The notes below the pieces were generated by a model. The model did no database searches. It saw nothing but the letters and a program-made list of their open reading frames with translations, and was not told the origin of the DNA. The translations under genes and the position numbers were made by a program. This document shows positions 1 through 64,000 of a DNA stretch of 64,000 nucleotides, piece after piece (the stretch's first letter is position 1; every line of letters begins with the position of its first letter). Origin of the DNA: Prevotella sp. MGM2 (GTDB taxonomy: Bacteria > Bacteroidota > Bacteroidia > Bacteroidales > Bacteroidaceae); the NCBI RefSeq assembly GCF_002933955.1, contig NZ_BEWW01000284.1:1-64000 (forward strand). Direction: 5' to 3'.

Positions 1-1041
1 AACAAATGCACCGGAATTTCGGCTTGACCCCTTTTTACCAACATAGAGATCCGACGAATAAAAATCAATTTTCATAGCATCAGTATTGATGACAGATGAT
101 TTTATGTCTCTTATCTGAGAATATATCGTCTGTAATTTATCTTGCTGGACTTTATTCAGTTTGGACGTTGTTTTCTCTGCCCTATCTTGTTGGTTTCCCA
201 TAGCTATACGGGCAATTCCTTTTTTCTTATTCAACTTTTCCCCACGTACATTATGCTTTTGCTGGCGTTCCATGGCATTCTGTACCTCTTTTAGGGCTTT
301 CTTCAATTCTTTCTGCCGATTACCCAATAGTTCCATTTTAGAGTGAAGTTCCGCCTCTTTTTGGCTTTTATATGCATCATAATTCATCGGATAGAACCGG
401 ATACCTTCTGCCGACATTTCATATATAGCCGACATTAAATTAAGCAAAGTTCTGTCATGACTGACAACAAGCAATGTTCCGGCGAACTGCCGAATGTATT
501 CATAAAGCTTTTCCCTTGCCTTCAAATCCAAATGATTGGTCGGCTCGTCCATTAAAATGAGTTTTGGAGCGTGCAACGAAATTCCGGCTAGAAACACTTT
601 GGTTTTCTCTCCCCCACTTAAATCATTCAATGCTGCACTCAATGGAATATTCCCGATATTCCATTTATCGAGAGCAGCCATAGCTTGCTCTTCTATATCC
701 CACTTATCATCAAGACATATAAAATTACTTTCGGTAACATCTCCATCCAAGATAGCATGTAATGCTCGGATTGTTTCAGAAAAACCTAAAGCTCCTACTA
801 TCGTCAGAGAATCATACTGTCCGAAAAGTTGAGGAATAAAATAAGGCTCACTCTCACAAATAACAGCACCAGATGCTGATTGTAACCGATGAGCTATTAT
901 TTGCAAAAGTGTGGATTTTCCACTACCGTTATGCCCTGTAACAGCACACTTCGTATTTGCAGAAACAGAAAAACTAATATTATGAAACAGAACTTCCTTA
1001 TCAGGATGAATATAGGTAAGATTTTGTACTTGCAAACTCAT
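1..1041 (-). CDS. ABC-F family ATPase, C-terminal part beyond the window
   Basis: The reading frame starts at ATG 1041 and stays open for 347 codons to the window edge, so the second half of the protein is missing here. The first ATP-binding cassette is complete: Walker A GHNGSGKST at residues 36-44, signature LSGGE at 141-145, Walker B LILMDEP at 161-167 followed by TNHLD, and H-loop His195 in VVSHD. No membrane segment is visible. From about residue 220 the chain is highly charged and helical, as expected for the linker between the two cassettes of ABC-F proteins, which act on the ribosome (translation factors or antibiotic protection) and are not transporters. Which ABC-F subgroup it belongs to cannot be decided without the second cassette. 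It is transcribed away from rng behind its own promoter. Confidence 0.85.
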   Translation of the reverse strand, partial: MSLQVQNLTYIHPDKEVLFHNISFSVSANTKCAVTGHNGSGKSTLLQIIAHRLQSASGAVICESEPYFIPQLFGQYDSLTIVGALGFSETIRALHAILDGDVTESNFICLDDKWDIEEQAMAALDKWNIGNIPLSAALNDLSGGEKTKVFLAGISLHAPKLILMDEPTNHLDLKAREKLYEYIRQFAGTLLVVSHDRTLLNLMSAIYEMSAEGIRFYPMNYDAYKSQKEAELHSKMELLGNRQKELKKALKEVQNAMERQQKHNVRGEKLNKKKGIARIAMGNQQDRAEKTTSKLNKVQQDKLQTIYSQIRDIKSSVINTDAMKIDFYSSDLYVGKKGSSRNSGAFV

Positions 1042-1163
1042 TATAACCTGTAATAATTAAAAATAAAAACCTTATTCAAGAATGAAAATACCAACTCCTG
1101 AATGACAAAACTTTTAGGTTTCTTTTTTTATTACATGTTACAGATTATATAATTCTGACACCG

Positions 1164-1194
1164 CAAATTTATTTAAAATACTGCAATCTGGCAA
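1164..1194 (-). promoter_or_regulatory. promoter of the ABC-F gene
   Basis: On the minus strand TTG (1192-1194) is followed after 20 nt by TAAATTTG (1164-1171), a full match to the Bacteroidetes TTG / TAnnTTTG promoter. It predicts a leader of roughly 115 nt before ATG 1041, long enough for attenuation, which is common in front of ABC-F resistance genes. I see no convincing leader peptide. Confidence 0.6.
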
Positions 1195-1249
1195 TAGAAA
1201 GGTAATAAAAAACTCCTATAGGCCTAAAATACATCAAGCATTACTCTTT

Positions 1250-1294
1250 TTTTAAAAAAACGGAGATGCATCAATAAATACACATCTCCGTTTT
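1250..1294 (-). terminator. rho-independent terminator of rng
   Basis: Arms at 1257-1268 and 1283-1294 form a 12-bp perfect stem (AAAACGGAGATG) with a 14-nt loop. On the minus strand the stem is followed by a T-run. It lies 22 bp after the rng stop codon. Confidence 0.8.
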
Positions 1295-1315
1295 ACCAAT
1301 AAGGCACGTGACCTT

Positions 1316-2911
1316 TTACTTCAAATCATTTGTACCTTTCATGTCTATCTCTTCTCCATTACTGTCATAGAAAACATATTCAAGATATGAAAGTTTCTGA
1401 TTGGGAATAATTTTCAGTCCCATACCATATTTCACTTGCCATTTGCGCTTGAGACTTACAAGTCCCTGATTAATATATGCAGCAACAAATGGGTGTACGT
1501 GAAGTCGGATTTTCTTAATACCTAGTTTGTTGACAAGCGTATTTATCTTGTCTTCCAACACATCTGTAAACAGCAGACTGGACTTTATCTTGCCGCTACC
1601 TCCACAAGTGGGACAGGCTTCTTCCACACTGACATCCATGGCAGGTCTAACCCGTTGACGGGTTATCTGCATGAGTCCGAATTTAGAAAGTGGAAGAATA
1701 TTATGCTTGGCTCTATCGCTCCGCATATTTTCCACCATGCGTTCGTAAAGTTTCTGCCGGCTTTCAGGCAAAGCCATATCGATGAAATCAACGACAATAA
1801 TGCCTCCCATATCGCGTAACCGGAGTTGCCGGGCCAATTCGTCCGCCGCTCCCAAGTTCACATCCAAGGCATTCACTTCCTGCCCTTCCGGTGACTTTGA
1901 GCGGTTACCGCTATTTATATCCACAACATGTAAGGCTTCCGTATGCTCAATAATCATATAAGCACCATGCTTATAGGTTATTGTCCGTCCGAAACTGGAC
2001 TTTATTTGTTTGGTTACAGAAAAATTGTCAAAAATAGGAACATTTCCGCTATAAAATTTGACAATCTGCTTTCTATCGGGAGCAATTAAGCCCACATAAT
2101 CATAAATTTCGTTGAAAACATTCTTATCGTTAACATAAATGTTCTCATAGGACGGATTGAATAAATCTCGGAGTAGTGCGACTGTCCTGCTGGTTTCCTC
2201 ATAACAAACAAGCGGTAACTTTTCCGCATTCTGTCTGCTCTTACGCACTTTTTCAATGGCGTCCTCCCAGCGCTTCAGGAGTATTCTTAATTCGGAATCC
2301 AGTTCAGCCACTCTTTTACCCTCAGCCACCGTCCTGATAATCACACCAAACCCTTTAGGTTTAATGCTATGAATAAGTTGTTTCAGACGCGTGCGCTCGG
2401 CACCGCTTTTTATTTTTGAAGAAACGGATATTTTGTCACTAAACGGTGAGAGAACGAGAAATCTTCCAGCAAAAGACAACTCACAAGTCAGGCGAGGCCC
2501 TTTAGTAGATATCGGCTCTTTGACTATTTGTACTAACAGCTCCTGACCTACCTTTAAAGTGTTTTGTATGCTACCGTCTTTTTCCAGAACCGGCAGTCCG
2601 GTTACTTTATTGGGCGTTACAGTTTTCTTTCCGTCGCCCAAGAGTTCCAGGTATTTCTCCAATGAACGAAACCGCGTCCCTAAATCGAGATAATGTAAGA
2701 AAGCGTCCCGTTCATGTCCGACATTCACGAAGCACGCATTCAGCCCCGGCATAAGTTTCCGGACTTTGGCCAAATAAATGTTACCTACCGAAAAATGCTC
2801 CGCGCGCCCTTCTTTTTGAAATTCAACCAATTTTTTATCTTCAAGAAGTGCAATGGATATTTCTTTCGGCTGGACATCTACAATTACTTCGCTAGTCATT
2901 GTATCATTCAA
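1316..2911 (-). CDS. rng: Ribonuclease G (RNase E/G family)
   Basis: A 531-residue endoribonuclease of the RNase E/G family, which processes rRNA precursors and mRNA in the cytoplasm. The N-terminal third holds an S1-like RNA-binding domain (about residues 35-120, around NIYLAKVRKLMPGLNACFV). The DNase I-like catalytic core contains the two metal-binding aspartates in HVVDINSG and IIVVDFID. The CPTCGGSG motif near residue 440 is the Zn-link that dimerises the family. There is no long C-terminal degradosome scaffold, so this is the RNase G form. The start MNDTMTSE was chosen as the first ATG. A terminator (2993-3050) separates it from the HU gene upstream, so it probably has its own promoter. 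Confidence 0.93.
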   Translation of the reverse strand: MNDTMTSEVIVDVQPKEISIALLEDKKLVEFQKEGRAEHFSVGNIYLAKVRKLMPGLNACFVNVGHERDAFLHYLDLGTRFRSLEKYLELLGDGKKTVTPNKVTGLPVLEKDGSIQNTLKVGQELLVQIVKEPISTKGPRLTCELSFAGRFLVLSPFSDKISVSSKIKSGAERTRLKQLIHSIKPKGFGVIIRTVAEGKRVAELDSELRILLKRWEDAIEKVRKSRQNAEKLPLVCYEETSRTVALLRDLFNPSYENIYVNDKNVFNEIYDYVGLIAPDRKQIVKFYSGNVPIFDNFSVTKQIKSSFGRTITYKHGAYMIIEHTEALHVVDINSGNRSKSPEGQEVNALDVNLGAADELARQLRLRDMGGIIVVDFIDMALPESRQKLYERMVENMRSDRAKHNILPLSKFGLMQITRQRVRPAMDVSVEEACPTCGGSGKIKSSLLFTDVLEDKINTLVNKLGIKKIRLHVHPFVAAYINQGLVSLKRKWQVKYGMGLKIIPNQKLSYLEYVFYDSNGEEIDMKGTNDLK

Positions 2912-2992
2912 AATATAATATTAGTCCCCCTATCATTTAAAAATCCCAATAACCTGATTACCGGTATTCTTACAGACAGGTTTCTTTGATGT

Positions 2993-3050
2993 AAAAAATG
3001 TACCAATAAGCAAATCGCACAGACCAGTGTACGTGTTACGTATTGGCACA
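2993..3050 (-). terminator. terminator after HU / small basic protein
   Basis: Arms 2999-3008 and 3041-3050 pair over 10 bp with one mismatch. On the minus strand the stem is followed by six T (2993-2998). It ends the HU transcript before rng. Confidence 0.6.
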
Positions 3051-3078
3051 TTTGTCTTTAGTGAAGACAGAGGAGCGC

Positions 3079-3168
3079 TTACTTGCTCTTATGTCTGTTC
3101 TTTCTCAGTCTTTTTTTACGCTTGTGCGTAGACATCTTATGTCTTTTTTTCTTCTTTCCGCTGGGCAT
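3079..3168 (-). CDS. 29-residue basic protein, AURKAIP1/COX24 (mS38)-like
   Basis: A short frame from ATG 3168 to TAA 3079 encodes 29 residues beginning MPSGKKKKRHKMSTHKRKK; more than half are Lys or Arg, with several His. The sequence type (KKKKRHKxSTHKRKKRLRKNRHK) is that of the very short COX24/AURKAIP1-like proteins annotated in many Bacteroidota; the mitochondrial relative mS38 is a small-subunit ribosomal protein. It lies 35 bp after the HU stop codon and is probably cotranscribed with it. I infer a ribosome-associated role from composition and family. The gene is too short for most gene finders. Confidence 0.8.
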   Translation of the reverse strand: MPSGKKKKRHKMSTHKRKKRLRKNRHKSK

Positions 3169-3203
3169 AGCTTTATGTTTTTAACGGTTAATAAATTAAT
3201 TGA

Positions 3204-3476
3204 TTATTTGATTTCCTGCATAAAAGTCTTTGCCGGCTTAAATGCGGGTATGTTATGTTCCGGAATGATAATTGTCGTGTTCTTAGATATATTACGCGCT
3301 GTTTTCTGAGCACGTTTTTTAAGGATAAAACTACCAAAGCCGCGGAGATAAACATTCTCCTCTTTGGCAAGCGATTCCTTAACAGAAGCCATAAAAGCCT
3401 CAACTGTATTCAGAATAGTCGTTTTATCAATACCAGTCTTGTCAGAGATAGAATTAACGATGTCTGCTTTAGTCAT
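3204..3476 (-). CDS. hup: HU-family DNA-binding protein
   Basis: A 90-residue HU/IHF-type nucleoid protein. It begins MTKADIVNSISDKTGIDKT, the usual dimerisation helices follow, and the core motif GFGSFILKKRAQKTARN leads into the DNA-clamping beta-arm (about residues 50-75), which has IPEHN and PAFKPAK at its ends. Length and motif order are those of canonical HU. It is followed by the small basic protein gene and then a terminator. A good -10-type box lies 53 bp upstream. Confidence 0.95.
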   Translation of the reverse strand: MTKADIVNSISDKTGIDKTTILNTVEAFMASVKESLAKEENVYLRGFGSFILKKRAQKTARNISKNTTIIIPEHNIPAFKPAKTFMQEIK

Positions 3477-3528
3477 CTTAGCTATAGTTATTTATGTGTT
3501 AAACTTTCATTTTTTGCGAAATCGGGTG

Positions 3529-3536
3529 CAAAGATA
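3529..3536 (-). promoter_or_regulatory. -7 box of the hup promoter
   Basis: TATCTTTG on the minus strand matches TAnnTTTG exactly and lies 52 nt before the hup ATG. The -33 region has no clear TTG. Confidence 0.5.
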
Positions 3537-3575
3537 TAATTTTCAGTTGGTTTGACGAAGTGAACGTCCGCCTTT

Positions 3576-4013
3576 TTAAATCTTTGCCGGAATTTTTTCA
3601 ATTCTGGCGATATGACGTCCGCCTTCAAAAGAGGTATTGAAAAAGGCATCCATTATTTCGCGTGCCATTTCATTGGAAATAAAACGGCCGGGCATTACGA
3701 GCACATTGGCATCGTTGTGCAAACGGGTAAGCCGGGCTATTTCGGGCATCCACACCAAAGCCGCCCGGATAAACTGATGTTTGTTCAGTGTCATGGAAAT
3801 GCCTTCGCCACTCCCGCAAATAGCAATACCGCGTTCACACTCACCGTTCTCCATCCCGCAGGCCAGTGCATGAGCATAATCGGGATAGTCACAACTATCT
3901 TCGTTGTACGTACCGTAATCCTCATAGGCTATCCCTTTTTCATCGAGATATTGTCTGACATATTGCTTCAAGGCATAACCGGCATGGTCGCTTGCTAATC
4001 CTATTGGTTTCAT
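3576..4013 (-). CDS. rpiB: Ribose-5-phosphate isomerase B
   Basis: A 145-residue enzyme that interconverts ribose 5-phosphate and ribulose 5-phosphate in the non-oxidative pentose phosphate pathway. The start MKPIGLASDHAGYALK carries the phosphate-binding DHAG motif, and CGSGEGISM holds the catalytic Cys and the anion loop. The length fits RpiB/LacAB enzymes. It follows tkt after 40 bp on the same strand, and both enzymes act in the same pathway, so the two genes form an operon. Confidence 0.95.
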   Translation of the reverse strand: MKPIGLASDHAGYALKQYVRQYLDEKGIAYEDYGTYNEDSCDYPDYAHALACGMENGECERGIAICGSGEGISMTLNKHQFIRAALVWMPEIARLTRLHNDANVLVMPGRFISNEMAREIMDAFFNTSFEGGRHIARIEKIPAKI

Positions 4014-4053
4014 TTTCGTTTTCTTTTGAAAAGGTTTCAGTTTATTTTTCTAC

Positions 4054-6081
4054 TTATACCTCTTTTCCCAAATACTTAAGTACTTCTTTGTGGATATTGG
4101 CCGGAGTGAAGCCCAATTTCTCATCGAGAACGGTGAAAGGAGCACTGAATCCAAAACTGTTCAGACCATAAACTCTACCATTCCCGCCGACAAGTCCTTC
4201 AAACGTTACAGGCAGGCCTGCAGTCAGTCCGAAGACTTTAGCATTACGCGGAATGAGGGCTTCCTGATACTCGGCCGGTTGCCGGCGGAAGAGTCCTTCG
4301 CTGGGACAACTCACAACACGCGCCTTTATATGATCGGCTTTAAGCAGTTCGGCTGTCTCGGCAAGGGTGCTGACTTCTGAACCAGAAGCCACAAGTATGA
4401 CATCGGGATCAGTCTCCGGCACAACTTCATAGGCCCCTTTTTCCACTCCCTTATAGTCCGTTGCGGCAGGAAGGTCCTTTACATTCTGACGGCTGAAGAT
4501 TAGTGCCGTGGGGGTCTGACGGTTTTCCATAGCCAGACGCCAGCATTGGGTTGTGGCATGGACGTCGCACGGACGGAACACACGCACACTGTCAAGCCCG
4601 CTGTGATTTCTGAGTTTTTCCATCAGACGAATCTGAGCTTCCTGCTCTACGGGTTCATGAGTCGGGCCGTCCTCGCCTACGCGGAAAGCATCGTGCGTCC
4701 AGACGAACTTCACAGGAAGTTCCATGAGAGCGGCCATACGAATAGCCGGTTTCATATAGTCAGAGAACACGAAGAATGTTCCCATGGCCGTAATGATACC
4801 TCCATGGAGTGTCATACCAATGCAAAGACATGCCATGGTCAGTTCAGACACACCGGCCTGCAGGAAACCGCCGGCAAAGTTAGAGCGGGTAATATTTGTG
4901 GTATGCTTAAGAAAGCCGTCGGTCTTGTCAGAATTGCAGAGGTCGGCCGAACTGACAATCATGTTGGGCACATACTCTGAAAGAAGGGCCAGACAAACTG
5001 CAGAGCCATTGCGGGTCGGCGAGTTGGGTTTCTGCTGGATGCTGTCCCAAGGGATTTCAGGCAGTTTTTCGGCCAACCAGTTTTTCAGTTGTTCCGCCTT
5101 TTGCGGATTAGCTGCGGCCCACTCAGCCTCTTCGGCTCTTAAAGTAGCCACCATCCCCCGCAGTTCCTCCTTGCGTCCGGCATACATTTCAGCCACTTCC
5201 GGACGGATGACAAACGGGTTGTCAGGGTCCGCGCCAAGATTTTTGACAGTATTCACATAAGCCTCGCCTCCGAGAGGTGCCCCATGCGTGGAGCAATTGC
5301 GCTCATAGCTGGAATTGTCGGCCTTACGGGCTCCTTTTCCCATAATGGTGTGACCGATGATGAGGGTAGGCCGTGCCGTTTCCTGATTCGCGGCTTTAAG
5401 AGCCGCACGGATCTGCTCACAATCGTTACCGTCTATTTCAATGACATTCCAGTTCCAAGCCCGGTATTTCATTGCCGTATCTTCTGAAATAACGGCAACG
5501 GTTTCGGTAGACAACTGAATCTCATTGGCATCGAAGAACATAATAAGGTTGTCAAGCCCCAAATGTCCGGCAATTCGGCCGGCGCCCTGCGATATTTCCT
5601 CCTGAATGCCGCCATCGGAGATATAGGCATAAATCTTTTCACGTTTAAACCCGGGATTCTGCGTGCGTGCATACAAGGCTTTGGCCGCAATGGCCGCGCC
5701 CACGGCATAGGTGTGTCCCTGGCCGAGCGGTCCGGAGGTATTCTCTATTCCGCGTTCAAAGTTCACTTCGGGATGACCGGGAGTGGGAGCTCCCCACTGG
5801 CGGAACTGTTTCAGCTCATCCAGTGTAAAGCGTCCGATAAGAGCCAGTTCCGAATAAAGCATCGGCGACATGTGACCGGGATCAAGGAAGAAACGGTCGC
5901 GACATTCCCACGTAGGCTGATCGGGATCGAATACCAGAAATTCAGAATAGAGTACATTGATAAAATCCGCGCCGCCCATGGCACCGCCGGGATGGCCTGA
6001 TTTAGCTTTTTCCACCATCGCTGCGGACAAAACGCGAATATTGTCTGCTGCAGAATTCATAAGCAGAGAAGGGTGTTCCAT
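4054..6081 (-). CDS. tkt: Transketolase
   Basis: A 675-residue thiamine-diphosphate enzyme that transfers two-carbon units between sugar phosphates. The N-terminal domain has KSGHPGG (Mg/ThDP domain start) and YISDGGIQEE for diphosphate binding. The pyrimidine-domain motif is GEDGPTHEPVEQ. The frame is open further upstream, but ATG 6081 (MEHPSLLMNSAADNIR) was chosen: it gives the family length, and a strong promoter lies at 6118-6148, inside the longer frame. It is the first gene of the tkt-rpiB operon. Confidence 0.95.
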   Translation of the reverse strand: MEHPSLLMNSAADNIRVLSAAMVEKAKSGHPGGAMGGADFINVLYSEFLVFDPDQPTWECRDRFFLDPGHMSPMLYSELALIGRFTLDELKQFRQWGAPTPGHPEVNFERGIENTSGPLGQGHTYAVGAAIAAKALYARTQNPGFKREKIYAYISDGGIQEEISQGAGRIAGHLGLDNLIMFFDANEIQLSTETVAVISEDTAMKYRAWNWNVIEIDGNDCEQIRAALKAANQETARPTLIIGHTIMGKGARKADNSSYERNCSTHGAPLGGEAYVNTVKNLGADPDNPFVIRPEVAEMYAGRKEELRGMVATLRAEEAEWAAANPQKAEQLKNWLAEKLPEIPWDSIQQKPNSPTRNGSAVCLALLSEYVPNMIVSSADLCNSDKTDGFLKHTTNITRSNFAGGFLQAGVSELTMACLCIGMTLHGGIITAMGTFFVFSDYMKPAIRMAALMELPVKFVWTHDAFRVGEDGPTHEPVEQEAQIRLMEKLRNHSGLDSVRVFRPCDVHATTQCWRLAMENRQTPTALIFSRQNVKDLPAATDYKGVEKGAYEVVPETDPDVILVASGSEVSTLAETAELLKADHIKARVVSCPSEGLFRRQPAEYQEALIPRNAKVFGLTAGLPVTFEGLVGGNGRVYGLNSFGFSAPFTVLDEKLGFTPANIHKEVLKYLGKEV

Positions 6082-6117
6082 ATCTTTTATTAAGAGTCGG
6101 TTTTGTGAAAATCGAAG

Positions 6118-6148
6118 CAAAAATACAAAGAAATGTCTGACAGGCAAA
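6118..6148 (-). promoter_or_regulatory. tkt-rpiB promoter
   Basis: On the minus strand TTTG (6145-6148), a 19-nt spacer and TATTTTTG (6118-6125) match the Bacteroidetes consensus, giving a leader of about 30 nt before ATG 6081. Confidence 0.7.
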
Positions 6149-6384
6149 ATATTGTACCATATTAATTGCAGCGGAAACGCGTTTCTTGAGCGTTTCACCT
6201 CCAATCATGACACCGTCCTTTGAGTAACATGAGCATCTGACACTTTTTCACAAACAAAAAACTGTATTTTATATTTATTTATATATTATTAAACAATTCA
6301 CCCTATAAAAACTTTCTAAATCTCTGCCACCATTGACAGTACAAACTACTAGAAACCTAAACCCAACAACAATACTGAAGAAAA

Positions 6385-6432
6385 AATTACAATACGGGAA
6401 ATTCAAATTGCAATACGGGGATTTTTTATAGA
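6385..6432 (-). repeat. fragment of the 263-bp repeat family (copy F)
   Basis: Only the part matching the 3' hairpin of the intergenic repeat is left: attcaaattgcaatacggg followed by gattttt, as in copies B and D. AATACGGG occurs twice here in direct orientation, so the hairpin of the full copies cannot form. No promoter or GC-rich hairpin flanks it. The rest of 6205-6484 shows only AT-rich sequence. Confidence 0.45.
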
Positions 6433-6484
6433 AAGTATTGTTTTTCAAGCTCAAAAGCCTCATTCAAACAGTCCGAAAGAACAC

Positions 6485-6729
6485 AAAAAAAAGATGCCCG
6501 CACATACGTAGTGCGAGCATCCGCTATACATCTTTAACCGTCGCGACACATCCGTTGCCCGCCGGTTAAAACTATTCTTTACTGTGAATCCGGAGTCCTT
6601 CTCCGGCAGTTTCCCCGTCTCTTTCACCGGAGCCCGCGCCCCTCAAAGGTCCGGGAGAATGTGACAATACAAGAGACGTTCATCGCAGAGCCCCTACGAC
6701 ACCTGTCTCTGCCCCCTGATAACAAGAAG
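6485..6729 (-). ncRNA. unidentified structured RNA gene, about 240 nt
   Basis: The minus strand has a complete non-coding transcription unit: a promoter (6735-6766), about 240 nt with high GC and no useful reading frame, and a strong terminator hairpin (6493-6521) followed by eight T (6485-6492). The interior can form several hairpins: GCAGAG pairs with CTCTGC near the 5' end, GTCTCTT with AAGAGAC (closing an arm with TCAC/GTGA and CGGA/TCCG inside it), CCGGAG-AAGGA-CTCCGG, and TTTAACCG with CGGTTAAA. I looked for the signature motifs of tmRNA, RNase P RNA and SRP RNA and found none. 6S RNA is possible, but I cannot show the closing stem. Product and role are unknown. Confidence 0.7.
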
Positions 6730-6734
6730 CTATG

Positions 6735-6766
6735 CAAAGATACGGATTTTTTCAAGAAAATCCAAA
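6735..6766 (-). promoter_or_regulatory. promoter of the structured RNA gene
   Basis: On the minus strand TTTG (6763-6766), exactly 20 nt, then TATCTTTG (6735-6742). Both boxes match the consensus fully. Confidence 0.75.
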
Positions 6767-6849
6767 TCAGACTAAAGGTGCCCAAACAGAATACCGCTCT
6801 CAAATCTTAAAAAAAGTTTTGATTAACGCTTTTACATTTACTTTTGCAC

Positions 6850-6857
6850 TATCTTTG
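6850..6857 (+). promoter_or_regulatory. -7 box upstream of the DUF3078 gene
   Basis: TATCTTTG matches TAnnTTTG and lies about 125 nt before ATG 6981. No TTG is found at the right distance upstream, so the promoter is only half supported. Confidence 0.4.
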
Positions 6858-6980
6858 CATAAGCTAAGACAAAACTACAGTCTGACACACCGGCAAGCTG
6901 TCCGAATTCTGCGGAACAGTTTTTCCTGTATCAGGACTACGATACTCCAAACCTATTGTGTAACAAGAAGTAATCACTTT

Positions 6981-8297
6981 ATGAAAAAGACAGCCATAGC
7001 CACGCTGCTCCTGATGGTAACCATATCACTTCCAGAGGTTTCGGCACAGCGCTCAAAGCGTTCCATACCCAAGCAGACCCTGAACGACAGTGTGGCAAAA
7101 ATTGCGCAACTTTATTCCGATTCCCTTCTGAACTTATCGCACCGCTTCGCCTCATGGCGTTACACCGGTAGCGACACTCTGTCCAATCCGTACTATTACC
7201 CGGTATTTTCGCCCGCCACTTTCTTCACAGCTCCAGTAAGACAGGCCATGGCTTTGAAAAATCCGGACATTCCCCTCCGCACAAACGCCGACACTCTGGT
7301 CAGCACCGTTTATGACGCCTTGAACTATGTTTATGCTACAACGCCATGGGTGGTACGCTATGACGAACGCAACACCGGCGAAGCTAAAGTGCAGGAAATA
7401 GCCAAGGACATCAAGCCGGAAGTGAACCTTTCGAAAAAAGCGCCTGCCGCTGCCAACGATGACAATGACTATTTCCCTAATGACTGGGACATTGTTGTAC
7501 GCCGGCCCAACTTTTGGAAAATAAAAACCCAGTTCGGACTGAAAATAGCTCAAACCCACGTGTCAGACAACTGGTACAAGGGCGGCGAGAACAACATGAA
7601 CTGGTGGTCGCGGTTTTACGTGGAAGCCAACTACAACAACAAACAGAAAGTAGAATGGAACAATTCGCTGGAAATGAAACTCGGATTCATTACTTCTCCC
7701 AGTGACAAGAAACACAAATTTAAAGCCAACGACGACCTCATACGCCTGATAAACAAGTTGGGACTCCGCGCCACAAAACATTGGTATTACACCATTTCAT
7801 TGCAGAGCTGGACCCAATTTTACAGAGGTCTCAAAGCCAACGACAACTGGGTGTATTCCGATTTCATGTCACCGTTTTACAGCGACCTGTCCATTGGTAT
7901 GGAATACAAGCTCAACGTCAAGAACTTCAATCTCACAGCCAACATGGCTCCCGTAGCCTGCAAATTCACGTATGTAGACCGTAAATATCTGGCAACCAGT
8001 TTCGGACTGAAAGAAAACCGCCACACCAAGTTCGACCCGATAGGTTCGACTATCACAATCAACTACACATGGAACATGTTTAAGAACGTGTCGTGGCGGA
8101 GCAGGATCTACTATTTCACCAACTATAAGAAAGCCCTGTTTGAATGGGAAAACACATTCAACCTGAGGATAAACAAATACCTGAGCACCGAACTGTTCCT
8201 CTATCCCCGCTTCGACGACAGTGTCAACCGTGCCGAAGGCGATTCTTACTTCCAATTCAGAGAATATCTATCTGTCGGGCTTGACATATCGTTCTAA
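6981..8297 (+). CDS. DUF3078 outer-membrane beta-barrel-like protein
   Basis: A 438-residue exported protein of the DUF3078 type, function unknown. It has a clear signal peptide (MKKTAIATLLLMVTISLPEV, cleavage after SAQ). The C-terminal two thirds (from about residue 180) are alternating aromatic/polar strands such as WYYTISLQSWTQFY, and the chain ends in the typical barrel C-terminus VGLDISF, so it is probably an outer-membrane barrel. The frame is open upstream to 6732, but the signal peptide fixes the start at ATG 6981. The related FAH gene and the porUV genes follow on the same strand. Confidence 0.8.
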   Translation: MKKTAIATLLLMVTISLPEVSAQRSKRSIPKQTLNDSVAKIAQLYSDSLLNLSHRFASWRYTGSDTLSNPYYYPVFSPATFFTAPVRQAMALKNPDIPLRTNADTLVSTVYDALNYVYATTPWVVRYDERNTGEAKVQEIAKDIKPEVNLSKKAPAAANDDNDYFPNDWDIVVRRPNFWKIKTQFGLKIAQTHVSDNWYKGGENNMNWWSRFYVEANYNNKQKVEWNNSLEMKLGFITSPSDKKHKFKANDDLIRLINKLGLRATKHWYYTISLQSWTQFYRGLKANDNWVYSDFMSPFYSDLSIGMEYKLNVKNFNLTANMAPVACKFTYVDRKYLATSFGLKENRHTKFDPIGSTITINYTWNMFKNVSWRSRIYYFTNYKKALFEWENTFNLRINKYLSTELFLYPRFDDSVNRAEGDSYFQFREYLSVGLDISF

Positions 8298-8409
8298 CCT
8301 GTGACAGTCAGAGAAACGTCCTCTCAGCAGTCTGCCCGACGTGCTGCATCTGCCAAACGCCCGTAGCCTAGAACAGCGTGTCCGGCATGCCAATTCCAAC
8401 AAAGTCCCA

Positions 8410-9030
8410 ATGAATATATTTGTTATACATAACAACTACCCGTCGGCATACAATAAAACGGATGCCGACGCGTTTATTATAGAAAAGCCGGTGATATACA
8501 CGCTCACCGACACAGCTCTCACAAAGGACGGAAAACCGTTTTTCATTCCCGACTTCGCATCGCCATGCACCTTTCAGATGTCATTGGTGCTACGCATCAG
8601 CCGGCTGGGACGCAGCATATCGCCCCGTTTTGCCCACCGGTATTACGATGCCCTTACCGTCGGAGTCATGTTTACGGCTCAGAACTTGTTTGAATACTGT
8701 GTCAGCCACTCTCTTCCATGGGAAATGGCAAAAGGATTTGACGGGGCAGCCGCACTGGGACGATTTGTCACCTTAACGGAAGAAAGCAAAGCTCTGTCCG
8801 GATATGACTTTCATCTGGAACGCGACGGGGAAACCATACAAAAATCCGGTATGACACAACCTCGCTTCTCTCCGGAAGAACTTATCGCCGATATCAGTCG
8901 TTTCTACACCTTGCGACAAGGCGACCTGCTATATTATGGTTTTCCGTGCTCTCCCGAAAAAGCGACAGTCAACACCCGTCTGACCGCTTTCCTCGGCAAT
9001 ACGCAGGTTTTATCCTTTAACGTCAAATGA
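8410..9030 (+). CDS. FAH-family protein lacking metal ligands
   Basis: A 206-residue protein of the fumarylacetoacetate hydrolase superfamily, recognised by KDGKPFFIPDF, RFAHRYYDALTVGV and LPWEMAKGFDGAAALG. Usual members bind Mg/Ca through an E-x-E pair and an Asp in the D-x-T-A-R-D segment. Here the corresponding stretches read FQMSLVLRI and GVMFTAQNL, so both Glu and the Asp are replaced. It is therefore unlikely to be a normal metal-dependent hydrolase. ATG 8410 (MNIFVIHNNYPSAYN) gives the family length; the longer frame from 8341 adds residues without similarity. It lies 112 bp after the DUF3078 gene. Confidence 0.7.
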   Translation: MNIFVIHNNYPSAYNKTDADAFIIEKPVIYTLTDTALTKDGKPFFIPDFASPCTFQMSLVLRISRLGRSISPRFAHRYYDALTVGVMFTAQNLFEYCVSHSLPWEMAKGFDGAAALGRFVTLTEESKALSGYDFHLERDGETIQKSGMTQPRFSPEELIADISRFYTLRQGDLLYYGFPCSPEKATVNTRLTAFLGNTQVLSFNVK

Positions 9031-9080
9031 AAGAGCCACACACCGACAGAACATTCCAACCACTTTCATCCTCTTAGCAC

Positions 9081-12000
9081 ATGCGCCGTTTATTCCTGCA
9101 TATCCTATCAGTTATCTGCCTTTGCTCCCCTATCCAACTCCGTGCCGTGGAGAACACACTTCCGACAGACAGTAACTTCACAAACTTATTGCCAGAAAGA
9201 TATCCGGTGAGCGCAGAAACATTACCGCTTTTCACCACGCAGATAGAGATAACTCTGCCAGAAAGCACCAATAGTCTGGAAAACATTGTCAGACTGGAGT
9301 ATCCGGAATTCGCACCGCTCTCTTCCGAAGAAACAAAAATAATCCGGCAGGCAAATCATCAAGTCCCAGACTCCATAACCTTGCAGGCTGATTACGGCAT
9401 CAGCCGCAAAAAAGGCATACTGGATGTTTCCTTTTGCCCTGTTATCCGGAAAGGCGGCACCTACTATCGTCTCATCTCATGCAAGCTGGCGGTCAATCAT
9501 ACTATCGGCAGGACCGCCTTATCCGCCACATCCAATCCCGGCAACCGTTGGGCGGAAAAATCCGTTATGGCAACCGGCCGATGGGTTAAGATCAGGGTAA
9601 GCGCTGAAGGGATTTACCGTTTATCGTCAACAGACCTCAAAGCTATGGGCTTTCAGGATATATCCCGTGTGAAACTATATGGATACGGGGGGCGGCTGCA
9701 ACCGGAGGCATGGACTTTCAATGGCCACAACCGCATACCTGACGATTTGAACGAAGTTCCCCTTTACCGCCGCAAGGAAGACGTGCTATTCTTTGCGGAG
9801 GGCACTGTGCGCTGGACATGGAATACCGCCAGACAACAGTGGTATCATGAGAACCAGCCTTACTCCCGATATTCCTATTATTTCCTAACCGAAGGCAATA
9901 ATCCGGCCGGTTTTTCCACACTGCGGCCAAATACCATTTCCGACAACATCATTTCTTCCGTCACAGCTTATACGGTTTATGACAATGATGCCGCCAGTTT
10001 TTATAACGGCGGTAGAGAAATGTATGATGCTTACAATTTCTCCACTGGTAACTCCAAGACTTACAAACTGCAGGCTCCCGGAGCCATTGCGGGAGAAAAC
10101 GCCATAGTGGCCATAGGCATTGCCGCCAGCAATTCCATGAAAGCCACAGCAGTCGAACTGTCTGTGAACGATAACCGACTGGCACAATTCAACATCTCAC
10201 GCCATGGATCTGAAGAAATAGCCCGTGAAGCACGACAATATTACAAGACCAAGGCCATTACAGACAACAATATTTTTTCCATACAGACCTCACAAGGCAG
10301 TTCCGCACGGCTCAATTATCTGCGCGTCACTTATCAGCGTGCCTTAAGTGCCACGGACGATGGTATAGCCTTCACGCCCAACATGTCAGGTGCGGCCACC
10401 TTGCAAATAGCTAATGCCACCGGCAATACAGCCATTTGGCAGATAGGTACGGCTGATTTACCTACGACTGCCATTGAGTCAAAATTAAGCGGCACGACAT
10501 TACACGCCGATATCGATGATGCTTCCCAACGTTTTGTTGTGGTAGATTTAAATAAAGACTACCCAGCCCCGACTATTGTCGGTGAGGTGGACAATCAGAA
10601 CTTACACGCTGACCCTGCCGCCGATATGGTCATTATTATTCCGGCAAGCAACAAACTCAAAGCCCCCGCAAAGCGTCTGGCGGAATTTCATCGCGGAAGA
10701 GGACTTCGGGTAAACGTTGTGCAGACCAGTGAACTTTACAATGAATTCTCATCCGGAACTCCTGATGCCTCTGCTTACCGGCGTTATCTGAAAATGCTCT
10801 ACGACCGTGCAAAATCGCCACACGACATTCCCCGCTATTTACTGCTGTTTGGAAACAGCGCATGGGACAACCGCATGCTTTCTGCAGAATGGCAAGAAAA
10901 AAATCCGGACGACTATCTCTTGGCCTTCGAAGTAAGTGATGGTGCCCGTGAGGCTTTTTCCGCCGATTTATCTATAGGTAATTTAAGAAGTTATGTTACT
11001 GACGATTTTTTCGGATGGCTGGATGACAATGAAGGGACTAACTACAATACCAACAAACTGGATATTGCCATAGGACGTTTCACATGCACAGAAACATCGG
11101 AGGCGAATGTCTTAGTTGATAAAACTATCGCCTATGTCGAAAACAAAACTCCGGGAGCTTGGCAAAACCGGGTTTATTTCCTGGCTGACGATTTGAACAA
11201 TACGCTTCACATGAGAAGTGCGGAAACAACAATCAATTATTTTAACAAAGCTACTTCCAACCGTTTCTCCGTCCGTAAAATTTATTGGGACGCCTATAAA
11301 AGAACTTACACTGCTACGGGCTATGCTTATCCCGAAGTGCGCAAGCTATTACAGGACTATATGTCTCAAGGAGCACTGATGCTCAATTACACCGGACATG
11401 GCAGCCCTGATCAAATTTCATATGCCCGGATATTATTGAAAGAAGACTTCAATATTTCTTCAGAAGGGCGTTTACCTTTATGGGTAATGGCCTCATGCGA
11501 AATATCCCCTTTTGATTCCGACAAAGAAGATATAGGCCGTAACGCGCTCTCCAATCCTTCAGGCGGAGCCATTGCCGTGATGTGCGCCACCCGTTCCGTC
11601 TATGCCGACCGAAATGAGATATTGAACAACTATTACTGCACTTACCTTTTCGAAAAGGACAGCGAAGGACGCCACAACAGTGTTTCCGAAGCATTACGCC
11701 GTGCAAAAGTCGCTTTAGTAGAAACCGGAGGCGATGCCACAACGAACAAGTTGAAATATGTTTTACTTGGCGATCCTTCGGTTGTACTAGCGGCTCCACA
11801 CACAACCATTTCAGTAGATTCCATTAATGGCGAAGCAATTGCCCCCAATCGTAAATGGCAAATGAAAGCCGGAGAAAAAGTCCGCTTTGCCGGCCATGTG
11901 AACACCGAAGCCGGAGAAAAGGATAAAACATTCAACGGAACTGTTACGGCAACCCTTACCGACCGTCTGGAAACCATTATCTGCCAAAACAATTCAAAAG

Positions 12001-12884
12001 GTGAAAACGTTATGACCTATCAGGACCGTACGAAAATACTCTTCGAAGGCAGTGACTCCGTACATAACGGACTTTTTTCCATTTCATTTGTAGTCCCGCG
12101 TGACATCAACTACTCGAAGGATAACGGACGCATAACGCTTTATGCCGTAAATGACCGGCACACTATTGAAGCAAACGGCGAAAACCAGCAATTTTATTTT
12201 AACGGTACAGAAACCGGCCAAGCAAACGATACCATCGCGCCAAAGGTCTACCTATATTTAGACACACCGGACTTTCCCGATGGAGGCATTACCTCATCCT
12301 CGCCTGTATTCTTTGCCAGAGTAAGCGACAATATCGGTCTGAATGTTACCGGTAACAGTATTGGACACAACATAGAACTGATTTTAGACAACAATACGGC
12401 CGATGCCATTACACTTAACAGTCATTTCATCTATGACTTTGGCAGTTACAGCAGCGGTACGGTTTCTTATCCGTTGAATAACCTGACATCCGGACCTCAT
12501 CATCTGAAATTCCGCGTTTGGGATGTGAACAATAATGTGAGCACCTCATCGTTATCATTTCATGTAGGAGACCAACGCACAGACGGTATGGACATAAATG
12601 CCACATCCAATCCGGCTTATAACTCAACAAATTTTGTGACCATCCTCCCAGAAGAAATGGGTGGGAACCATACCGTCACCACTGATGTATGGGACATTAA
12701 CGGCCGCAAGGTATGGAGCACGGAAGTCTTAACCGGCGGACGTTATTGCGTTGTCCCCTGGAATCTTTCCGGCAATGACGGAGCACCGTTGCCTTCAGGC
12801 ATTTATCTTTATCGGGCCAAAGTCTCTGAGACCGGAGTCTCCTCAGAAAGCAGCGTAAAGAAATTAATAATCATCAGAAAATAA
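9081..12884 (+). CDS. porU: Type IX secretion sortase PorU
   Basis: A 1267-residue gingipain-like (C25) protein that removes the C-terminal signal of type IX cargo at the outer membrane and links the cargo to anionic lipopolysaccharide. It starts with a signal peptide (MRRLFLHILSVICLCSPIQL). The catalytic pair is visible: His773 in YTGHGSPD and Cys806 in VMASCEIS, 33 residues apart. The C-terminus (about 1180-1267) is a type IX CTD-like beta domain with SGIYLYRAKV and a final KKLIIIRK. porV follows after 18 bp, as in Porphyromonas gingivalis, where the two proteins work in one attachment complex. Confidence 0.93.
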   Translation: MRRLFLHILSVICLCSPIQLRAVENTLPTDSNFTNLLPERYPVSAETLPLFTTQIEITLPESTNSLENIVRLEYPEFAPLSSEETKIIRQANHQVPDSITLQADYGISRKKGILDVSFCPVIRKGGTYYRLISCKLAVNHTIGRTALSATSNPGNRWAEKSVMATGRWVKIRVSAEGIYRLSSTDLKAMGFQDISRVKLYGYGGRLQPEAWTFNGHNRIPDDLNEVPLYRRKEDVLFFAEGTVRWTWNTARQQWYHENQPYSRYSYYFLTEGNNPAGFSTLRPNTISDNIISSVTAYTVYDNDAASFYNGGREMYDAYNFSTGNSKTYKLQAPGAIAGENAIVAIGIAASNSMKATAVELSVNDNRLAQFNISRHGSEEIAREARQYYKTKAITDNNIFSIQTSQGSSARLNYLRVTYQRALSATDDGIAFTPNMSGAATLQIANATGNTAIWQIGTADLPTTAIESKLSGTTLHADIDDASQRFVVVDLNKDYPAPTIVGEVDNQNLHADPAADMVIIIPASNKLKAPAKRLAEFHRGRGLRVNVVQTSELYNEFSSGTPDASAYRRYLKMLYDRAKSPHDIPRYLLLFGNSAWDNRMLSAEWQEKNPDDYLLAFEVSDGAREAFSADLSIGNLRSYVTDDFFGWLDDNEGTNYNTNKLDIAIGRFTCTETSEANVLVDKTIAYVENKTPGAWQNRVYFLADDLNNTLHMRSAETTINYFNKATSNRFSVRKIYWDAYKRTYTATGYAYPEVRKLLQDYMSQGALMLNYTGHGSPDQISYARILLKEDFNISSEGRLPLWVMASCEISPFDSDKEDIGRNALSNPSGGAIAVMCATRSVYADRNEILNNYYCTYLFEKDSEGRHNSVSEALRRAKVALVETGGDATTNKLKYVLLGDPSVVLAAPHTTISVDSINGEAIAPNRKWQMKAGEKVRFAGHVNTEAGEKDKTFNGTVTATLTDRLETIICQNNSKGENVMTYQDRTKILFEGSDSVHNGLFSISFVVPRDINYSKDNGRITLYAVNDRHTIEANGENQQFYFNGTETGQANDTIAPKVYLYLDTPDFPDGGITSSSPVFFARVSDNIGLNVTGNSIGHNIELILDNNTADAITLNSHFIYDFGSYSSGTVSYPLNNLTSGPHHLKFRVWDVNNNVSTSSLSFHVGDQRTDGMDINATSNPAYNSTNFVTILPEEMGGNHTVTTDVWDINGRKVWSTEVLTGGRYCVVPWNLSGNDGAPLPSGIYLYRAKVSETGVSSESSVKKLIIIRK

Positions 12885-12902
12885 CAGAAAGGAAAAAGAT
12901 CA

Positions 12903-14069
12903 ATGGAACATAAAAGAATCATAGCTATTTGCGCTCCGCTCATATTGTTTTTCGTCATGGCCCATGCCGATGACGGCGATGATTTGAAAGATCAGTTTAA
13001 CCCTGTCATGACAGCTGTCACCTCTCAAAGCATAGCAGCCGATGCGCGTGCCGCCGGTTTGGGTGATATAGGAGCAGCTACCGATCCCGATGTCAACTCC
13101 CAAAGCTGGAACCCGGCCAAATATCCGTTCACTATCAGCCGTGCCGGTCTGGCAATCAACTATACCCCCTGGTTGAGGCAATTGGTTAATGACATAGCCC
13201 TCCTTAATGCCGCCGGTTATTTCCGTATCGGCGATTATCAGGCCGTCAGCGGTTCCTTGCGTTATTTCTCCCTTGGCGATGTATCGGCCGGCGACATGAC
13301 AGTAAAACCTTATGAACTGGCTGTCGATGTGGCTTATTCGCGGATGCTGAGTGAAAAATTTTCAGCCTCCGTTGCTTTGCGCTATATGTATTCAGACCTC
13401 AGCGGGCACTACGACGATAACGTCACACCGGGTTCCGCCTTTGCAGCCGACCTCGCCTGCTATTACAATAATTATGTCATGATGGGCAACAGGGAGTGTC
13501 AGCTGGCCTGGGGTTTGAATATAAGTAATATCGGTACAAAAATCAATTATGGCGAAGATTATTCTTATTTTATCCCTACCAATTTACGTCTAGGTCTAAG
13601 CTATACCATTCCTGTGAATGAATATAACCGTTTCTCCATTTCTGCAGACGTCAACAAACTGCTCGTTCCCTCCAAGCCTCTGCAAGGTGCTGACGAAAGC
13701 AACGAAGAATATGAAGAACGTATTCGTAATGATTATTACGACATGTCCTCCATTTCCGGCATTTTCAAGAGTTTCGGCGACTCTGAACGCGGTTTTAAAG
13801 GCGAGATGGAGGAAATACAGTGGAGCATCGGTGCGGAATACACCTACAACGACAAATTCAGCCTGCGTGCCGGCTATCATCATGAGAGCGAAATGCAAGG
13901 CAACAGGAAATATTTCACGGTCGGCGCCGGTTTCCGCATGAATGTGTTGTCCATTGATGCCGGCTACGTCATAGCCACGACGCCCAGTAACCCTCTCGAC
14001 CAAACTCTGCGGGTATCGCTGGCGTTCGACTTTGATGGCATTAAGGATTTCTTCGGCCGTCGCCGTTAA
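12903..14069 (+). CDS. porV: Type IX secretion outer-membrane protein PorV
   Basis: A 388-residue FadL-like barrel that shuttles folded cargo from the type IX translocon to PorU. It has a signal peptide (MEHKRIIAICAPLILFFVMA, cut near HAD). Typical motifs follow: ADARAAGLGDIGAATDPD near the mature start, SWNPAKYPF, and a C-terminal barrel strand. It is in one transcription unit with porU (18-bp gap) and ispF (25-bp gap). The other T9SS genes are not in this window. Confidence 0.92.
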   Translation: MEHKRIIAICAPLILFFVMAHADDGDDLKDQFNPVMTAVTSQSIAADARAAGLGDIGAATDPDVNSQSWNPAKYPFTISRAGLAINYTPWLRQLVNDIALLNAAGYFRIGDYQAVSGSLRYFSLGDVSAGDMTVKPYELAVDVAYSRMLSEKFSASVALRYMYSDLSGHYDDNVTPGSAFAADLACYYNNYVMMGNRECQLAWGLNISNIGTKINYGEDYSYFIPTNLRLGLSYTIPVNEYNRFSISADVNKLLVPSKPLQGADESNEEYEERIRNDYYDMSSISGIFKSFGDSERGFKGEMEEIQWSIGAEYTYNDKFSLRAGYHHESEMQGNRKYFTVGAGFRMNVLSIDAGYVIATTPSNPLDQTLRVSLAFDFDGIKDFFGRRR

Positions 14070-14094
14070 TTTTCCACATATAAACTATTTCACA

Positions 14095-14571
14095 ATGAAA
14101 ATACGAGTAGGAATGGGCTACGATGTCCATCAGTTCGCAGAGGGCCGCCCTTTATGGCTAGGCGGAATAGAAATACCCCATTCTCAGGGACTGTTGGGGC
14201 ACAGCGATGCCGATGTTCTCATACATGCCATTTGCGACGCCTTGCTGGGTGCCGCTGCCATGCGCGACATAGGCTATCATTTCCCCGACACCGCAGAAGA
14301 ACTGACAGGCATAGACAGCAAAATCCTCCTGAGGCAAACCATCAACCTACTGGCCGATGCCGGTTGGAGAGTGGGCAATATTGATGCCACGGTTTGCGCA
14401 GAACGCCCTAAGCTCAATCCGCACATTCCTGCCATGCAGGCCTGCATGGCAGCACTGATGGGCATTGATCCAGAGGATGTCAGCATCAAAGCCACCACTA
14501 CTGAGAAGCTGGGATTCGTAGGCCGCCAAGAAGGCATATCAGCCTATGCCGTAGCCTTAATAGAAAAGTAA
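14095..14571 (+). CDS. ispF: 2-C-methyl-D-erythritol 2,4-cyclodiphosphate synthase
   Basis: A 158-residue enzyme of the MEP isoprenoid pathway. It binds metal through the GYDVH motif near the start and His in LGHSDADVLIHAICDALLGA. The family end motif TTTEKLGFVGRQEGI is present. ATG 14095 (MKIRVGMGYDVH) is the family start; the frame is open further up inside porV. It is probably cotranscribed with porUV and is followed by a strong terminator. Confidence 0.96.
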   Translation: MKIRVGMGYDVHQFAEGRPLWLGGIEIPHSQGLLGHSDADVLIHAICDALLGAAAMRDIGYHFPDTAEELTGIDSKILLRQTINLLADAGWRVGNIDATVCAERPKLNPHIPAMQACMAALMGIDPEDVSIKATTTEKLGFVGRQEGISAYAVALIEK

Positions 14572-14580
14572 AACAATAAT

Positions 14581-14612
14581 ACGCGCATTCCATCTACTGG
14601 CGGAATGCGCGT
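14581..14612 (+). terminator. terminator of porU-porV-ispF
   Basis: An 11-bp perfect stem ACGCGCATTCC/GGAATGCGCGT with a 10-nt loop, followed by ATATTTATT, 10 bp after the ispF stop. Confidence 0.8.
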
Positions 14613-14645
14613 ATATTTATTATAAGTCAAACAACAAGCAACCCT

Positions 14646-16022
14646 ATGCAACGATTTTTCAAAGCCCTTGGCACGGCTTGTTTTTTATTCATGCCAGTTG
14701 CCGCCCAGTCACAGTCAGACTGGAGCGACTATTTTTACCGTTCCATGACGGCAGATAAAGGAACCCCGGTCACATTGCCGGCAGATGCTAATAAAAAGAT
14801 TTCAGAGGATAAGATCGGCATCTCGCGCGATTTCATGTGGAAAGCATGGCTAAATGCCGTGAGACGCCGGCCTGTTCCCCATCTCATTCCTGCCGCCGCT
14901 CTGAGCGACAGCAGCCGCGGAGAACTAGCTATCCCCGACAGTCTTGAACCTGCCGCTGTCATGCCTTATTATTACGGTCTGAAAGGAGACTTGGCAGCCA
15001 CCGGCAACACCTCCGTTCCCACCTATCTCTATCTGCACGGTTCCGGCCCCAAAGCCCAAGAATGGGCAGCAAGCCTGTCATGGGCCAAAATCTTTGCCGA
15101 TGCCCCTTCACGTTATTTCATTCCGCAAATTCCCAATGAAGCTCCTTACTACCGCTGGTGGCAGCGTTCCAAACAATGGGCATGGACCTGGTTGTGGCAA
15201 CAGTTGACTCTCACCCCCGGTTTTGATCCCGACCGCTTCTACATTTTCGGCATCTCCGAAGGAGGATATGGCAGTCAGCGGCTGGCTTCTTACTATGCTG
15301 ACTATCTGGCAGCCGCAGGCCCCATGGCCGGCGGTGAACCGCTCATCAACGCGCCGGCCGAGAATCTGAGCAATATCGGTTTCAGCCTTCTGACCGGAGC
15401 CAAGGACTACGCTTTCTGCCGCGACCGTTACACCCGGATCACCGGCGAAACACTCGACAGTCTGGCGCAAAGCGGCAGCGGAATCTATGCCCACCGTGTG
15501 CAACTGATTCCGGAAATGGGCCATGGCATTGACTACCGTCCCACAACGCCTTGGCTGTCGCAATTCCGACGCAACCCTTGGCCACGCCGTTTCGTGTGGG
15601 AAGATTTCGCCATGGACGACCGTCACCGTTCCGGATTCTATAACCTCCGGTCCGACCGACAATTACCCGACAGCATCCGCCTACGGTATGACGTTGACAT
15701 GTGCACCCCCAACATCGTGAAAATAACGGTCAACCGCGTGGAGTATATTCCCACGGAAAAAGATACTACGTGGAATATGACTTTGCGCTGGAACAAGCAA
15801 CAAACTCTTGAGAACGACTATGCGTTCACCGTCTTCCTCGATGAGCATCTGATAAATATGAACGAGCCTGTAACCGTCATTGTCAACGGGCGGCGCGTCT
15901 TCCGCGGCAAATTACGCCCTACGCTGTCAGCCATGGGAGAGAGCATAGCCACTTATGGCGATTTACGACGTATCTTCACAACAAAAGTCAGCGTAAGCAA
16001 TAATAATCGTACAACTCATTAA
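14646..16022 (+). CDS. Secreted alpha/beta hydrolase (esterase-like)
   Basis: A 458-residue exported hydrolase. A signal peptide (MQRFFKALGTACFLFMPVAA) precedes a linker and an alpha/beta-hydrolase fold: TYLYLHGSG gives the oxyanion strand, GISEGGYG contains the nucleophile Ser204, and EMGHGID supplies His293. The likely acid is the Asp in TGAKDYAF. The architecture resembles secreted esterases and polyhydroxybutyrate-depolymerase-like enzymes; the substrate is not predictable. After about residue 370 a beta-rich tail follows. It stands alone between the ispF terminator and repeat copy A. Confidence 0.75.
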   Translation: MQRFFKALGTACFLFMPVAAQSQSDWSDYFYRSMTADKGTPVTLPADANKKISEDKIGISRDFMWKAWLNAVRRRPVPHLIPAAALSDSSRGELAIPDSLEPAAVMPYYYGLKGDLAATGNTSVPTYLYLHGSGPKAQEWAASLSWAKIFADAPSRYFIPQIPNEAPYYRWWQRSKQWAWTWLWQQLTLTPGFDPDRFYIFGISEGGYGSQRLASYYADYLAAAGPMAGGEPLINAPAENLSNIGFSLLTGAKDYAFCRDRYTRITGETLDSLAQSGSGIYAHRVQLIPEMGHGIDYRPTTPWLSQFRRNPWPRRFVWEDFAMDDRHRSGFYNLRSDRQLPDSIRLRYDVDMCTPNIVKITVNRVEYIPTEKDTTWNMTLRWNKQQTLENDYAFTVFLDEHLINMNEPVTVIVNGRRVFRGKLRPTLSAMGESIATYGDLRRIFTTKVSVSNNNRTTH

Positions 16023-16070
16023 ATCCAGCATTTCCCTAACCTCTGAAATTCAGTTGGGCGCCCTTTCGAC

Positions 16071-16333
16071 ATTAACATTTTTAACTTTCCGTTACATTTG
16101 AGAGTCATGTTTTCCCGACTCCTAGTATTGAAGTTAGGAAAGTCCGTATTGAAATTTCAACTCGAATCCTTGGACTTTAAATTGCAATAAGTGGAATTTT
16201 CATAAAAAACAGAGCGAGAAACGGCTGGAATATGGCCTGAAAACACTGGAAAAGCGGGACATCCCAATGGGAAGTCCCGCTTCGCTATTACAAAGATACA
16301 ACATTTTCGCCCCAAAAGCAAAGTGTGTTAAAA
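16071..16333 (-). repeat. 263-bp intergenic repeat, copy A
   Basis: This copy is 263 bp, bounded by ATTAACA (16071-16077) and TGTTAAAA (16326-16333). Read on the minus strand it has the promoter TTTG (16319-16322), 20 nt, TATCTTTG (16291-16298), then a hairpin at 16253-16281 with GCGGGAC arms, then a 3' palindrome at about 16143-16195 that is weaker than in copies B and C. It fills most of the gap between the hydrolase and galE and is transcribed against both. It is most similar to copy B. Confidence 0.8.
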
Positions 16334-16581
16334 TACACAGACACCGTTTCCACATGCGAGATGCCCCGGATATCACATGTGACCATAACCTGTCTGTAAT
16401 CAGTCAACAATCTCTCAACTGACACCGGAAAATTTCCGAAGTTGTCAGATAACAGTCACACCCGTTAATGGCTGACATCTAAAAACCGGCAGCGGTTTTA
16501 AAAAAATGTTGTGCAAATCTGTCAATTTAAAATAAATTGTTACTTTTGCGGTGTACGTCACAAACAAAAACTTACACACCC

Positions 16582-17622
16582 ATGAAGAAAACCATTTTGG
16601 TTACCGGTGGCACCGGTTTTATCGGTTCGCACACCACCGTAGAACTGCAGGCAGCAGGCTACGAAGTTGTTATTGTTGACAACCTTTCCAATTCAAACGC
16701 TGATGTCGTTGACGGCATTGAGAAAATCTCGGGCATTCGCCCGGCTTTCGAGAAGGTGGACTGCTGCGACCTTCCGGCTTTGGAAAGTGTTTTCCAAAAA
16801 CACCCCGGCATTTCCGGCATCATCCACTTTGCTGCCTCAAAGGCAGTGGGCGAAAGCGTGGAAAAACCGTTGATGTATTATGAAAACAATTTGCTTTCAC
16901 TCATCAACCTTCTGAAACTCATGCCGAAGTATGACGTAAAAGGCATCATTTTCTCCTCCAGCTGCACCGTTTACGGCCAGCCAGATCCCGAAAACCTACC
17001 TGTTACGGAACAGGCTCCCATCAAAACGGCCGAAAGCCCTTACGGCAACACCAAGCAGATTAACGAAGAAATCGTTCAGGATTACGTCAAGAGCGGTGCT
17101 CCTATCTCCGCCATCCTGCTGCGTTATTTCAACCCTATCGGCTCCCACCCCTCCGGCATCATCGGCGAACTTCCCAACGGTGTGCCCGCCAACCTCATTC
17201 CTTACCTTACGCAAACAGCCATCGGCATTCGCCCATGCCTTTCCGTGTTTGGCGACGACTACGACACTCCCGACGGCTCTTGTATCCGCGACTTCATTTA
17301 CGTTGTAGACCTTGCCAAGGCACACGTAGCTGCCATGTCACGCATTTTAGAAGGCAAAAACACCGATCCTGTTGAGATTTACAACGTCGGTACAGGCCGT
17401 GGCGTCTCCGTCTTTGAACTTATCAACACGTTTGAGCAATGCACTGGCGTGAAACTCAACTATAAGGTAGTGGACCGCCGTCCCGGCGACATCGAAAAAG
17501 TGTGGGGCAATGTTGACAAAGCCAACCAAGTGTTAGGCTGGAAGGCAGTCCACACACTTGAAGAAGCACTTTCCTCCGCCTGGAACTGGCAGAAGATCTT
17601 ACGTGAGAAAGGCATCATGTAA
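16582..17622 (+). CDS. galE: UDP-glucose 4-epimerase
   Basis: A 346-residue short-chain dehydrogenase/reductase that interconverts UDP-glucose and UDP-galactose with bound NAD. The glycine motif TGGTGFIGSHT is at residues 7-17, the catalytic SSSCTVYG and SPYGNTK (Y-x3-K) follow, and the C-terminal RPGDIEKVW segment is typical of GalE. ATG 16582 is chosen because the glycine motif must lie near the N-terminus. TACTTTTG at 16541-16548 is a plausible -7 box 33 nt upstream. Confidence 0.95.
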   Translation: MKKTILVTGGTGFIGSHTTVELQAAGYEVVIVDNLSNSNADVVDGIEKISGIRPAFEKVDCCDLPALESVFQKHPGISGIIHFAASKAVGESVEKPLMYYENNLLSLINLLKLMPKYDVKGIIFSSSCTVYGQPDPENLPVTEQAPIKTAESPYGNTKQINEEIVQDYVKSGAPISAILLRYFNPIGSHPSGIIGELPNGVPANLIPYLTQTAIGIRPCLSVFGDDYDTPDGSCIRDFIYVVDLAKAHVAAMSRILEGKNTDPVEIYNVGTGRGVSVFELINTFEQCTGVKLNYKVVDRRPGDIEKVWGNVDKANQVLGWKAVHTLEEALSSAWNWQKILREKGIM

Positions 17623-17651
17623 ACCTTTTCAGAAAACTATCATAACATTTG

Positions 17652-17720
17652 TTTAAGGGTTAAAAGTTAAGAGCCGGTTTTGTTCAAGAACTGCCCGCCT
17701 GTTAGCTTTTAACTCTTAAA
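17652..17720 (+). terminator. palindrome after galE, possible terminator
   Basis: Arms 17652-17670 and 17702-17720 (TTTAAGGGTTAAAAGTTAA against TTAGCTTTTAACTCTTAAA) pair over 19 bp with two mismatches around a 31-nt loop, followed by TTATTTTG. It fills the gap between galE and nspC. Confidence 0.45.
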
Positions 17721-17755
17721 TTATTTTGTTTAAAAACAGAAAACCGGAAAAGCCT

Positions 17756-18904
17756 GTGTCATACAAAACACCTTGCTACATTTTAGAGGAGAAACTGCTG
17801 CGCCGTAACCTGGAACTGATCAGCGGCATTGCCCGACGGGCAGACGTTGAGTTCATTCTGGCGTTCAAGGCCTTTGCCCTTTGGCGAACTTTCCCCATCT
17901 TCAGAGAATACATCAGGAGTACAACCGCATCCTCACCCTACGAGGCACGTCTGGCACTCGAGGAGTTCGGACAAAAGGCACACACTTATTCACCCGCCTA
18001 TGAAGACGGTACATTCGATGAGATAATGCGGTGCAGCAGTCATATAACTTTCAATTCCCTCTCGCAATATGAGCGTTTCCACTCACGCCTGACAGCACGT
18101 GGAGGCATATCGGCCGGCCTGCGCATAAATCCCGAATACAGCGAAATAGAGACCGAACTTTACAACCCGTGTGCTCCCGGTTCGCGCTTCGGCGTATTGG
18201 CTGATAGCCTACAAAACGGTCTGCCCGCAGGAATCGAAGGCTTTCACTGTCATTGCCATTGCGAAAGCGGAGCTGAAGCATTGGTCAATACGCTCAGGCA
18301 GCTTGAAAAAAAGTTCGGCCGATGGCTGAAAGAAATCAAATGGCTGAACTTGGGAGGCGGACATCTGGTAACGCGGCAGGGATACAATATCGGCTTGCTG
18401 ATAAACACCCTCAACGGACTCCATGAACGCTACCCGAATTTACAGATTATTCTGGAACCCGGTTCGGCCTTTGCCTGGCAAACGGGGCCACTCGTAGCCT
18501 CTGTTGTCGATATCGTGGAAAACCACGGAATAAAGACCGCGATTCTTAATGTCAGCTTTACCTGCCACATGCCCGACTGCCTTGAAATGCCTTACCGGCC
18601 TGCCGTGCGCGGCGCAGAAACCCTTGGAGGCGAAGAGGCCCGTGGACATGAAACAGAAGCGGACGTGTACAGGTTGGGCGGCAACAGTTGTCTGAGCGGT
18701 GACTTTATGGGATATTGGCGCTTTGGCAGGAAACTGGCAGCAGGCGACACCGTTGTTTTTGAAGACATGATACATTATACAACCGTAAAGACAAATATGT
18801 TCAACGGCATACATCATCCCTCGCTCGTCTTGCAGCGGCTGGACGGGACTTATGAGACATTGCGCGACTTCTCTTATGATGACTACCGCAACCGCATGGA
18901 TTAA
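17756..18904 (+). CDS. nspC: Carboxynorspermidine decarboxylase
   Basis: A 382-residue fold-III PLP decarboxylase that makes norspermidine/spermidine from the carboxy precursor in the alternative bacterial polyamine route. TPCYILEEKLL opens the barrel, LAFKAFALW holds the PLP lysine, GFHCHCHCES and LNLGGGHLVT bind the cofactor, and LEPGSAFAW is the family arginine/glutamate loop region. No ATG is available near the start: GTG 17756 is preferred, TTG 17726 is the alternative and adds ten residues. The partner dehydrogenase gene is not in the window. Confidence 0.88.
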   Translation: MSYKTPCYILEEKLLRRNLELISGIARRADVEFILAFKAFALWRTFPIFREYIRSTTASSPYEARLALEEFGQKAHTYSPAYEDGTFDEIMRCSSHITFNSLSQYERFHSRLTARGGISAGLRINPEYSEIETELYNPCAPGSRFGVLADSLQNGLPAGIEGFHCHCHCESGAEALVNTLRQLEKKFGRWLKEIKWLNLGGGHLVTRQGYNIGLLINTLNGLHERYPNLQIILEPGSAFAWQTGPLVASVVDIVENHGIKTAILNVSFTCHMPDCLEMPYRPAVRGAETLGGEEARGHETEADVYRLGGNSCLSGDFMGYWRFGRKLAAGDTVVFEDMIHYTTVKTNMFNGIHHPSLVLQRLDGTYETLRDFSYDDYRNRMD

Positions 18905-18931
18905 TACTGAAACAGTTTTACTAAACACAAT

Positions 18932-20911
18932 ATGAAAGAAACATCTTTACCAGAAAACGCCTTCCGCGAACTGAAAGAGGGCGAAGAGTACGACCCCCTC
19001 ATGAAACCAGGCCAAAGCTACAGGGAAGTGACCCCCTGGTCTGTCACATGGGGAATTGTCATGGCCATTATTTTCTCAGCAGCCACAGCCTACTTAGGAC
19101 TTAAGGTAGGACAGGTTTTCGAAGCCGCCATACCCATCACCATCATAAGTGTAGGCGTTTCAGGCGCCATGAAACGCAAAAATCCCCTGGGCGAAAACGT
19201 AATCATACAAAGCATCGGAGCCTGTTCCGGCATGATTGTCGCAGGCGCCATATTCACCCTTCCTGCACTCTACATCCTACAACACAGTTATCCCGACATC
19301 GCCATCAACATCCTGCAGGTCTTCCTGGCCTCGTCACTTGGCGGCATTCTCGGCATACTGTTCCTGATACCCTTCCGTAAGTATTTCGTGAAAGACATGC
19401 ACGGTAAATATCCTTTTCCCGAAGCCACCGCATCCACTCAAGTACTTATTTCAGGCGAGAAGAGCGGCAGTCAGACACGTCCCTTACTCATTGCGGGTCT
19501 GATAGGCGGCCTTTACGATTTTGCCGTTGCCACATTCGGTGCCTGGAGCGAGAACTTCACCAGCAGAGCAGTGGATTTGGGAAATACAATAGCCGATAAG
19601 GCCAAACTGATGTTCAGCATAAACACCAGCGCCGCACTGCTTGGAATGGGTTATATCGTAGGTCTGAAATATGCCGCTATTATTTGTGCGGGATCTGTTA
19701 CCATTTGGTGGATAATAATTCCGGCCATCGCACTTATATTCCCCGATTTGAATGTTGCCGCTGTACGCCAGCCTGAAATACTCGCCGCTGCCGCCACGCC
19801 TGAGCAGATTTTCGGTTATGCCAAGAGCATCGGAATCGGCGGTATAGCCATGGCCGGTATCATCGGAGTCATCAAAAGCTGGGGTGTTATCCGGAGCGCT
19901 TTCGGCTTGATGGGAAAAGTTTTCAAGGGCAACAAGGAGGCCGTTGAAGAAGAACCGCGTACACAGCGCGACCTGCCAATGAAGATCATCGCTATCGGTG
20001 CTACCGTTACAATACTTCTGACAACACTTTTCTTTTTCTTCGATGTGATGGAAGGAAATCTGCTTTTCACCATCGTAGGAATTATTATTGTGGCCCTCAT
20101 CGCATTCCTTTTCACTACCGTAGCCGCCAATGCCATTGCCATTGTAGGCTCCAATCCCGTAAGCGGCATGACGCTGATGACACTCATCCTGTCTTCCATC
20201 GTTATGGTACTGGTGGGATTAAAAGGCACAGGCGGCATGGTAGCCGCTTTGATAATGGGCGGTGTGGTTTGCACTGCTCTTTCATCGGCAGGCGCTTTCA
20301 TAACAGATTTAAAAATCGGTTACTGGTTGGGCAGTACGCCCCGCAAACAGGAAACTTTTAAATTTGTAGGTATCCTTGTTTCGGCAGCCACTGTTGCCGG
20401 TGTCATCATGATACTGAACAAGACATACGGATTTACCCCCGATAATTCCGATGTAATGGCTGCTCCTCAAGCGCGTGCCATGGCTGCGGTCATTGAACCT
20501 CTGATGAGCGGCGAAGGTGCCCCGTGGTTACTCTACATCATTGGTGCGGTCATTGCCATTACACTCAATTTCTGCGGTGTGTCACCGCTGGCTTTTGCCT
20601 TAGGCATGTTCATTCCACTGCAATTGAACCTGCCGCTCATCGTGGGCGGTTTTGTCAGCTGGTACGTAAGTTCCCGTTCGAAAGACGCCTCTGTGAATAC
20701 CGTCCGTCAGGAGCGTGGCACGCTTCTGGCTTCGGGCTTTATTGCCGGTGGCGCGTTGATGGGAGTGGTCAGTGCCGGCCTGCAGTTCGGCGGCATCAAC
20801 TTTGCCAATGAAGCCTGGCTGCAAAACAATTTGAGTCAGGTGGCATCGCTGGTAGCCTATTCGCTGCTGATCCTCTTTTTGATAAAAGCCACAATTGATA
20901 AAAAATCCTGA
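18932..20911 (+). CDS. OPT-family oligopeptide transporter
   Basis: A 659-residue integral membrane protein of the OPT family (oligopeptide or metal-chelate uptake). The N-terminal motif YREVTPWSVTWGIVMAIIFS leads into about 15 hydrophobic segments, with the conserved GLKVGQVFEAAIPITI near residue 55 and the motif FPEATAST around residue 165. It lies 27 bp after nspC and may be cotranscribed with it. The substrate cannot be predicted from sequence. Confidence 0.88.
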   Translation: MKETSLPENAFRELKEGEEYDPLMKPGQSYREVTPWSVTWGIVMAIIFSAATAYLGLKVGQVFEAAIPITIISVGVSGAMKRKNPLGENVIIQSIGACSGMIVAGAIFTLPALYILQHSYPDIAINILQVFLASSLGGILGILFLIPFRKYFVKDMHGKYPFPEATASTQVLISGEKSGSQTRPLLIAGLIGGLYDFAVATFGAWSENFTSRAVDLGNTIADKAKLMFSINTSAALLGMGYIVGLKYAAIICAGSVTIWWIIIPAIALIFPDLNVAAVRQPEILAAAATPEQIFGYAKSIGIGGIAMAGIIGVIKSWGVIRSAFGLMGKVFKGNKEAVEEEPRTQRDLPMKIIAIGATVTILLTTLFFFFDVMEGNLLFTIVGIIIVALIAFLFTTVAANAIAIVGSNPVSGMTLMTLILSSIVMVLVGLKGTGGMVAALIMGGVVCTALSSAGAFITDLKIGYWLGSTPRKQETFKFVGILVSAATVAGVIMILNKTYGFTPDNSDVMAAPQARAMAAVIEPLMSGEGAPWLLYIIGAVIAITLNFCGVSPLAFALGMFIPLQLNLPLIVGGFVSWYVSSRSKDASVNTVRQERGTLLASGFIAGGALMGVVSAGLQFGGINFANEAWLQNNLSQVASLVAYSLLILFLIKATIDKKS

Positions 20912-20948
20912 CTCCTAAAGCATTCCGACTGAAAAAAGCCTATTTTAA

Positions 20949-20979
20949 TTGGTCATTCGGGAAAAAAGATGTAAATTCG
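20949..20979 (+). promoter_or_regulatory. rpsP promoter
   Basis: TTG (20949-20951), a 20-nt spacer and TAAATTCG (20972-20979), one base off the consensus. It is followed at once by a small hairpin, GCCGT(cg)TTA..TAACGGC (20981-21002), in the leader, which could serve autoregulation of bS16. Confidence 0.5.
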
Positions 20980-21032
20980 CGCCGTCGTTACGAGATAACG
21001 GCATTAATTCAAACCTATATAAATAAAAAGAA

Positions 21033-21599
21033 ATGGCAACTAGAATTAGATTGCAACGCCACGGCCGTAAGGGCTATGCGTTCTACAGCATTGTTATTGC
21101 TGATGTAAGAGCACCACGTGATGGTAAGTTTACTGAGAAGATTGGTACTTATAACCCCAACACCAATCCTGCCACGGTAGATTTGAATTTTGAACGTGCT
21201 TTGTATTGGGTGGAAGTAGGTGCACAACCTAGCGACACCGTTCGCAATATCCTTTCCAATGAAGGTGTCATGCTGATGAAGCACTTGAAAGGCGGCGTTC
21301 GTAAAGGCGCTTTTGACGAAGCTGCAGCACAAGCCAAATTCGAGGCTTGGAAGCAAGCTAAAGACGCTAAGAAAAACGATGTCATAAGCAAAACGGCTGC
21401 CGAAAAGAAAGCCGCTGCTGAGGCACGTCTCGAAGCTGAGAAAAAAGTCAACGAAAAGATTGCAGAAAAGGTTGCCGACAAGAAAGCTGCCGAAGCTGCT
21501 GCCAAGGCTGAAGCCGAAGCTGCCGCTCAGGCTGCAGAAAACGAGGCTACGGAAGCCGCAGAAACAACTGAAACAGCTGAAGCTCCTGCCGAAGCTTGA
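21033..21599 (+). CDS. rpsP: 30S ribosomal protein bS16
   Basis: A 188-residue bS16. The first 85 residues are the normal ribosomal domain ([20 protein letters not shown], then IGTYNPNT and [21 protein letters not shown]). The remaining 100 residues are a Lys/Ala/Glu-rich, probably helical tail, as in other Bacteroidota. It is monocistronic here, between its own promoter and terminator. Confidence 0.96.
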
Positions 21600-21624
21600 T
21601 TTTCAGAAAAACATTCAACTTATG

Positions 21625-21658
21625 ATCGAGATTGCACCTATTATGGTGCAATCTCGAT
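21625..21658 (+). terminator. terminator of rpsP
   Basis: A 14-bp perfect stem (ATCGAGATTGCACC, 21625-21638, with 21645-21658) and a 6-nt loop, followed by TCGTTTTC. Confidence 0.75.
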
Positions 21659-21719
21659 TCGTTTTCAACGATATTGATACCTGTTATGCCTTTAAAAAGA
21701 GATACCTAAAAATCTTTCT

Positions 21720-21843
21720 AAATCATGCTTTTTAAAGAAAGCAGAAAGAAAATACGTGAAAAGCGGGGTTCCCATTAAGGAATACCCCGCTTGGCTGTTA
21801 TTGACATACGACATTTTCCGCCCAAAAGCGAGAAATGCTAGAA
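21720..21843 (-). repeat. truncated, decayed repeat copy E
   Basis: The promoter half of the 263-bp repeat, read on the minus strand. The GC hairpin is at 21762-21791 with arms AGCGGGGT/ACCCCGCT: two base pairs differ from the other copies and both changes are compensated. The -33 and -7 positions have mutated (CTCG, and TATGTCAA at 21801-21808), although the 20-nt spacing is kept. The 3' half is absent; rpsP and its terminator lie where it should be. The remaining 21844-21997 shows only a weak GAGGC/GCCTC palindrome. Confidence 0.65.
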
Positions 21844-21997
21844 TAGAGAAGACACAATAATCAAAACAAAGAAAAAAAGGTCATGTGAGAGGCGGTTGGC
21901 GGGGATTATTAACAGAAGTTCTTCCTCTTTGAGGCATAAAGTTCATCAAAACAACGGTTAAGCCTCTTTTTATATTATTTACTCACGCAGAAAATCG

Positions 21998-22005
21998 TAT
22001 CTTTG
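21998..22005 (+). promoter_or_regulatory. -7 box upstream of lptB
   Basis: TATCTTTG, 75 nt before ATG 22081; no clear -33 TTG. Confidence 0.4.
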
Positions 22006-22080
22006 CACCGGCCTGGCAGTTCCCTCCCACATGTGTGGGGACTTATCAGGATTTACTTTTACCGAACAGTAAAAATAAAC

Positions 22081-22872
22081 ATGGAAAATCAAGTGTTAAA
22101 GGCGGCTGCCATATCGGAACACATGGTGTTGCGCACAGAGGGCCTTGTCAAAAAATACGGCAAGCGTACGGTGGTCAATGATGTGTCGTTCGATGTCAAG
22201 CAGGGCGAAATCGTAGGGCTTCTTGGTCCTAACGGTGCTGGTAAGACAACCTCATTCTATATGACAACCGGACTGGTGGTGCCCAACGGCGGACACATTT
22301 TTCTGAACGAGAAAGACATTACTGAATATCCCGTCTATAAACGTGCCAAAGCCGGCATCGGTTATTTGGCACAAGAGGCATCGGTTTTTCGGAAAATGAC
22401 GGTAGAGGACAACATCGCCTCGGTGCTGGAAATGACCGGACGCCCCAAGGAGTACCGGCGCGAGAAACTGGAAAGCCTAATCAAGGAGTTCCGTCTGGAA
22501 AAGGTGAGGAAAAACTTTGGCGACCGTCTCTCGGGTGGTGAGCGCCGACGCACGGAAATAGCCCGCTGTTTGGCTATCGATCCCAAATTCATCATGCTTG
22601 ATGAACCGTTTGCCGGTGTAGACCCCATAGCCGTGGAGGACATACAGTATATTGTATGGAAGCTCAAAGACCGCAACATCGGCATCCTCATCACCGACCA
22701 CAATGTGGAAGAAACACTCTGCATTACCGATCGTGCCTACCTGCTCTTCGAAGGACGCATACTCTTTCAGGGTACTCCCGAAGAACTGGCCGACAATCAG
22801 GTGGTGAGAGACAAGTATCTGACAAACTCCTTTAAATTGCGCAAGAAAGATTTTGAGGCGCTTCGACAGTGA
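22081..22872 (+). CDS. lptB: LPS export ABC transporter ATPase LptB
   Basis: A 263-residue cytoplasmic ATPase that powers extraction of lipopolysaccharide by LptFG. Walker A is GPNGAGKTT, the signature [16 protein letters not shown], Walker [14 protein letters not shown], and the switch His lies in ITDHNV; this loop sequence and the FAGVDPIAV motif are typical of LptB. ATG 22081 is the sensible start; the frame open from 22003 runs through the promoter. The S9 peptidase gene follows after 25 bp. Confidence 0.92.
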
Positions 22873-22897
22873 TTCTATAACTATCAAAAAACATATC

Positions 22898-25396
22898 ATG
22901 AAATCTTCTATTATTATCGCTTCGCTGGCGTTATGTGCCATTCCAGCCAAGAGCGACACCATCAGGGTGGAAACGGTGCAGGCTGTTCCGCCGGTATGTG
23001 TCAGCATGCCTTACATGACCGACTCTACAACCATGGACGGTAAGGCTTTCGACGTTAGACAAACACTTGACAACAACGCTTCGCTAGCCTTGAACCGCAC
23101 AGCCTATACCACAACCCTTAAGCACGGCGAAGGCTTTGCCTCCCCGAAGGGCGCTCCTCATGCTCTGACCGCTCTGCGTTTCGGCTTCACCGCCGACCGC
23201 TTTGTTAAAGGACGTCTTGAAGTGAAGCAACTGCGCAACTTCAGAACTTATATCAATGGCAAATTGGTTACAAGTAAAGACCTTCAGTTTACACCTGGTC
23301 CCACCGAAATCACCTTACTGGCACTGACTGATTCCACACACAGCGACACACTTGACATCGCCATCACGGGCAATGACCTCAAGGGACTTTCTTTCAGCAA
23401 CGGCGGCAAGCATGTTTACACCATGGCCGATATGATACAGGGAGATCACTATCGTTCTGCAGCTTTGTCACCCTCCGGTGACTATCTGGTTACGGTATAT
23501 TATTATACCAAGGCCGACGGCAGCAACCTCTTCCGCACTGTTGTGACCAATATGGTAACAGGCCGCGAAGTATTACGCCTCGGGCAATATATGGACCTTA
23601 ACTGGTTACCGGGCCGCGATGTGCTCTACTTCACCCGTCAGGGAGCTGACGGACGCGAACTCGTTACATTCGATCCCCGCACCGGAAAGGAACACGTGCT
23701 CGCCAACTGCCTGCCTGAAGGCAGCTTCAGGCTTTCTCCCCAGGAAGACTACGCCATCATTCATAAAGGCCAGCCTTCACGTCCCGAACATGTCGGCGGC
23801 CTGAAAAGGTTGGAACAGCCCGATGACCGTATGCCTGGCTGGCGCAACCGTAATGCACTCAGCCGTTTCGACCTGAAAACGGGTCTCATAACACCACTCA
23901 CATTCGGAGAGGCTTCCGTTTGGCTCAACGACATATCGGCAGACGGCCGGAGACTGTTGCTCTCTTACTCGCGGCAAGAAGTGAACCGCGCTCCCTTCAA
24001 CCGTACAACTCTGGTAGAGATGGATGCCTACACCGGCAAAATCGATACTCTTCTGGCTGACACCGTATTCCTCTCCTCCGCCCTCTACAGCCCCGATGCC
24101 GGACAAGTGATGGTAAAAGCTTCGCCGGCCGCGTTTGGCGGCATAGGCAATGAAACCCGTGCCGGACAGAATCCTAATTCTTTTGACTATCGCCTGTATC
24201 TGCTTGACATCAAGAGCAGAAAAGTGCAGCCAGTATTGCGCGGTTTCAGCCCATCGGTCGGCGATTTCATGTGGAGTAAAGGCGATGGAAATGTTTATTT
24301 CCAGGCTACCGACCAGTATGATGAAGGTCTCTTCCGCCTGAATCCTGAAAACGGCAAAGTATTTCGATATGAACTGCCTGTAAGCTATGTGCAGGGATTT
24401 ACTGTTGCCTCTCTCGAACGTCAGCCGCGTGCTGTTTTTTTCGGCCAGACCGGTGAACGTGCCCGTGACATGTACACTTGCCGTTTGTCCGACAAACCGC
24501 AGACAAAGACTACGCGCCTCGGAGATATAGACTTTGATGCTCTCATGGCCGATGTAAAAATCGGAACTTGCCATAATTGGGATTTCCGCGCATCGCGTGG
24601 CGACACTATCAAAGGATTCTATTTCCTCCCGCCTGACTTTGATGAAAGCAAGAAATATCCTGTCATTGTCTACTATTATGGTGGCTGCACCCCTACTGCA
24701 AAAACTCTTGAATTCCACTATCCGCTCCAAGTGCTTGCAGGTCAGGGATATGTGGTGTACGTGGTGGAACCCAGCGGAGCTATCGGCTTCGGTCAGGAAT
24801 TTGCAGCCCGCCATGTCAATACATGGGGACAAGGTTCGGCTGATGACATCATTGAAGGTACTAAGGCTTTTTTGGCAGCTCATTCCTGGGCTGACGACAG
24901 AAAGGTAGGCTGCATGGGAGCTTCGTACGGCGGTTTTATGACTCAATATCTTCAGACGCGTACCGATATCTTTGCTGCGGCCATTTCGCATGCCGGTATT
25001 TCCAATATAGCCAGTTATTGGGGTGGCGGCAATTGGGGATATACCTATGGCGAAACGGCACAATATGGCAGCTATCCGTGGAATAATCCGGAGCTTTACG
25101 TAAAGCAGTCGCCGCTTTTCAATGCAGATAAGATCAAAACACCTCTATTGCTTCTTCACGGAACGGTAGATACCAATGTCCCGACCAATGAAAGCCAGCA
25201 ACTGTTCACGGCATTGCGTATACTGGGACGTCCGGTGAGCTACGTACAAATTGACGGTGAAAACCATGTTATCACTAATTATAATAAGCGGTTGGCCTGG
25301 CAGAATGTAATCTTCGCCTGGTTTGCCCATTGGCTTAAAGATGAGCCGACATGGTGGAAAACACTGTATCCGGACGATAAATTCGGTCTCAAATAA
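22898..25396 (+). CDS. Exported S9 prolyl oligopeptidase-family peptidase
   Basis: An 832-residue serine peptidase of the DPP/prolyl oligopeptidase family. The signal peptide is MKSSIIIASLALCAIPAKS. A beta-propeller region (about 170-560, repeats such as SPSGDYLVTVYYY) precedes the C-terminal hydrolase domain with Ser676 in GASYGGFM, Asp758 in HGTVDTNVP and His790 in DGENHVI, so the triad is intact. The signal peptide fixes the start at ATG 22898. It probably degrades peptides in the periplasm. It follows lptB closely and ends at a terminator. Confidence 0.88.
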   Translation: MKSSIIIASLALCAIPAKSDTIRVETVQAVPPVCVSMPYMTDSTTMDGKAFDVRQTLDNNASLALNRTAYTTTLKHGEGFASPKGAPHALTALRFGFTADRFVKGRLEVKQLRNFRTYINGKLVTSKDLQFTPGPTEITLLALTDSTHSDTLDIAITGNDLKGLSFSNGGKHVYTMADMIQGDHYRSAALSPSGDYLVTVYYYTKADGSNLFRTVVTNMVTGREVLRLGQYMDLNWLPGRDVLYFTRQGADGRELVTFDPRTGKEHVLANCLPEGSFRLSPQEDYAIIHKGQPSRPEHVGGLKRLEQPDDRMPGWRNRNALSRFDLKTGLITPLTFGEASVWLNDISADGRRLLLSYSRQEVNRAPFNRTTLVEMDAYTGKIDTLLADTVFLSSALYSPDAGQVMVKASPAAFGGIGNETRAGQNPNSFDYRLYLLDIKSRKVQPVLRGFSPSVGDFMWSKGDGNVYFQATDQYDEGLFRLNPENGKVFRYELPVSYVQGFTVASLERQPRAVFFGQTGERARDMYTCRLSDKPQTKTTRLGDIDFDALMADVKIGTCHNWDFRASRGDTIKGFYFLPPDFDESKKYPVIVYYYGGCTPTAKTLEFHYPLQVLAGQGYVVYVVEPSGAIGFGQEFAARHVNTWGQGSADDIIEGTKAFLAAHSWADDRKVGCMGASYGGFMTQYLQTRTDIFAAAISHAGISNIASYWGGGNWGYTYGETAQYGSYPWNNPELYVKQSPLFNADKIKTPLLLLHGTVDTNVPTNESQQLFTALRILGRPVSYVQIDGENHVITNYNKRLAWQNVIFAWFAHWLKDEPTWWKTLYPDDKFGLK

Positions 25397-25431
25397 AGAT
25401 AGTCCGATACGAAAATAAACAGAAAAAAATC

Positions 25432-25474
25432 AAAGATTCCTCCGCATTTTTTGACATTGTGGAGGAATCTTTTT
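25432..25474 (+). terminator. terminator of the S9 peptidase gene
   Basis: Arms 25432-25443 (AAAGATTCCTCC) and 25461-25472 form a 12-bp stem, with TTTTTG at the end. Confidence 0.8.
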
Positions 25475-25634
25475 GTTAAGGTTTATAGACGTGACAGGAC
25501 TTATTTCTTTAGACGGAGTGCTAAATAATAATCGGATTTAAAATCTGTAAACACTTATTAATGGTATAATCAGACAATTATACGGAATAAAAATGTATTT
25601 TTGCCAACACATTACCCTAAATTCAGCCTTGACT

Positions 25635-26453
25635 ATGTCTTTCCGTTTGCTTTTTACTTCGTTTCTGTGTGTTTTTGTACTTGCTTCAACATCGGCCTAT
25701 GGTCGTAAAAAAAGCAAACGTAGTAGGTTTGATACGGGAATGGCTTATGTAATAGAACCTGACGGTATGGTTGCAAGGGCTATGCCAGAATCAAAAGTCA
25801 GGCCTGCTGTTGCCATGAATGTAAAACCTGCAAGCAGTGGACACATCAATACCAGCTATCGTGAGGGAATTGACGTAAGCCACTATCAGGGACGGATAAA
25901 CTGGGATCAGGTGGCCGGAGGCAGTCGCATTTCTTACGCTTATATGAAAGCGACAGAAGGAGCAACCTATGTAGACGACACCTATACTTATAATCTGAAA
26001 GAGGCCAAACGTGTGGGATTGAGCGTTGGCAGCTATCATTTTTACCGCCCAAATGTCAGTCCTCAGCAACAGTTTCAGAATATTAAAAATAATATCCGGC
26101 CGGAAGAGCAGGATTTAGTACCGATTATTGATATCGAGCACCGTGGATCTGTATCAGAGACAAAATTCATAGCAGATCTTGCAGAACTTATCCGACTGGT
26201 GGAAAATTATTATGGTAAAAAGCCTTTGCTTTATTCCTACCAGAATTTTTATAACCGCCACTTGCTTGGAAAATTCAAGAATTATCATTGGATGATAGCT
26301 AAATACGATCAAAGTTCGCAGCCCGTATTGAAAGATGGAAAGGATTACATCATGTGGCAATATACTTCCACCGGCAGTATTCCAGGTATAAAGGGTAATG
26401 TTGACCGCAGTTGTCTGATGCACGGATTCGTATTGGGACAAGTAGGACTGTAA
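25635..26453 (+). CDS. Exported GH25 lysozyme-like muramidase
   Basis: A 272-residue protein with a signal peptide (MSFRLLFTSFLCVFVLASTS), a basic spacer (KKSKRSR) and a GH25 domain from about residue 70. GH25 motifs are visible: GIDVSHYQGRINW at the domain start, YMKATEGATYVD, GSYHFYRP, and the acidic strand PIIDIEH carrying the catalytic acid. These enzymes cut the N-acetylmuramic acid bond of peptidoglycan. ATG 25635 was chosen because it begins the signal peptide. TATTTTTG at 25596-25603 is a plausible -7 box. Confidence 0.88.
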   Translation: MSFRLLFTSFLCVFVLASTSAYGRKKSKRSRFDTGMAYVIEPDGMVARAMPESKVRPAVAMNVKPASSGHINTSYREGIDVSHYQGRINWDQVAGGSRISYAYMKATEGATYVDDTYTYNLKEAKRVGLSVGSYHFYRPNVSPQQQFQNIKNNIRPEEQDLVPIIDIEHRGSVSETKFIADLAELIRLVENYYGKKPLLYSYQNFYNRHLLGKFKNYHWMIAKYDQSSQPVLKDGKDYIMWQYTSTGSIPGIKGNVDRSCLMHGFVLGQVGL

Positions 26454-26568
26454 ACAGGAGTTTTTTGACTGTTTGTTTGAAGATATTGACAGATAGGCGA
26501 AAAAATATCATCATTAATGCTTGAGCCTGTAGCGTAATCAATGAATTGATTCTTTTTCTGTAAAAATA

Positions 26569-26606
26569 AAAGAAATAGGGCTACGGATCTGTCACCCTAT
26601 TTCTTT
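26569..26606. terminator. shared terminator between GH25 and helicase genes
   Basis: Arms AAAGAAATAGGG (26569-26580) and CCCTATTTCTTT (26595-26606) form a perfect 12-bp stem between converging genes. The right arm overlaps the stop codon of the helicase gene (26597-26599). Confidence 0.7.
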
Positions 26607-28891
26607 GTGAATTTAGCAAATTTCAGGAGCAGTTTTTTTGTACCTGCATCTTTGAATTCTACTGTTGCTTTGGCACTGTCACCTACTCCTTCCAAGGCCA
26701 AGACTGTACCTATTCCGAAACGTTCATGTTCTATAATGTCACTGACGGACAGTCCGTCGCTTGTGTCTGTCATATTTTCATGGGAAGATGAAAGAAACGC
26801 AGAAGGGACAACTGATGTTTTTAGCATTGAGGTGGAGACATGCGTCTCAAGTGGTCGGAGGCGTGGCGAGCTGAGACGAGGACGAGCGATGCCAGATGAA
26901 GCGGATGGAAAATGAATGAGTGAGGAATCAGGATGTAAGATATAGCGTTTGTCCACCTCTTCCAGAAAGGGACTTGGTGTGGCAAACTCCATTTTACCAT
27001 AGCGATAGCGGCTTTTGGCGTAAGTGAGGTAGCAGAACCGCTTGGCGCGGGTTACCGCTACATAGAACAAACGCCGCTCCTCTTCCATTTCTCTTGGATA
27101 ATACACAGCATTAGCATTGGGGAAGAGGTCCTTTTCCAATCCTGTTACAAACACGGCATCGAATTCCAATCCTTTGGCGGCATGAATAGTCATTAACGTG
27201 ACTTTGGGTGAATCGTCTTCGCGCTGATCCGCATCGGTGAGCAGTGATACCTGCGAAAGATAGTCCGTGAGCGGTATGATTTCTCGTCCTGTCTCTTCAA
27301 GAATTTCCTGTTCGTTGGCTTTAATAGCTCCGAGAAGTTCTTCTACATTTTCCCTGCGACTGAGATTTTCCGCACTGTTGTCAGCCATAAATTCGGTCAT
27401 AATGCCACTTTCGCGAATAATACGGAGAGCCAAATCATAACCATTTATTCGCGATAACTCTCCGGCAAAGTCACGGATAAGTGTTACGAATGCTTCAATT
27501 TTGGCCGATGTTCCTCGGTTGAATGCCAGACCGTATTCTTCCGGTGATACGGCTGTCTCCCACATTGACACACCATTTTCCAACGCTGCCAGTTGTATTT
27601 TTTTCAGCGTAGTGGCACCGATTCCACGGGTCGGATAGTTAATGATGCGTTTGAAAGCCTCTTCATCATGCGGATTACTTATCAGACGGAAGTAAGCAAT
27701 GATATCTTTAATTTCCTTTCGCTGATAGAAAGACAGACCACCGTAAATACGATAAGGTATACCCGCTTCGCTTAATGCTTCTTCGAGCGAACGGCTTTGT
27801 GCATTTGTGCGGTAGAGCAGTGCTATCTCATCGTAACTGATTTCTTCCCGGCGATGAAGCCTGCGTATTTCTCCGGTTATTTTTACGCTTTCATCTTTGT
27901 CGCTGTAAGCCGGAAAAATTTTGATAGGCTCTCCTTTTTCGGCTTCGCTATAGACTTTCTTGGGAATTTGTCCGGTATTATGGCTTATTATACTGTTAGC
28001 CGCTTCCACGATCATTTGTGTGGAACGATAATTACGTTCTAACTTTATAATTTTCGCATTAGCATACTGTTCCTGAAAATTCAGGATATAGTCGATACGC
28101 GCCCCCCGGAAACCATAAATGCTCTGCGCGTCATCGCCTACCACGCAAATGCGCGATTTGCTGGTTGTAAGCAAGTTAATTATACGATGTTGCGCCATAT
28201 TGGTGTCCTGATACTCATCCACTAATATATATTGGAAGCGTTCTCTGTATTTGCTGCATATTTCTTCGTTGTCGCGTAAGAGCAGAAACGTGTTGAGCAA
28301 CAAATCATCAAAGTCCATGGCCATGGCTGCACGGCATCGCTGGTTGTAAGTCGTGTAAATGCTACCCGCTTTGGGGATACCATCCATCTGATCCCGCTTG
28401 TAGATCTGCGGGTCAGAGCAATAAGTATCCGGCAGAATAAGGGCGTTCTTGGCTTCGGATATGCGGGCAGCAATGGTTGCTGGTTTATAGAGTTTGTCAT
28501 CAAGACCGTTTTCTTTTACTATTGTCTTGATGAGACTACGGGAATCGGCAGAATCGTAGATAGTAAAGTCATGACTATAGCCGATGTAGTCGGCCTCCTG
28601 TCGTAGTATACGGGAAAAAATACTGTGGAACGTACCGGCCCAAAGCCAACGTGTGGCCTCACTGCCCACTACGGAGGCTATGCGAGAATTCATTTCGCGT
28701 GCAGCCTTGTTGGTGAAAGTCAGTGCCAAAATGTTCCATGGTGCTATTCCCGACTCTATGAGATAAGCAATCTTGTAAGTAAGAACACGCGTCTTACCCG
28801 ATCCGGCACCGGCAATGACAAGAGAAGGACCGGCGTTGTAGCTGACAGCCTCCCATTGGGCGCTATTGAGTTGTTCTTGTATGTCAGACAT
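26597..28891 (-). CDS. UvrD/PcrA-type ATP-dependent DNA helicase
   Basis: A 764-residue superfamily 1A helicase that unwinds DNA 3' to 5' in repair and replication-fork clearance. Motif I is GAGSGKTRVLTYK, motif II VDEYQDTN, motif III VVGDDAQSIYGFRGA, motif IV LERNYRSTQ, and motif VI VAVTRAKR; VTLMTIHAAKGLEFDAVFV is motif V. The C-terminal 100 residues (IIEHERFGIGTVLALEGVG) form the Tudor-like tail found in PcrA/UvrD. It begins 11 bp after the upstream lipoprotein gene and is probably cotranscribed with it. Confidence 0.93.
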   Translation of the reverse strand: MSDIQEQLNSAQWEAVSYNAGPSLVIAGAGSGKTRVLTYKIAYLIESGIAPWNILALTFTNKAAREMNSRIASVVGSEATRWLWAGTFHSIFSRILRQEADYIGYSHDFTIYDSADSRSLIKTIVKENGLDDKLYKPATIAARISEAKNALILPDTYCSDPQIYKRDQMDGIPKAGSIYTTYNQRCRAAMAMDFDDLLLNTFLLLRDNEEICSKYRERFQYILVDEYQDTNMAQHRIINLLTTSKSRICVVGDDAQSIYGFRGARIDYILNFQEQYANAKIIKLERNYRSTQMIVEAANSIISHNTGQIPKKVYSEAEKGEPIKIFPAYSDKDESVKITGEIRRLHRREEISYDEIALLYRTNAQSRSLEEALSEAGIPYRIYGGLSFYQRKEIKDIIAYFRLISNPHDEEAFKRIINYPTRGIGATTLKKIQLAALENGVSMWETAVSPEEYGLAFNRGTSAKIEAFVTLIRDFAGELSRINGYDLALRIIRESGIMTEFMADNSAENLSRRENVEELLGAIKANEQEILEETGREIIPLTDYLSQVSLLTDADQREDDSPKVTLMTIHAAKGLEFDAVFVTGLEKDLFPNANAVYYPREMEEERRLFYVAVTRAKRFCYLTYAKSRYRYGKMEFATPSPFLEEVDKRYILHPDSSLIHFPSASSGIARPRLSSPRLRPLETHVSTSMLKTSVVPSAFLSSSHENMTDTSDGLSVSDIIEHERFGIGTVLALEGVGDSAKATVEFKDAGTKKLLLKFAKFTKK

Positions 28892-28902
28892 TCAGTATGG
28901 CT

Positions 28903-29313
28903 TTATAAATGCTGCTTGTCATGTTCCAGTTTTCGGCGATAGAACTTGATTTTTTCTCCAAACTCTTCAAGGCGTGGCACGAGTATCAGACTATCCACCG
29001 TTTGTGTTTTCATTAGACTATCAGCCTGCATCATTTTGTTGACTGCTTCCTGCAAATATATGGAATCCATCAGCAAAATGCCTTGCTGGCGTGCCTCCAG
29101 TGCCAGATTACATTGTGTGCGCATGGCTTCTATCGTATTTTTAGCTTTTTCAAAATCCTGACGGATCAGGGCTTGCCGGGCTCCACTCAGCATTTCTTGT
29201 GCGCGGGTTTCCATTAACTGGCGTTTTTCAGACCAATCGGTCTTTTTGTCTTTTTCACTACAAGCGCAAAGTACCAATATGGCAAATGCCGATAAGATTA
29301 ATGACTTTATCAT
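28903..29313 (-). CDS. Small coiled-coil lipoprotein, function unknown
   Basis: A 136-residue protein with a type II signal peptide (MIKSLILSAFAILVLCAC, lipobox LCAC) and then a mostly helical, charged body (DWSEKRQLMETRAQEMLSGA and further heptad-like stretches) likely to form coiled coils. I do not recognise a domain. It sits directly upstream of the helicase gene on the same strand. Confidence 0.75.
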   Translation of the reverse strand: MIKSLILSAFAILVLCACSEKDKKTDWSEKRQLMETRAQEMLSGARQALIRQDFEKAKNTIEAMRTQCNLALEARQQGILLMDSIYLQEAVNKMMQADSLMKTQTVDSLILVPRLEEFGEKIKFYRRKLEHDKQHL

Positions 29314-29588
29314 ATTTGCAAAGTGTTTTTTAACTTCAAGGTGTAAAATTACAAATAAAAACCGAGCGAACCAAAAACGCGGCTTTTACAGAAAGCGTGT
29401 TGTAACGATTGAGGTAAGATATTTTATATTGCCAGGAAGAACATTGCTTTTGAAAATTCTCTCATTATATATAATACGAACCCATAGCCGGGAAAAGATC
29501 ATGCCGATTTGTCATCCCTAAAAAGACCGTACCTAATAGCTAAGAAAAGCGAAAATAAGGTTTTATGCTTAATAACACATCAGGGAAA

Positions 29589-29618
29589 TTTGTGCTTTCG
29601 GGTTTTATCCGTAATTTG
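29589..29618 (+). promoter_or_regulatory. promoter of the EF-G2 gene
   Basis: TTTG (29589-29592), 19 nt, TAATTTG (29612-29618), one base short of the consensus, about 65 nt before the ATG. The rest of the 370-bp gap (29314-29684) shows no other feature. In Bacteroides this gene is activated under carbon starvation by a Crp-family-like regulator (Cur); I cannot identify its site here. Confidence 0.45.
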
Positions 29619-29684
29619 CGCTTCGAATTTACTAATGGCCTGCGGAAAAGCCGACAGGCATTTAAACCTAAATCTGGAACCTGT

Positions 29685-31838
29685 ATGAAAGTTTATGACT
29701 CCCATGAAATTAAGAACATTGCCCTTCTTGGTAATGACGGCTCAGGTAAGACCACCCTCACAGAAGCTTTGCTCTTTGAGAGTGGTCTGATTAAAAGACG
29801 CGGTCGCATCACGGCTAAGAATACTGTATCCGACTATTTCCCGGTGGAACAGGATTACGGTTACTCTGTGTTCTCCACCGTTTTCCATGTGGAATGGATG
29901 GGTAAGAAACTCAATATAATAGATTGTCCGGGATCTGATGATTTTGTAGGTGCCGCTTTGACAGCTCTCAATGTAACGGATACCGCTCTGCTGCTTATCA
30001 ACGGTCAGTGGGGACCGGAAGTAGGTACGCAAAACCACTTCCGCTATACGGAAAAGTTAGGTAAACCGGTTATTTTTCTTGTAAACCAACTTGACGATGA
30101 GAAGTGTGACTATGACAGCATACTTGACGATTTGCAAACTATATATGGTTCGAAAGTCGTACCTGTTCAATATCCAGTGAAAACAGGACCGGAATTCAAC
30201 TCACTCATTGATGTTATTCTGATGAAAAAGCTGACATGGGGAAGCGAAGGCGGCGAACCCGTTATCGAGGACATTCCAGCAGAAGAAAAGGAGAAAGCCG
30301 AAGCGTTGCACAAGGCGTTGGTAGAGGCAGCAGCTGAAAATGATGAAAGCCTCATGGAGAAATTTTTCGAAACCGACCATCTTACGGAGGATGAAATGCG
30401 TGAAGGCATACGCAAAGGAATGGTCACCCGTTCCATTTTCCCGGTGTTCTGCGTTTGTGCATCGAAGAATATGGGCGTTGGACGTTTGATGGAATTCCTA
30501 GGCAATGTGGTACCTTTTGTGGATGAAATGCCGGCAGTACACAATACGCGTGGTGTGGCAGTGAAACCTGATCCCTCTACACCTACTTCCATTTATTTTT
30601 TCAAGACTGGCGTTGAGCCCCATATCGGTGAAGTACAGTATTTCAAGGTTATGAGCGGAACGGTAAAAGAAGGGGATGACCTGACCAATGCCGACCGTGG
30701 TTCCAAAGAACGCATGGCTCAGATTTTTGTTTGTGCCGGAGCCAACCGTGAGAAAGTCGAGAAGCTTGAAGCCGGGGATATCGGTTGTACGGTTAAACTG
30801 AAAGACGTCAGGACCGGCAACACGCTTAACGCCAAGGAATGCGACAATCGTTTCAACTTTATTAAATACCCCAATCCAAAGTTCACACGGGCTATCCGAG
30901 CTGTCAATGAGGCTGATACTGAAAAAATGATGGTTGCCCTCAACCGCATGCGTCAGGAAGATCCTACGTGGGAGGTGGAACAGTCAAAGGAGTTGCGCCA
31001 GATACTCGTTCACGGACAAGGTGAGTTCCATTTACGCACTCTGAAATGGCGTTTAGAGAATATCGACAAAATTGCCATCGAATTTTATGAGCAACGCATA
31101 CCTTACCGCGAAACGATTACGAAGGCCGCCCGTGCCGATTATCGTCACAAGAAACAGAGCGGCGGTGCCGGACAATTTGGTGAAGTTCATCTCATAGTCG
31201 AACCTTATAGCGATGGTATGCCCGATCCTACCGTCTATAAATTTGGCGGTCAGGAAATACGCATATCCCTCAAAGGCAAAGAGGAAATACCTTTGGATTG
31301 GGGCGGAAAACTGGTATTCATCAATTCCGTAGTAGGAGGTGCCATAGACGCGCGCTTTATGCCTGCCATTCTGAAAGGAGTGATGAGCCGTATGGAACAA
31401 GGCCCATTAACGGGCAGCTATGCCCGCGATGTCCGTGTTGTCGTTTATGATGGCAAAATGCACTCGGTGGACAGCAATGAACTTTCCTTCATGCTGGCAG
31501 GCCGCAATGCCTTCAGCCAGGCTTTCAAAGAAGCCGGTCCCAAGATTCTTGAACCGATTTACGATGTTGAGGTATTTGTTCCAGCTGAAAAAATGGGCGA
31601 TGTCATGAGTGATTTGCAGGGACGTCGTGGAATGATTGTGGGCATGAGTAGCGAAAACGGTTATGAAAAACTTCAAGCCAAAGTCCCCCTTAAGGAAATG
31701 GGTAATTACGCCACAAGTCTTAGCAGTCTGACCGGTGGACGGGCCTCATTCATAATGAAGTTTGCCAGCTATGAATTGGTACCGGGTGATATTCAAAGCA
31801 AATTGGTTGAAGCTTTTGAAAAAGACCAGTCGGAATAA
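29685..31838 (+). CDS. fusA2: EF-G2, elongation factor G paralogue with altered GTPase site
   Basis: A 717-residue five-domain EF-G relative. The P-loop GNDGSGKT is at residues 16-23 and G4 is NQLD (134-137) in place of NKxD. G3 reads DCPGSDDF (80-87): Ser84 stands where translational GTPases have the catalytic His (DTPGHVDF). The switch I region (around YGYSVFSTV) also lacks the usual RGITI. Domains III-V are complete, ending in LTGGRASFIMKFASYELVP. This matches the Bacteroides EF-G2 group, in which a paralogue lacking GTPase activity supports slow translocation during starvation. ATG 29685 is the start that begins the G domain; the open frame from 29565 covers the promoter. Confidence 0.88.
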   Translation: MKVYDSHEIKNIALLGNDGSGKTTLTEALLFESGLIKRRGRITAKNTVSDYFPVEQDYGYSVFSTVFHVEWMGKKLNIIDCPGSDDFVGAALTALNVTDTALLLINGQWGPEVGTQNHFRYTEKLGKPVIFLVNQLDDEKCDYDSILDDLQTIYGSKVVPVQYPVKTGPEFNSLIDVILMKKLTWGSEGGEPVIEDIPAEEKEKAEALHKALVEAAAENDESLMEKFFETDHLTEDEMREGIRKGMVTRSIFPVFCVCASKNMGVGRLMEFLGNVVPFVDEMPAVHNTRGVAVKPDPSTPTSIYFFKTGVEPHIGEVQYFKVMSGTVKEGDDLTNADRGSKERMAQIFVCAGANREKVEKLEAGDIGCTVKLKDVRTGNTLNAKECDNRFNFIKYPNPKFTRAIRAVNEADTEKMMVALNRMRQEDPTWEVEQSKELRQILVHGQGEFHLRTLKWRLENIDKIAIEFYEQRIPYRETITKAARADYRHKKQSGGAGQFGEVHLIVEPYSDGMPDPTVYKFGGQEIRISLKGKEEIPLDWGGKLVFINSVVGGAIDARFMPAILKGVMSRMEQGPLTGSYARDVRVVVYDGKMHSVDSNELSFMLAGRNAFSQAFKEAGPKILEPIYDVEVFVPAEKMGDVMSDLQGRRGMIVGMSSENGYEKLQAKVPLKEMGNYATSLSSLTGGRASFIMKFASYELVPGDIQSKLVEAFEKDQSE

Positions 31839-31866
31839 AGTTTTTTTTTAGTGAAGTGATAAATGA

Positions 31867-31899
31867 GCGTAAGGTAGCGGTTTGTCTACTACCTTACGC
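31867..31899 (+). terminator. terminator of fusA2
   Basis: Perfect 11-bp stem GCGTAAGGTAG/CTACCTTACGC with an 11-nt loop, 28 bp after the stop. It lacks a strong T-run downstream. Confidence 0.6.
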
Positions 31900-32024
31900 T
31901 TGTTCTGTAAGGTACATAATATACGGAATTGAAAATCAATTACTCGTTGGTAATTGGGAGATAAGGAATTTTTGCGTACCAATATTTGGAGTTATAAATT
32001 AACGCATTTTAAATATAACAAAAC

Positions 32025-32139
32025 GTTAAAAACATTAATATTGAAATCACTTTTCAACCGGTTCATTCGTAGAGGAAAGGAAAAAACGATGTGCTGATAA
32101 GTAGAGTTTTACAGAGGTTAAAAGATTAACATTGAAATC
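32025..32139. repeat. pair of 23-24 bp direct repeats upstream of mazG
   Basis: GTTAAAAACATTAATATTGA (start of 32025-32048) and GTTAAAAGATTAACATTGA (32117-32139), both ending in AAATC, are direct repeats 92 bp apart. They share TTAAAA..TTAA with the tails of the 263-bp repeats, which may be chance in such AT-rich sequence. Confidence 0.35.
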
Positions 32140-32202
32140 TCCGTTCTCATTGGTACGAAAATAGTAACTTTGCGTGATTTTTCAATTTAAGCAAACTTGA
32201 AT

Positions 32203-33015
32203 ATGAATAAAAATATGCACTCCCGTGAAGAACAATTGGCTGCGTTCGGACGCTTGCTTGATGTGCTTGATGAATTGCGCGTGAAGTGTCCTTGGGACCG
32301 TAAGCAGACTAACGAGAGCCTGCGACCCAATACGATAGAAGAAACTTACGAACTTTGTGATGCTCTAATGAAGGGTGACCGCAAGAATATCTGTAAAGAA
32401 TTGGGCGACGTACTTCTGCATGTGTGTTTCTATGCTAAAATAGGCTCCGAGACAAATGATTTTGACATAGCCGATGTGTGCAACCAACTGTGTGACAAAC
32501 TTATATTCAGGCATCCTCACGTATTCCCTCCTGCGCAAGGCGAGAGCAGCAACGTGACTACTGCTGGAGAAGTGTCTCTGCAGTGGGAGCAACTCAAACA
32601 GCGCGAAAAGGACGGCAACAAAACCGTTCTCTCAGGTGTACCCGGTGCCTTGCCTTCGCTCATCAAGGCCTATCGCGTGCAAGACAAGGCGCGGAATGTC
32701 GGATTCGACTGGGAGGAACGGTCGCAGGTATGGGAAAAGGTGAAGGAGGAAATTTCAGAATTTGAGGCAGAGATCGAGAATATGGATAAGGATAAAGCCG
32801 AAGCCGAATTTGGCGATGTGCTTTTCAGCCTTATCAATGCGGCGCGCCTCTACAAGATAAATCCTGACAACGCGCTTGAACGTACCAATCAGAAATTCAT
32901 CCGCCGCTTCAATTATCTTGAAGAACATACCATCAAGCGGGGCCGTCAGTTAACGGACATGACACTGGCAGAGATGGACCACATCTGGGAAGAGGCCAAG
33001 AAATTGGAAAAATAA
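32203..33015 (+). CDS. mazG: Nucleoside triphosphate pyrophosphohydrolase MazG
   Basis: A 270-residue all-alpha NTP pyrophosphatase that hydrolyses canonical and damaged NTPs to NMP. Two MazG domains are seen: CPWDRKQTNESLRPNTIEET with EELYEL-like EETYELCDAL and ELGDVLLHV (residues about 30-75), and a second around EEISEFEAEI and EFGDVLFSLINAAR (about 185-215). Start MNMNKNMHSREEQ at 32203 or 12 bp later. TAACTTTG at 32165-32172 is a -7 box about 30 nt upstream. Confidence 0.94.
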   Translation: MNKNMHSREEQLAAFGRLLDVLDELRVKCPWDRKQTNESLRPNTIEETYELCDALMKGDRKNICKELGDVLLHVCFYAKIGSETNDFDIADVCNQLCDKLIFRHPHVFPPAQGESSNVTTAGEVSLQWEQLKQREKDGNKTVLSGVPGALPSLIKAYRVQDKARNVGFDWEERSQVWEKVKEEISEFEAEIENMDKDKAEAEFGDVLFSLINAARLYKINPDNALERTNQKFIRRFNYLEEHTIKRGRQLTDMTLAEMDHIWEEAKKLEK

Positions 33016-33134
33016 CCAGAAAACATCTCTTGCCTTTTCTGGCTGTCATCTGGAAATAAATGCCAGGAAAGACTTCTCTGCTTCAAAAAAATCCGTAAGT
33101 TTGTAAGTGAGATTAACTCCCTAAAATAAAAAAT

Positions 33135-33977
33135 ATGACCAGATTTTTTCATCGTATAAGTTTTCCATGGCATTCGGCGGTATGGATATGCTGCCTCACC
33201 GGTATGATCAGCTATTCTTGTTCCGATGACGATTTGCCTTTGCTTAAGCCCACCCTTCCCGGCGAAAGTTCCGACAATATCCGTGCCATCAGACACCTTG
33301 GTGGGCAGACTCCAAGTTACGATTGGACGTTCTCCTATTCCGACGGACGTCTGGTAGCGGCCGGTGGCACGGTACGTGATCCGGATACAACTATTGACGG
33401 TTCGTTTTCTTACACCAGTCAACTCAGTTACCGCCACAATGGCGTGAATATTTATAATTCCAGTGGAGAGAAGACCGTCGTTACTCTCAACGCTCAGGGA
33501 CTCATCGACAAAATGACTGTCAACCGTAATATCTATAAGTTCTATTATCGCGAGGGACATTTGGCTGAATGGGAGAAAACGGTATTTGAGAACAGTTTCG
33601 GCCAGGCACATCAGTACAACAGCAGCGCCCGTTTCACTTATAATGGCGGCAACATCACGGGTATTGAATACAAAGAAAATTCCGGAGAACCGGTTTCCAT
33701 TACCATTGTACCGTCCGATATTCCCAACCGGAATGGTCTTTTACCCGAAACTATTTCGAAGGAACTAGGCTGTTTGGGATTTGAACACCTTTATTATGCC
33801 GGCCTTATGGGGTTGCCAACGACGAATCTCGTCAAGAGCATCAGTGTGAGCTATCCCTCCCAACCCGACAAGAACTACACCATTAATTTCGAATACAGCA
33901 TCCGTAACGGCAACACCATTCTCTGCAATTATCACACACCGCAGGGAAGTGTGGCCTCTGCCAGCTATGAATATTGA
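33135..33977 (+). CDS. Lipoprotein, DUF4595-like, function unknown
   Basis: A 280-residue protein with an N-terminal hydrophobic segment and lipobox (MISYSC, Cys at about residue 29), followed by a beta-rich body with repeated SYSDGRLV / FTYNGGNITGIEY motifs typical of DUF4595-type surface lipoproteins of Bacteroidales. The end overlaps the start of menF by 11 bp in another frame, so translation of the two may be coupled although no shared role is evident. Confidence 0.75.
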   Translation: MTRFFHRISFPWHSAVWICCLTGMISYSCSDDDLPLLKPTLPGESSDNIRAIRHLGGQTPSYDWTFSYSDGRLVAAGGTVRDPDTTIDGSFSYTSQLSYRHNGVNIYNSSGEKTVVTLNAQGLIDKMTVNRNIYKFYYREGHLAEWEKTVFENSFGQAHQYNSSARFTYNGGNITGIEYKENSGEPVSITIVPSDIPNRNGLLPETISKELGCLGFEHLYYAGLMGLPTTNLVKSISVSYPSQPDKNYTINFEYSIRNGNTILCNYHTPQGSVASASYEY

Positions 33978-35112
33978 AAACTCTTCCGAAGAGGCTTTAA
34001 TCAATGGACATTTCAGTGGCGGCGGTTTTGCTTTCTACCGTTTGCCAGGCACCTTAACCTATACCTTCACGGCGCAACATGATGTTCCTTTTACCATGAC
34101 ATCATTTGCGGAGTTAAAGGGACTCCACGGCGTGGTGGTGGCACCATTCATACTGTCAGACCAAACGCCTTTGGTCTGCATCCGTCCCGATGTGTTGACA
34201 GAAAAAAAAGTGCCGCTGTCAGATGCCCTCCAACAATCTTGTGAAAGCATGAATGCAGGCGTATTCCGCTTGCCGAATGCCTCTTACGACAGAACAAACG
34301 AAGGGCGTGCATCTTATAACGACGGATTTGAAATATGCCTTGACCATCTTAAAAAAGGCAGCATCCGAAAGGTGGTGTATTCCCGGCGGCAAACACGTGA
34401 CATACCCCGTGGATATGAAACACAGTTGGCGGCACTTTTCTTTGAGGCCTGCCGCCGGCAACCCAATCACTACGTCAGCCTGTGGTGGACGCCCCAAACC
34501 GGTTGCTGGCTGGTGGCCACCCCTGAAACCTTGCTTGCCGACGATGACATGAATGAAAGAACATGGCAGACCATGGCTTTGGCCGGAACCATGCCTTCCG
34601 AACCGCAAAACCTGTTGCTCGCAAACTGGAGCGAAAAAAACAAAAAAGAGCAGGCCTATGTGTCGGCATTCATCAGTCAGCGGCTTGAACAACTCGTAGA
34701 CGAGATGAATATCTCACCTGTCTTTCCTTCGCCGGCAGCCAATGTAATTCATCTGCGTACCGACTTTTCCTTCAAATTGAAAAATGAGATATCTCCTGAA
34801 ACCTTGCTCGACAGGCTGCACCCTACTCCGGCTGTTTGCGGCGAACCGCAAATACCCGCCCGCAGTGTGATATCAATGGCCGAAACAACGCCCCGGCGTT
34901 ATTATGCCGGTTTCAGCGGTCCTTTTTCGTTAGTAGGAAACACACGCCTTTACGTATCGTTACGCTGCATGGAACTATTTGCCGATCGTGCCTGCCTCTA
35001 TGCAGGAGGCGGACTCCTAAGTGACAGCAATGAGGCTGAGGAATGGAAGGAAACCTGCCGGAAATTAAAACCGATGGAGGAACTGATTCAATTGTTGAAC
35101 ACCCGTGTTTAA
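33967..35112 (+). CDS. menF: Isochorismate synthase MenF
   Basis: A 381-residue chorismate-using enzyme that makes isochorismate, the first step of menaquinone synthesis. The C-terminal chorismate-binding domain has VVYSRRQTRDI, LVATPETLL, MALAGTMPSE, TPAVCGEPQIPA and the final YAGGGLLSDSNEAEEWKET. Start ATG 33967 lies inside the end of the lipoprotein gene. It heads menF-menD-menB-menCE; the menD start is 9 bp downstream. Confidence 0.92.
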   Translation: MNIENSSEEALINGHFSGGGFAFYRLPGTLTYTFTAQHDVPFTMTSFAELKGLHGVVVAPFILSDQTPLVCIRPDVLTEKKVPLSDALQQSCESMNAGVFRLPNASYDRTNEGRASYNDGFEICLDHLKKGSIRKVVYSRRQTRDIPRGYETQLAALFFEACRRQPNHYVSLWWTPQTGCWLVATPETLLADDDMNERTWQTMALAGTMPSEPQNLLLANWSEKNKKEQAYVSAFISQRLEQLVDEMNISPVFPSPAANVIHLRTDFSFKLKNEISPETLLDRLHPTPAVCGEPQIPARSVISMAETTPRRYYAGFSGPFSLVGNTRLYVSLRCMELFADRACLYAGGGLLSDSNEAEEWKETCRKLKPMEELIQLLNTRV

Positions 35113-35121
35113 ATCTTTGCC

Positions 35122-36777
35122 ATGTTCTGCGATAAACCACACGTTAATTTATTAACGGCTTTATTGCCGCAATACGGTATACGCCATATAGTCGTTTGTC
35201 CCGGTTCACGCAATGCCGTTCTTATACATAATTTCACACAACATACCGGTTTGTGCGTTCATCCCGTAACCGATGAACGAAGCGCCGCTTTCGTGGCTTT
35301 AGGCATCGCCACGGCTGGCAAAGGCCCCGTAGCCGTATGCGTTACATCGGGGTCGGCCTTGCTAGGTACTCTGCCAGCCGTAGCCGAAGCTTTCTACCGC
35401 CACATTCCCTTACTTGTCATTTCTGCCGATCGTCCAGCCCGCTGGATAGGACAATTGGACGGACAGACTTTGCCACAGGTCGGAGCGTTGCAACCCTACT
35501 GTATGACACATGACATTCCTGAAGCGGAAAAAGCCGGGAGTGATGGAGAAGAAATGGCATGGTGGTGCAGACGCACTATCTGCGAGGCTCTTGTTATGCT
35601 GCGGCGTGATGGCGGCCGGCCGGTGCATATCAACATTTCGGTAGCAGAGCCTCTTTTCAGCTTTACGACCCCGCACCTTCCCGACTGTTTGCCCGTTGTA
35701 TATGAAGAAGCCCCCGTAGTCAATCCTCTCTCCGAAGATTTAATAAAGGAAATAGCCAGCGCCCGCCTACCGGTGCTTGTGGTCGGACAATATGAAACGG
35801 TGAACGATCCTGCCATATCCGTGATAGAGCGTACAGGCAGTCTTTTGGTTCTGTCGGAACTGATAGGCAACCAGCCGCATAGCCGGCGCCTGGCCATCGT
35901 AGAGAAAATTCCTCAGGTTTTGGAAAAATTACATCCTGATGTAGTGGTGCATATAGGCGGCAACTTTGTCGGTAAACAATTAAAACGGCATATCCGTCAT
36001 TTGAAACATTGCCGGGTTATACGAATAGAGCCGGGAAGCGCTTTCCCTGACACATTCTGCCATTTGTCAGCACTGGTACATGCGCCGACAGGGCCGGCAC
36101 TGCAGCAACTGGCCGAATATTTACCGGCGAACAATGAAGTTATGCGGGCGAAAACTGTGTTCACAGAACTGATAGAGCGGGAATGTCGTGTGTCTGCTCA
36201 GAAAAACGGGCAAGAACACCAAGAAAACAGAGACAGTAATCTGTCTCATGCAACGATCATGCAACTTTTTGCTGCGTTTACCGATCCAAAAACAACGTCT
36301 CTTACAGCTCTTCATCTGGCTAACAGTTCCACTGTCAGAATTGCCGCACTCTGTTTTGAGGGCGGTTGTTTTCCTGTTTTTTGCAATCGTGGAGTCAATG
36401 GTATCGAAGGAACTCTTTCGGCGGCTGTCGGGCATGCGCTTGTAACGGACGGAATCAATCTTGTCTTTATTGGAGACTTAAGTTTCTTTTATGATCAGAA
36501 TGCGTTGTGGAACACCGGTCTGCCCGACAATTTACGTATTGTGCTCCTTAACGACGGCGGTGGAAAAATTTTTCAGAATCTGCCCGGACTGGATGCCTCG
36601 CCGGCTGTCAGCAAATATATCGCGGCCTCCCATCACACATCGGCCCAAGGTATTGCGCAGGCTTACGGACTACATTATCTCTCCGCGCACAGTATGGAAG
36701 AGGTGGAGGAAAATGCCGGAAGAGTATTCGCGAGCGATAATAAAGCGTTGATTCTCGAAATATTCATCAATCACTGA
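35122..36777 (+). CDS. menD: SEPHCHC synthase MenD
   Basis: A 551-residue ThDP enzyme that joins isochorismate and 2-oxoglutarate. The N-terminal domain has VVCPGSRNAVL and VTDERSAAFVALGIA (glutamate that activates ThDP), then VTSGSALLGTLPAV and ISADRPARWIGQLDGQTL. The C-terminal cofactor site is GDLSFFYDQNALWN followed by LLNDGGGKIF. The ATG is 9 bp after menF, consistent with one operon. Confidence 0.95.
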   Translation: MFCDKPHVNLLTALLPQYGIRHIVVCPGSRNAVLIHNFTQHTGLCVHPVTDERSAAFVALGIATAGKGPVAVCVTSGSALLGTLPAVAEAFYRHIPLLVISADRPARWIGQLDGQTLPQVGALQPYCMTHDIPEAEKAGSDGEEMAWWCRRTICEALVMLRRDGGRPVHINISVAEPLFSFTTPHLPDCLPVVYEEAPVVNPLSEDLIKEIASARLPVLVVGQYETVNDPAISVIERTGSLLVLSELIGNQPHSRRLAIVEKIPQVLEKLHPDVVVHIGGNFVGKQLKRHIRHLKHCRVIRIEPGSAFPDTFCHLSALVHAPTGPALQQLAEYLPANNEVMRAKTVFTELIERECRVSAQKNGQEHQENRDSNLSHATIMQLFAAFTDPKTTSLTALHLANSSTVRIAALCFEGGCFPVFCNRGVNGIEGTLSAAVGHALVTDGINLVFIGDLSFFYDQNALWNTGLPDNLRIVLLNDGGGKIFQNLPGLDASPAVSKYIAASHHTSAQGIAQAYGLHYLSAHSMEEVEENAGRVFASDNKALILEIFINH

Positions 36778-36877
36778 CTACCGCCAGATGTATTGTTCCA
36801 TATGGATATGGCTAAATAAAATGCAATTAGGACAAGGAACTCCTGCCAACAAATAGAAAATTTTAAGAAATACAGAA

Positions 36878-37693
36878 ATGAGAACCTGGAATGCGATTAA
36901 ACAGTACGAAGAAATTCTCTTTGAAAGTTATAACGGTATAGCTAAAATCACCATTAACCGACCGCGCTACCGCAATGCGTTCACACCGCTGACGGTAGCG
37001 GAAATAAGCGATGCCCTGCGCCATTGCCGTGAAGCGCAAGACATCGGTGTCGTTGTTCTTACCGGAGCCGGCGACAAGGCGTTCTGCTCCGGCGGCGACA
37101 TGAATGTCAAAGGACGTGGCGGATATGTTGGCGGTGACGGGGTGCCCCGTCTCAACGTGCTCGATGTGCAAAAACAAATCCGCTCTTTGCCGAAACCTGT
37201 CATTGCCATGGTCAACGGTTTTGCGATAGGCGGCGGTCATGTGCTCCATCTTATGTGCGATTTAACCATAGCGTCCGAAAATGCCATCTTCGGCCAAACC
37301 GGTCCGAAAGTAGGCTCGTTCGATGCCGGTTTCGGAGCATCTTATCTGGCACGTATCGTAGGGCAGAAGAAAGCGCGTGAGATATGGTTCCTTTGCCGGC
37401 AGTATTCTGCTGAAGAGGCTGAACGCATGGGGATGGTCAATAAGGTGGTGCCTTTCGGACGACTAGAGGATGAGGTAGTGGAATGGGCCGAAACCATGCT
37501 GGAACGCTCGCCGCTGGCCTTGCGTATGATCAAGGCCGGACTAAATGCCGAACTCGATGGCCAGGCGGGTATTCAGGAACTGGCCGGTGACGCCACAATG
37601 CTTTACTACATGTTAGACGAGGCACAGGAAGGAGGCCGGGCTTTTCTGGAAAAGCGGAAGCCTGATTTTTCTAAATATCCGAAACTGCCCTGA
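36878..37693 (+). CDS. menB: 1,4-dihydroxy-2-naphthoyl-CoA synthase MenB
   Basis: A 271-residue crotonase-fold enzyme that closes the naphthoate ring of O-succinylbenzoyl-CoA. Oxyanion-hole segments are [15 protein letters not shown] and [18 protein letters not shown]; the MenB motif [20 protein letters not shown] is intact. It follows menD after 100 bp and precedes the menC-menE fusion by 23 bp. Confidence 0.96.
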
Positions 37694-37716
37694 CAACCAT
37701 CACAGCCTCACTGCCT

Positions 37717-39804
37717 ATGAATTACATTTCCTGTGCGCTACGCGTGAAAGTCGTGCCCCGTACATTCCGGTTCAGACAACCAGCCGGAACATCGCGCGGT
37801 GTTTACCGTGAGCGACGGGTGTGGTATATAGTTGTCACCTCCAGAGAGCATCCCCACTGTCTGGGAATAGGGGAATGCGCTCCGCTCTACGACTTGTCGT
37901 GCGACTATGACATTCATTACGAGGAGCGGCTGAATGTTTTCTGTGCCGCCTACGAAAAAAAACGGGTGATTGATTTTGAAACCCTGCGTTCCTATCCTTC
38001 CATCCTGTGCGGACTCGAAACGGCCGACCGCTCGTTCAAAGCCTCCATTGCCGGTGGCAACTACCTGCATCTTTACGACACTGCCTTTACGCGTGGCGAG
38101 GAAGGAATACCCATTAACGGACTGGTGTGGATGGGAAATTATGAAGAGATGCTGGCGCGCATGGAAGAGAAACTGCAACTAGGCTACCGCTGCGTGAAGC
38201 TGAAGATAGGCGCTATAGACTTCGAGAGCGAGCTGAGTCTCATACACCGGCTCCGGTCGCGATACAGTCGCGAAACCGTGGAACTGCGTGTCGACGCCAA
38301 TGGGGCTTTCAAACCGGAGGAGGCTCTTCACAAAATGGAGCGCCTCTCACGGTACGACATTCACAGCATAGAGCAGCCCATCCGTGCCGGACAGTGGGAA
38401 AAGATGGCTGAAATTTGCCGCAGCACGTCCCTGCCGGTGGCGCTCGATGAGGAACTGATCGGAGTGAACCGGACAGACCGGAAAAAAGCATTGCTCGATG
38501 TCATCCATCCGCAGTATATCATATTGAAGCCTTCATTGCATGGCGGCTTCAGCGGATCGGAGGAATGGATTGCGGAGGCCCGTCTCAGAAATATTCCATA
38601 TTGGGTAACCAGTGCATTGGAGAGTAACGTAGGATTAAATGCCATAGCCCAATGGACAGCAGCACTCATGGAGAAAGAAAGCGGAGGCAATGCCGCCGTT
38701 CCACCCTTGCCTCAAGGATTGGGAACTGGACAACTTTTTGTGGAGAATTTTCCACAAACAACATTGCATATTTCAGGAGACAGCCTGTGGAATGCCGATG
38801 AGCGGCAACGCCGCTTCTTAGAGGAAGTCAAAAACTTTTCCGATCTTTGGCATAACGGCGAGCCGACTCTCACTGTGCATACTTCCGGTTCGACGGGTGT
38901 TCCTAAAGCTATCATGGTTGAAAAAAAGCACATGGCGGCAAGCGCCCGCATGACGTGCGACTTTCTGAAACTCTCTTCCGGTAACGATGCCTTATTGTGC
39001 ATGCCTATACAGTATATAGCCGGAAAAATGGTAGCCGTGCGTGCCTTTGTCAGAGGACTCAGGCTTGTGCCCGTAGCCCCTTCCGCCCACCCTTTCAAGC
39101 ATCTGCACCATGCGCCTGTTTTTGTGGCGATGACACCGATGCAGGTCATGCAGACACTTACAGTGCCGCGTGAGGCCGCCCTTTTGCGTCAGGTCAGACA
39201 TCTGCTCATAGGCGGTGGCGCCGTGAGTGATGAACTGGCGGACAAGCTGCGCCGGTTCCCTCATGAAGTATGGAGCACCTACGGCATGACCGAAACGCTT
39301 TCACACATAGCCCTTCGGCGTCTCAGCGGTTCCGGAGCTGCGACAACCTATACTCCGCTGCCAGGAGTGAAAGTGAAGCTGGCTGAAGACGGCTGCTTGG
39401 TTGTTGACGTACTTAAATTGGGAGTGCATCAACTAAAAACCAATGATTTGGCTGAAATTCATTCAGACGGAACCTTTTCTATAGTCGGTCGTAGTGACAA
39501 TGTGGTGTGTTCCGGAGGCATTAAATTGCAGATAGAGGAATTGGAACAGCGGCTGGCGTTACATCTGGATGTTCCGTTTCATTTAACGGCCGTTCCCGAC
39601 AATTTACTCGGTCAGGCTTTGACCTTATTATATGTAGGCGCCCCTGAAAAGGCCGCTGAAATAAAGGACCTCTGCCGAAGACTGTTTACACGGTATGAGG
39701 TGCCCCGCCATATCTTTGCTGTCGGCAATCTGCCTCTCACCGAGACCGGCAAACCGGCACGTAGTGCATTCAGACGTTTGGCAGAAGAAATGATGACACA
39801 CTGA
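37717..39804 (+). CDS. Fused MenC-MenE (O-succinylbenzoate synthase / OSB-CoA ligase)
   Basis: A single 695-residue frame joins two menaquinone enzymes. Residues 1 to about 345 are an enolase-superfamily OSB synthase with all catalytic positions: K161-x-K163, metal ligands Asp193, Glu219 and Asp244, and Lys271 in LKPSLHGG. Residues from about 375 are an acyl-CoA ligase: HTSGSTGVPK (388-397), STYGMTET (Tyr522), NDLAEIHSDG, GRSDNVVCSGGIK and a C-terminal TETGKPARSAF with the adenylation lysine. The ligase half is about 320 residues, shorter than usual MenE because the N-terminal subdomain is reduced. Both reactions are consecutive (SHCHC to OSB to OSB-CoA), so the fusion is metabolically sensible. 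No stop, frame change or internal start is needed. Confidence 0.92.
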   Translation: MNYISCALRVKVVPRTFRFRQPAGTSRGVYRERRVWYIVVTSREHPHCLGIGECAPLYDLSCDYDIHYEERLNVFCAAYEKKRVIDFETLRSYPSILCGLETADRSFKASIAGGNYLHLYDTAFTRGEEGIPINGLVWMGNYEEMLARMEEKLQLGYRCVKLKIGAIDFESELSLIHRLRSRYSRETVELRVDANGAFKPEEALHKMERLSRYDIHSIEQPIRAGQWEKMAEICRSTSLPVALDEELIGVNRTDRKKALLDVIHPQYIILKPSLHGGFSGSEEWIAEARLRNIPYWVTSALESNVGLNAIAQWTAALMEKESGGNAAVPPLPQGLGTGQLFVENFPQTTLHISGDSLWNADERQRRFLEEVKNFSDLWHNGEPTLTVHTSGSTGVPKAIMVEKKHMAASARMTCDFLKLSSGNDALLCMPIQYIAGKMVAVRAFVRGLRLVPVAPSAHPFKHLHHAPVFVAMTPMQVMQTLTVPREAALLRQVRHLLIGGGAVSDELADKLRRFPHEVWSTYGMTETLSHIALRRLSGSGAATTYTPLPGVKVKLAEDGCLVVDVLKLGVHQLKTNDLAEIHSDGTFSIVGRSDNVVCSGGIKLQIEELEQRLALHLDVPFHLTAVPDNLLGQALTLLYVGAPEKAAEIKDLCRRLFTRYEVPRHIFAVGNLPLTETGKPARSAFRRLAEEMMTH

Positions 39805-39806
39805 GA

Positions 39807-39850
39807 AAACCGCATAACTTTGTCATTCCCGTAGAGGGACAGAACGGTTT
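39807..39850 (+). terminator. possible terminator of the men operon
   Basis: AAACCG (39807-39812) pairs with CGGTTT (39845-39850) around an inner TTCCC/GGGA stem; no T-run follows, so support is weak. Confidence 0.3.
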
Positions 39851-39957
39851 GGAAGATGGCGCCCGTTCGACTTTTGGCTTTGTCATTCCGGAAATTTAGC
39901 CAAAAACGGCAGAGGATTTTAATGTGGTTTACGCAGGTAAAATATCAATCCGTACCA

Positions 39958-40221
39958 TTTTAACATTTCTTGCTTTTGGCTTGAAAATATATTATCTTTG
40001 TAACAGCAGAGCGGGGCTTTCTAATGGAAAGTCCCGTTTTTTCTGTATCTTTCAAGCCTTTTTGTACAGAAATCCGTTCTATTTCTGTTCAAAAATCCCC
40101 GTATTGCAATTCAAATTCCAAGTATTGGTGTTAAAAATCCAATAAGGACTTTTCCGCCACCACTACTTACAACCTATGTTTTAACACTCCTAAGTGTTTC
40201 AAAAAGTTAAATATGTTAAAA
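39958..40221 (+). repeat. 263-bp intergenic repeat, copy D
   Basis: 264 bp between TTTTAACA (39958-39965) and TGTTAAAA (40214-40221), an exact 8-bp terminal inverted repeat. On the plus strand: TTG (39970-39972), 20 nt, TATCTTTG (39993-40000), then a hairpin at 40011-40036 (GCGGGGCTTTC/GAAAGTCCCGT, two G:U pairs) followed by TTTTTTC, and a 3' element CCCCGTATTGCAATT...GGACTTTT at 40097-40153 whose stem is degenerate. It lies between the men operon and the AICAR transformylase gene and points toward the latter. Confidence 0.8.
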
Positions 40222-40324
40222 TAAAAATCACCGCTACGGCCTTTCTGAAATGATGTTTTTCGGTTTTGGCACATTATTGTTCCAACAACTTTTCAAACAA
40301 GAGCTACGAACTCAAAACATTTCG

Positions 40325-40332
40325 TAACTTTG
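40325..40332 (+). promoter_or_regulatory. -7 box upstream of the AICAR transformylase gene
   Basis: TAACTTTG matches the consensus and lies 92 nt before ATG 40424; no clear -33 TTG. Confidence 0.4.
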
Positions 40333-40423
40333 CACCTCTTAACAGTTGGCGGAAAAATGCTCTCTACCGTCTTTCATTCCGCCTGCACAAACTGACATTC
40401 ATCAACCTCCCACAATATACAAC

Positions 40424-41605
40424 ATGAAAGAATTGGCCTTAAAGTATGGGTGCAACCCCAACCAAAAACCCTCACGCATCTACATGGAAGAGGGCGAATT
40501 ACCTATAGAGGTACTGGGCGGACGTCCGGGCTACATCAACTTCCTCGATGCCCTGAACGGCTGGCAGCTGGTGCGCGAACTCAAAGCCGCCACAGGTGTA
40601 GCCGCCGCCGCTTCGTTCAAACACGTCTCGCCGGCCGGTGCCGCCATCGGACTGCCTATGAGCGACACGCTGCGTAAGATTTATTTCGTGGATGACCTCC
40701 AAGAGCCACTCTCACCTATCGCCACCGCCTACGCCCGGGCACGCGGTGCCGACCGTATGTCGTCCTACGGCGACTTCATCGCACTCTCCGACACCTGCGA
40801 CCTGGCTACGGCCCTGATGATCAAGCGCGAAGTGAGCGATGGCGTCATTGCCCCGGACTTCACTCCCGAAGCTCTCGAAATATTGCAGGCCAAACGAAAA
40901 GGTACCTACAACATCATAAAAATCAACCCCGACTACCGCCCCGCTCCCATAGAAAGCAAGCAGGTGTTCGGTGTGACATTTGAACAAGGCCGCAACGAAA
41001 TCGACCTCACCGGCGACAACTTGTTTGAAAACATCCCCACAGCCAATAAGCACTTCACGGAAGAAGCCAGACGCGACTTGAAAATAGCTCTCATCACACT
41101 CAAATACACGCAGAGCAACTCCGTATGCTACGTCAAAGACGGACAGGCCATCGGCATCGGTGCCGGACAGCAAAGCCGTATACACTGCACCCGCCTGGCA
41201 GGCAACAAAGCCGACATCTGGTGGTTGCGCCAACACCCTAAAGTAATGGCTTTGCCATGGGTGGCGAATATCCGCCGCGCCGACCGCGACAACACCATTG
41301 ACATCTACATTTCAGAAGACTACGAAGAGGTGCTGGCTGACGGAACATGGCAACAGTTCTTCACAGAAAAACCCGAAGTACTGACCCGGGAGGAAAAGAA
41401 AACCTGGATAGCCCAAAACACCGGCGTATGTCTTGGTTCGGACGCATTCTTCCCCTTCGGCGACAACATTGAACGGGCCCACAACAGCGGAGTGGAGTTT
41501 GTGGCACAAGCCGGCGGCAGCGTACGCGATGACAACGTGATAGAAACCTGCGACAAATACGGCATGGCGATGGCCTTCACCGGCATCCGCCTTTTCCACC
41601 ATTAA
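40424..41605 (+). CDS. Standalone AICAR transformylase (PurH C-terminal-like)
   Basis: A 393-residue protein related to the transformylase part of PurH, which formylates AICAR in the ninth step of purine synthesis. The start MKELALKYGCNPNQKPSRIY and the SFKHVSPAGAAIGLP motif with the catalytic Lys-His pair are those of the transformylase; the motif SNSVCYVKDGQAIGIGAGQQSR also fits. The N-terminal IMP cyclohydrolase domain of bifunctional PurH is absent. Bacteroidales often carry this short form besides full PurH. ATG 40424 is the family start. Confidence 0.88.
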   Translation: MKELALKYGCNPNQKPSRIYMEEGELPIEVLGGRPGYINFLDALNGWQLVRELKAATGVAAAASFKHVSPAGAAIGLPMSDTLRKIYFVDDLQEPLSPIATAYARARGADRMSSYGDFIALSDTCDLATALMIKREVSDGVIAPDFTPEALEILQAKRKGTYNIIKINPDYRPAPIESKQVFGVTFEQGRNEIDLTGDNLFENIPTANKHFTEEARRDLKIALITLKYTQSNSVCYVKDGQAIGIGAGQQSRIHCTRLAGNKADIWWLRQHPKVMALPWVANIRRADRDNTIDIYISEDYEEVLADGTWQQFFTEKPEVLTREEKKTWIAQNTGVCLGSDAFFPFGDNIERAHNSGVEFVAQAGGSVRDDNVIETCDKYGMAMAFTGIRLFHH

Positions 41606-41634
41606 CACATCACCCGCAAACGCCATATAAAACC

Positions 41635-41922
41635 ATGACGACCGACAACGACGCTGTTTTCTCCTCCGACCTCGCAGCCGAACCCAAGGCTGCTGAAGGA
41701 ATCCAGCCCATGCGAAAAGCCTCGACTGAGGAAATATCCCGCGCAATGACGGGAGGAATTGTCTTCAAAGGAAGCAAGCTGAAAGCGCCGGCCCAACAAG
41801 CTGGAAAAGTAAAAACCAAGGCAAAGAAAAAAGCCTACATAACCGGAGCACATGGTTCGGGAGCAGCAAAGAAGAAGGCCGACATACGCACACGACGGGC
41901 CAACCGCCACAAAAACAAGTGA
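41635..41922 (+). CDS. Small basic protein, function unknown
   Basis: A 95-residue protein with an acidic/Ala-rich first half and a strongly basic second half (KVKTKAKKKAY, ADIRTRRANRHKNK). It starts 29 bp after the AICAR transformylase gene and is followed by a terminator-like palindrome. I recognise no family. The composition suggests nucleic-acid binding. Confidence 0.55.
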   Translation: MTTDNDAVFSSDLAAEPKAAEGIQPMRKASTEEISRAMTGGIVFKGSKLKAPAQQAGKVKTKAKKKAYITGAHGSGAAKKKADIRTRRANRHKNK

Positions 41923-41959
41923 AACCGGTCTCCGACATACACATTTCAATTGACAACGT

Positions 41960-41999
41960 CCGGACAAGTGTGATGAGCCATCCCTCCTCACTTGTCCGG
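41960..41999 (+). terminator. terminator after the small basic protein
   Basis: An 11-bp perfect stem CCGGACAAGTG/CACTTGTCCGG with an 18-nt loop; only a weak T-run follows. Confidence 0.55.
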
Positions 42000-42260
42000 G
42001 CATGATTTATTCCAGCAAGGCATGTCTAACCAACCCATCCCTTAAACAGGGAGACACGCCTCACTGCCCACATTTGATTTATCGATAAAATCATCTCATT
42101 AGTCGATTGACCTGTTAAAAAACATATTCGGAAAGAATTTATCTGCCGGCGAACCCGTATTTTTGCATCCCGTATAGAACCGCCCGCAGCAAAATCTCTT
42201 TTTCGCGAGACCGGCTCGGCGGAAGTGAAACAGTATAGTACTCTCAAGGTAATTATTTTT

Positions 42261-43103
42261 ATGAAAAAACAAAGTCAGATGACACCGTCAGGGAAAAACT
42301 CCCTGATAGAACGCCACACAGAAATCATCATACACATCTGCATTTGGATTTACGTGTTCGCCTCTCCACTGGTATTCCGGCTAGGTAAAGACAGCATTGA
42401 CTGGATAAGATATCTGCAACAATTATATTTCCCGATAACATCATGCGTCATTTTCTACCTCAACTACGTCTGGCTAGTACCCAAATACGCACTCGGAAAA
42501 AAACACAATCGGTTTATAGTCATCAATCTGGCCATTGTCATCCTGATGATCATCGGCCGTGATTATTACGAGGCACTGCTTCCGCCATCCGAAACAATGC
42601 TCCGCAGACTATCCCACAGCCCCAAGCATTTGAAAAAGCCATCCCCCTTTGTCATTACCTTCATGCAGGTGCGCAACGCCGTATCGCTGATGTTCATCGC
42701 TCTGGTGGCCTTGACCATCAGGCTCAGCCTGCAATGGCACAAGGCGGAATCAGCACGACGAAAGGCGGAATTTGAACGTCAGGAAGCGGAACTGCAAAAC
42801 ATCAAGAACCAAATAAACCCGCACTTCCTGCTCAACACACTCAACAACATCTATGCACTCACAGCCTTTGACGCCGAACGGGCGCAAAAGGCCATACAGG
42901 AACTCAGCCAACTGCTCAGATATGTCCTTTACGAAAACCAGTCGGCATTCGTAGACCTGCGGAAAGAAGCCGATTTCCTCAAAACATACACCGCACTGAT
43001 GCGCATCAGACTGACCGACATTGTAGACGTGCAACTAAACATTTCACTTCCAAAGGACACAGACGTTAAAGTCGGTCCGCTCATCTTCATATCACTCGTA
43101 GAG
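42261..43103 (+). pseudogene. LytTR-system sensor histidine kinase, N-terminal part (split by RIT element)
   Basis: 281 codons of a His_kinase (PF06580)-type sensor from ATG 42261. Four hydrophobic segments lie in residues 25-160, a coiled linker follows (KAESARRKAEFERQEAELQN), then the phospho-acceptor His188 in NPHFLLNTLNN. The frame reaches GPLIFISLVE, where the kinase N-box should begin, and is then interrupted at 43103 by the RIT element; readthrough adds 25 foreign codons to a stop at 43181. The product lacks the ATP-binding domain and cannot be an active kinase. The remainder is at 46969-47238. Confidence 0.9.
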
Positions 43104-43132
43104 GACTTATGTAATGGACAACATACGTCCTC
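43101..43132. repeat. imperfect palindrome at the left RIT junction
   Basis: GAGGACTTATGT (43101-43112) and ACATACGTCCTC (43121-43132) pair over 12 bp with one mismatch around AATGGACA. It spans the host/element boundary and exists only at the left end. It resembles a paired recombinase core site. Confidence 0.6.
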
Positions 43133-43157
43133 TAATGTGGCGATGACATTTATGTTT
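43130..43157 (+). repeat. RIT terminal inverted repeat, left
   Basis: CTCTAATGTGGCGATGACAT plus eight more bases, identical to the reverse complement of 46941-46968. Confidence 0.95.
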
Positions 43158-43159
43158 AA

Positions 43160-43226
43160 CAGTGCCTCCAACGATGAGTAAATCAGACATGTAAGTTTGC
43201 TGTTCACAACATTATTTTGGAGGCAC
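43160..43226. repeat. 12-bp inverted repeat downstream of ritC
   Basis: CAGTGCCTCCAA (43160-43171) and TTGGAGGCACTG (43215-43226) are a perfect inverted repeat with 43 bp between, ending 13 bp past the third recombinase stop. It could act as a terminator or as an accessory recombinase site. Confidence 0.6.
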
Positions 43227-43239
43227 TGGCAGAGATTCA

Positions 43240-44259
43240 TCATAGGCTATCCAAGTAAGAGAGAAGATTTTCATCGGTTTTCCATGAGATTTTCTTCCCA
43301 TTGGAACTATCGATAGCACAGGTCATGAGAGCTTTAGCTTTCATCTCCAAATTTACTTCAGCATAGATGTTCGTTGTGTTTATAGATACGTGTCCGAGCC
43401 AAGCACGGATCGTATTTATATCCACTCCTGCTTGCAGAAGATGTGTTGCGGTGGTATGCCGGATCGTATGTGGGCTAACTCTCTTGTCCCTTACGGAAGG
43501 GAACTGTAGTTCCAGTTTTTGAGCATACCGACTCACCATTTCGTATATTCCAAATCGGGTTATACGTTGGCCGTAGCGGTTTAAGAAGAGTGGTTCATCT
43601 GGCTTTCTGTCATTGATTATTGTCTTAAGGATTGCACAGACATTGTCCCAAAGGGGGCATCTGCGAGTCTTGTTTCCTTTCCCAACAATGGTTACCAAGG
43701 GGATTGTTGATTCACTTTTGCTTTTGGCAAGCGTCACGGATGATACGTTCAGGTCGGATGCTTCTTCGGCTCTCGCTCCTGTATTGTATAGGAAGATCAA
43801 AAGAGCGTAGTCGCGTCTGCCCTGAGCGGATCTCTGGTCGGGCAGAGATAGCAAAGCATCCATCTCAGACTTTTCAAGATACGTTATCATTTTCTTAGGG
43901 GCTTTCTTCTTAGGGATATTGCGTATGTTTCGGCTCCATTCCATATGCTCCGGAGAGTTCATGGATACATACTTTGCGAAGGCCTGTAATGCGGCAAGTC
44001 TTTGGTTTCGAGTAGCCACTGAGACGTTACGGGTTTCCTGCTGATTGTCAAGAAAGTCTGACACGACATTGATTGTCAGTTCCTGAAGGTGGAGCTTGTC
44101 TGGATTTTTATTACAGACATCTCGAAGGTAGCCAACAAGAAGTCTGAAGGTATCGCGGTAGCTACGTACCGTATTACGCGACAGATTCTTGGCAGCCAGC
44201 ATATAGTCGGTGAGATAACGCCGCACCCAATAACTGAGATATATGGTTTTTTCATTCAT
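43240..44259 (-). CDS. ritC: RIT element tyrosine recombinase, third gene
   Basis: A 339-residue phage-integrase-family recombinase. The SAM-like core-binding domain fills residues 1-120; the catalytic residues are Arg in NTGARAEEA, His-x-x-Arg in PHTIRHTTA, His in WLGHVSINTT and the nucleophile Tyr in NIYAEV. ATG 44259 was chosen: it overlaps the end of the second gene by 8 bp (ATGAATGA), which fits translational coupling. The longer frame to 44307 would start inside the second gene. Confidence 0.9.
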   Translation of the reverse strand: MNEKTIYLSYWVRRYLTDYMLAAKNLSRNTVRSYRDTFRLLVGYLRDVCNKNPDKLHLQELTINVVSDFLDNQQETRNVSVATRNQRLAALQAFAKYVSMNSPEHMEWSRNIRNIPKKKAPKKMITYLEKSEMDALLSLPDQRSAQGRRDYALLIFLYNTGARAEEASDLNVSSVTLAKSKSESTIPLVTIVGKGNKTRRCPLWDNVCAILKTIINDRKPDEPLFLNRYGQRITRFGIYEMVSRYAQKLELQFPSVRDKRVSPHTIRHTTATHLLQAGVDINTIRAWLGHVSINTTNIYAEVNLEMKAKALMTCAIDSSNGKKISWKTDENLLSYLDSL

Positions 44260-45205
44260 GTTGATTTGTTTTGGGGTTTGCATATTCAAAGAATAGATTG
44301 GCCGCATCTGAGAGCAGTCCGGTAGTCATGGTAAGATACACAGTTGTGTAACTCACTTGTTTATGGCCCAGATAGGTAGATAACACAGGCAAAAGAGTCT
44401 GAACATCCTTACCATCTTGGTACCACTTTCTTAATCGGTTCACAGCGAACGTATGGCGCAGATCGTGGATACGTGGCTGATACCTTGTGTTGTCGTTTCG
44501 GCTGATTCCTGCTTCTATACGTATCTTTTTGAAGATGCCGTTTATGCAGTTCAGTCTCATTGACGAGCCGTTACACATAATCCATAGAGATGTGTCTTCA
44601 TCAGAGATCTTGCAGTTGTCCTTTCTCCATGAAAAGAACTTTTCAATCAGTTTCTTTACTTCCTCGTTGAAAGTGACAGTTCTTGACGTGTAAAATTTGG
44701 ATTCATGGATTGTGATACAACAGTTTGCCAGATCCACATCTTTCATGCGAAGGCTCATGGTCTCTGAGATTCTTAACCCCAGCACATATGTCAACTGAAG
44801 GATTGCTTTGACGCATTCAGGATATGTGAGAGAAGGCCGTTTCTGATATGTCATGGCAGCTGAGAACAACTTCTTGAGCTCGATATCTGAGTAAATATAC
44901 GGTGTTATTCGCTGCGGTTTCTTAGGCTTATCCATAGTCAAGGGTATTTTTGATACATACCCTCGTGACATGCACCACCGGAAGAAGCCAGACAGAGCAG
45001 CGTGACGCGTAAACCACTTTCGAGTAATCTCGTTGCCTCCTGATTGCAAAAAATCTGATGTGATGGATTCGGTTATCTCTAACAGATTCATATCTTTCCC
45101 CAGATAATTGCAGAACTGTTTCAGAAGATTCGCATTGGTTTTGAACGACTCTCCCAATGAACGTCTATACTCGACATATTTGTCAATGGCACTATTGAGC
45201 ATCAT
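44252..45205 (-). CDS. ritB: RIT element tyrosine recombinase, second gene
   Basis: A 317-residue tyrosine recombinase. Catalytic motifs are Arg in VLGLRISETMSLR, HDLR in RIHDLRHTFA, His in YLGHKQVSYTT and Tyr in TVYLTM. It starts at ATG 45205, with an ATGA overlap to the stop of the first gene, and ends 8 bp inside the third, so all three are translated from one message. In RIT elements the three proteins are thought to act together; the division of labour is not known. Confidence 0.9.
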   Translation of the reverse strand: MMLNSAIDKYVEYRRSLGESFKTNANLLKQFCNYLGKDMNLLEITESITSDFLQSGGNEITRKWFTRHAALSGFFRWCMSRGYVSKIPLTMDKPKKPQRITPYIYSDIELKKLFSAAMTYQKRPSLTYPECVKAILQLTYVLGLRISETMSLRMKDVDLANCCITIHESKFYTSRTVTFNEEVKKLIEKFFSWRKDNCKISDEDTSLWIMCNGSSMRLNCINGIFKKIRIEAGISRNDNTRYQPRIHDLRHTFAVNRLRKWYQDGKDVQTLLPVLSTYLGHKQVSYTTVYLTMTTGLLSDAANLFFEYANPKTNQHE

Positions 45206-46827
45206 AACTCAAGCACCTCCTTCCAGTCCATATCCGACACTTCCCTTAGTCTGGAGAAATTGACTTTGGCGTAGATGGCGGTAGTATCGATTTTCACATG
45301 TCCGAGCACATCTGCGACTTCTTTAAGAGAGTGTCCTTCATTGACCAGTCTCGTTGCGCAACTGTGTCGGTAACTGTGAGGACCATGATGCCTTATGTTG
45401 AGTTGCCTGCCTTCCAGAGATCTACTTGCCACTTGGTAAACTGTTGATGTACATATGCCGTGGAAGGGAGCTCGGGTAGTAAGGAACACAAACTCCTGCT
45501 TCGGATACTTTGGACGAGCTTCAAGGATATATCTCAGAAGTGGCTGTGCAACCTCATCTATCAGAGGCATTACCTGTGGTCTGCATCCTTTTGCTCTACG
45601 CAGATGGATGACGCTATTCCGCCAGTCAATGTCCTTTAGTCTCAGTTCAGTGATTTCACTGGATCTCAAACCATACATTGCCAAAAGCGATAAAATTGCA
45701 TGATTCCTTATGCCCTGGATCGTCGGATTTTGCGCAGATTCAGTCAAGATAACTTTCACATCATCCCAATGAAGGTATGACGGTAGTTGCTCCATCGTGT
45801 ACAGCCGGGGGGCGGAAAGTGTTTTCCACAAATCGTCTTTCACCCATTGTCTGTCAGCCGCATATCGGAAGAAGCAACGTAGCACGGATACAAGCCCTGC
45901 GATAGTGCGTCGATTACACCCATTGTCGTGACGTTCTTTGAGATAACTGTCAATGTCTGTAGATTGAACATCGGCAAGCAATAAGCTTGAGCCCTGAAGG
46001 TAATTCATCAGATGACGAAGTATGCTCAGACGGCTTCTATGGGTCTGGACAGAATATCCTTTGGATTCAACAAGCCAGTTGAGATATGACATGATCTTGT
46101 CTTTTTCGGGAAAGTCATGTTCCTCCGGCTGGGCAAGTAGCCCCATATGTGAAAGCCAATTAGTTGTGACATGAATGAACGTCCGATAACTATTATCGGT
46201 GCCGGATTTTTTTCGTTTACTTGGATCCTCAACATCTCGCCATATAGCTGCCGCGTTTTGTATTTCACTCATGGTTACAAGAGAAGTAGATGGTAAATCA
46301 AGCAACTCTATGGCTGTCAGTTGATATTGTGCGATTCGTCTCAAAGTCACTGAAGGAACCCCCTGTTGTTCTTGAGCTTCCAGATATGCGAGCCGTTCCA
46401 TATACATCGGTGAGACAAGGTGTCGAACTCGAAAGTATCCTCTTGGAAAAATCTTGCTGATTATATTATCCTCAGGATAATAGCGGTGATCCAGTCTTCC
46501 CAAATATGTCAACCATCTCTTGGACGCACCAAGAAAGCGACAATGGAAATTAACCTCCACGCGCATATCACACCGTTGTTGACGTGTCATCGAATCCCAT
46601 TCAGATGTCTTTTGGACGATATATTCCAATGGAATCTCGAATGTGTCACTTTCTCTAAGGGCAAGAAGTTCATCAATTGCGATTAGCAGACCAGCCAATC
46701 CTCGCAAATGTCGAATGCCCATTCCATCTGCGTGTAGTTTGTGCAGATATGCTTGTCTTTGCTCAGAGAATGAGGCTTGCTCATGTCTTTGCAAATCCAA
46801 GAAGTTTGTGAATAGTAAATTAAACAT
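45202..46827 (-). CDS. ritA: RIT element tyrosine recombinase, first gene
   Basis: The largest of the trio, 541 residues. The N-terminal 230 residues have no motif I recognise; a SAM-like domain follows (about 235-330) and then the catalytic domain with Arg in MYGLRSSEITELR, HSYRH, VLGHVKIDTT and Tyr in AIYAKV. It starts at ATG 46827, 114 bp inside the right inverted repeat, so the promoter must lie in 46828-46968. TATGTTTG (46940-46947, minus strand), at the edge of the inverted repeat, could be its -7 box. Confidence 0.9.
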   Translation of the reverse strand: MFNLLFTNFLDLQRHEQASFSEQRQAYLHKLHADGMGIRHLRGLAGLLIAIDELLALRESDTFEIPLEYIVQKTSEWDSMTRQQRCDMRVEVNFHCRFLGASKRWLTYLGRLDHRYYPEDNIISKIFPRGYFRVRHLVSPMYMERLAYLEAQEQQGVPSVTLRRIAQYQLTAIELLDLPSTSLVTMSEIQNAAAIWRDVEDPSKRKKSGTDNSYRTFIHVTTNWLSHMGLLAQPEEHDFPEKDKIMSYLNWLVESKGYSVQTHRSRLSILRHLMNYLQGSSLLLADVQSTDIDSYLKERHDNGCNRRTIAGLVSVLRCFFRYAADRQWVKDDLWKTLSAPRLYTMEQLPSYLHWDDVKVILTESAQNPTIQGIRNHAILSLLAMYGLRSSEITELRLKDIDWRNSVIHLRRAKGCRPQVMPLIDEVAQPLLRYILEARPKYPKQEFVFLTTRAPFHGICTSTVYQVASRSLEGRQLNIRHHGPHSYRHSCATRLVNEGHSLKEVADVLGHVKIDTTAIYAKVNFSRLREVSDMDWKEVLEL

Positions 46828-46940
46828 ATTGTAGAATTAAAAAATGTCTGATATAAAATATGACTATTTTCTTAACCCTAAAATTATGTTGTTATGATTA
46901 AAGTTAATGCACATATCCTTAATTACTTATCAAGTTATGC

Positions 46941-46968
46941 AAACATAAATGTCATCGCCACATTAGAG
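46941..46968 (-). repeat. RIT terminal inverted repeat, right
   Basis: The perfect reverse complement of 43130-43157; it directly abuts kinase codon AAT at 46969. Confidence 0.95.
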
Positions 46969-47238
46969 AATGCCTTCAAACATGGTATAAACCCGACAAA
47001 ACCCAGTTTCATCCACATAGACCTGACGGCTACCTCAAAGGGGAAAATAGAATTCATCTGCACCAACAGCAATCACCCCAAAAGCAGCGATGACAAAACT
47101 CCCGGCGGCATAGGCCTGCAACAAGTAAGAAAACGGTTGGAACACACTTATGCCGGCCGATATACATGGGTATACGGCATCACACCGCAAGACAACACAA
47201 TTTACAAATCTGCCATAACCATTGAACCAACCTTATAA
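46969..47238 (+). pseudogene. LytTR-system sensor histidine kinase, C-terminal part
   Basis: The last 89 codons of the split kinase: NAFKHGINPTKPSF (N-box, ATP/Mg binding) and PGGIGLQQVRKRLEHTY (G-box). It continues the frame that stops at 43103, so the rejoined gene would encode 370 residues, a normal size. The stretch has an upstream in-frame start at 46894 inside the element, but a protein made from there would lack the His box. Twelve bp downstream is its response regulator. Confidence 0.9.
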
Positions 47239-47249
47239 CAAGTACCATC

Positions 47250-47996
47250 ATGACACTCACTTGCGCCATTGTCGACGACGAACCTCTGGCTGTCAAACTC
47301 CTTGAGACGTATGTACAGAAAACGCCATTGCTGCAGCATTGCGGCAGCTACTCCAGTGCCGTGGAAGCCATGAGCGGCCTGCGCGAACACCCGGTGAACA
47401 TTCTATTCCTCGACATACAAATGCCGGAACTCAACGGCTTGGAATTTGCCCAGATGCTGGATGCCGAAACCCGTATTGTATTCACTACGGCTTTCAGCCA
47501 ATACGCCATAGACGGCTATAAAGTCAATGCTATCGATTATCTCCTGAAACCTATCAGTTACACGGATTTTCTGGCGGCTACCCACAAAGCAGCCGAGTGG
47601 TTCTCGCGCGGGACTGGCATTGCCGTCCCCCAACCTAAGGAAGACACCATCCCTGCCGCCACTACCGATGCTTTTTTCATCAAAAGCGATTACAAAATCC
47701 TTCGCATACGTTTTGATGACATCCTCTATGTGGAAGGACTCAAGGATTATGTCAAAATATATCTTGAAAGCACACGAAAAGCCGTATTGTCGCTCACGGC
47801 GATGCGTGCGGTAGAAAGTTTTTTGCCAACCCCTACCTTCCAACGCATTCACCGTTCATTTATTGTCAACATGAACAAGATCAGTGTTATGGAACGCGGT
47901 CAAATTGTGTTTGGAGACAAGCGCCTTCCTATTTCCGACAGCTACAAGGAGCGCATACAGGAATACATTAACAGCCATCTCTTGCAAGGCCGCTGA
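47250..47996 (+). CDS. LytTR response regulator
   Basis: A 248-residue two-component regulator. The receiver domain (1-120) has the acidic pair in CAIVDDEPLA, the phosphorylated Asp in ILFLDIQMPELNG and the T/K positions in FTTAFSQY and YLLKPISY. The C-terminal LytTR DNA-binding domain (about 140-245) has FIKSDYKILRI, ILYVEGLKDYVKIYL and FQRIHRSFIVNM. Its cognate kinase is the gene split by the RIT element, so it may lack its phosphodonor and its cotranscription from the kinase promoter is broken. Confidence 0.93.
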   Translation: MTLTCAIVDDEPLAVKLLETYVQKTPLLQHCGSYSSAVEAMSGLREHPVNILFLDIQMPELNGLEFAQMLDAETRIVFTTAFSQYAIDGYKVNAIDYLLKPISYTDFLAATHKAAEWFSRGTGIAVPQPKEDTIPAATTDAFFIKSDYKILRIRFDDILYVEGLKDYVKIYLESTRKAVLSLTAMRAVESFLPTPTFQRIHRSFIVNMNKISVMERGQIVFGDKRLPISDSYKERIQEYINSHLLQGR

Positions 47997-48044
47997 AGCA
48001 ATACGGGGCGGCCTTACCTATGGACTGACCATAACGGGATAAAT

Positions 48045-48095
48045 AATAACTTTTGATTGGAAGCCAAACATGCTGCCATTCAAAAGTTATTTTTA
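48045..48095 (+). terminator. terminator of the two-component operon
   Basis: Arms AATAACTTTTGA (48045-48056) and TCAAAAGTTATT (48080-48091) pair perfectly, followed by TTTTATC. The downstream promoter box TATCTTTG (48094-48101) overlaps the T-run, so termination and the next promoter share sequence. Confidence 0.75.
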
Positions 48096-48101
48096 TCTTT
48101 G
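48094..48101 (+). promoter_or_regulatory. -7 box of the DUF4468 gene
   Basis: TATCTTTG, 38 nt before ATG 48140, immediately after the terminator stem; no clear TTG at -33. Confidence 0.45.
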
Positions 48102-48139
48102 CAAAACTAAAGCATAACAAATTCTAAATCCGAACCGAC

Positions 48140-48766
48140 ATGAAAAAATTGATCTTGCTATTACTGGCCATTATGCCGTTAGGCTGCATGGCCCAACAAG
48201 AAGACAAAACGTCAAAGTATCTGGCAGGCGCAGTACCTGTGAACGAGGCCGGCTTCGTTTACTTCAAAAAGCATTACGAGGTGAAAGGAAAGTCACAGGC
48301 CGACATTTATGCGGCCCTACTCCAATATACTCAAAAGGACATCGTGGAAGGAGCAGACCACCTGCCTCAGGCACGCATCACCGAGAGCGATGCAGGTACA
48401 GGTACCATTGCCGCGAACATTGAGGAATACCTCTACTTCAAGCGCAAGGCATGGAGCATGGACCGAGTGCGGTTTTACTACCAGCTTATATTCCAAATCA
48501 GAGACAGTGGTTTCGATGTGGAGATGCGTAACATACGTTACTTGTACGATGACATCTCCCAGGCACAGACTTACCGTGCGGAGCAATGGATTACGGACAA
48601 AGAAGCCCTTAACAAGGCGGGCACAAAACTCTTACGCATACCTGGAAAATTCCGCCGTTTTACTATTGACCGGAAAGATGCGATTTTCCTGGGAGCGGCT
48701 AAAGCCACTGGAGCTGTGCGAAAAGTGACGCGCACGGTAGAGGTGGAAGAGGAGGTGACAGAGTGA
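48140..48766 (+). CDS. Exported DUF4468 protein
   Basis: A 208-residue protein with a signal peptide (MKKLILLLLAIMPLGCMA, cut before QQED; the LGC also permits lipidation). The body fits the DUF4468 (TBP-like fold) pattern: PVNEAGFVYFKKHYEVKGKS, then YLYFKRKAWSMDRVRFYY and VEMRNIRYLYDD. The function of the family is unknown. Its stop overlaps the GTG start of the next gene (GTGA). Confidence 0.8.
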   Translation: MKKLILLLLAIMPLGCMAQQEDKTSKYLAGAVPVNEAGFVYFKKHYEVKGKSQADIYAALLQYTQKDIVEGADHLPQARITESDAGTGTIAANIEEYLYFKRKAWSMDRVRFYYQLIFQIRDSGFDVEMRNIRYLYDDISQAQTYRAEQWITDKEALNKAGTKLLRIPGKFRRFTIDRKDAIFLGAAKATGAVRKVTRTVEVEEEVTE

Positions 48767-49101
48767 TTTCCAACTCCCCTCTGCCGCCCCGCATAGGCAG
48801 AGAAATACGGACTGTCCAAGCGATGATAAGCCTTTATTGTCGGGCATATCATCGCTTGTCTTTTTCTGCAGACAATGGCCTTTGCCCCGAATGCCGGCAA
48901 GTGGCGGAATACGCAGAAAAACGACTGATGAACTGCCGCTTCGGAAGCGGTAAGCAGACTTGCCAGCACTGTCCCGTCCACTGCTACAGACCCGACATGC
49001 GCAAAAAAATCCGCCTTGTAATGCGCTATGCCGGTCCCCGCATGATTTTCCGACATCCTGCCATGGCATTCAGACACCTATGGGATAACAAGAGGAAGTG
49101 A
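48763..49101 (+). CDS. NOSP / YgbA-like family protein
   Basis: A 112-residue protein with the conserved core RIGREIRTVQAMISLYCRAYH and six later Cys, including CPEC and CQHCPVHCY, of the 'nitrous oxide-stimulated promoter' family to which E. coli YgbA belongs. The Cys pattern suggests a metal site. Start GTG 48763 is needed to keep the conserved REIRTVQAMI segment. The GTGA overlap couples it to the DUF4468 gene. In enterobacteria ygbA is linked to nitric oxide stress; the role here is inference. Confidence 0.8.
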   Translation: MISNSPLPPRIGREIRTVQAMISLYCRAYHRLSFSADNGLCPECRQVAEYAEKRLMNCRFGSGKQTCQHCPVHCYRPDMRKKIRLVMRYAGPRMIFRHPAMAFRHLWDNKRK

Positions 49102-49151
49102 AACATCTCGAACTTTCTTTATACCGACAGCAGCGGTTATGACGTTAGGAC

Positions 49152-49413
49152 TTTAACATTTTTAACTTCCGACAACACTTAGAGGCGCTAAAAAATAGGT
49201 TTGAAACTATACTGTGAAAAAAATCCGTATCGGAATTTCAACTCGAATACTTGGAATTTAAATTGCAATACGGAGATTTTTCAGGAAAAACAAGATGGAA
49301 AACGGCTGTAATATGGCCTGAAAACACTAAAAGAGCGGGACTTCCTAATGGAAAGTCCCGCTCCGCTATACAAATATACAACATTTTCTACACAAAAGCA
49401 AATAGTGTTAAAA
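49152..49413 (-). repeat. 263-bp intergenic repeat, copy B
   Basis: 262 bp between TTTAACA (49152-49158) and TGTTAAAA (49406-49413). On the minus strand: TTTG (49399-49402), 20 nt, TATATTTG (49371-49378), a hairpin at 49334-49362 (AGCGGGAC/GTCCCGCT with an inner TTCC/GGAA), about 60 nt of linker, and a 3' hairpin at 49224-49274 (TCCGTAT..ATACGGA) followed by seven T (49217-49223). The unit predicts an RNA of about 150 nt. It occupies the gap between two converging genes. Confidence 0.85.
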
Positions 49414-49610
49414 TTCCTCTTTCAGGATTTTTGCCTCCGTAGGACCATTAATCTGCTCTTCCGGAAAATGGTGACACAGAGCAATAAGAAAAACTGTCCG
49501 GAGCAGTCAAAACTGGTCCTATACCGATATCTTCCCCCTGCTATGCCTGCATAAATCACGTTATCGGGCCACAGCATATTCCGGCATGTCTTATACTTCA
49601 ACAAAACACA

Positions 49611-50729
49611 TTATTGGCCATGATAAAAATAATACCACCAATAAGTATCTCCATATTCACGCCTCAGAAGATTGCTGCGTTGTTCCCTCCGAGATATTGA
49701 GCGGCCTTTTTCCTTGAAGTCCAAATAATTCGCCGTTATATTGGCATTCTCATAAATGACTGAAGGATTGGGATGGATGCGGTTATAAAGTATAAGTGCT
49801 TCGGCATAATGGGCAGGCAAAGCCGCGGTGTCGGAAATGACATAGAACTGCTGCAGTTCTGTGGCAAAACGTTCCAATTGCTTATCCAGCAGCAGGGCAC
49901 AAAGATAGTAGTCTCCTGCAGCCCCATCTGAATGCCGTTTGGCCGCTACAGCCAAATAATCGGTCGGAGACTGCTTGCCATCATACGGGGGAACACCGAG
50001 CAAACGGTAGAGACTGTCGGACGAAAAGAGTAAGGACAAACTGTCTGACGGCAACAACAGCAACGAACGGCTACCGCTGTTTTCCGGCAAAGGAAAATGA
50101 AACAATTGGTCTCCCAAACTTTTTGCGATTTTTCCCATGGCATAAGCACGCATCGCCGTGAGATACTGCGTGGTAGCCAAAGATGTTTTTCCCACTTCCA
50201 AAGCTTCATGGTAATGTCCGGCGCGGAGCAGGCGAGCTGTCTGAACTTCATAACGGTATACATCCTTACTATTGCCCATCGCTCCCATATAAAATACAAG
50301 CAGGAAAAACAGGAGAATTTGCCAAAACCACGATGCAGCCTTCAAAGGCCGCACCACAACATTTTCATGACGAAACGATTCCATGACAGCCATCACACAC
50401 CAGGCAAATGCAAGCACGGACGTGACTATGACGGCAAACAAGGATACACCTGAGACAAAGGAAGTGAGCAGCACAAGGACTGCTGTTGAAGGAAAAAAAG
50501 TGAGCAAAAAACAAGACTGGCGGAAACGAGTGAAGCGCTGTACCAAACGCTGTAGGAGCAGCAGCAGGCCAGTGAGCACCAATGAACCAACCAAGGGGGA
50601 ATAGGCTGTCACGCCATCAGACAAATGAAGTTGCGTCAATGACAATGTGGCGTCAAACGTAAAATAAAGACACAACATCCAGATGGCCCCAAAGGCCAGA
50701 GAAAACAAGAATTGCCACTTTTTCTGCAT
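49611..50729 (-). CDS. Integral membrane protein with large C-terminal domain (DUF6057-like)
   Basis: A 372-residue protein with four or five N-terminal membrane segments (about residues 8-155) and a hydrophilic, helical C-terminal half with TPR-like stretches (HYHEALEVGKTSLATTQYLTA, GDYYLCALLLDKQLERFA, PAHYAEALILYNRIHP). It resembles the DUF6057 membrane proteins of Bacteroidales; no activity is known. It stands alone, separated from glgB by 144 bp. Confidence 0.7.
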   Translation of the reverse strand: MQKKWQFLFSLAFGAIWMLCLYFTFDATLSLTQLHLSDGVTAYSPLVGSLVLTGLLLLLQRLVQRFTRFRQSCFLLTFFPSTAVLVLLTSFVSGVSLFAVIVTSVLAFAWCVMAVMESFRHENVVVRPLKAASWFWQILLFFLLVFYMGAMGNSKDVYRYEVQTARLLRAGHYHEALEVGKTSLATTQYLTAMRAYAMGKIAKSLGDQLFHFPLPENSGSRSLLLLPSDSLSLLFSSDSLYRLLGVPPYDGKQSPTDYLAVAAKRHSDGAAGDYYLCALLLDKQLERFATELQQFYVISDTAALPAHYAEALILYNRIHPNPSVIYENANITANYLDFKEKGRSISRREQRSNLLRREYGDTYWWYYFYHGQ

Positions 50730-50793
50730 ACCTGTTGTCTTATTTTATTATTCTGTTTTACACAGATTATCAATGGTTTATAAAAATCCTCAT

Positions 50794-50840
50794 AGCAACG
50801 GTTTCCGGACTCTTCTGAAACAGTCCTGATAACCGTTGCT
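50794..50840 (-). terminator. terminator of glgB
   Basis: AGCAACGGTT (50794-50803) pairs with AACCGTTGCT (50831-50840) with an inner GGACT/AGTCC pair; a T-run follows after a few bases on the minus strand. Confidence 0.6.
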
Positions 50841-50873
50841 AAAATCTATTGAGTCATCATTATTTATAAATTT

Positions 50874-52928
50874 TCAATCCTGTTGATCTTCACGCCGCAA
50901 AACCAATGCTGAACGGGCCGGAATGTAAAGCTTCAGCCATCCTTTCGCATCCGGTTTAAGCACCGGATCGAAATTGGTAAAATGCGCAATGCTGTCATCT
51001 ACAAAACCGTTACCGCCATAGTTAACTGCATCGGTATTAAGTACCGTAACGTATTTACCCTCCGGAACCATGAATCCATAATCGGTAAAACTGCGCGTAG
51101 GACTGAAATTGAATACAAAAATCAAGGCTCCACGGCTGTAGGCCAGAACCTGATCGCCATCGTTATGCCATATTTCCTGCACAGGAAGCTTTTCAATAGC
51201 TTTCACGCTCTTGAGCACTCTCAACATGTCACGGTCGAAATCACCCAAATAATGATAGCACAAATCCTGATTGTCTACAAGGTTCCACTGGCGCCGGGCA
51301 TACTTATGGCTCCAGCCGTTGCCCTCACGAGGAAAATCTATCCACTCGGGATGGCCGAACTCATTGCCCATAAAATTCAAATAACCGCCATTGATGGTCG
51401 AAGCCGTTGCTAGACGTATCATCTTGTGTAAGGCGATGCCGCGGTCTGCGGTATAATTCTGGTCGCCCTTACGGAAATGCCAGTACATATCGGCATCAAT
51501 AAGACGGAAAATGATGGTCTTATCGCCGACCAGAGCCTGATCGTGACTCTCGCAATAGGATATGTTACGTTCATCGGCACGACGGTTGGTCAGTTCCCAG
51601 AAAATACTGCTGGGCTTCCAGTCTTCATCGCGACACTCTTTGATGGTTTTTATCCAATAATCGGGAATGTTCATAGCCATGCGATAATCAAAGCCATAGC
51701 CGCCGTCTTTAAAAGATGCGGCCAAGCCGGGCATACCGCTCACTTCCTCGGCAATGGTAATGGCGCGGGGATTGACCTCATGGATGAGCAAATTGGCCAA
51801 AGTGAGATAGCAAATGGCATTATCGTCCTGATGACCGTTGAAATAATCTCCATACCCGCCAAAAGCCTCTCCCAGGCCATGGCTGTAATAGAGCATGGAA
51901 GTGACACCATCAAAACGGAATCCGTCAAGCTGAAATTCTGTCAACCAATATTTACAGTTTGAAAGAAGAAAATGTATGACCTCATTCTTTCCATAGTCAA
52001 AACAAAGGCTGTCCCACGCCGGATGTTCGTGACGGGCTCCGGGGTAAAAGAACTGATTGGGGTCACCGGCCAGATTGCCCAGCCCTTCCACTTCATTCTT
52101 GACAGCATGACTTTGAACCAAATCCATGATGACCGCAATGCCGTTCTGATGGGCTTCATCAACAAGTCGCTTGAGGTCTTCGGGCGTACCGAACCGGCTG
52201 GAGGCTGCGAAGAAACTGCTCACATGATACCCGAAACTTCCATAATAGGGATGTTCCTGAAGGGCCATAATCTGCAAACAATTATAACCTTCCTTAATTA
52301 TACGGGGAAGTACCTTCTCACGGAACTCATTATAAGTACCGACTTTCTCAGCATCCTGTGCCATGCCTATATGGCATTCGTAAATGAGCAATGGGTCACG
52401 CTTCGGCCGGAAATTTTTCTTCTTGAAGATATAGGGCTCCTCCGGCTCCCACACCTGTGCGCTGAATATTTTAGTCACATCATCCTGTACCACACGCCGG
52501 CACCAAGCTGGAATACGCTCCCCTTCTCCGCCATCCCAATAAACCTTCATTTTATAAAGGTCTTTATGGCACATCGCCTTGGAAGGCAATTTTATTTCCC
52601 AATTACCACTGTCACCAACAGGTTTAAGGCGATAGGCTTCATCTTCCTGCCAATTATTAAAATCGCCAATGAGATAAATTTTTGTAGCATTAGGTGCCCA
52701 TTCACGGAAAATCCATTGACGGGGTGTCTTGTGAAGACCGAAATAAAGATAGCCGCCAGCAAACTCCGACAAGGTGATCTTTCCCCCAGTCAGTTCGTTC
52801 AGTTTATGCAATACATGGTCATGACGTCCTTTTATGGCATCGTTAAAAGGCTCGAGCCAGGGATCATTCTTAACGATCTTCAAGCGCATGTCACGCTTCT
52901 TGGGTTGACGTTTTGCTGCGGTCTTCAT
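50874..52928 (-). CDS. glgB: 1,4-alpha-glucan branching enzyme
   Basis: A 684-residue GH13 enzyme that makes alpha-1,6 branches in glycogen. The N-terminal CBM48 module (FREWAPNATKIYLIGDFNNW, about 70-170) precedes the barrel with MDLVQSHAVKN, the catalytic Asp in DGFRFDGVTSMLY, the catalytic Glu in IAEEVSGMPG and the His-Asp pair in YCESHDQAL. The sequence type is the GH13_8-like (eukaryote-like) branching enzyme often found in Bacteroidales, shorter than E. coli GlgB at the N-terminus. Confidence 0.95.
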   Translation of the reverse strand: MKTAAKRQPKKRDMRLKIVKNDPWLEPFNDAIKGRHDHVLHKLNELTGGKITLSEFAGGYLYFGLHKTPRQWIFREWAPNATKIYLIGDFNNWQEDEAYRLKPVGDSGNWEIKLPSKAMCHKDLYKMKVYWDGGEGERIPAWCRRVVQDDVTKIFSAQVWEPEEPYIFKKKNFRPKRDPLLIYECHIGMAQDAEKVGTYNEFREKVLPRIIKEGYNCLQIMALQEHPYYGSFGYHVSSFFAASSRFGTPEDLKRLVDEAHQNGIAVIMDLVQSHAVKNEVEGLGNLAGDPNQFFYPGARHEHPAWDSLCFDYGKNEVIHFLLSNCKYWLTEFQLDGFRFDGVTSMLYYSHGLGEAFGGYGDYFNGHQDDNAICYLTLANLLIHEVNPRAITIAEEVSGMPGLAASFKDGGYGFDYRMAMNIPDYWIKTIKECRDEDWKPSSIFWELTNRRADERNISYCESHDQALVGDKTIIFRLIDADMYWHFRKGDQNYTADRGIALHKMIRLATASTINGGYLNFMGNEFGHPEWIDFPREGNGWSHKYARRQWNLVDNQDLCYHYLGDFDRDMLRVLKSVKAIEKLPVQEIWHNDGDQVLAYSRGALIFVFNFSPTRSFTDYGFMVPEGKYVTVLNTDAVNYGGNGFVDDSIAHFTNFDPVLKPDAKGWLKLYIPARSALVLRREDQQD

Positions 52929-53079
52929 AATGATTTAAGTTTTATGGGAAGAAGAAACCGGTAAAAGTCAATCTTCCCGATGGGTGTATATATTACTTTT
53001 TACAGTCTGAAAAATATTTTCAATACGGATTCAGGACAAAAAAGGCCATTAAGCCGTAGCTGCTACGAAAAGAAGAGAA

Positions 53080-54189
53080 TCATTGCACTCGTCCATCTTT
53101 GTAAACACCTTTGCGAACCACATTGCCGTTTTTATCATATTCAGTAAAAGCCCCGTCTCGGACACCATCCTTATAATGTCCCTCGAAACGACTGCCGTCT
53201 GCAGCTACTTCCTGGGCCCGGCCATGCTTTATGCCAGCCTTAAAGCCTCCCCGGTATTTCTCACCATTGGCACGGCGCCAGACACCTTCACCATCCATTT
53301 GATTATCTTTCCAATTCCCTTCATATTCATCGCCATTCTTCCACTTATACTTGCCAAAGCCATTACGCTTGTTATGACTCCACTGACCGGTATAAGAAGC
53401 CGTTCCTTTCCAGATAAAAGTTCCCTGCCCACTCTGCTCGCCAGCTACAAAATGTCCTTTATAAATATCACCATTGGCAAAAGTAAAAACTCCTTCGCCA
53501 GTACGCTCACCTTTCAGATAAGCGCCTTCATAAACATCGCCGTTGCGGAATTTATAGATGCCGCGGCCTTCCTGAACATCATTTTTCCAATCACCGCTAT
53601 AATAATCTCCATCAGGATAAAAGTACACACCTTTGCCATTACGCAGATTATTACTCCACATGCCATCGTACTTAGAACCGTCATTCCAATCAAAGATACC
53701 CCGGCCATGTTTTTTATCATCCTGCCATTCACCCTTATAATAAGCTCCGTTTTTGTAAGTATAAGTACCCTGACCATTTCGCACATCCTCTTTCCAGTTT
53801 CCTTCATACTTATCGCCATTATAATAATACATGGTACCAATGCCTTCCTTAAAATCGCGGTACCATAATCCTTCATAGCGGTTATTGTTGAGCGAATAGA
53901 AGGTACCGCGTCCATGCTGCTGATCCTGATACCATTGCCCGTCATAGCGTTCACCATCGGCAAATGTATAAATACCCGCCCCATCGCGTTTTCCCTTCAC
54001 ATAGTCGCCTTCATAAACATCGCCGTTTTTAAATTGGGTACGTCCCACCCCGTTGGGTTTACCGTTAAACAAATCACCGGTATAAACCGATCCGTCTTTA
54101 AAGGTATAAGAACCCACTTGTATTTTCTGGGCTACTCCCACAGAGGCCAGTACAAAAAAAGCAAGAAGAGAAAATAGTCTATGTTTCAT
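53080..54189 (-). CDS. Exported MORN-repeat protein
   Basis: A 369-residue protein made of a signal peptide (MKHRLFSLLAFFVLASVGVA) and about 14 tandem 23-residue MORN units (type GxYxFxNGDxYxGxW...G) plus a final partial unit. MORN repeats form an extended beta-hairpin rod and can bind lipids or mediate dimerisation. No other domain is present. It follows kdsB after 31 bp on the same strand, inside an envelope-synthesis cluster, so a periplasmic role is likely, but this is inference. Repeated DNA with about 69-bp period lies across the whole gene. Confidence 0.88.
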   Translation of the reverse strand: MKHRLFSLLAFFVLASVGVAQKIQVGSYTFKDGSVYTGDLFNGKPNGVGRTQFKNGDVYEGDYVKGKRDGAGIYTFADGERYDGQWYQDQQHGRGTFYSLNNNRYEGLWYRDFKEGIGTMYYYNGDKYEGNWKEDVRNGQGTYTYKNGAYYKGEWQDDKKHGRGIFDWNDGSKYDGMWSNNLRNGKGVYFYPDGDYYSGDWKNDVQEGRGIYKFRNGDVYEGAYLKGERTGEGVFTFANGDIYKGHFVAGEQSGQGTFIWKGTASYTGQWSHNKRNGFGKYKWKNGDEYEGNWKDNQMDGEGVWRRANGEKYRGGFKAGIKHGRAQEVAADGSRFEGHYKDGVRDGAFTEYDKNGNVVRKGVYKDGRVQ

Positions 54190-54220
54190 GGAGAGTTTTA
54201 ATTAAAGATAATGGTGATCG

Positions 54221-54973
54221 TCAGCTGCGCCGGTTTATAAAATTCTCAGCACGCAGCAAATCTTCAGGAGTGTCAATTCCTATTGTGTCCACTTCGGTGT
54301 AACCTACTTTTATACGCAATCCGGCTTGGAGCCAACGCAACTGTTCCAGCGATTCGGCTATTTCCAACTGTCCTTGCGGCATCGCACATATATCGTGCAA
54401 CACGCTGGTGCGATAGGCATAAAGTCCAATATGTTTGTAATAAGTATGGTGGGCGAGCCACTTTTCACAAGGAACATTCCTTAAGAAGGGAATAACGGAA
54501 CGGCTAAAATACAAAGCATTGTCGTTCTCATCGACAACCACCTTGGGACTATTCGGGTTATTCAAAGCCTCCCATCCGTCAGCCTCGGAGTAAGGCTTGA
54601 CAAGTGTGGCTATCTGTGTAGCCTCATCATCAAAGCATTTCATGACACTTTCAAGTTGAGATGCTGCGATAAAAGGCTCATCTCCCTGTACATTAACCAC
54701 GACATCGGGTTGCACCTCGAGCTTATCTATGACCTCACAACAGCGGTCTGTTCCACTCTTATGCTTGTCGCTTGTCATAACGACATTACCGCCAAAATCT
54801 TTTACGGCATTAAAAATACGCTCATCATCGGTAGCCACGCATAAGTCGGTAAAGACCCGGCGTACACGTTCATAAACATGCTGTACTATAGGTTTACCTC
54901 CAAGTAGTGCCAAAGGTTTTCCCGGAAATCTCGTTGAAGCATACCGGGAGGGTATGATTGCCAAAAAATTCAT
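54221..54973 (-). CDS. kdsB: CMP-KDO synthetase
   Basis: A 250-residue nucleotidyltransferase that activates KDO for the LPS inner core. The N-terminus MNFLAIIPSRYASTRFPGKPLA with the nucleotide-binding loop, VNVQGDEPFI with the metal-binding Asp, and the C-terminal TIGIDTPEDL motif are all KdsB. ATG 54973 is preferred over 54982 (three residues longer). It lies between the class A PBP gene and the MORN gene. Confidence 0.95.
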   Translation of the reverse strand: MNFLAIIPSRYASTRFPGKPLALLGGKPIVQHVYERVRRVFTDLCVATDDERIFNAVKDFGGNVVMTSDKHKSGTDRCCEVIDKLEVQPDVVVNVQGDEPFIAASQLESVMKCFDDEATQIATLVKPYSEADGWEALNNPNSPKVVVDENDNALYFSRSVIPFLRNVPCEKWLAHHTYYKHIGLYAYRTSVLHDICAMPQGQLEIAESLEQLRWLQAGLRIKVGYTEVDTIGIDTPEDLLRAENFINRRS

Positions 54974-55078
54974 ATTCAACATTAAAATAGCGTTTATAAT
55001 TCAAGGGAGACGTTTTACGCCCATACGCAGAAATCAAAATACACCTGTCGTAAACGGCACATTGCGTTTTGCCACAGT

Positions 55079-57412
55079 CTATTCAAAATACTGCTCGGCA
55101 TCCTTAGGAGTGTCCGGCTCCTCATGCAAATCCTGATTACCGTCATCATCCAAGTCTGGCAAATCCGACTCTTCTATCTTGGGTATGTAAAATTTTTCGT
55201 CTTCGGAATATCCCAAGGCCCTGTCTTTGTAGACCTTCTTCATATAATAGGCCCAAATGGGCAATGCCGATGCTGCCCCCTGCCCCATTGACGTGGAGTT
55301 AAAATGAATGCTGCGTTCTTCGCCTCCCACCCAGCAGGCAGTGATGAGCCGGGGGACACATCCTACGAACCATCCGTCGGAATTGTCATTGGTCGTACCG
55401 GTTTTACCGGCTATCTGTCCGCGCAGGTTATATTTATAGCGCAAGCGCCCGCCTGTACCTGAGTCAATAACTCCCATCATCATATCCAACATTTTATAGG
55501 AGGTTTGCTCGCTGACAACCTCATTCATCCGCGGGGCAAACTCCGTGATGACATTGCCGTGGCTGTCTTCAATACGCGTTACCAGCAAAGGAGCACAACG
55601 AATGCCTTTATTGACAAAGGCCGTATAAGCGCTGGCCATTTCGCCCACCGTAATCTCACAGGTTCCCAGGCAAAGCGCCATCGAAGGCATTATCTGGTTA
55701 TTGGCCACTCCGAATTCATGCAAATAATCGGTGAGGCGTGTGCCAGTGGGGTCAATCTGATACATCAGTCCGGCCGTAACCCAGTTATTGGACTGGCTCA
55801 ATCCCCATTTGAGGGTGACATGCTCGCCATAGCGTGCCCGACTGCCGTTACGCGGCGTCCATCCGCCATAGCTGCGCTGTTCATTAAGTATGGTCGAGTT
55901 GGGCGAATAGCCGTCCTCCATTGCCATCGTATAGACAAAAGGTTTCATGGTTGAACCTACCTGCCTGCGTCCGACCAAAGCCATATCATACTGGAAGTGC
56001 GTATAATCCAGCCCCCCCACATAAGCCTTTACATGACCATTGGAGGGATCGACCGACACCAATCCCGAGCGCAAAAACGATTTATAATAGCGGATAGAGT
56101 CCATCGGTGTCATTTCAGTGTCCCTCTCGCCCTGATAGGTAAAGACAGTCATCGGTACGGGAGTGTTAAAGGCCCGCTCGATTTCTTTTTCAGAGGCTCC
56201 AGCCTGCTTCATTGCCCGATAGCGATCGCTTTGGCGCATGGATTTCCTGAGCAGACGGTCAACATCGGCCGCTTTCAAGTTTCCGGCATAAGGGAAGTTA
56301 CGGGAAGAGCCTTTCTGCTTCTCAAACTGTTTCTGCAAATAAAGGCCCACGTGGCCGCGCATAGCTTCCTCGGCATAGCGTTGCATACGCGAGTCGATGG
56401 TTGTATAGACCTTCAGTCCATCGGTATAGATATCATAAGGAGTACCGTCTTTCTTCAGATTCTTGTTACACCAGCCATAAAGCGGATCGTTTTCCCACGA
56501 CAGGGAGTCAGAATAGAATTGTGCCGACTGCCATTCCCTATAATTCTTCCTGTCAGGTTTCTTGGCCATCATGATCCGCCTCAAATACTCGCGCAAATAA
56601 GTACCCTCGCCATTCTTATGGTCCACGCGCCTAAACTTCAGTTCCAAAGGTTGCGCGCTCAGGCTGTCACAACCGGCCTGTGTCAGATAACCGGCCTTAA
56701 CCATCTGCTGCAATACCACGTTGCGCCGTTTGCGACACCGTTCAGGTTCGCGCACGGGATTATAATAAGACGGATTCTTGCACATTCCCACCAAAGTGGC
56801 GCATTCGTTAATCGTCAAGTCCTTAGGATGCTTGCTGAAATACACCTGAGCCGCCGTTTTTATGCCCACGGCGTTATGCAGAAAATCAAAATAATTCAAA
56901 TAAAGCGTCATGATCTCCTCTTTGGTATAAAAGCGCTCCAACTCAACGGCTATCACCCATTCAATGGGCTTCTGCAACAGGCGCTGGGTTGTGCTTTCCG
57001 CAGCAGAGGAATAAAGCTGCTTGGCCAACTGCTGCGTGATGGTGCTGCCGCCGCCGGCTTCTTGATGGCGCAAAAGCCCGCGCTTGACAACAGCCCGCCC
57101 CAAAGCGCGGACATCAATGCCCGAATGCTCATAGAAACGGACATCTTCCGTAGCGATGAGCGCATCAAACATGTCGGGCGAAATACTGTCGTAATCAACA
57201 AACACCCGGTTTTCATTGCGTGACCACGTTCCCATCACTTTACCATCGGCCGTATAAACTTGAGAGGCATACCGGCTGATGGGGCTTTGCAACTCATCGA
57301 GCGGAGGCATATAACCAATCCAACCTTCGTGAATACCATAAAAGCCGAGTGTGACCAAAAGCACCACCAGCCCGAAAAAGCTCCAGATTATAACGACAAA
57401 TATTTTTCTCAT
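55079..57412 (-). CDS. Class A penicillin-binding protein (PBP1A-like)
   Basis: A 777-residue bifunctional peptidoglycan synthase. One N-terminal membrane helix (about 1-30) is followed by a glycosyltransferase domain with ATEDVRFYEHSGID (catalytic Glu), GGSTITQQLAKQLY and KEEIMTLYLNYF. The transpeptidase domain has the nucleophile in GSTMKPFVY (SxxK), SQSNNWV (SxN) and GKTGTTNDNSDGWFVG (KTG). The frame runs up to 57427 with a TTG, but ATG 57412 is preferred. The minus-strand box TAAGTTTG (57547-57554) is a likely promoter element. It heads the cluster with kdsB, the MORN gene and perhaps glgB. Confidence 0.94.
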   Translation of the reverse strand: MRKIFVVIIWSFFGLVVLLVTLGFYGIHEGWIGYMPPLDELQSPISRYASQVYTADGKVMGTWSRNENRVFVDYDSISPDMFDALIATEDVRFYEHSGIDVRALGRAVVKRGLLRHQEAGGGSTITQQLAKQLYSSAAESTTQRLLQKPIEWVIAVELERFYTKEEIMTLYLNYFDFLHNAVGIKTAAQVYFSKHPKDLTINECATLVGMCKNPSYYNPVREPERCRKRRNVVLQQMVKAGYLTQAGCDSLSAQPLELKFRRVDHKNGEGTYLREYLRRIMMAKKPDRKNYREWQSAQFYSDSLSWENDPLYGWCNKNLKKDGTPYDIYTDGLKVYTTIDSRMQRYAEEAMRGHVGLYLQKQFEKQKGSSRNFPYAGNLKAADVDRLLRKSMRQSDRYRAMKQAGASEKEIERAFNTPVPMTVFTYQGERDTEMTPMDSIRYYKSFLRSGLVSVDPSNGHVKAYVGGLDYTHFQYDMALVGRRQVGSTMKPFVYTMAMEDGYSPNSTILNEQRSYGGWTPRNGSRARYGEHVTLKWGLSQSNNWVTAGLMYQIDPTGTRLTDYLHEFGVANNQIMPSMALCLGTCEITVGEMASAYTAFVNKGIRCAPLLVTRIEDSHGNVITEFAPRMNEVVSEQTSYKMLDMMMGVIDSGTGGRLRYKYNLRGQIAGKTGTTNDNSDGWFVGCVPRLITACWVGGEERSIHFNSTSMGQGAASALPIWAYYMKKVYKDRALGYSEDEKFYIPKIEESDLPDLDDDGNQDLHEEPDTPKDAEQYFE

Positions 57413-57693
57413 AAAAGTGCTCGACAAAACCCTCCCTGAAATTGTCCGAAAGGATTTTCACAACCAGTTCCCGCACAATTCTGAAAGGTTATTCCTGCTA
57501 AACGGTCCGGACATTCACCTAATGTGGTCCGCAACCATATCAGTTGCAAACTTACACAAAAGTTTTGGATAGTAAACATTACATAACGAGTTTAATTTTT
57601 GTTCAGTTAAATTAAACGCCATCCCACGTCCCGGCAGACAAAGACCTTTTCCTATTTCCGGTTCCGATCACCGTCAGTTTTCCCAACAGCGCA

Positions 57694-57956
57694 TTTTAAC
57701 ACTATTTGCTTTTGCTCGCCAAATGTCGTATATTTGCAACAGCGGAGCGGGACTTTCCATAAGGAAGTTCCGCTTTTTCAATGTTTTTCAAGCGTATTTA
57801 CAGAGATTTCAGCCGTATTTTCCCATCAAAATCCCCGTATCGGAATTAAAATTCCAAGTATTCGAGTTGAAATTCCGATACGGACTTTTCACACGACAAC
57901 CGATACAACCTATACTTTAACACTTGAGAATGTAACGGAAAGTTAAAAATGTTAAA
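57694..57956 (+). repeat. 263-bp intergenic repeat, copy C
   Basis: 263 bp between TTTTAACA (57694-57701) and TGTTAAA (57950-57956). On the plus strand: TTTG (57705-57708), 20 nt, TATATTTG (57729-57736), a hairpin at 57746-57774 (GCGGGAC with one G:U pair, followed by TTTTTC), about 60 nt, and a 3' hairpin at 57835-57883 with a perfect 13-bp stem CCGTATCGGAATT/AATTCCGATACGG and ACTTTT after it. It predicts an RNA of about 145 nt. It lies between two minus-strand genes and points away from both promoters. 57413-57693 otherwise holds only the PBP promoter. Confidence 0.85.
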
Positions 57957-58105
57957 GCTAAACTTCCGGCCAATATCTCCCGGAAACGCCATCCGCCTGT
58001 AGCAAACGACCGAAAAAGCCCAGCGCGACATACAGGAAACACTTACTAAAACACGTTTTCCGCCTTCACAAGAAACCCGTTGGGTCATCCATACCCCCAA
58101 CAACA

Positions 58106-58153
58106 TGTTGCCGCCTGACGGATTTTCAGAATCAATCCTGACAGGCGGCAACA
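58106..58153 (-). terminator. terminator-like hairpin after the ROK kinase gene
   Basis: TGTTGCCGCCTG (58106-58117) and CAGGCGGCAACA (58142-58153) pair perfectly over 12 bp; no T-run follows on the minus strand. Confidence 0.5.
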
Positions 58154-58217
58154 TTATCATGCCATTATTCTCATTCAGGCCAACGGCCAGCCGGCATCCT
58201 TGCCGGCTACAGTCCGC

Positions 58218-59201
58218 TTATTCCTCCCAACCCAAAGCACTGGCGCCGAGCACAGCTGCTTCGCTGCCATTGAGAGAAGAGATCAGGAGTTTGGTATGCC
58301 CCTTGAAGTTGCGCAACACATTAGCCTCATAAGCCTCTCGCAGAGGTGCCATGAGATATTCGCCGGCCTTGGTCAGCCCGCCGAAGAACACAAACGCCTC
58401 AGGAGTGCTGAATGTGGTAAAATCAGCACAAGCCGTACCAAGCAGACGTCCGGTACGCTCAAAGACCTCAAGAGCCAGCTTGTCGCCTTTCTCTGCGGCC
58501 ACAAAAGCATCGTAGGAGGTGATATCCTCAGGATTCAGTTCACGCAACAAAGACGGTTCCGATGATTTTTCAAGAACCTCACGCACCGTACGGGCCACTC
58601 CCGTTGCCGAACAATAGGTTTCAAGGCAGCCGCTCCGCCCACAGCCGCAAGAACGGCCTGCCGATGTATGGTCAATAACAAAGTGTCCCAGTTCACCGGC
58701 AAAGCCGTCGGAACCATAAACCACCTTTCCATCCACCACGATACCGGACCCTACGCCTGTGCCGAGTGTGATCATTATGAAATTCTTCATGCCGCGCGCC
58801 ACACCATAGGTCATCTCACCCATGGCAGCGGCATTGGCATCGTTTGTCACACGCACAGGAATGCCCAAAGCATCTTCAAAAAGCTGGGCGATAGGGACCA
58901 TACCTTTCCAAACCAGGTTGGCCGCATCTTCAATATTGCCGGTATAGAAATTGGCATCGGGGGCACCGATACCCATACCTCTGATTTGAGAGATACCGCC
59001 GACCTGATCCAAAATGGGCTGTAAAGCCTCAGCGGCCGCTTTCACATAATCCTTAACATCAGGATAAGCCGAAGTTTTGATGGCAGTCTGCGCCTTTATG
59101 GTACCGCGCTGGTCAACGATTCCGAAAACCGAATTGGTACCACCCATGTCAAGCCCTATGACAAAGGGCTTTTCGTTGATTGAATTATTGCTTAATTCCA
59201 T
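58218..59201 (-). CDS. ROK-family glucokinase
   Basis: A 327-residue sugar kinase. The N-terminal phosphate motif is IGLDMGGTNSVFG, the catalytic Asp lies in VTNDANAAAMGE, the adenosine region is LGTGVGSGIVVDG and the ROK zinc motif is CGCGRSGCLE. This combination points to glucokinase, which makes glucose 6-phosphate for glycolysis. It is monocistronic between repeat copy C and the divergent lysE-family gene. Confidence 0.92.
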   Translation of the reverse strand: MELSNNSINEKPFVIGLDMGGTNSVFGIVDQRGTIKAQTAIKTSAYPDVKDYVKAAAEALQPILDQVGGISQIRGMGIGAPDANFYTGNIEDAANLVWKGMVPIAQLFEDALGIPVRVTNDANAAAMGEMTYGVARGMKNFIMITLGTGVGSGIVVDGKVVYGSDGFAGELGHFVIDHTSAGRSCGCGRSGCLETYCSATGVARTVREVLEKSSEPSLLRELNPEDITSYDAFVAAEKGDKLALEVFERTGRLLGTACADFTTFSTPEAFVFFGGLTKAGEYLMAPLREAYEANVLRNFKGHTKLLISSLNGSEAAVLGASALGWEE

Positions 59202-59410
59202 GGTTTCTGTTATTTTATGATTTAAGTAATGTTTGATTATTCAGAAATAATGACCCAACAAAATTACATATAAAAATCAAACTCATGTATTCTGATACAC
59301 TTTTTTTACACTAATTCCTCAAAAAGAGACCGCCTCAAACTCATTAACGGAGGAAAAAGGATAGCGAAAAATTTCTTTTTCTCACAAAAAATTACGAATT
59401 TTGCGGCTAA

Positions 59411-60070
59411 ATGGAATACGTAGGCGAAATTCTCATATTCATCCTGAAAGGCATCATAATCGGCATTGTGGCTTCAGCGCCCATGGGACCGGTAGGTATT
59501 CTCTGCATCCGGCGTACAGTTAAGAAAGGACGTCTTTACGGCCTGGTTACAGGGGCCGGCGCTGCCATAAGCGACCTTCTGTATGCACTGCTGACAGGCT
59601 ATGGTCTGGCACTTATCTCCCCCTTGACGGAAGAAGGTAATGTTTTCTGGGTAAAGATAGCCGGCAGCATTATGCTGGCAGCATTTGGCGTATATATGTA
59701 CCGAACGGGGCCACGCGTGAAAAAACATCCGGAATCGGGTACAAAAGGCTCATTGCTACGCAATTTCGTCACTTCTTTTTTCATTACTCTCTGCAACCCC
59801 GCCATCATTTTTCTTTTTCTGGCGCTGTTCAATATGCTTGCCCCTTTTGCCGGCGCGGGCGACCCTGTGGAAATGACCGCAGGATATGCCTCCATCGTAG
59901 GAGGCGCCATGCTTTGGTGGCTAGGACTGACTTACGTCATTAACAAAATGAGCAATAACTTCGGAGACAAGGGCGTACAGAGGCTCAACCGCATTGTGGG
60001 CATCTTGGTTTTGTTCTTTGCACTGATTTACGCTCTGATGACTATATGTAACATATCATTCGTCGGCTAA
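59411..60070 (+). CDS. LysE-family translocator
   Basis: A 219-residue membrane protein with six hydrophobic segments and the LysE N-terminal signature GIVASAPMGPVGILCIRRTVKKG. LysE-family proteins export amino acids or small metabolites; the substrate is unknown. ATG 59411 begins the first helix. It is the first of a plus-strand row (DUF4924, rfbD, prfC). Confidence 0.88.
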   Translation: MEYVGEILIFILKGIIIGIVASAPMGPVGILCIRRTVKKGRLYGLVTGAGAAISDLLYALLTGYGLALISPLTEEGNVFWVKIAGSIMLAAFGVYMYRTGPRVKKHPESGTKGSLLRNFVTSFFITLCNPAIIFLFLALFNMLAPFAGAGDPVEMTAGYASIVGGAMLWWLGLTYVINKMSNNFGDKGVQRLNRIVGILVLFFALIYALMTICNISFVG

Positions 60071-60109
60071 GGCCGACTTTTGTGTTAGAACAGGGTTCAC
60101 TTCAACACC

Positions 60110-60652
60110 ATGATTATTGCAAACCAACTCAAAAAGAAAAACAGGGCGGAATTCTTGTTGTATCTCTGGCAGGTGGAAGACATCATCCGCGCCTACAGTT
60201 GCGACTTTGACCGACTGAACGAGAACTATCTGTCACAATTCAAACTGGACGGAGCCATTGCACAAGAGACCCGGAAATGGTATGCCGACTTGTGCGACAT
60301 GATGCGGTCGGAAGGTGTAGCCGGAAAAGGACATCTGCAAATCTGCAAGAATATCCTGATGGATTTAGGCGAACTTCATGCCCGACTCCTGAATTCCGAT
60401 AAATTCCCTTACTACCGAGAAATGTACTATAAGGTACTTCCCTATATTGTGGAACTCAGGGGAAAGGGTGGACATGAACAGGAACCGGAACTGCAAACCT
60501 GCTTCGATGTTCTGTACGGTGTCATGATGCTGCGCCTGCAAAAGAAAGAAATTTCGGAAGCCACGGCAAAAGCCGCAGCAGATGTTTCTGCCATGTTGGG
60601 GCAACTATCAGATTACTATTTCAAAGACAAAGACACTCCTATAGAATTCTGA
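60110..60652 (+). CDS. DUF4924 protein
   Basis: A 180-residue cytoplasmic, all-helical protein beginning MIIANQLKKKNRAEFLLYLW, as in the DUF4924 family, which is restricted largely to Bacteroidota and has no known function. It starts 39 bp after the LysE-family gene and precedes rfbD, a neighbourhood seen in other Bacteroidales. Confidence 0.85.
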   Translation: MIIANQLKKKNRAEFLLYLWQVEDIIRAYSCDFDRLNENYLSQFKLDGAIAQETRKWYADLCDMMRSEGVAGKGHLQICKNILMDLGELHARLLNSDKFPYYREMYYKVLPYIVELRGKGGHEQEPELQTCFDVLYGVMMLRLQKKEISEATAKAAADVSAMLGQLSDYYFKDKDTPIEF

Positions 60653-60759
60653 GAAATGAAAATACCACACGACCGGTTGGTACCTGATGGTCACAATCTC
60701 TGTGCCATCCACTGAAAAAGCATCTTTATTCTCTGCCACCAGTCATAAAAATCAGTCTA

Positions 60760-61614
60760 ATGAAAAATATTCTTGTAACCGGTTGTAACGGACAATTGGG
60801 TAATGAACTCCAGCGCCTCGCCCCAAAATATGAAAACACCTGCCGTTTCTTTTTTACGGACGTAAACCAACTGGACATCACCGACCGTGAAGCTGTATGC
60901 AACTTCGTTAAGGACAATAATACGGAGCTCATCGTCAACTGCGCTGCCTTTACGGCCGTAGACAAGGCGGAAAGCCAACCAGAACTATGCGAACTTCTCA
61001 ATCAGACAGCTCCCGGATATTTGGCAGAAGCCGCCAGCGAGGTTGGCGGAACTATCATACAGGTTTCGACGGACTACGTATTTGACGGCTATTCATGCAA
61101 ACCTTACAAAGAAGACGACTCTACCAATCCGCAAACGGTATACGGCCGCACAAAACTGGCCGGCGAAGAGAGTGTTATCCGTCAGTGTGCCGGTTCTATG
61201 GTTATCCGGACAGCCTGGCTTTACTCTTCTTTTGGCAATAATTTTGTTAAAACCATGCTCCGGCTCGGACGCGAACGTGAAGAACTCGGAGTGGTGTTCG
61301 ACCAAATAGGCTCACCGACTTATGCCCGCGACCTGGCACAAACAATAATAACGGCTATAGAACAAGGCATCGTCCCAGGCGTTTATCACTACACAAACGA
61401 AGGCGCCTGTTCGTGGTATGATTTCACCAAAGCCATCCATCACCTGGCCGGTATAGAAAACTGCCGCGTACGGCCGATTCACACTGAAGAGTATCCCGTT
61501 CCGGCCGCACGCCCCCATTTCTCGGTTTTAGACAAGACTAAAATCAAATCCGTTTATGATTGCGACATTCCCTGGTGGGAAGACAGTTTGAAAGATTGCC
61601 TTAAAGAATTATGA
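60760..61614 (+). CDS. rfbD: dTDP-4-dehydrorhamnose reductase
   Basis: A 284-residue SDR enzyme that makes dTDP-L-rhamnose. The NADPH motif is VTGCNGQLGNEL near the start, VNCAAFTAVDKAE follows, QVSTDYVFDG holds the catalytic Thr and YGRTKLAGE the Y-x3-K pair. The rmlABC partners are not adjacent. Length and motif order are canonical. Confidence 0.93.
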   Translation: MKNILVTGCNGQLGNELQRLAPKYENTCRFFFTDVNQLDITDREAVCNFVKDNNTELIVNCAAFTAVDKAESQPELCELLNQTAPGYLAEAASEVGGTIIQVSTDYVFDGYSCKPYKEDDSTNPQTVYGRTKLAGEESVIRQCAGSMVIRTAWLYSSFGNNFVKTMLRLGREREELGVVFDQIGSPTYARDLAQTIITAIEQGIVPGVYHYTNEGACSWYDFTKAIHHLAGIENCRVRPIHTEEYPVPAARPHFSVLDKTKIKSVYDCDIPWWEDSLKDCLKEL

Positions 61615-61617
61615 TAA

Positions 61618-61815
61618 AAACGGAGGAGAAAGTCGGATAGCGGGCTAAAGAACGTGCATCGCAATAAGGTTGTCGCAGGCATGCTTCGGAGCATCATTTT
61701 CGGAACAGCCCCAAAAACGTCTCCTCTGGCAATTGGGCCAAGCGCCGTCATCGATGCCGACATACTATACACATTACAAAAAACAACAGAAGAAGATAGA
61801 CAACAACTCGTATGA
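61618..61815 (+). other. unassigned open frame in front of prfC
   Basis: A 65-codon open frame between rfbD and prfC ends in TGA overlapping the prfC ATG (GTATGA at 61811-61815 region). An ATG at 61681 would give 44 residues (MLRSIIFGTAPKTSPLAIGP...). The GC content is that of coding DNA, but I recognise no similarity. It may be a small coupled gene, a remnant, or leader sequence. Confidence 0.2.
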
Positions 61816-63380
61816 ATCCTGAAATAGAACGAAGAAGAACATTTGCCATCATTTCCCATCCCGATGCCGGTAAGACTACTCTGACTGAAAAGTTGCTTCT
61901 TTTCGGCGGACAAATTCAAGTAGCCGGTGCGGTAAAGAGCAATAAAATTAAAAAGACGGCAACATCGGACTGGATGGAAATAGAAAAACAACGTGGTATT
62001 TCCGTTACGACCTCAGTCATGGAATTTGACTATGAAGGCTATAAAGTCAATATTCTCGACACTCCGGGCCACCAGGATTTTGCAGAAGATACTTTCCGTA
62101 CACTTACTGCCGTAGATTCTGCCATTATTGTAGTAGACAGTGCAAAAGGTGTGGAAATGCAAACCCGCAAGCTTATGACTGTCTGCCGTATGCGCAAAAC
62201 TCCGGTGATCATCTTCATCAACAAAATGGACCGCGAAGGAAAAGATCCTTTCGACTTGCTTGACGAAGTTGAGGAAGAACTTCAAATTAAAGTACGCCCG
62301 CTTTCATGGCCAATCAATCAGGGCATGCGCCTCAAAGGCGTCTATAATATTTATGAGCAGCAACTGAACCTCTTCACCGCTGACAAACAAAAAGTAACGG
62401 AAAAAGTGGCTGTCGACATCAACAGTTCCGACCTGGAACACCATGTGGGAGAAGCTGATGCCACCAAGTTACGCGAAGATCTGGAACTGGTCGAAGGCGT
62501 ATATCCGGAATTCAACACAGAAGACTATCTGGCTGCAGATGTCGCACCGGTATTTTTCGGATCTGCCCTCAACAACTTCGGCGTAAAAGAACTGCTGGAC
62601 TGCTTTGTTAAAATAGCCCCCAATCCACGCCCCACACAGGCAGAAGAACGCGAGGTTACTCCCGATGAACAAAAATTCACAGGCTTTATTTTCAAAATAA
62701 CCGCTAACATAGACCCCAACCACCGGTCGTGCATCGCATTCTGCAAAGTCTGCTCCGGAAAATTCCAACGTAACGCCCCCTACTTGCATGTTAGAAACGG
62801 AAAGACCGTACGTTTTTCCTCTCCCACACAATTCATGGCACAACGGAAGAGTACCATAGACGAGGCATGGCCGGGCGATATCGTAGGCTTGCCGGACAAC
62901 GGAATATTCAAAATAGGCGACACACTGACCGAAGGAGAAATACTGCATTTTAAAGGACTGCCCTCATTCTCACCTGAAATGTTCAAATACATCGAAAATG
63001 CAGACCCGATGAAAACCAAACAACTCAACAAGGGTATAGAGCAACTCATGGACGAAGGTGTAGCCCAGTTGTTTGTCAACCAGTTTAACGGAAGAAAAAT
63101 CATCGGAACAGTAGGCCAATTACAATTTGAAGTTATCCAATATCGTTTGGAAAACGAATACAATGCCAAATGCCGTTGGGAACCGTTAAACCTCTACAAA
63201 GCATGTTGGATAGAAAGCGACAATTCTGTGGAATTAGAGAATTTCAAAAAGCGCAAATACCAGTACATGGCCAAAGACCGTGAGGGACGCGATGTTTTTC
63301 TGGCAGACAGCGGTTATGTACTGCAAATGGCGCAACAGGACTTTGAGCACATCAAGTTTCACTTTACAAGTGAATTCTAA
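61812..63380 (+). CDS. prfC: Peptide chain release factor 3
   Basis: A 522-residue GTPase that recycles RF1/RF2 from the ribosome. G1 is [13 protein letters not shown], switch I contains [14 protein letters not shown]3 [12 protein letters not shown] and G4 NKMDRE. The motif [21 protein letters not shown] in domain II is typical of RF3, and the length rules out EF-G. The GNAT gene starts at the base after its stop codon. Confidence 0.96.
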
Positions 63381-63911
63381 ATGAAAATTTCTCAGTTTTC
63401 ATGGCGCAAAGCGTTTCCTGAGGATTTACCCCGTATTCATGACATTATAGAACAAGCAAAGCAACAAATGCTGCGTGAAGGCAAACAGCAATGGAATGAA
63501 TATTATCCGGCATTAACCGACTTGCAAGAAGATGTCAGTTCAAAACATGGATATGTACTTTGTCAGGAAAACGGATTGCCGATAGCTTATGGCGCTGTAA
63601 TTATCGGAAAAGAGCCGGCATACAACAATCAGGAATGTCAATGGCTCAGCATTGCAACACCATATATCGTAGTACACCGACTCGCGGTAGCAGATGAAGT
63701 CAGGAATAAAGGAATAGGCACGCACTTCATGTTGGAAGTAGAACAAATGGCTGTTAAAAATGGCATTGCCAGTATAAGAATAGACACTAATCATGACAAT
63801 GGGCACATGCTGCGCCTACTTGCCCGACTAAAGTTTACCCGCTGCGGAAACATTCATTACCCCAAAGGTGGTACACGCATTGCTTTTGAGAAGACCATAG
63901 CCCAACAATAA
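63381..63911 (+). CDS. GNAT-family N-acetyltransferase
   Basis: A 176-residue acyltransferase of the GNAT superfamily. Strand beta4 and the acetyl-CoA loop are YIVVHRLAVADEVRNKGIGTHFM (here R-x-x-G-I/G form NKGIGT), followed by IRIDTNHDNGHMLRLLARLKF. The substrate is unknown. It begins directly after the prfC stop, so it is cotranscribed and probably translationally coupled. Confidence 0.88.
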   Translation: MKISQFSWRKAFPEDLPRIHDIIEQAKQQMLREGKQQWNEYYPALTDLQEDVSSKHGYVLCQENGLPIAYGAVIIGKEPAYNNQECQWLSIATPYIVVHRLAVADEVRNKGIGTHFMLEVEQMAVKNGIASIRIDTNHDNGHMLRLLARLKFTRCGNIHYPKGGTRIAFEKTIAQQ

Positions 63912-63924
63912 TAAGATACCAATC

Positions 63925-64000
63925 ATGGCAGAAAAGTTCCAACGTATTTCAGATAAAGAACTTTCTCTTTTGCGTCAATATCGTGAAGATATCAAACAGG
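63925..64000 (+). CDS. start of an unidentified gene, cut by the window end
   Basis: An ATG at 63925, 13 bp after the GNAT stop, opens 25 codons (MAEKFQRISDKELSLLRQYR...) to the window edge. A charged helical N-terminus is all that can be seen; no family can be named. Confidence 0.5.
   Translation, partial: MAEKFQRISDKELSLLRQYREDIKQ

What the first reader, a model, noticed from the sequence alone, without database searches (positions are those of the whole stretch)
57694..57956. Multi-copy 263-bp intergenic unit with its own promoter, 5' hairpin and terminator: candidate new small-RNA family
Copies A (16071-16333), B (49152-49413), C (57694-57956) and D (39958-40221) are 262-264 bp long although their sequences have diverged. 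Each has TTG/TTTG, exactly 20 nt, and TATMTTTG; a GC-rich hairpin about 10 nt after the box; about 60 nt of linker with a shared TTTTCAaGCC-like segment; a second hairpin CCGTATTG...ATACGG with a T-run (clearest in B and C); and a conserved AGTTAAAAATGTTAA tail. The hairpins are kept by G:U pairs in C and D and by two compensated pair changes in truncated copy E. Constant length, conserved promoter and pairing-preserving changes argue for a transcribed, structured RNA of about 150 nt (or about 40 nt if the first hairpin with its U-tract terminates). The units sit in both orientations in unrelated gaps, so a regulatory link to one neighbour is unlikely.
Basis: partly seen in the sequence, partly recalled or inferred. 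Interest (0 to 1): 0.88.

Follow-up and report, generated by a model that had tools for sequence, protein, structure and literature searches.

The report
BOX-like modular repeat in Bacteroidales
The unit is one of roughly 150 scattered copies of a small, apparently mobile DNA element that carries its own promoter, an immediate terminator-like hairpin and an array of blocks set 21 bases apart, and related species carry their own differently spelled versions, so it looks like a new version of a known kind of bacterial repeat rather than a proven new RNA family.

Summary
Copies A-D are real, and the genome holds roughly 150 copies: 150 of 150 scored candidates match the left-end model, 123 over at least 88 of its 91 bases. 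Of 87 copies examined, 86 keep TTTTAACA and 86 keep TTG-20 nt-TATMTTTG; of 83 with a recognisable right end, 72 are 260-264 bp long. Ten of 58 genomes of the genus have 8 or more hits of the promoter core; hairpin sequences differ between them, and a 21-bp period dominates the inner array in every species group tested. The 'small-RNA family' reading is only partly supported: neither hairpin covaries above shuffles, the second is often broken and looks like inverted array blocks, and the likely transcript is about 40 nt. Best reading: a modular, non-autonomous, MITE-like interspersed element of the BOX/BrickBuilt kind, unusual in keeping a promoter-terminator module and two-helical-turn phasing. 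No target duplication, empty site or transposase was found, so mobility is inferred from copy number, relics and distribution.

The parts
57694..57956 (+). Element copy C, the unit of the finding (262 bp TTTTAACA..TGTTAA plus one base)
57694..57701 (+). Left terminal TTTTAACA, intact in 86 of 87 copies
57706..57708 (+). TTG of the -33 element of a Bacteroidota-type promoter reading inward (consensus recalled)
57729..57736 (+). TATATTTG, -7 element, 20 nt after the TTG
57746..57778 (+). Hairpin 1 (stem 57746-57774) and T-run: intrinsic-terminator-like
   Evidence: the simple terminator scan did not list it
57738..57778 (+). Predicted short transcript, about 40 nt (inferred, not measured)
   Evidence: inference from promoter and hairpin positions
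57786..57918 (+). Linker and array with 21-bp periodicity (blocks ..nnGTATT.., last blocks inverted)
57835..57883 (+).
57941..57955 (+). Right terminal AGTTAAAAATGTTAA
16071..16333 (-). Copy A
49152..49413 (-). Copy B
39958..40221 (+). Copy D
21752..21843 (-). Copy E, left part only, -7 box decayed (TATGTCAA)
6355..6429 (-). Weak match to the array/right part; block-like repeats there, so a relic or divergent variant
31913..32041 (+). Weak match to the array/right part, probably a relic

Best explanation
The unit is a copy of a modular, non-autonomous interspersed repeat (a MITE-like element of the BOX/BrickBuilt kind) that has spread through intergenic DNA of this species, with separately evolved versions in nine other genomes of the genus. 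Anatomy: a left module (TTTTAACA end, inward promoter, terminator-like hairpin), a middle array of blocks repeated every 21 bp (two helical turns), and a right module (AGTTAAAWATGTTAA). Most likely working: an enzyme acting in trans recognises the ends, perhaps with the phased blocks as further binding sites on one face of the helix. The inward promoter is probably a relic or control signal of a parent element, and the hairpin stops its transcript after about 40 nt, which limits harm to neighbours. Shown: copy number, ends, spacing, promoter and hairpin conservation, 21-bp period, intergenic placement, species-specific versions. Inferred: movement, the enzyme, binding to the blocks, transcription and termination.
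For: Roughly 150 copies on both strands (59 and 73 hits). In 24 copies looked at, the larger neighbouring ORFs stop short of the unit or overlap it slightly, with 5' and 3' gene ends on either side. Flanking ORFs share no function: of 64 scanned (of 73 listed), no Pfam family is in more than 2. Relics in the window. Own diverged versions in nine other genomes: 10 of 58 with 8 or more promoter-core hits, reversed controls 0 in those 10, and promoter plus hairpin seen in sequences from each of the nine. The G031 version is uniform (89-99% alike over the left part at 31 further places, 40 of 110 candidates scored), the G000 version diverse (65-90% in 29 copies). Length steps 241/262/283 fit gain or loss of 21-bp blocks, as with boxB and BrickBuilt units. 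In G017 I see at least three kinds of outer ends around one core (20 stretches, by eye), as S. suis boxE/F and boxA/C surround the same boxB (PMC3049150 section 7).
Against: No target-site duplication: in 83 copies no offset stands out among 1800 comparisons (best 2 matches against 0.08 expected). No empty site shown: the ROK gene beside copy C was not found near the PBP gene in 29 relatives' loci, some cut by contig ends. No transposase with these ends found. Ends, promoter, hairpin and blocks are kept while the 42-bp linker is at 45% identity: an ordinary MITE needs little but its ends, so a further function is not excluded. 10 of the 24 copies have a short ORF (70-119 aa) running into the unit and one 485-aa ORF overlaps by 27 nt if its first start is used; I take these as chance. 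Mobility is inferred, not shown.
Confidence: 0.7

Rival explanations
1. A host small-RNA gene family: each copy is a gene for a ~40-nt (or longer read-through) RNA with a regulatory role, multiplied in the genome.
For: 86 of 87 copies keep the promoter spacing; hairpin z-scores below -2 in 86 of 87 copies and in 46 of 48 copies of seven other genomes; T-run only on the sense strand; multicopy sRNA families are known in Bacteroidota (FopS, 14 members; PMC11697453, passages).
Against: No covariation above shuffles; hairpin sequence differs between subfamilies and species; about 150 copies; ends and array outside the RNA are also conserved; no Rfam match up to E 5 at copy C.
Confidence: 0.12
2. 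A chromosome-wide set of binding sites for a species-specific DNA-binding protein (nucleoid or regulatory network), spread by duplication and kept by selection on the phased blocks.
For: 21 bp is the top period in the array of every species group though sequences differ; total length moves in ~21-bp steps; linker keeps its length at 45% identity.
Against: Only 10 of 58 genomes of the genus have 8 or more hits; some copies decay; no candidate protein identified; the linker alone peaks at 10-11 bp, and linker plus first block at 22 then 21.
Confidence: 0.12
3. REPIN/RAYT-like element moved by a Y1 (IS200-type) transposase.
For: Hairpin near one end, no target duplication.
Against: No Y1_Tnp (PF01797) match in the 94%-complete own genome; among the 10 element-rich genomes 5 have one, against 23 of 48 others.
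Confidence: 0.04

Closest known systems
BOX elements of Streptococcus pneumoniae, S. mitis and S. suis (PMC3049150; outline, abstract, 12 passages and section 7 seen)
   Same: Left module, variable number of tandem inner modules, right module; about 100 copies per genome (mean 122, 0.057 per kb, in pneumococcus; here about 150 in 2.88 Mb, 0.052 per kb); no fixed neighbour; restricted to few related species; different end modules around the same inner module in S. suis.
   Different: Sequence relation not tested. Here the inner blocks have a 21-bp period and the intact copies carry an inward promoter plus terminator-like hairpin.
BrickBuilt MITE of Porphyromonas gingivalis (PMC4596501; abstract, start of the text, sections 5, 8, 10 and part 1 of 7 seen)
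   Same: Bacteroidales; leader, tandem 23-nt repeats, tail, small inverted ends; intergenic; promoter activity; no Rfam match; inconsistent target duplications.
   Different: Ends GAGACCTTTGCA (IS5-like) against TTTTAACA/TGTTAA; 19 copies with 1 to 22.8 repeats against about 150 copies of near-constant length; BrickBuilt promoters act in both directions.
FopS paralogous sRNAs of Bacteroides (RF04319; PMC11697453, 12 passages seen)
   Same: Multicopy, canonical Bacteroidota promoter, terminator hairpin.
   Different: FopS has about 40 nt before its hairpin (model) and 12-15 copies per genome; the model does not match copy C at E up to 5.
Correia elements, RUP, SPRITE, REP/REPIN (PMC3049150 passages, otherwise recalled)
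   Same: Small interspersed repeats with hairpins, some with promoters or terminator-like stems.
   Different: I know of no 21-bp phased array in them (recalled); Y1 transposase not found here.

Membership tests
MITE (non-autonomous, transposase-borne) | Short, non-coding, many copies, intergenic | tested here: met
   Mostly 262 bp, roughly 150 copies, 24 copies between larger ORFs
MITE (non-autonomous, transposase-borne) | Terminal inverted repeats | tested here: inconclusive
   Five outer pairs (TTAAC/GTTAA) invariant in 29 copies, then imperfect; other species and subfamilies have other or longer ends
MITE (non-autonomous, transposase-borne) | Target-site duplication | tested here: not met
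   No offset stands out in 83 copies
MITE (non-autonomous, transposase-borne) | Autonomous parent with the same ends | tested here: inconclusive
   Of the right ends without a partner, those fetched lay near contig ends or in variant elements (20 places fetched, 6 read); genome not available as a file
BOX-type composite repeat | End modules around a variable number of tandem inner modules | tested here: met
   Lengths 241/262/283 and 21-bp period
BOX-type composite repeat | boxA/boxB/boxC sequence models | not tested
   BOX HMMs not at hand
BrickBuilt | Ends GAGACCTTTGCA / TGCAAAGGTCTC | tested here: not met
   Left end TTTTAACA in 86 of 87, right end TGTTAA-type in 83 of 87; BrickBuilt ends
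FopS / any Rfam family | Covariance-model match | tested here: not met
   0 matches at gathering in the window, 0 up to E 5 at 57600-58050
REPIN/RAYT | Y1 transposase in the genome | tested here: not met
   0 of 4 scored candidates in the own genome, 94% complete
Structured small RNA family | Covariation of stem pairs beyond chance | tested here: not met
   29 copies; between subfamilies and species the stem sequence changes and pairing stays, but these were not aligned pair by pair
Structured small RNA family | Transcript with defined 5' end | not testable with these tools
   No RNA data

The most novel reading that the evidence does not exclude
The elements belong to a transposition or chromosome-organising system not yet described: a species-specific DNA-binding protein recognises blocks set two helical turns apart, and transcription started inside the element and stopped after ~40 nt is a required step. 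The block sequence changes with the species' protein while spacing, promoter and terminator are kept, and cores are exchanged between different outer ends.
Probability: 0.2. Interest if true: 0.85.

Novelty: new variant of a known kind. Interest (0 to 1): 0.55.

Why it matters
It shows a repeat population of pneumococcal BOX scale in a genus of little-studied Bacteroidales (order inferred from the GenBank label of a related MAG named after a cow), with about ten species carrying separately evolved versions of one architecture. That gives a natural comparison for asking which parts of such elements are kept (promoter, terminator, helical phase) and which drift, and makes the unknown mobilising enzyme a searchable target. 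It also warns that promoter-plus-hairpin intergenic repeats can be taken for sRNA families.

Tried and rejected
Covariation as proof of RNA: tested on 29 copies for both hairpins, not above shuffles. Rfam: no match in the window at gathering, none up to E 5 at 57600-58050; in 14 related loci only tRNAs and a FopS beside, not in, an element. Phages and plasmids by blastn: no match for copy C, for a G031 copy in plasmids, for a G017 copy in phages. Viral contigs: promoter pattern one hit, directly before a tRNA-Met gene; hairpin pattern 0. GTDB contigs by promoter pattern: two hits, one the G001 element, the other before an ordinary gene. REPIN/RAYT: not supported. Target duplications: not found. 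Empty site at copy C: flanking pair not found together in relatives. One pattern search had a wrong spacer length and found 1 hit, repeated with the right length. Shared site in G000 L017 and G031 L249: same upstream gene pair and orientation, but one case among the loci compared is about what chance allows (my estimate); a second lead, L018/L234, was not the same site. One search's query covered only the left ~155 bp of the G031 element plus 283 bp of flank, so its counts concern that part. The second half counted wrong columns; corrected. CRISPR- or TIGR-like arrays were considered and dropped by impression, without a dedicated test.

Selection before counts: searches use 87 of the 150 model hits (58 of 60 fetched regions, two cut by contig ends dropped, 27 earlier loci, 2 window copies); the other 63 were mostly at contig ends or simply not taken, and one search scored only 150 of 2037 first-look candidates. 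Decayed copies are therefore under-represented, and the left end is part of the model that found the copies. Of the 150 hits 27 are shorter than 88 bases, so a copy broken between contigs could count twice. The 73 copies are those 258-264 bp long among the 83 with a right end. The 64 ORFs are 64 of 73 listed; 25 of 107 families were shown. The periodicity z-scores rest on 20 single-base shuffles, and the two smallest groups hold 4 and 3 sequences.

Full report
OBSERVATION. The four long copies are as described: A 16071-16333 (-), B 49152-49413 (-), C 57694-57956 (+), D 39958-40221 (+). Copy E is most likely the left part at 21752-21843 (-), with a decayed -7 box. Two weak matches are not in the finding: 6355-6429 (-) and 31913-32041 (+).

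COPY NUMBER. The window lies in a draft genome of 2.88 Mb in 329 contigs, 94% complete. blastn with copy C gave 47 matches with 40 of 236 candidates scored. A covariance model of the left 91 bases (R1) matched 150 of 150 scored candidates (2037 in the first look); 123 are 88 bases or longer, 27 shorter, mostly cut by contig ends. Pattern counts: left end plus promoter 96, reversed control 0; right end with up to one mismatch 173, control 12. So roughly 150 copies, about one per 19 kb.

ANATOMY. From 87 copies: TTTTAACA in 86; right end AGTTAAAWATGTTAA within 2 mismatches in 83; length 260-264 in 72 of these 83, otherwise 241, 251, 258, 269 or 280-283. An independent pairing of listed ends also gave a few of 221-255 bp (63 pairs). 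TTG-20 nt-TATMTTTG-like boxes stand in 86 of 87. That this is the Bacteroidota sigma-ABfr promoter form is recalled; PMC11697453 names such promoters for FopS (passages). About 10 nt later comes a GC-rich hairpin: z below -2 in 86 of 87 copies, followed by on average 5.0 T in 7 bases, against 2.8 A in 7 before the stem (73 copies). A terminator on the sense strand is thus likely; the simple scan did not list it. The predicted RNA is about 40 nt.

THE ARRAY. The rest of the unit is built of blocks of about 21 bp. Lag 21 is the strongest self-match in the array region of G000 (z 45, which stopped with an error after this line), G017 (35), G031 (19), G029 (12), G001/G066 (6) and G003/G070 (6), although block sequences differ between species. 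Against a clean picture: the G000 linker alone peaks at 10-11 bp, linker plus first block at 22 then 21, and the left part, meant as a control, also shows 43 and 21. It pairs in 86.7% of cells of 29 copies against 22.8-44.3% when slid, without covariation above shuffles; all outer 8 pairs form in 21 of 73 copies. The linker has 45% mean identity among 73 copies, against 79% (left), 70% (hairpin), 77% (blocks) and 63% (tail), yet the total length hardly varies. Distances in the left 44 bases are hardly correlated with those elsewhere (r 0.05-0.13), hairpin and blocks are (r 0.61): partly mosaic copies.

COVARIATION. For hairpin 1, 96.1% of cells pair, against 32.9-63.4% when slid, but double changes and covariation score are within the shuffles. 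Between subfamilies and species the stem sequence is different and a hairpin remains at the same place (z below -2 in 46 of 48 copies from seven other genomes). This supports a conserved function of the hairpin, most simply termination, not a conserved RNA sequence.

RELATIVES. In 58 genomes of the genus the promoter-core pattern (up to 3 mismatches) has 8 or more hits in 10 (G000 132, G017 62, G029 25, G003 19, G001 16, G079 13, G070 11, G066 10, G031 9, G069 8), 1-2 hits in 8, none in 40; reversed controls total 1. Some hits with mismatches may be ordinary promoters: the two G027 loci, for example, are followed by what looks like coding sequence. Sequences from each of the nine other element-rich genomes show promoter plus hairpin, several with block-like repeats. 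R1 matched 9 of 58 including the own genome; the single G016 match shows a hairpin without this promoter. In 393 genomes drawn from the order, R1 matched the own genome and once each in 2 others, with only 11 candidates scored per genome; both look like plain hairpins. In G031 13 aligned copies are much alike and extend further on both sides. In G017 I see at least three kinds of outer ends around the same core (20 stretches).

SURROUNDINGS. In 24 copies the neighbours stand in all arrangements and larger ORFs stop short of the unit or overlap it slightly; 10 copies have a short ORF (70-119 aa) running into it and one 485-aa ORF overlaps by 27 nt. Of 64 flanking ORFs (of 73 listed) no Pfam family is in more than 2; no transposase is among the 25 of 107 families shown. 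No target duplication in 83 copies. PF01797 is not found in the own genome. No empty site could be tested at copy C.

INTERPRETATION. High copy number, both orientations, relics, patchy and species-specific occurrence, block-number steps and differing outer ends are the marks of BOX and BrickBuilt repeats (PMC3049150; PMC4596501). I therefore read the unit as a new variant of this kind. What sets it apart is that promoter, hairpin and block spacing are kept more strictly than the linker between them; either these parts are needed for movement, or copies serve a host function. The data do not decide. I found no report of this family: paper searches (listings seen; one search listed 10 of 2,205) showed BrickBuilt, other P. 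gingivalis repeats, BOX and FopS, and nothing recognisable on this genus.

Noticed in passing
L069:1678-1747 (-), genome G070: A match to Rfam RF04319 (FopS sRNA, 66.7 bits) lies about 80 nt upstream of the R1 match of an element copy, so FopS-type sRNAs reach this genus.
   Followed up: partly
G031, e.g. contigs C32, C185, C187, C227: Other short repeats, some at 41-43-bp steps, recur within a few hundred bases of several element copies.
   Followed up: no
L017 (G000) and L249 (G031): An element sits just behind the same orthologous two-gene pair in the same orientation in two species; ancestral site or coincidence.
   Followed up: partly
L006 and L018 (G000): Two copies identical over the first 92 alignment columns but 55% alike in the next 44: mosaic, gene conversion, or an assembly chimera.
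   Followed up: partly
L093 and L111 (G069, G079): Element versions whose blocks repeat GTCGCCCAA-type motifs about 21 bp apart (by eye).
   Followed up: no
window 37717-39804: One ORF joins an enolase-like (MR_MLE_C) and an AMP-binding domain, a possible MenC-MenE fusion (name recalled).
   Followed up: no
L154:6493-6610 (-), IMG/VR contig: A Bacteroidota-type promoter stands directly before a tRNA-Met gene in a viral contig.
   Followed up: partly
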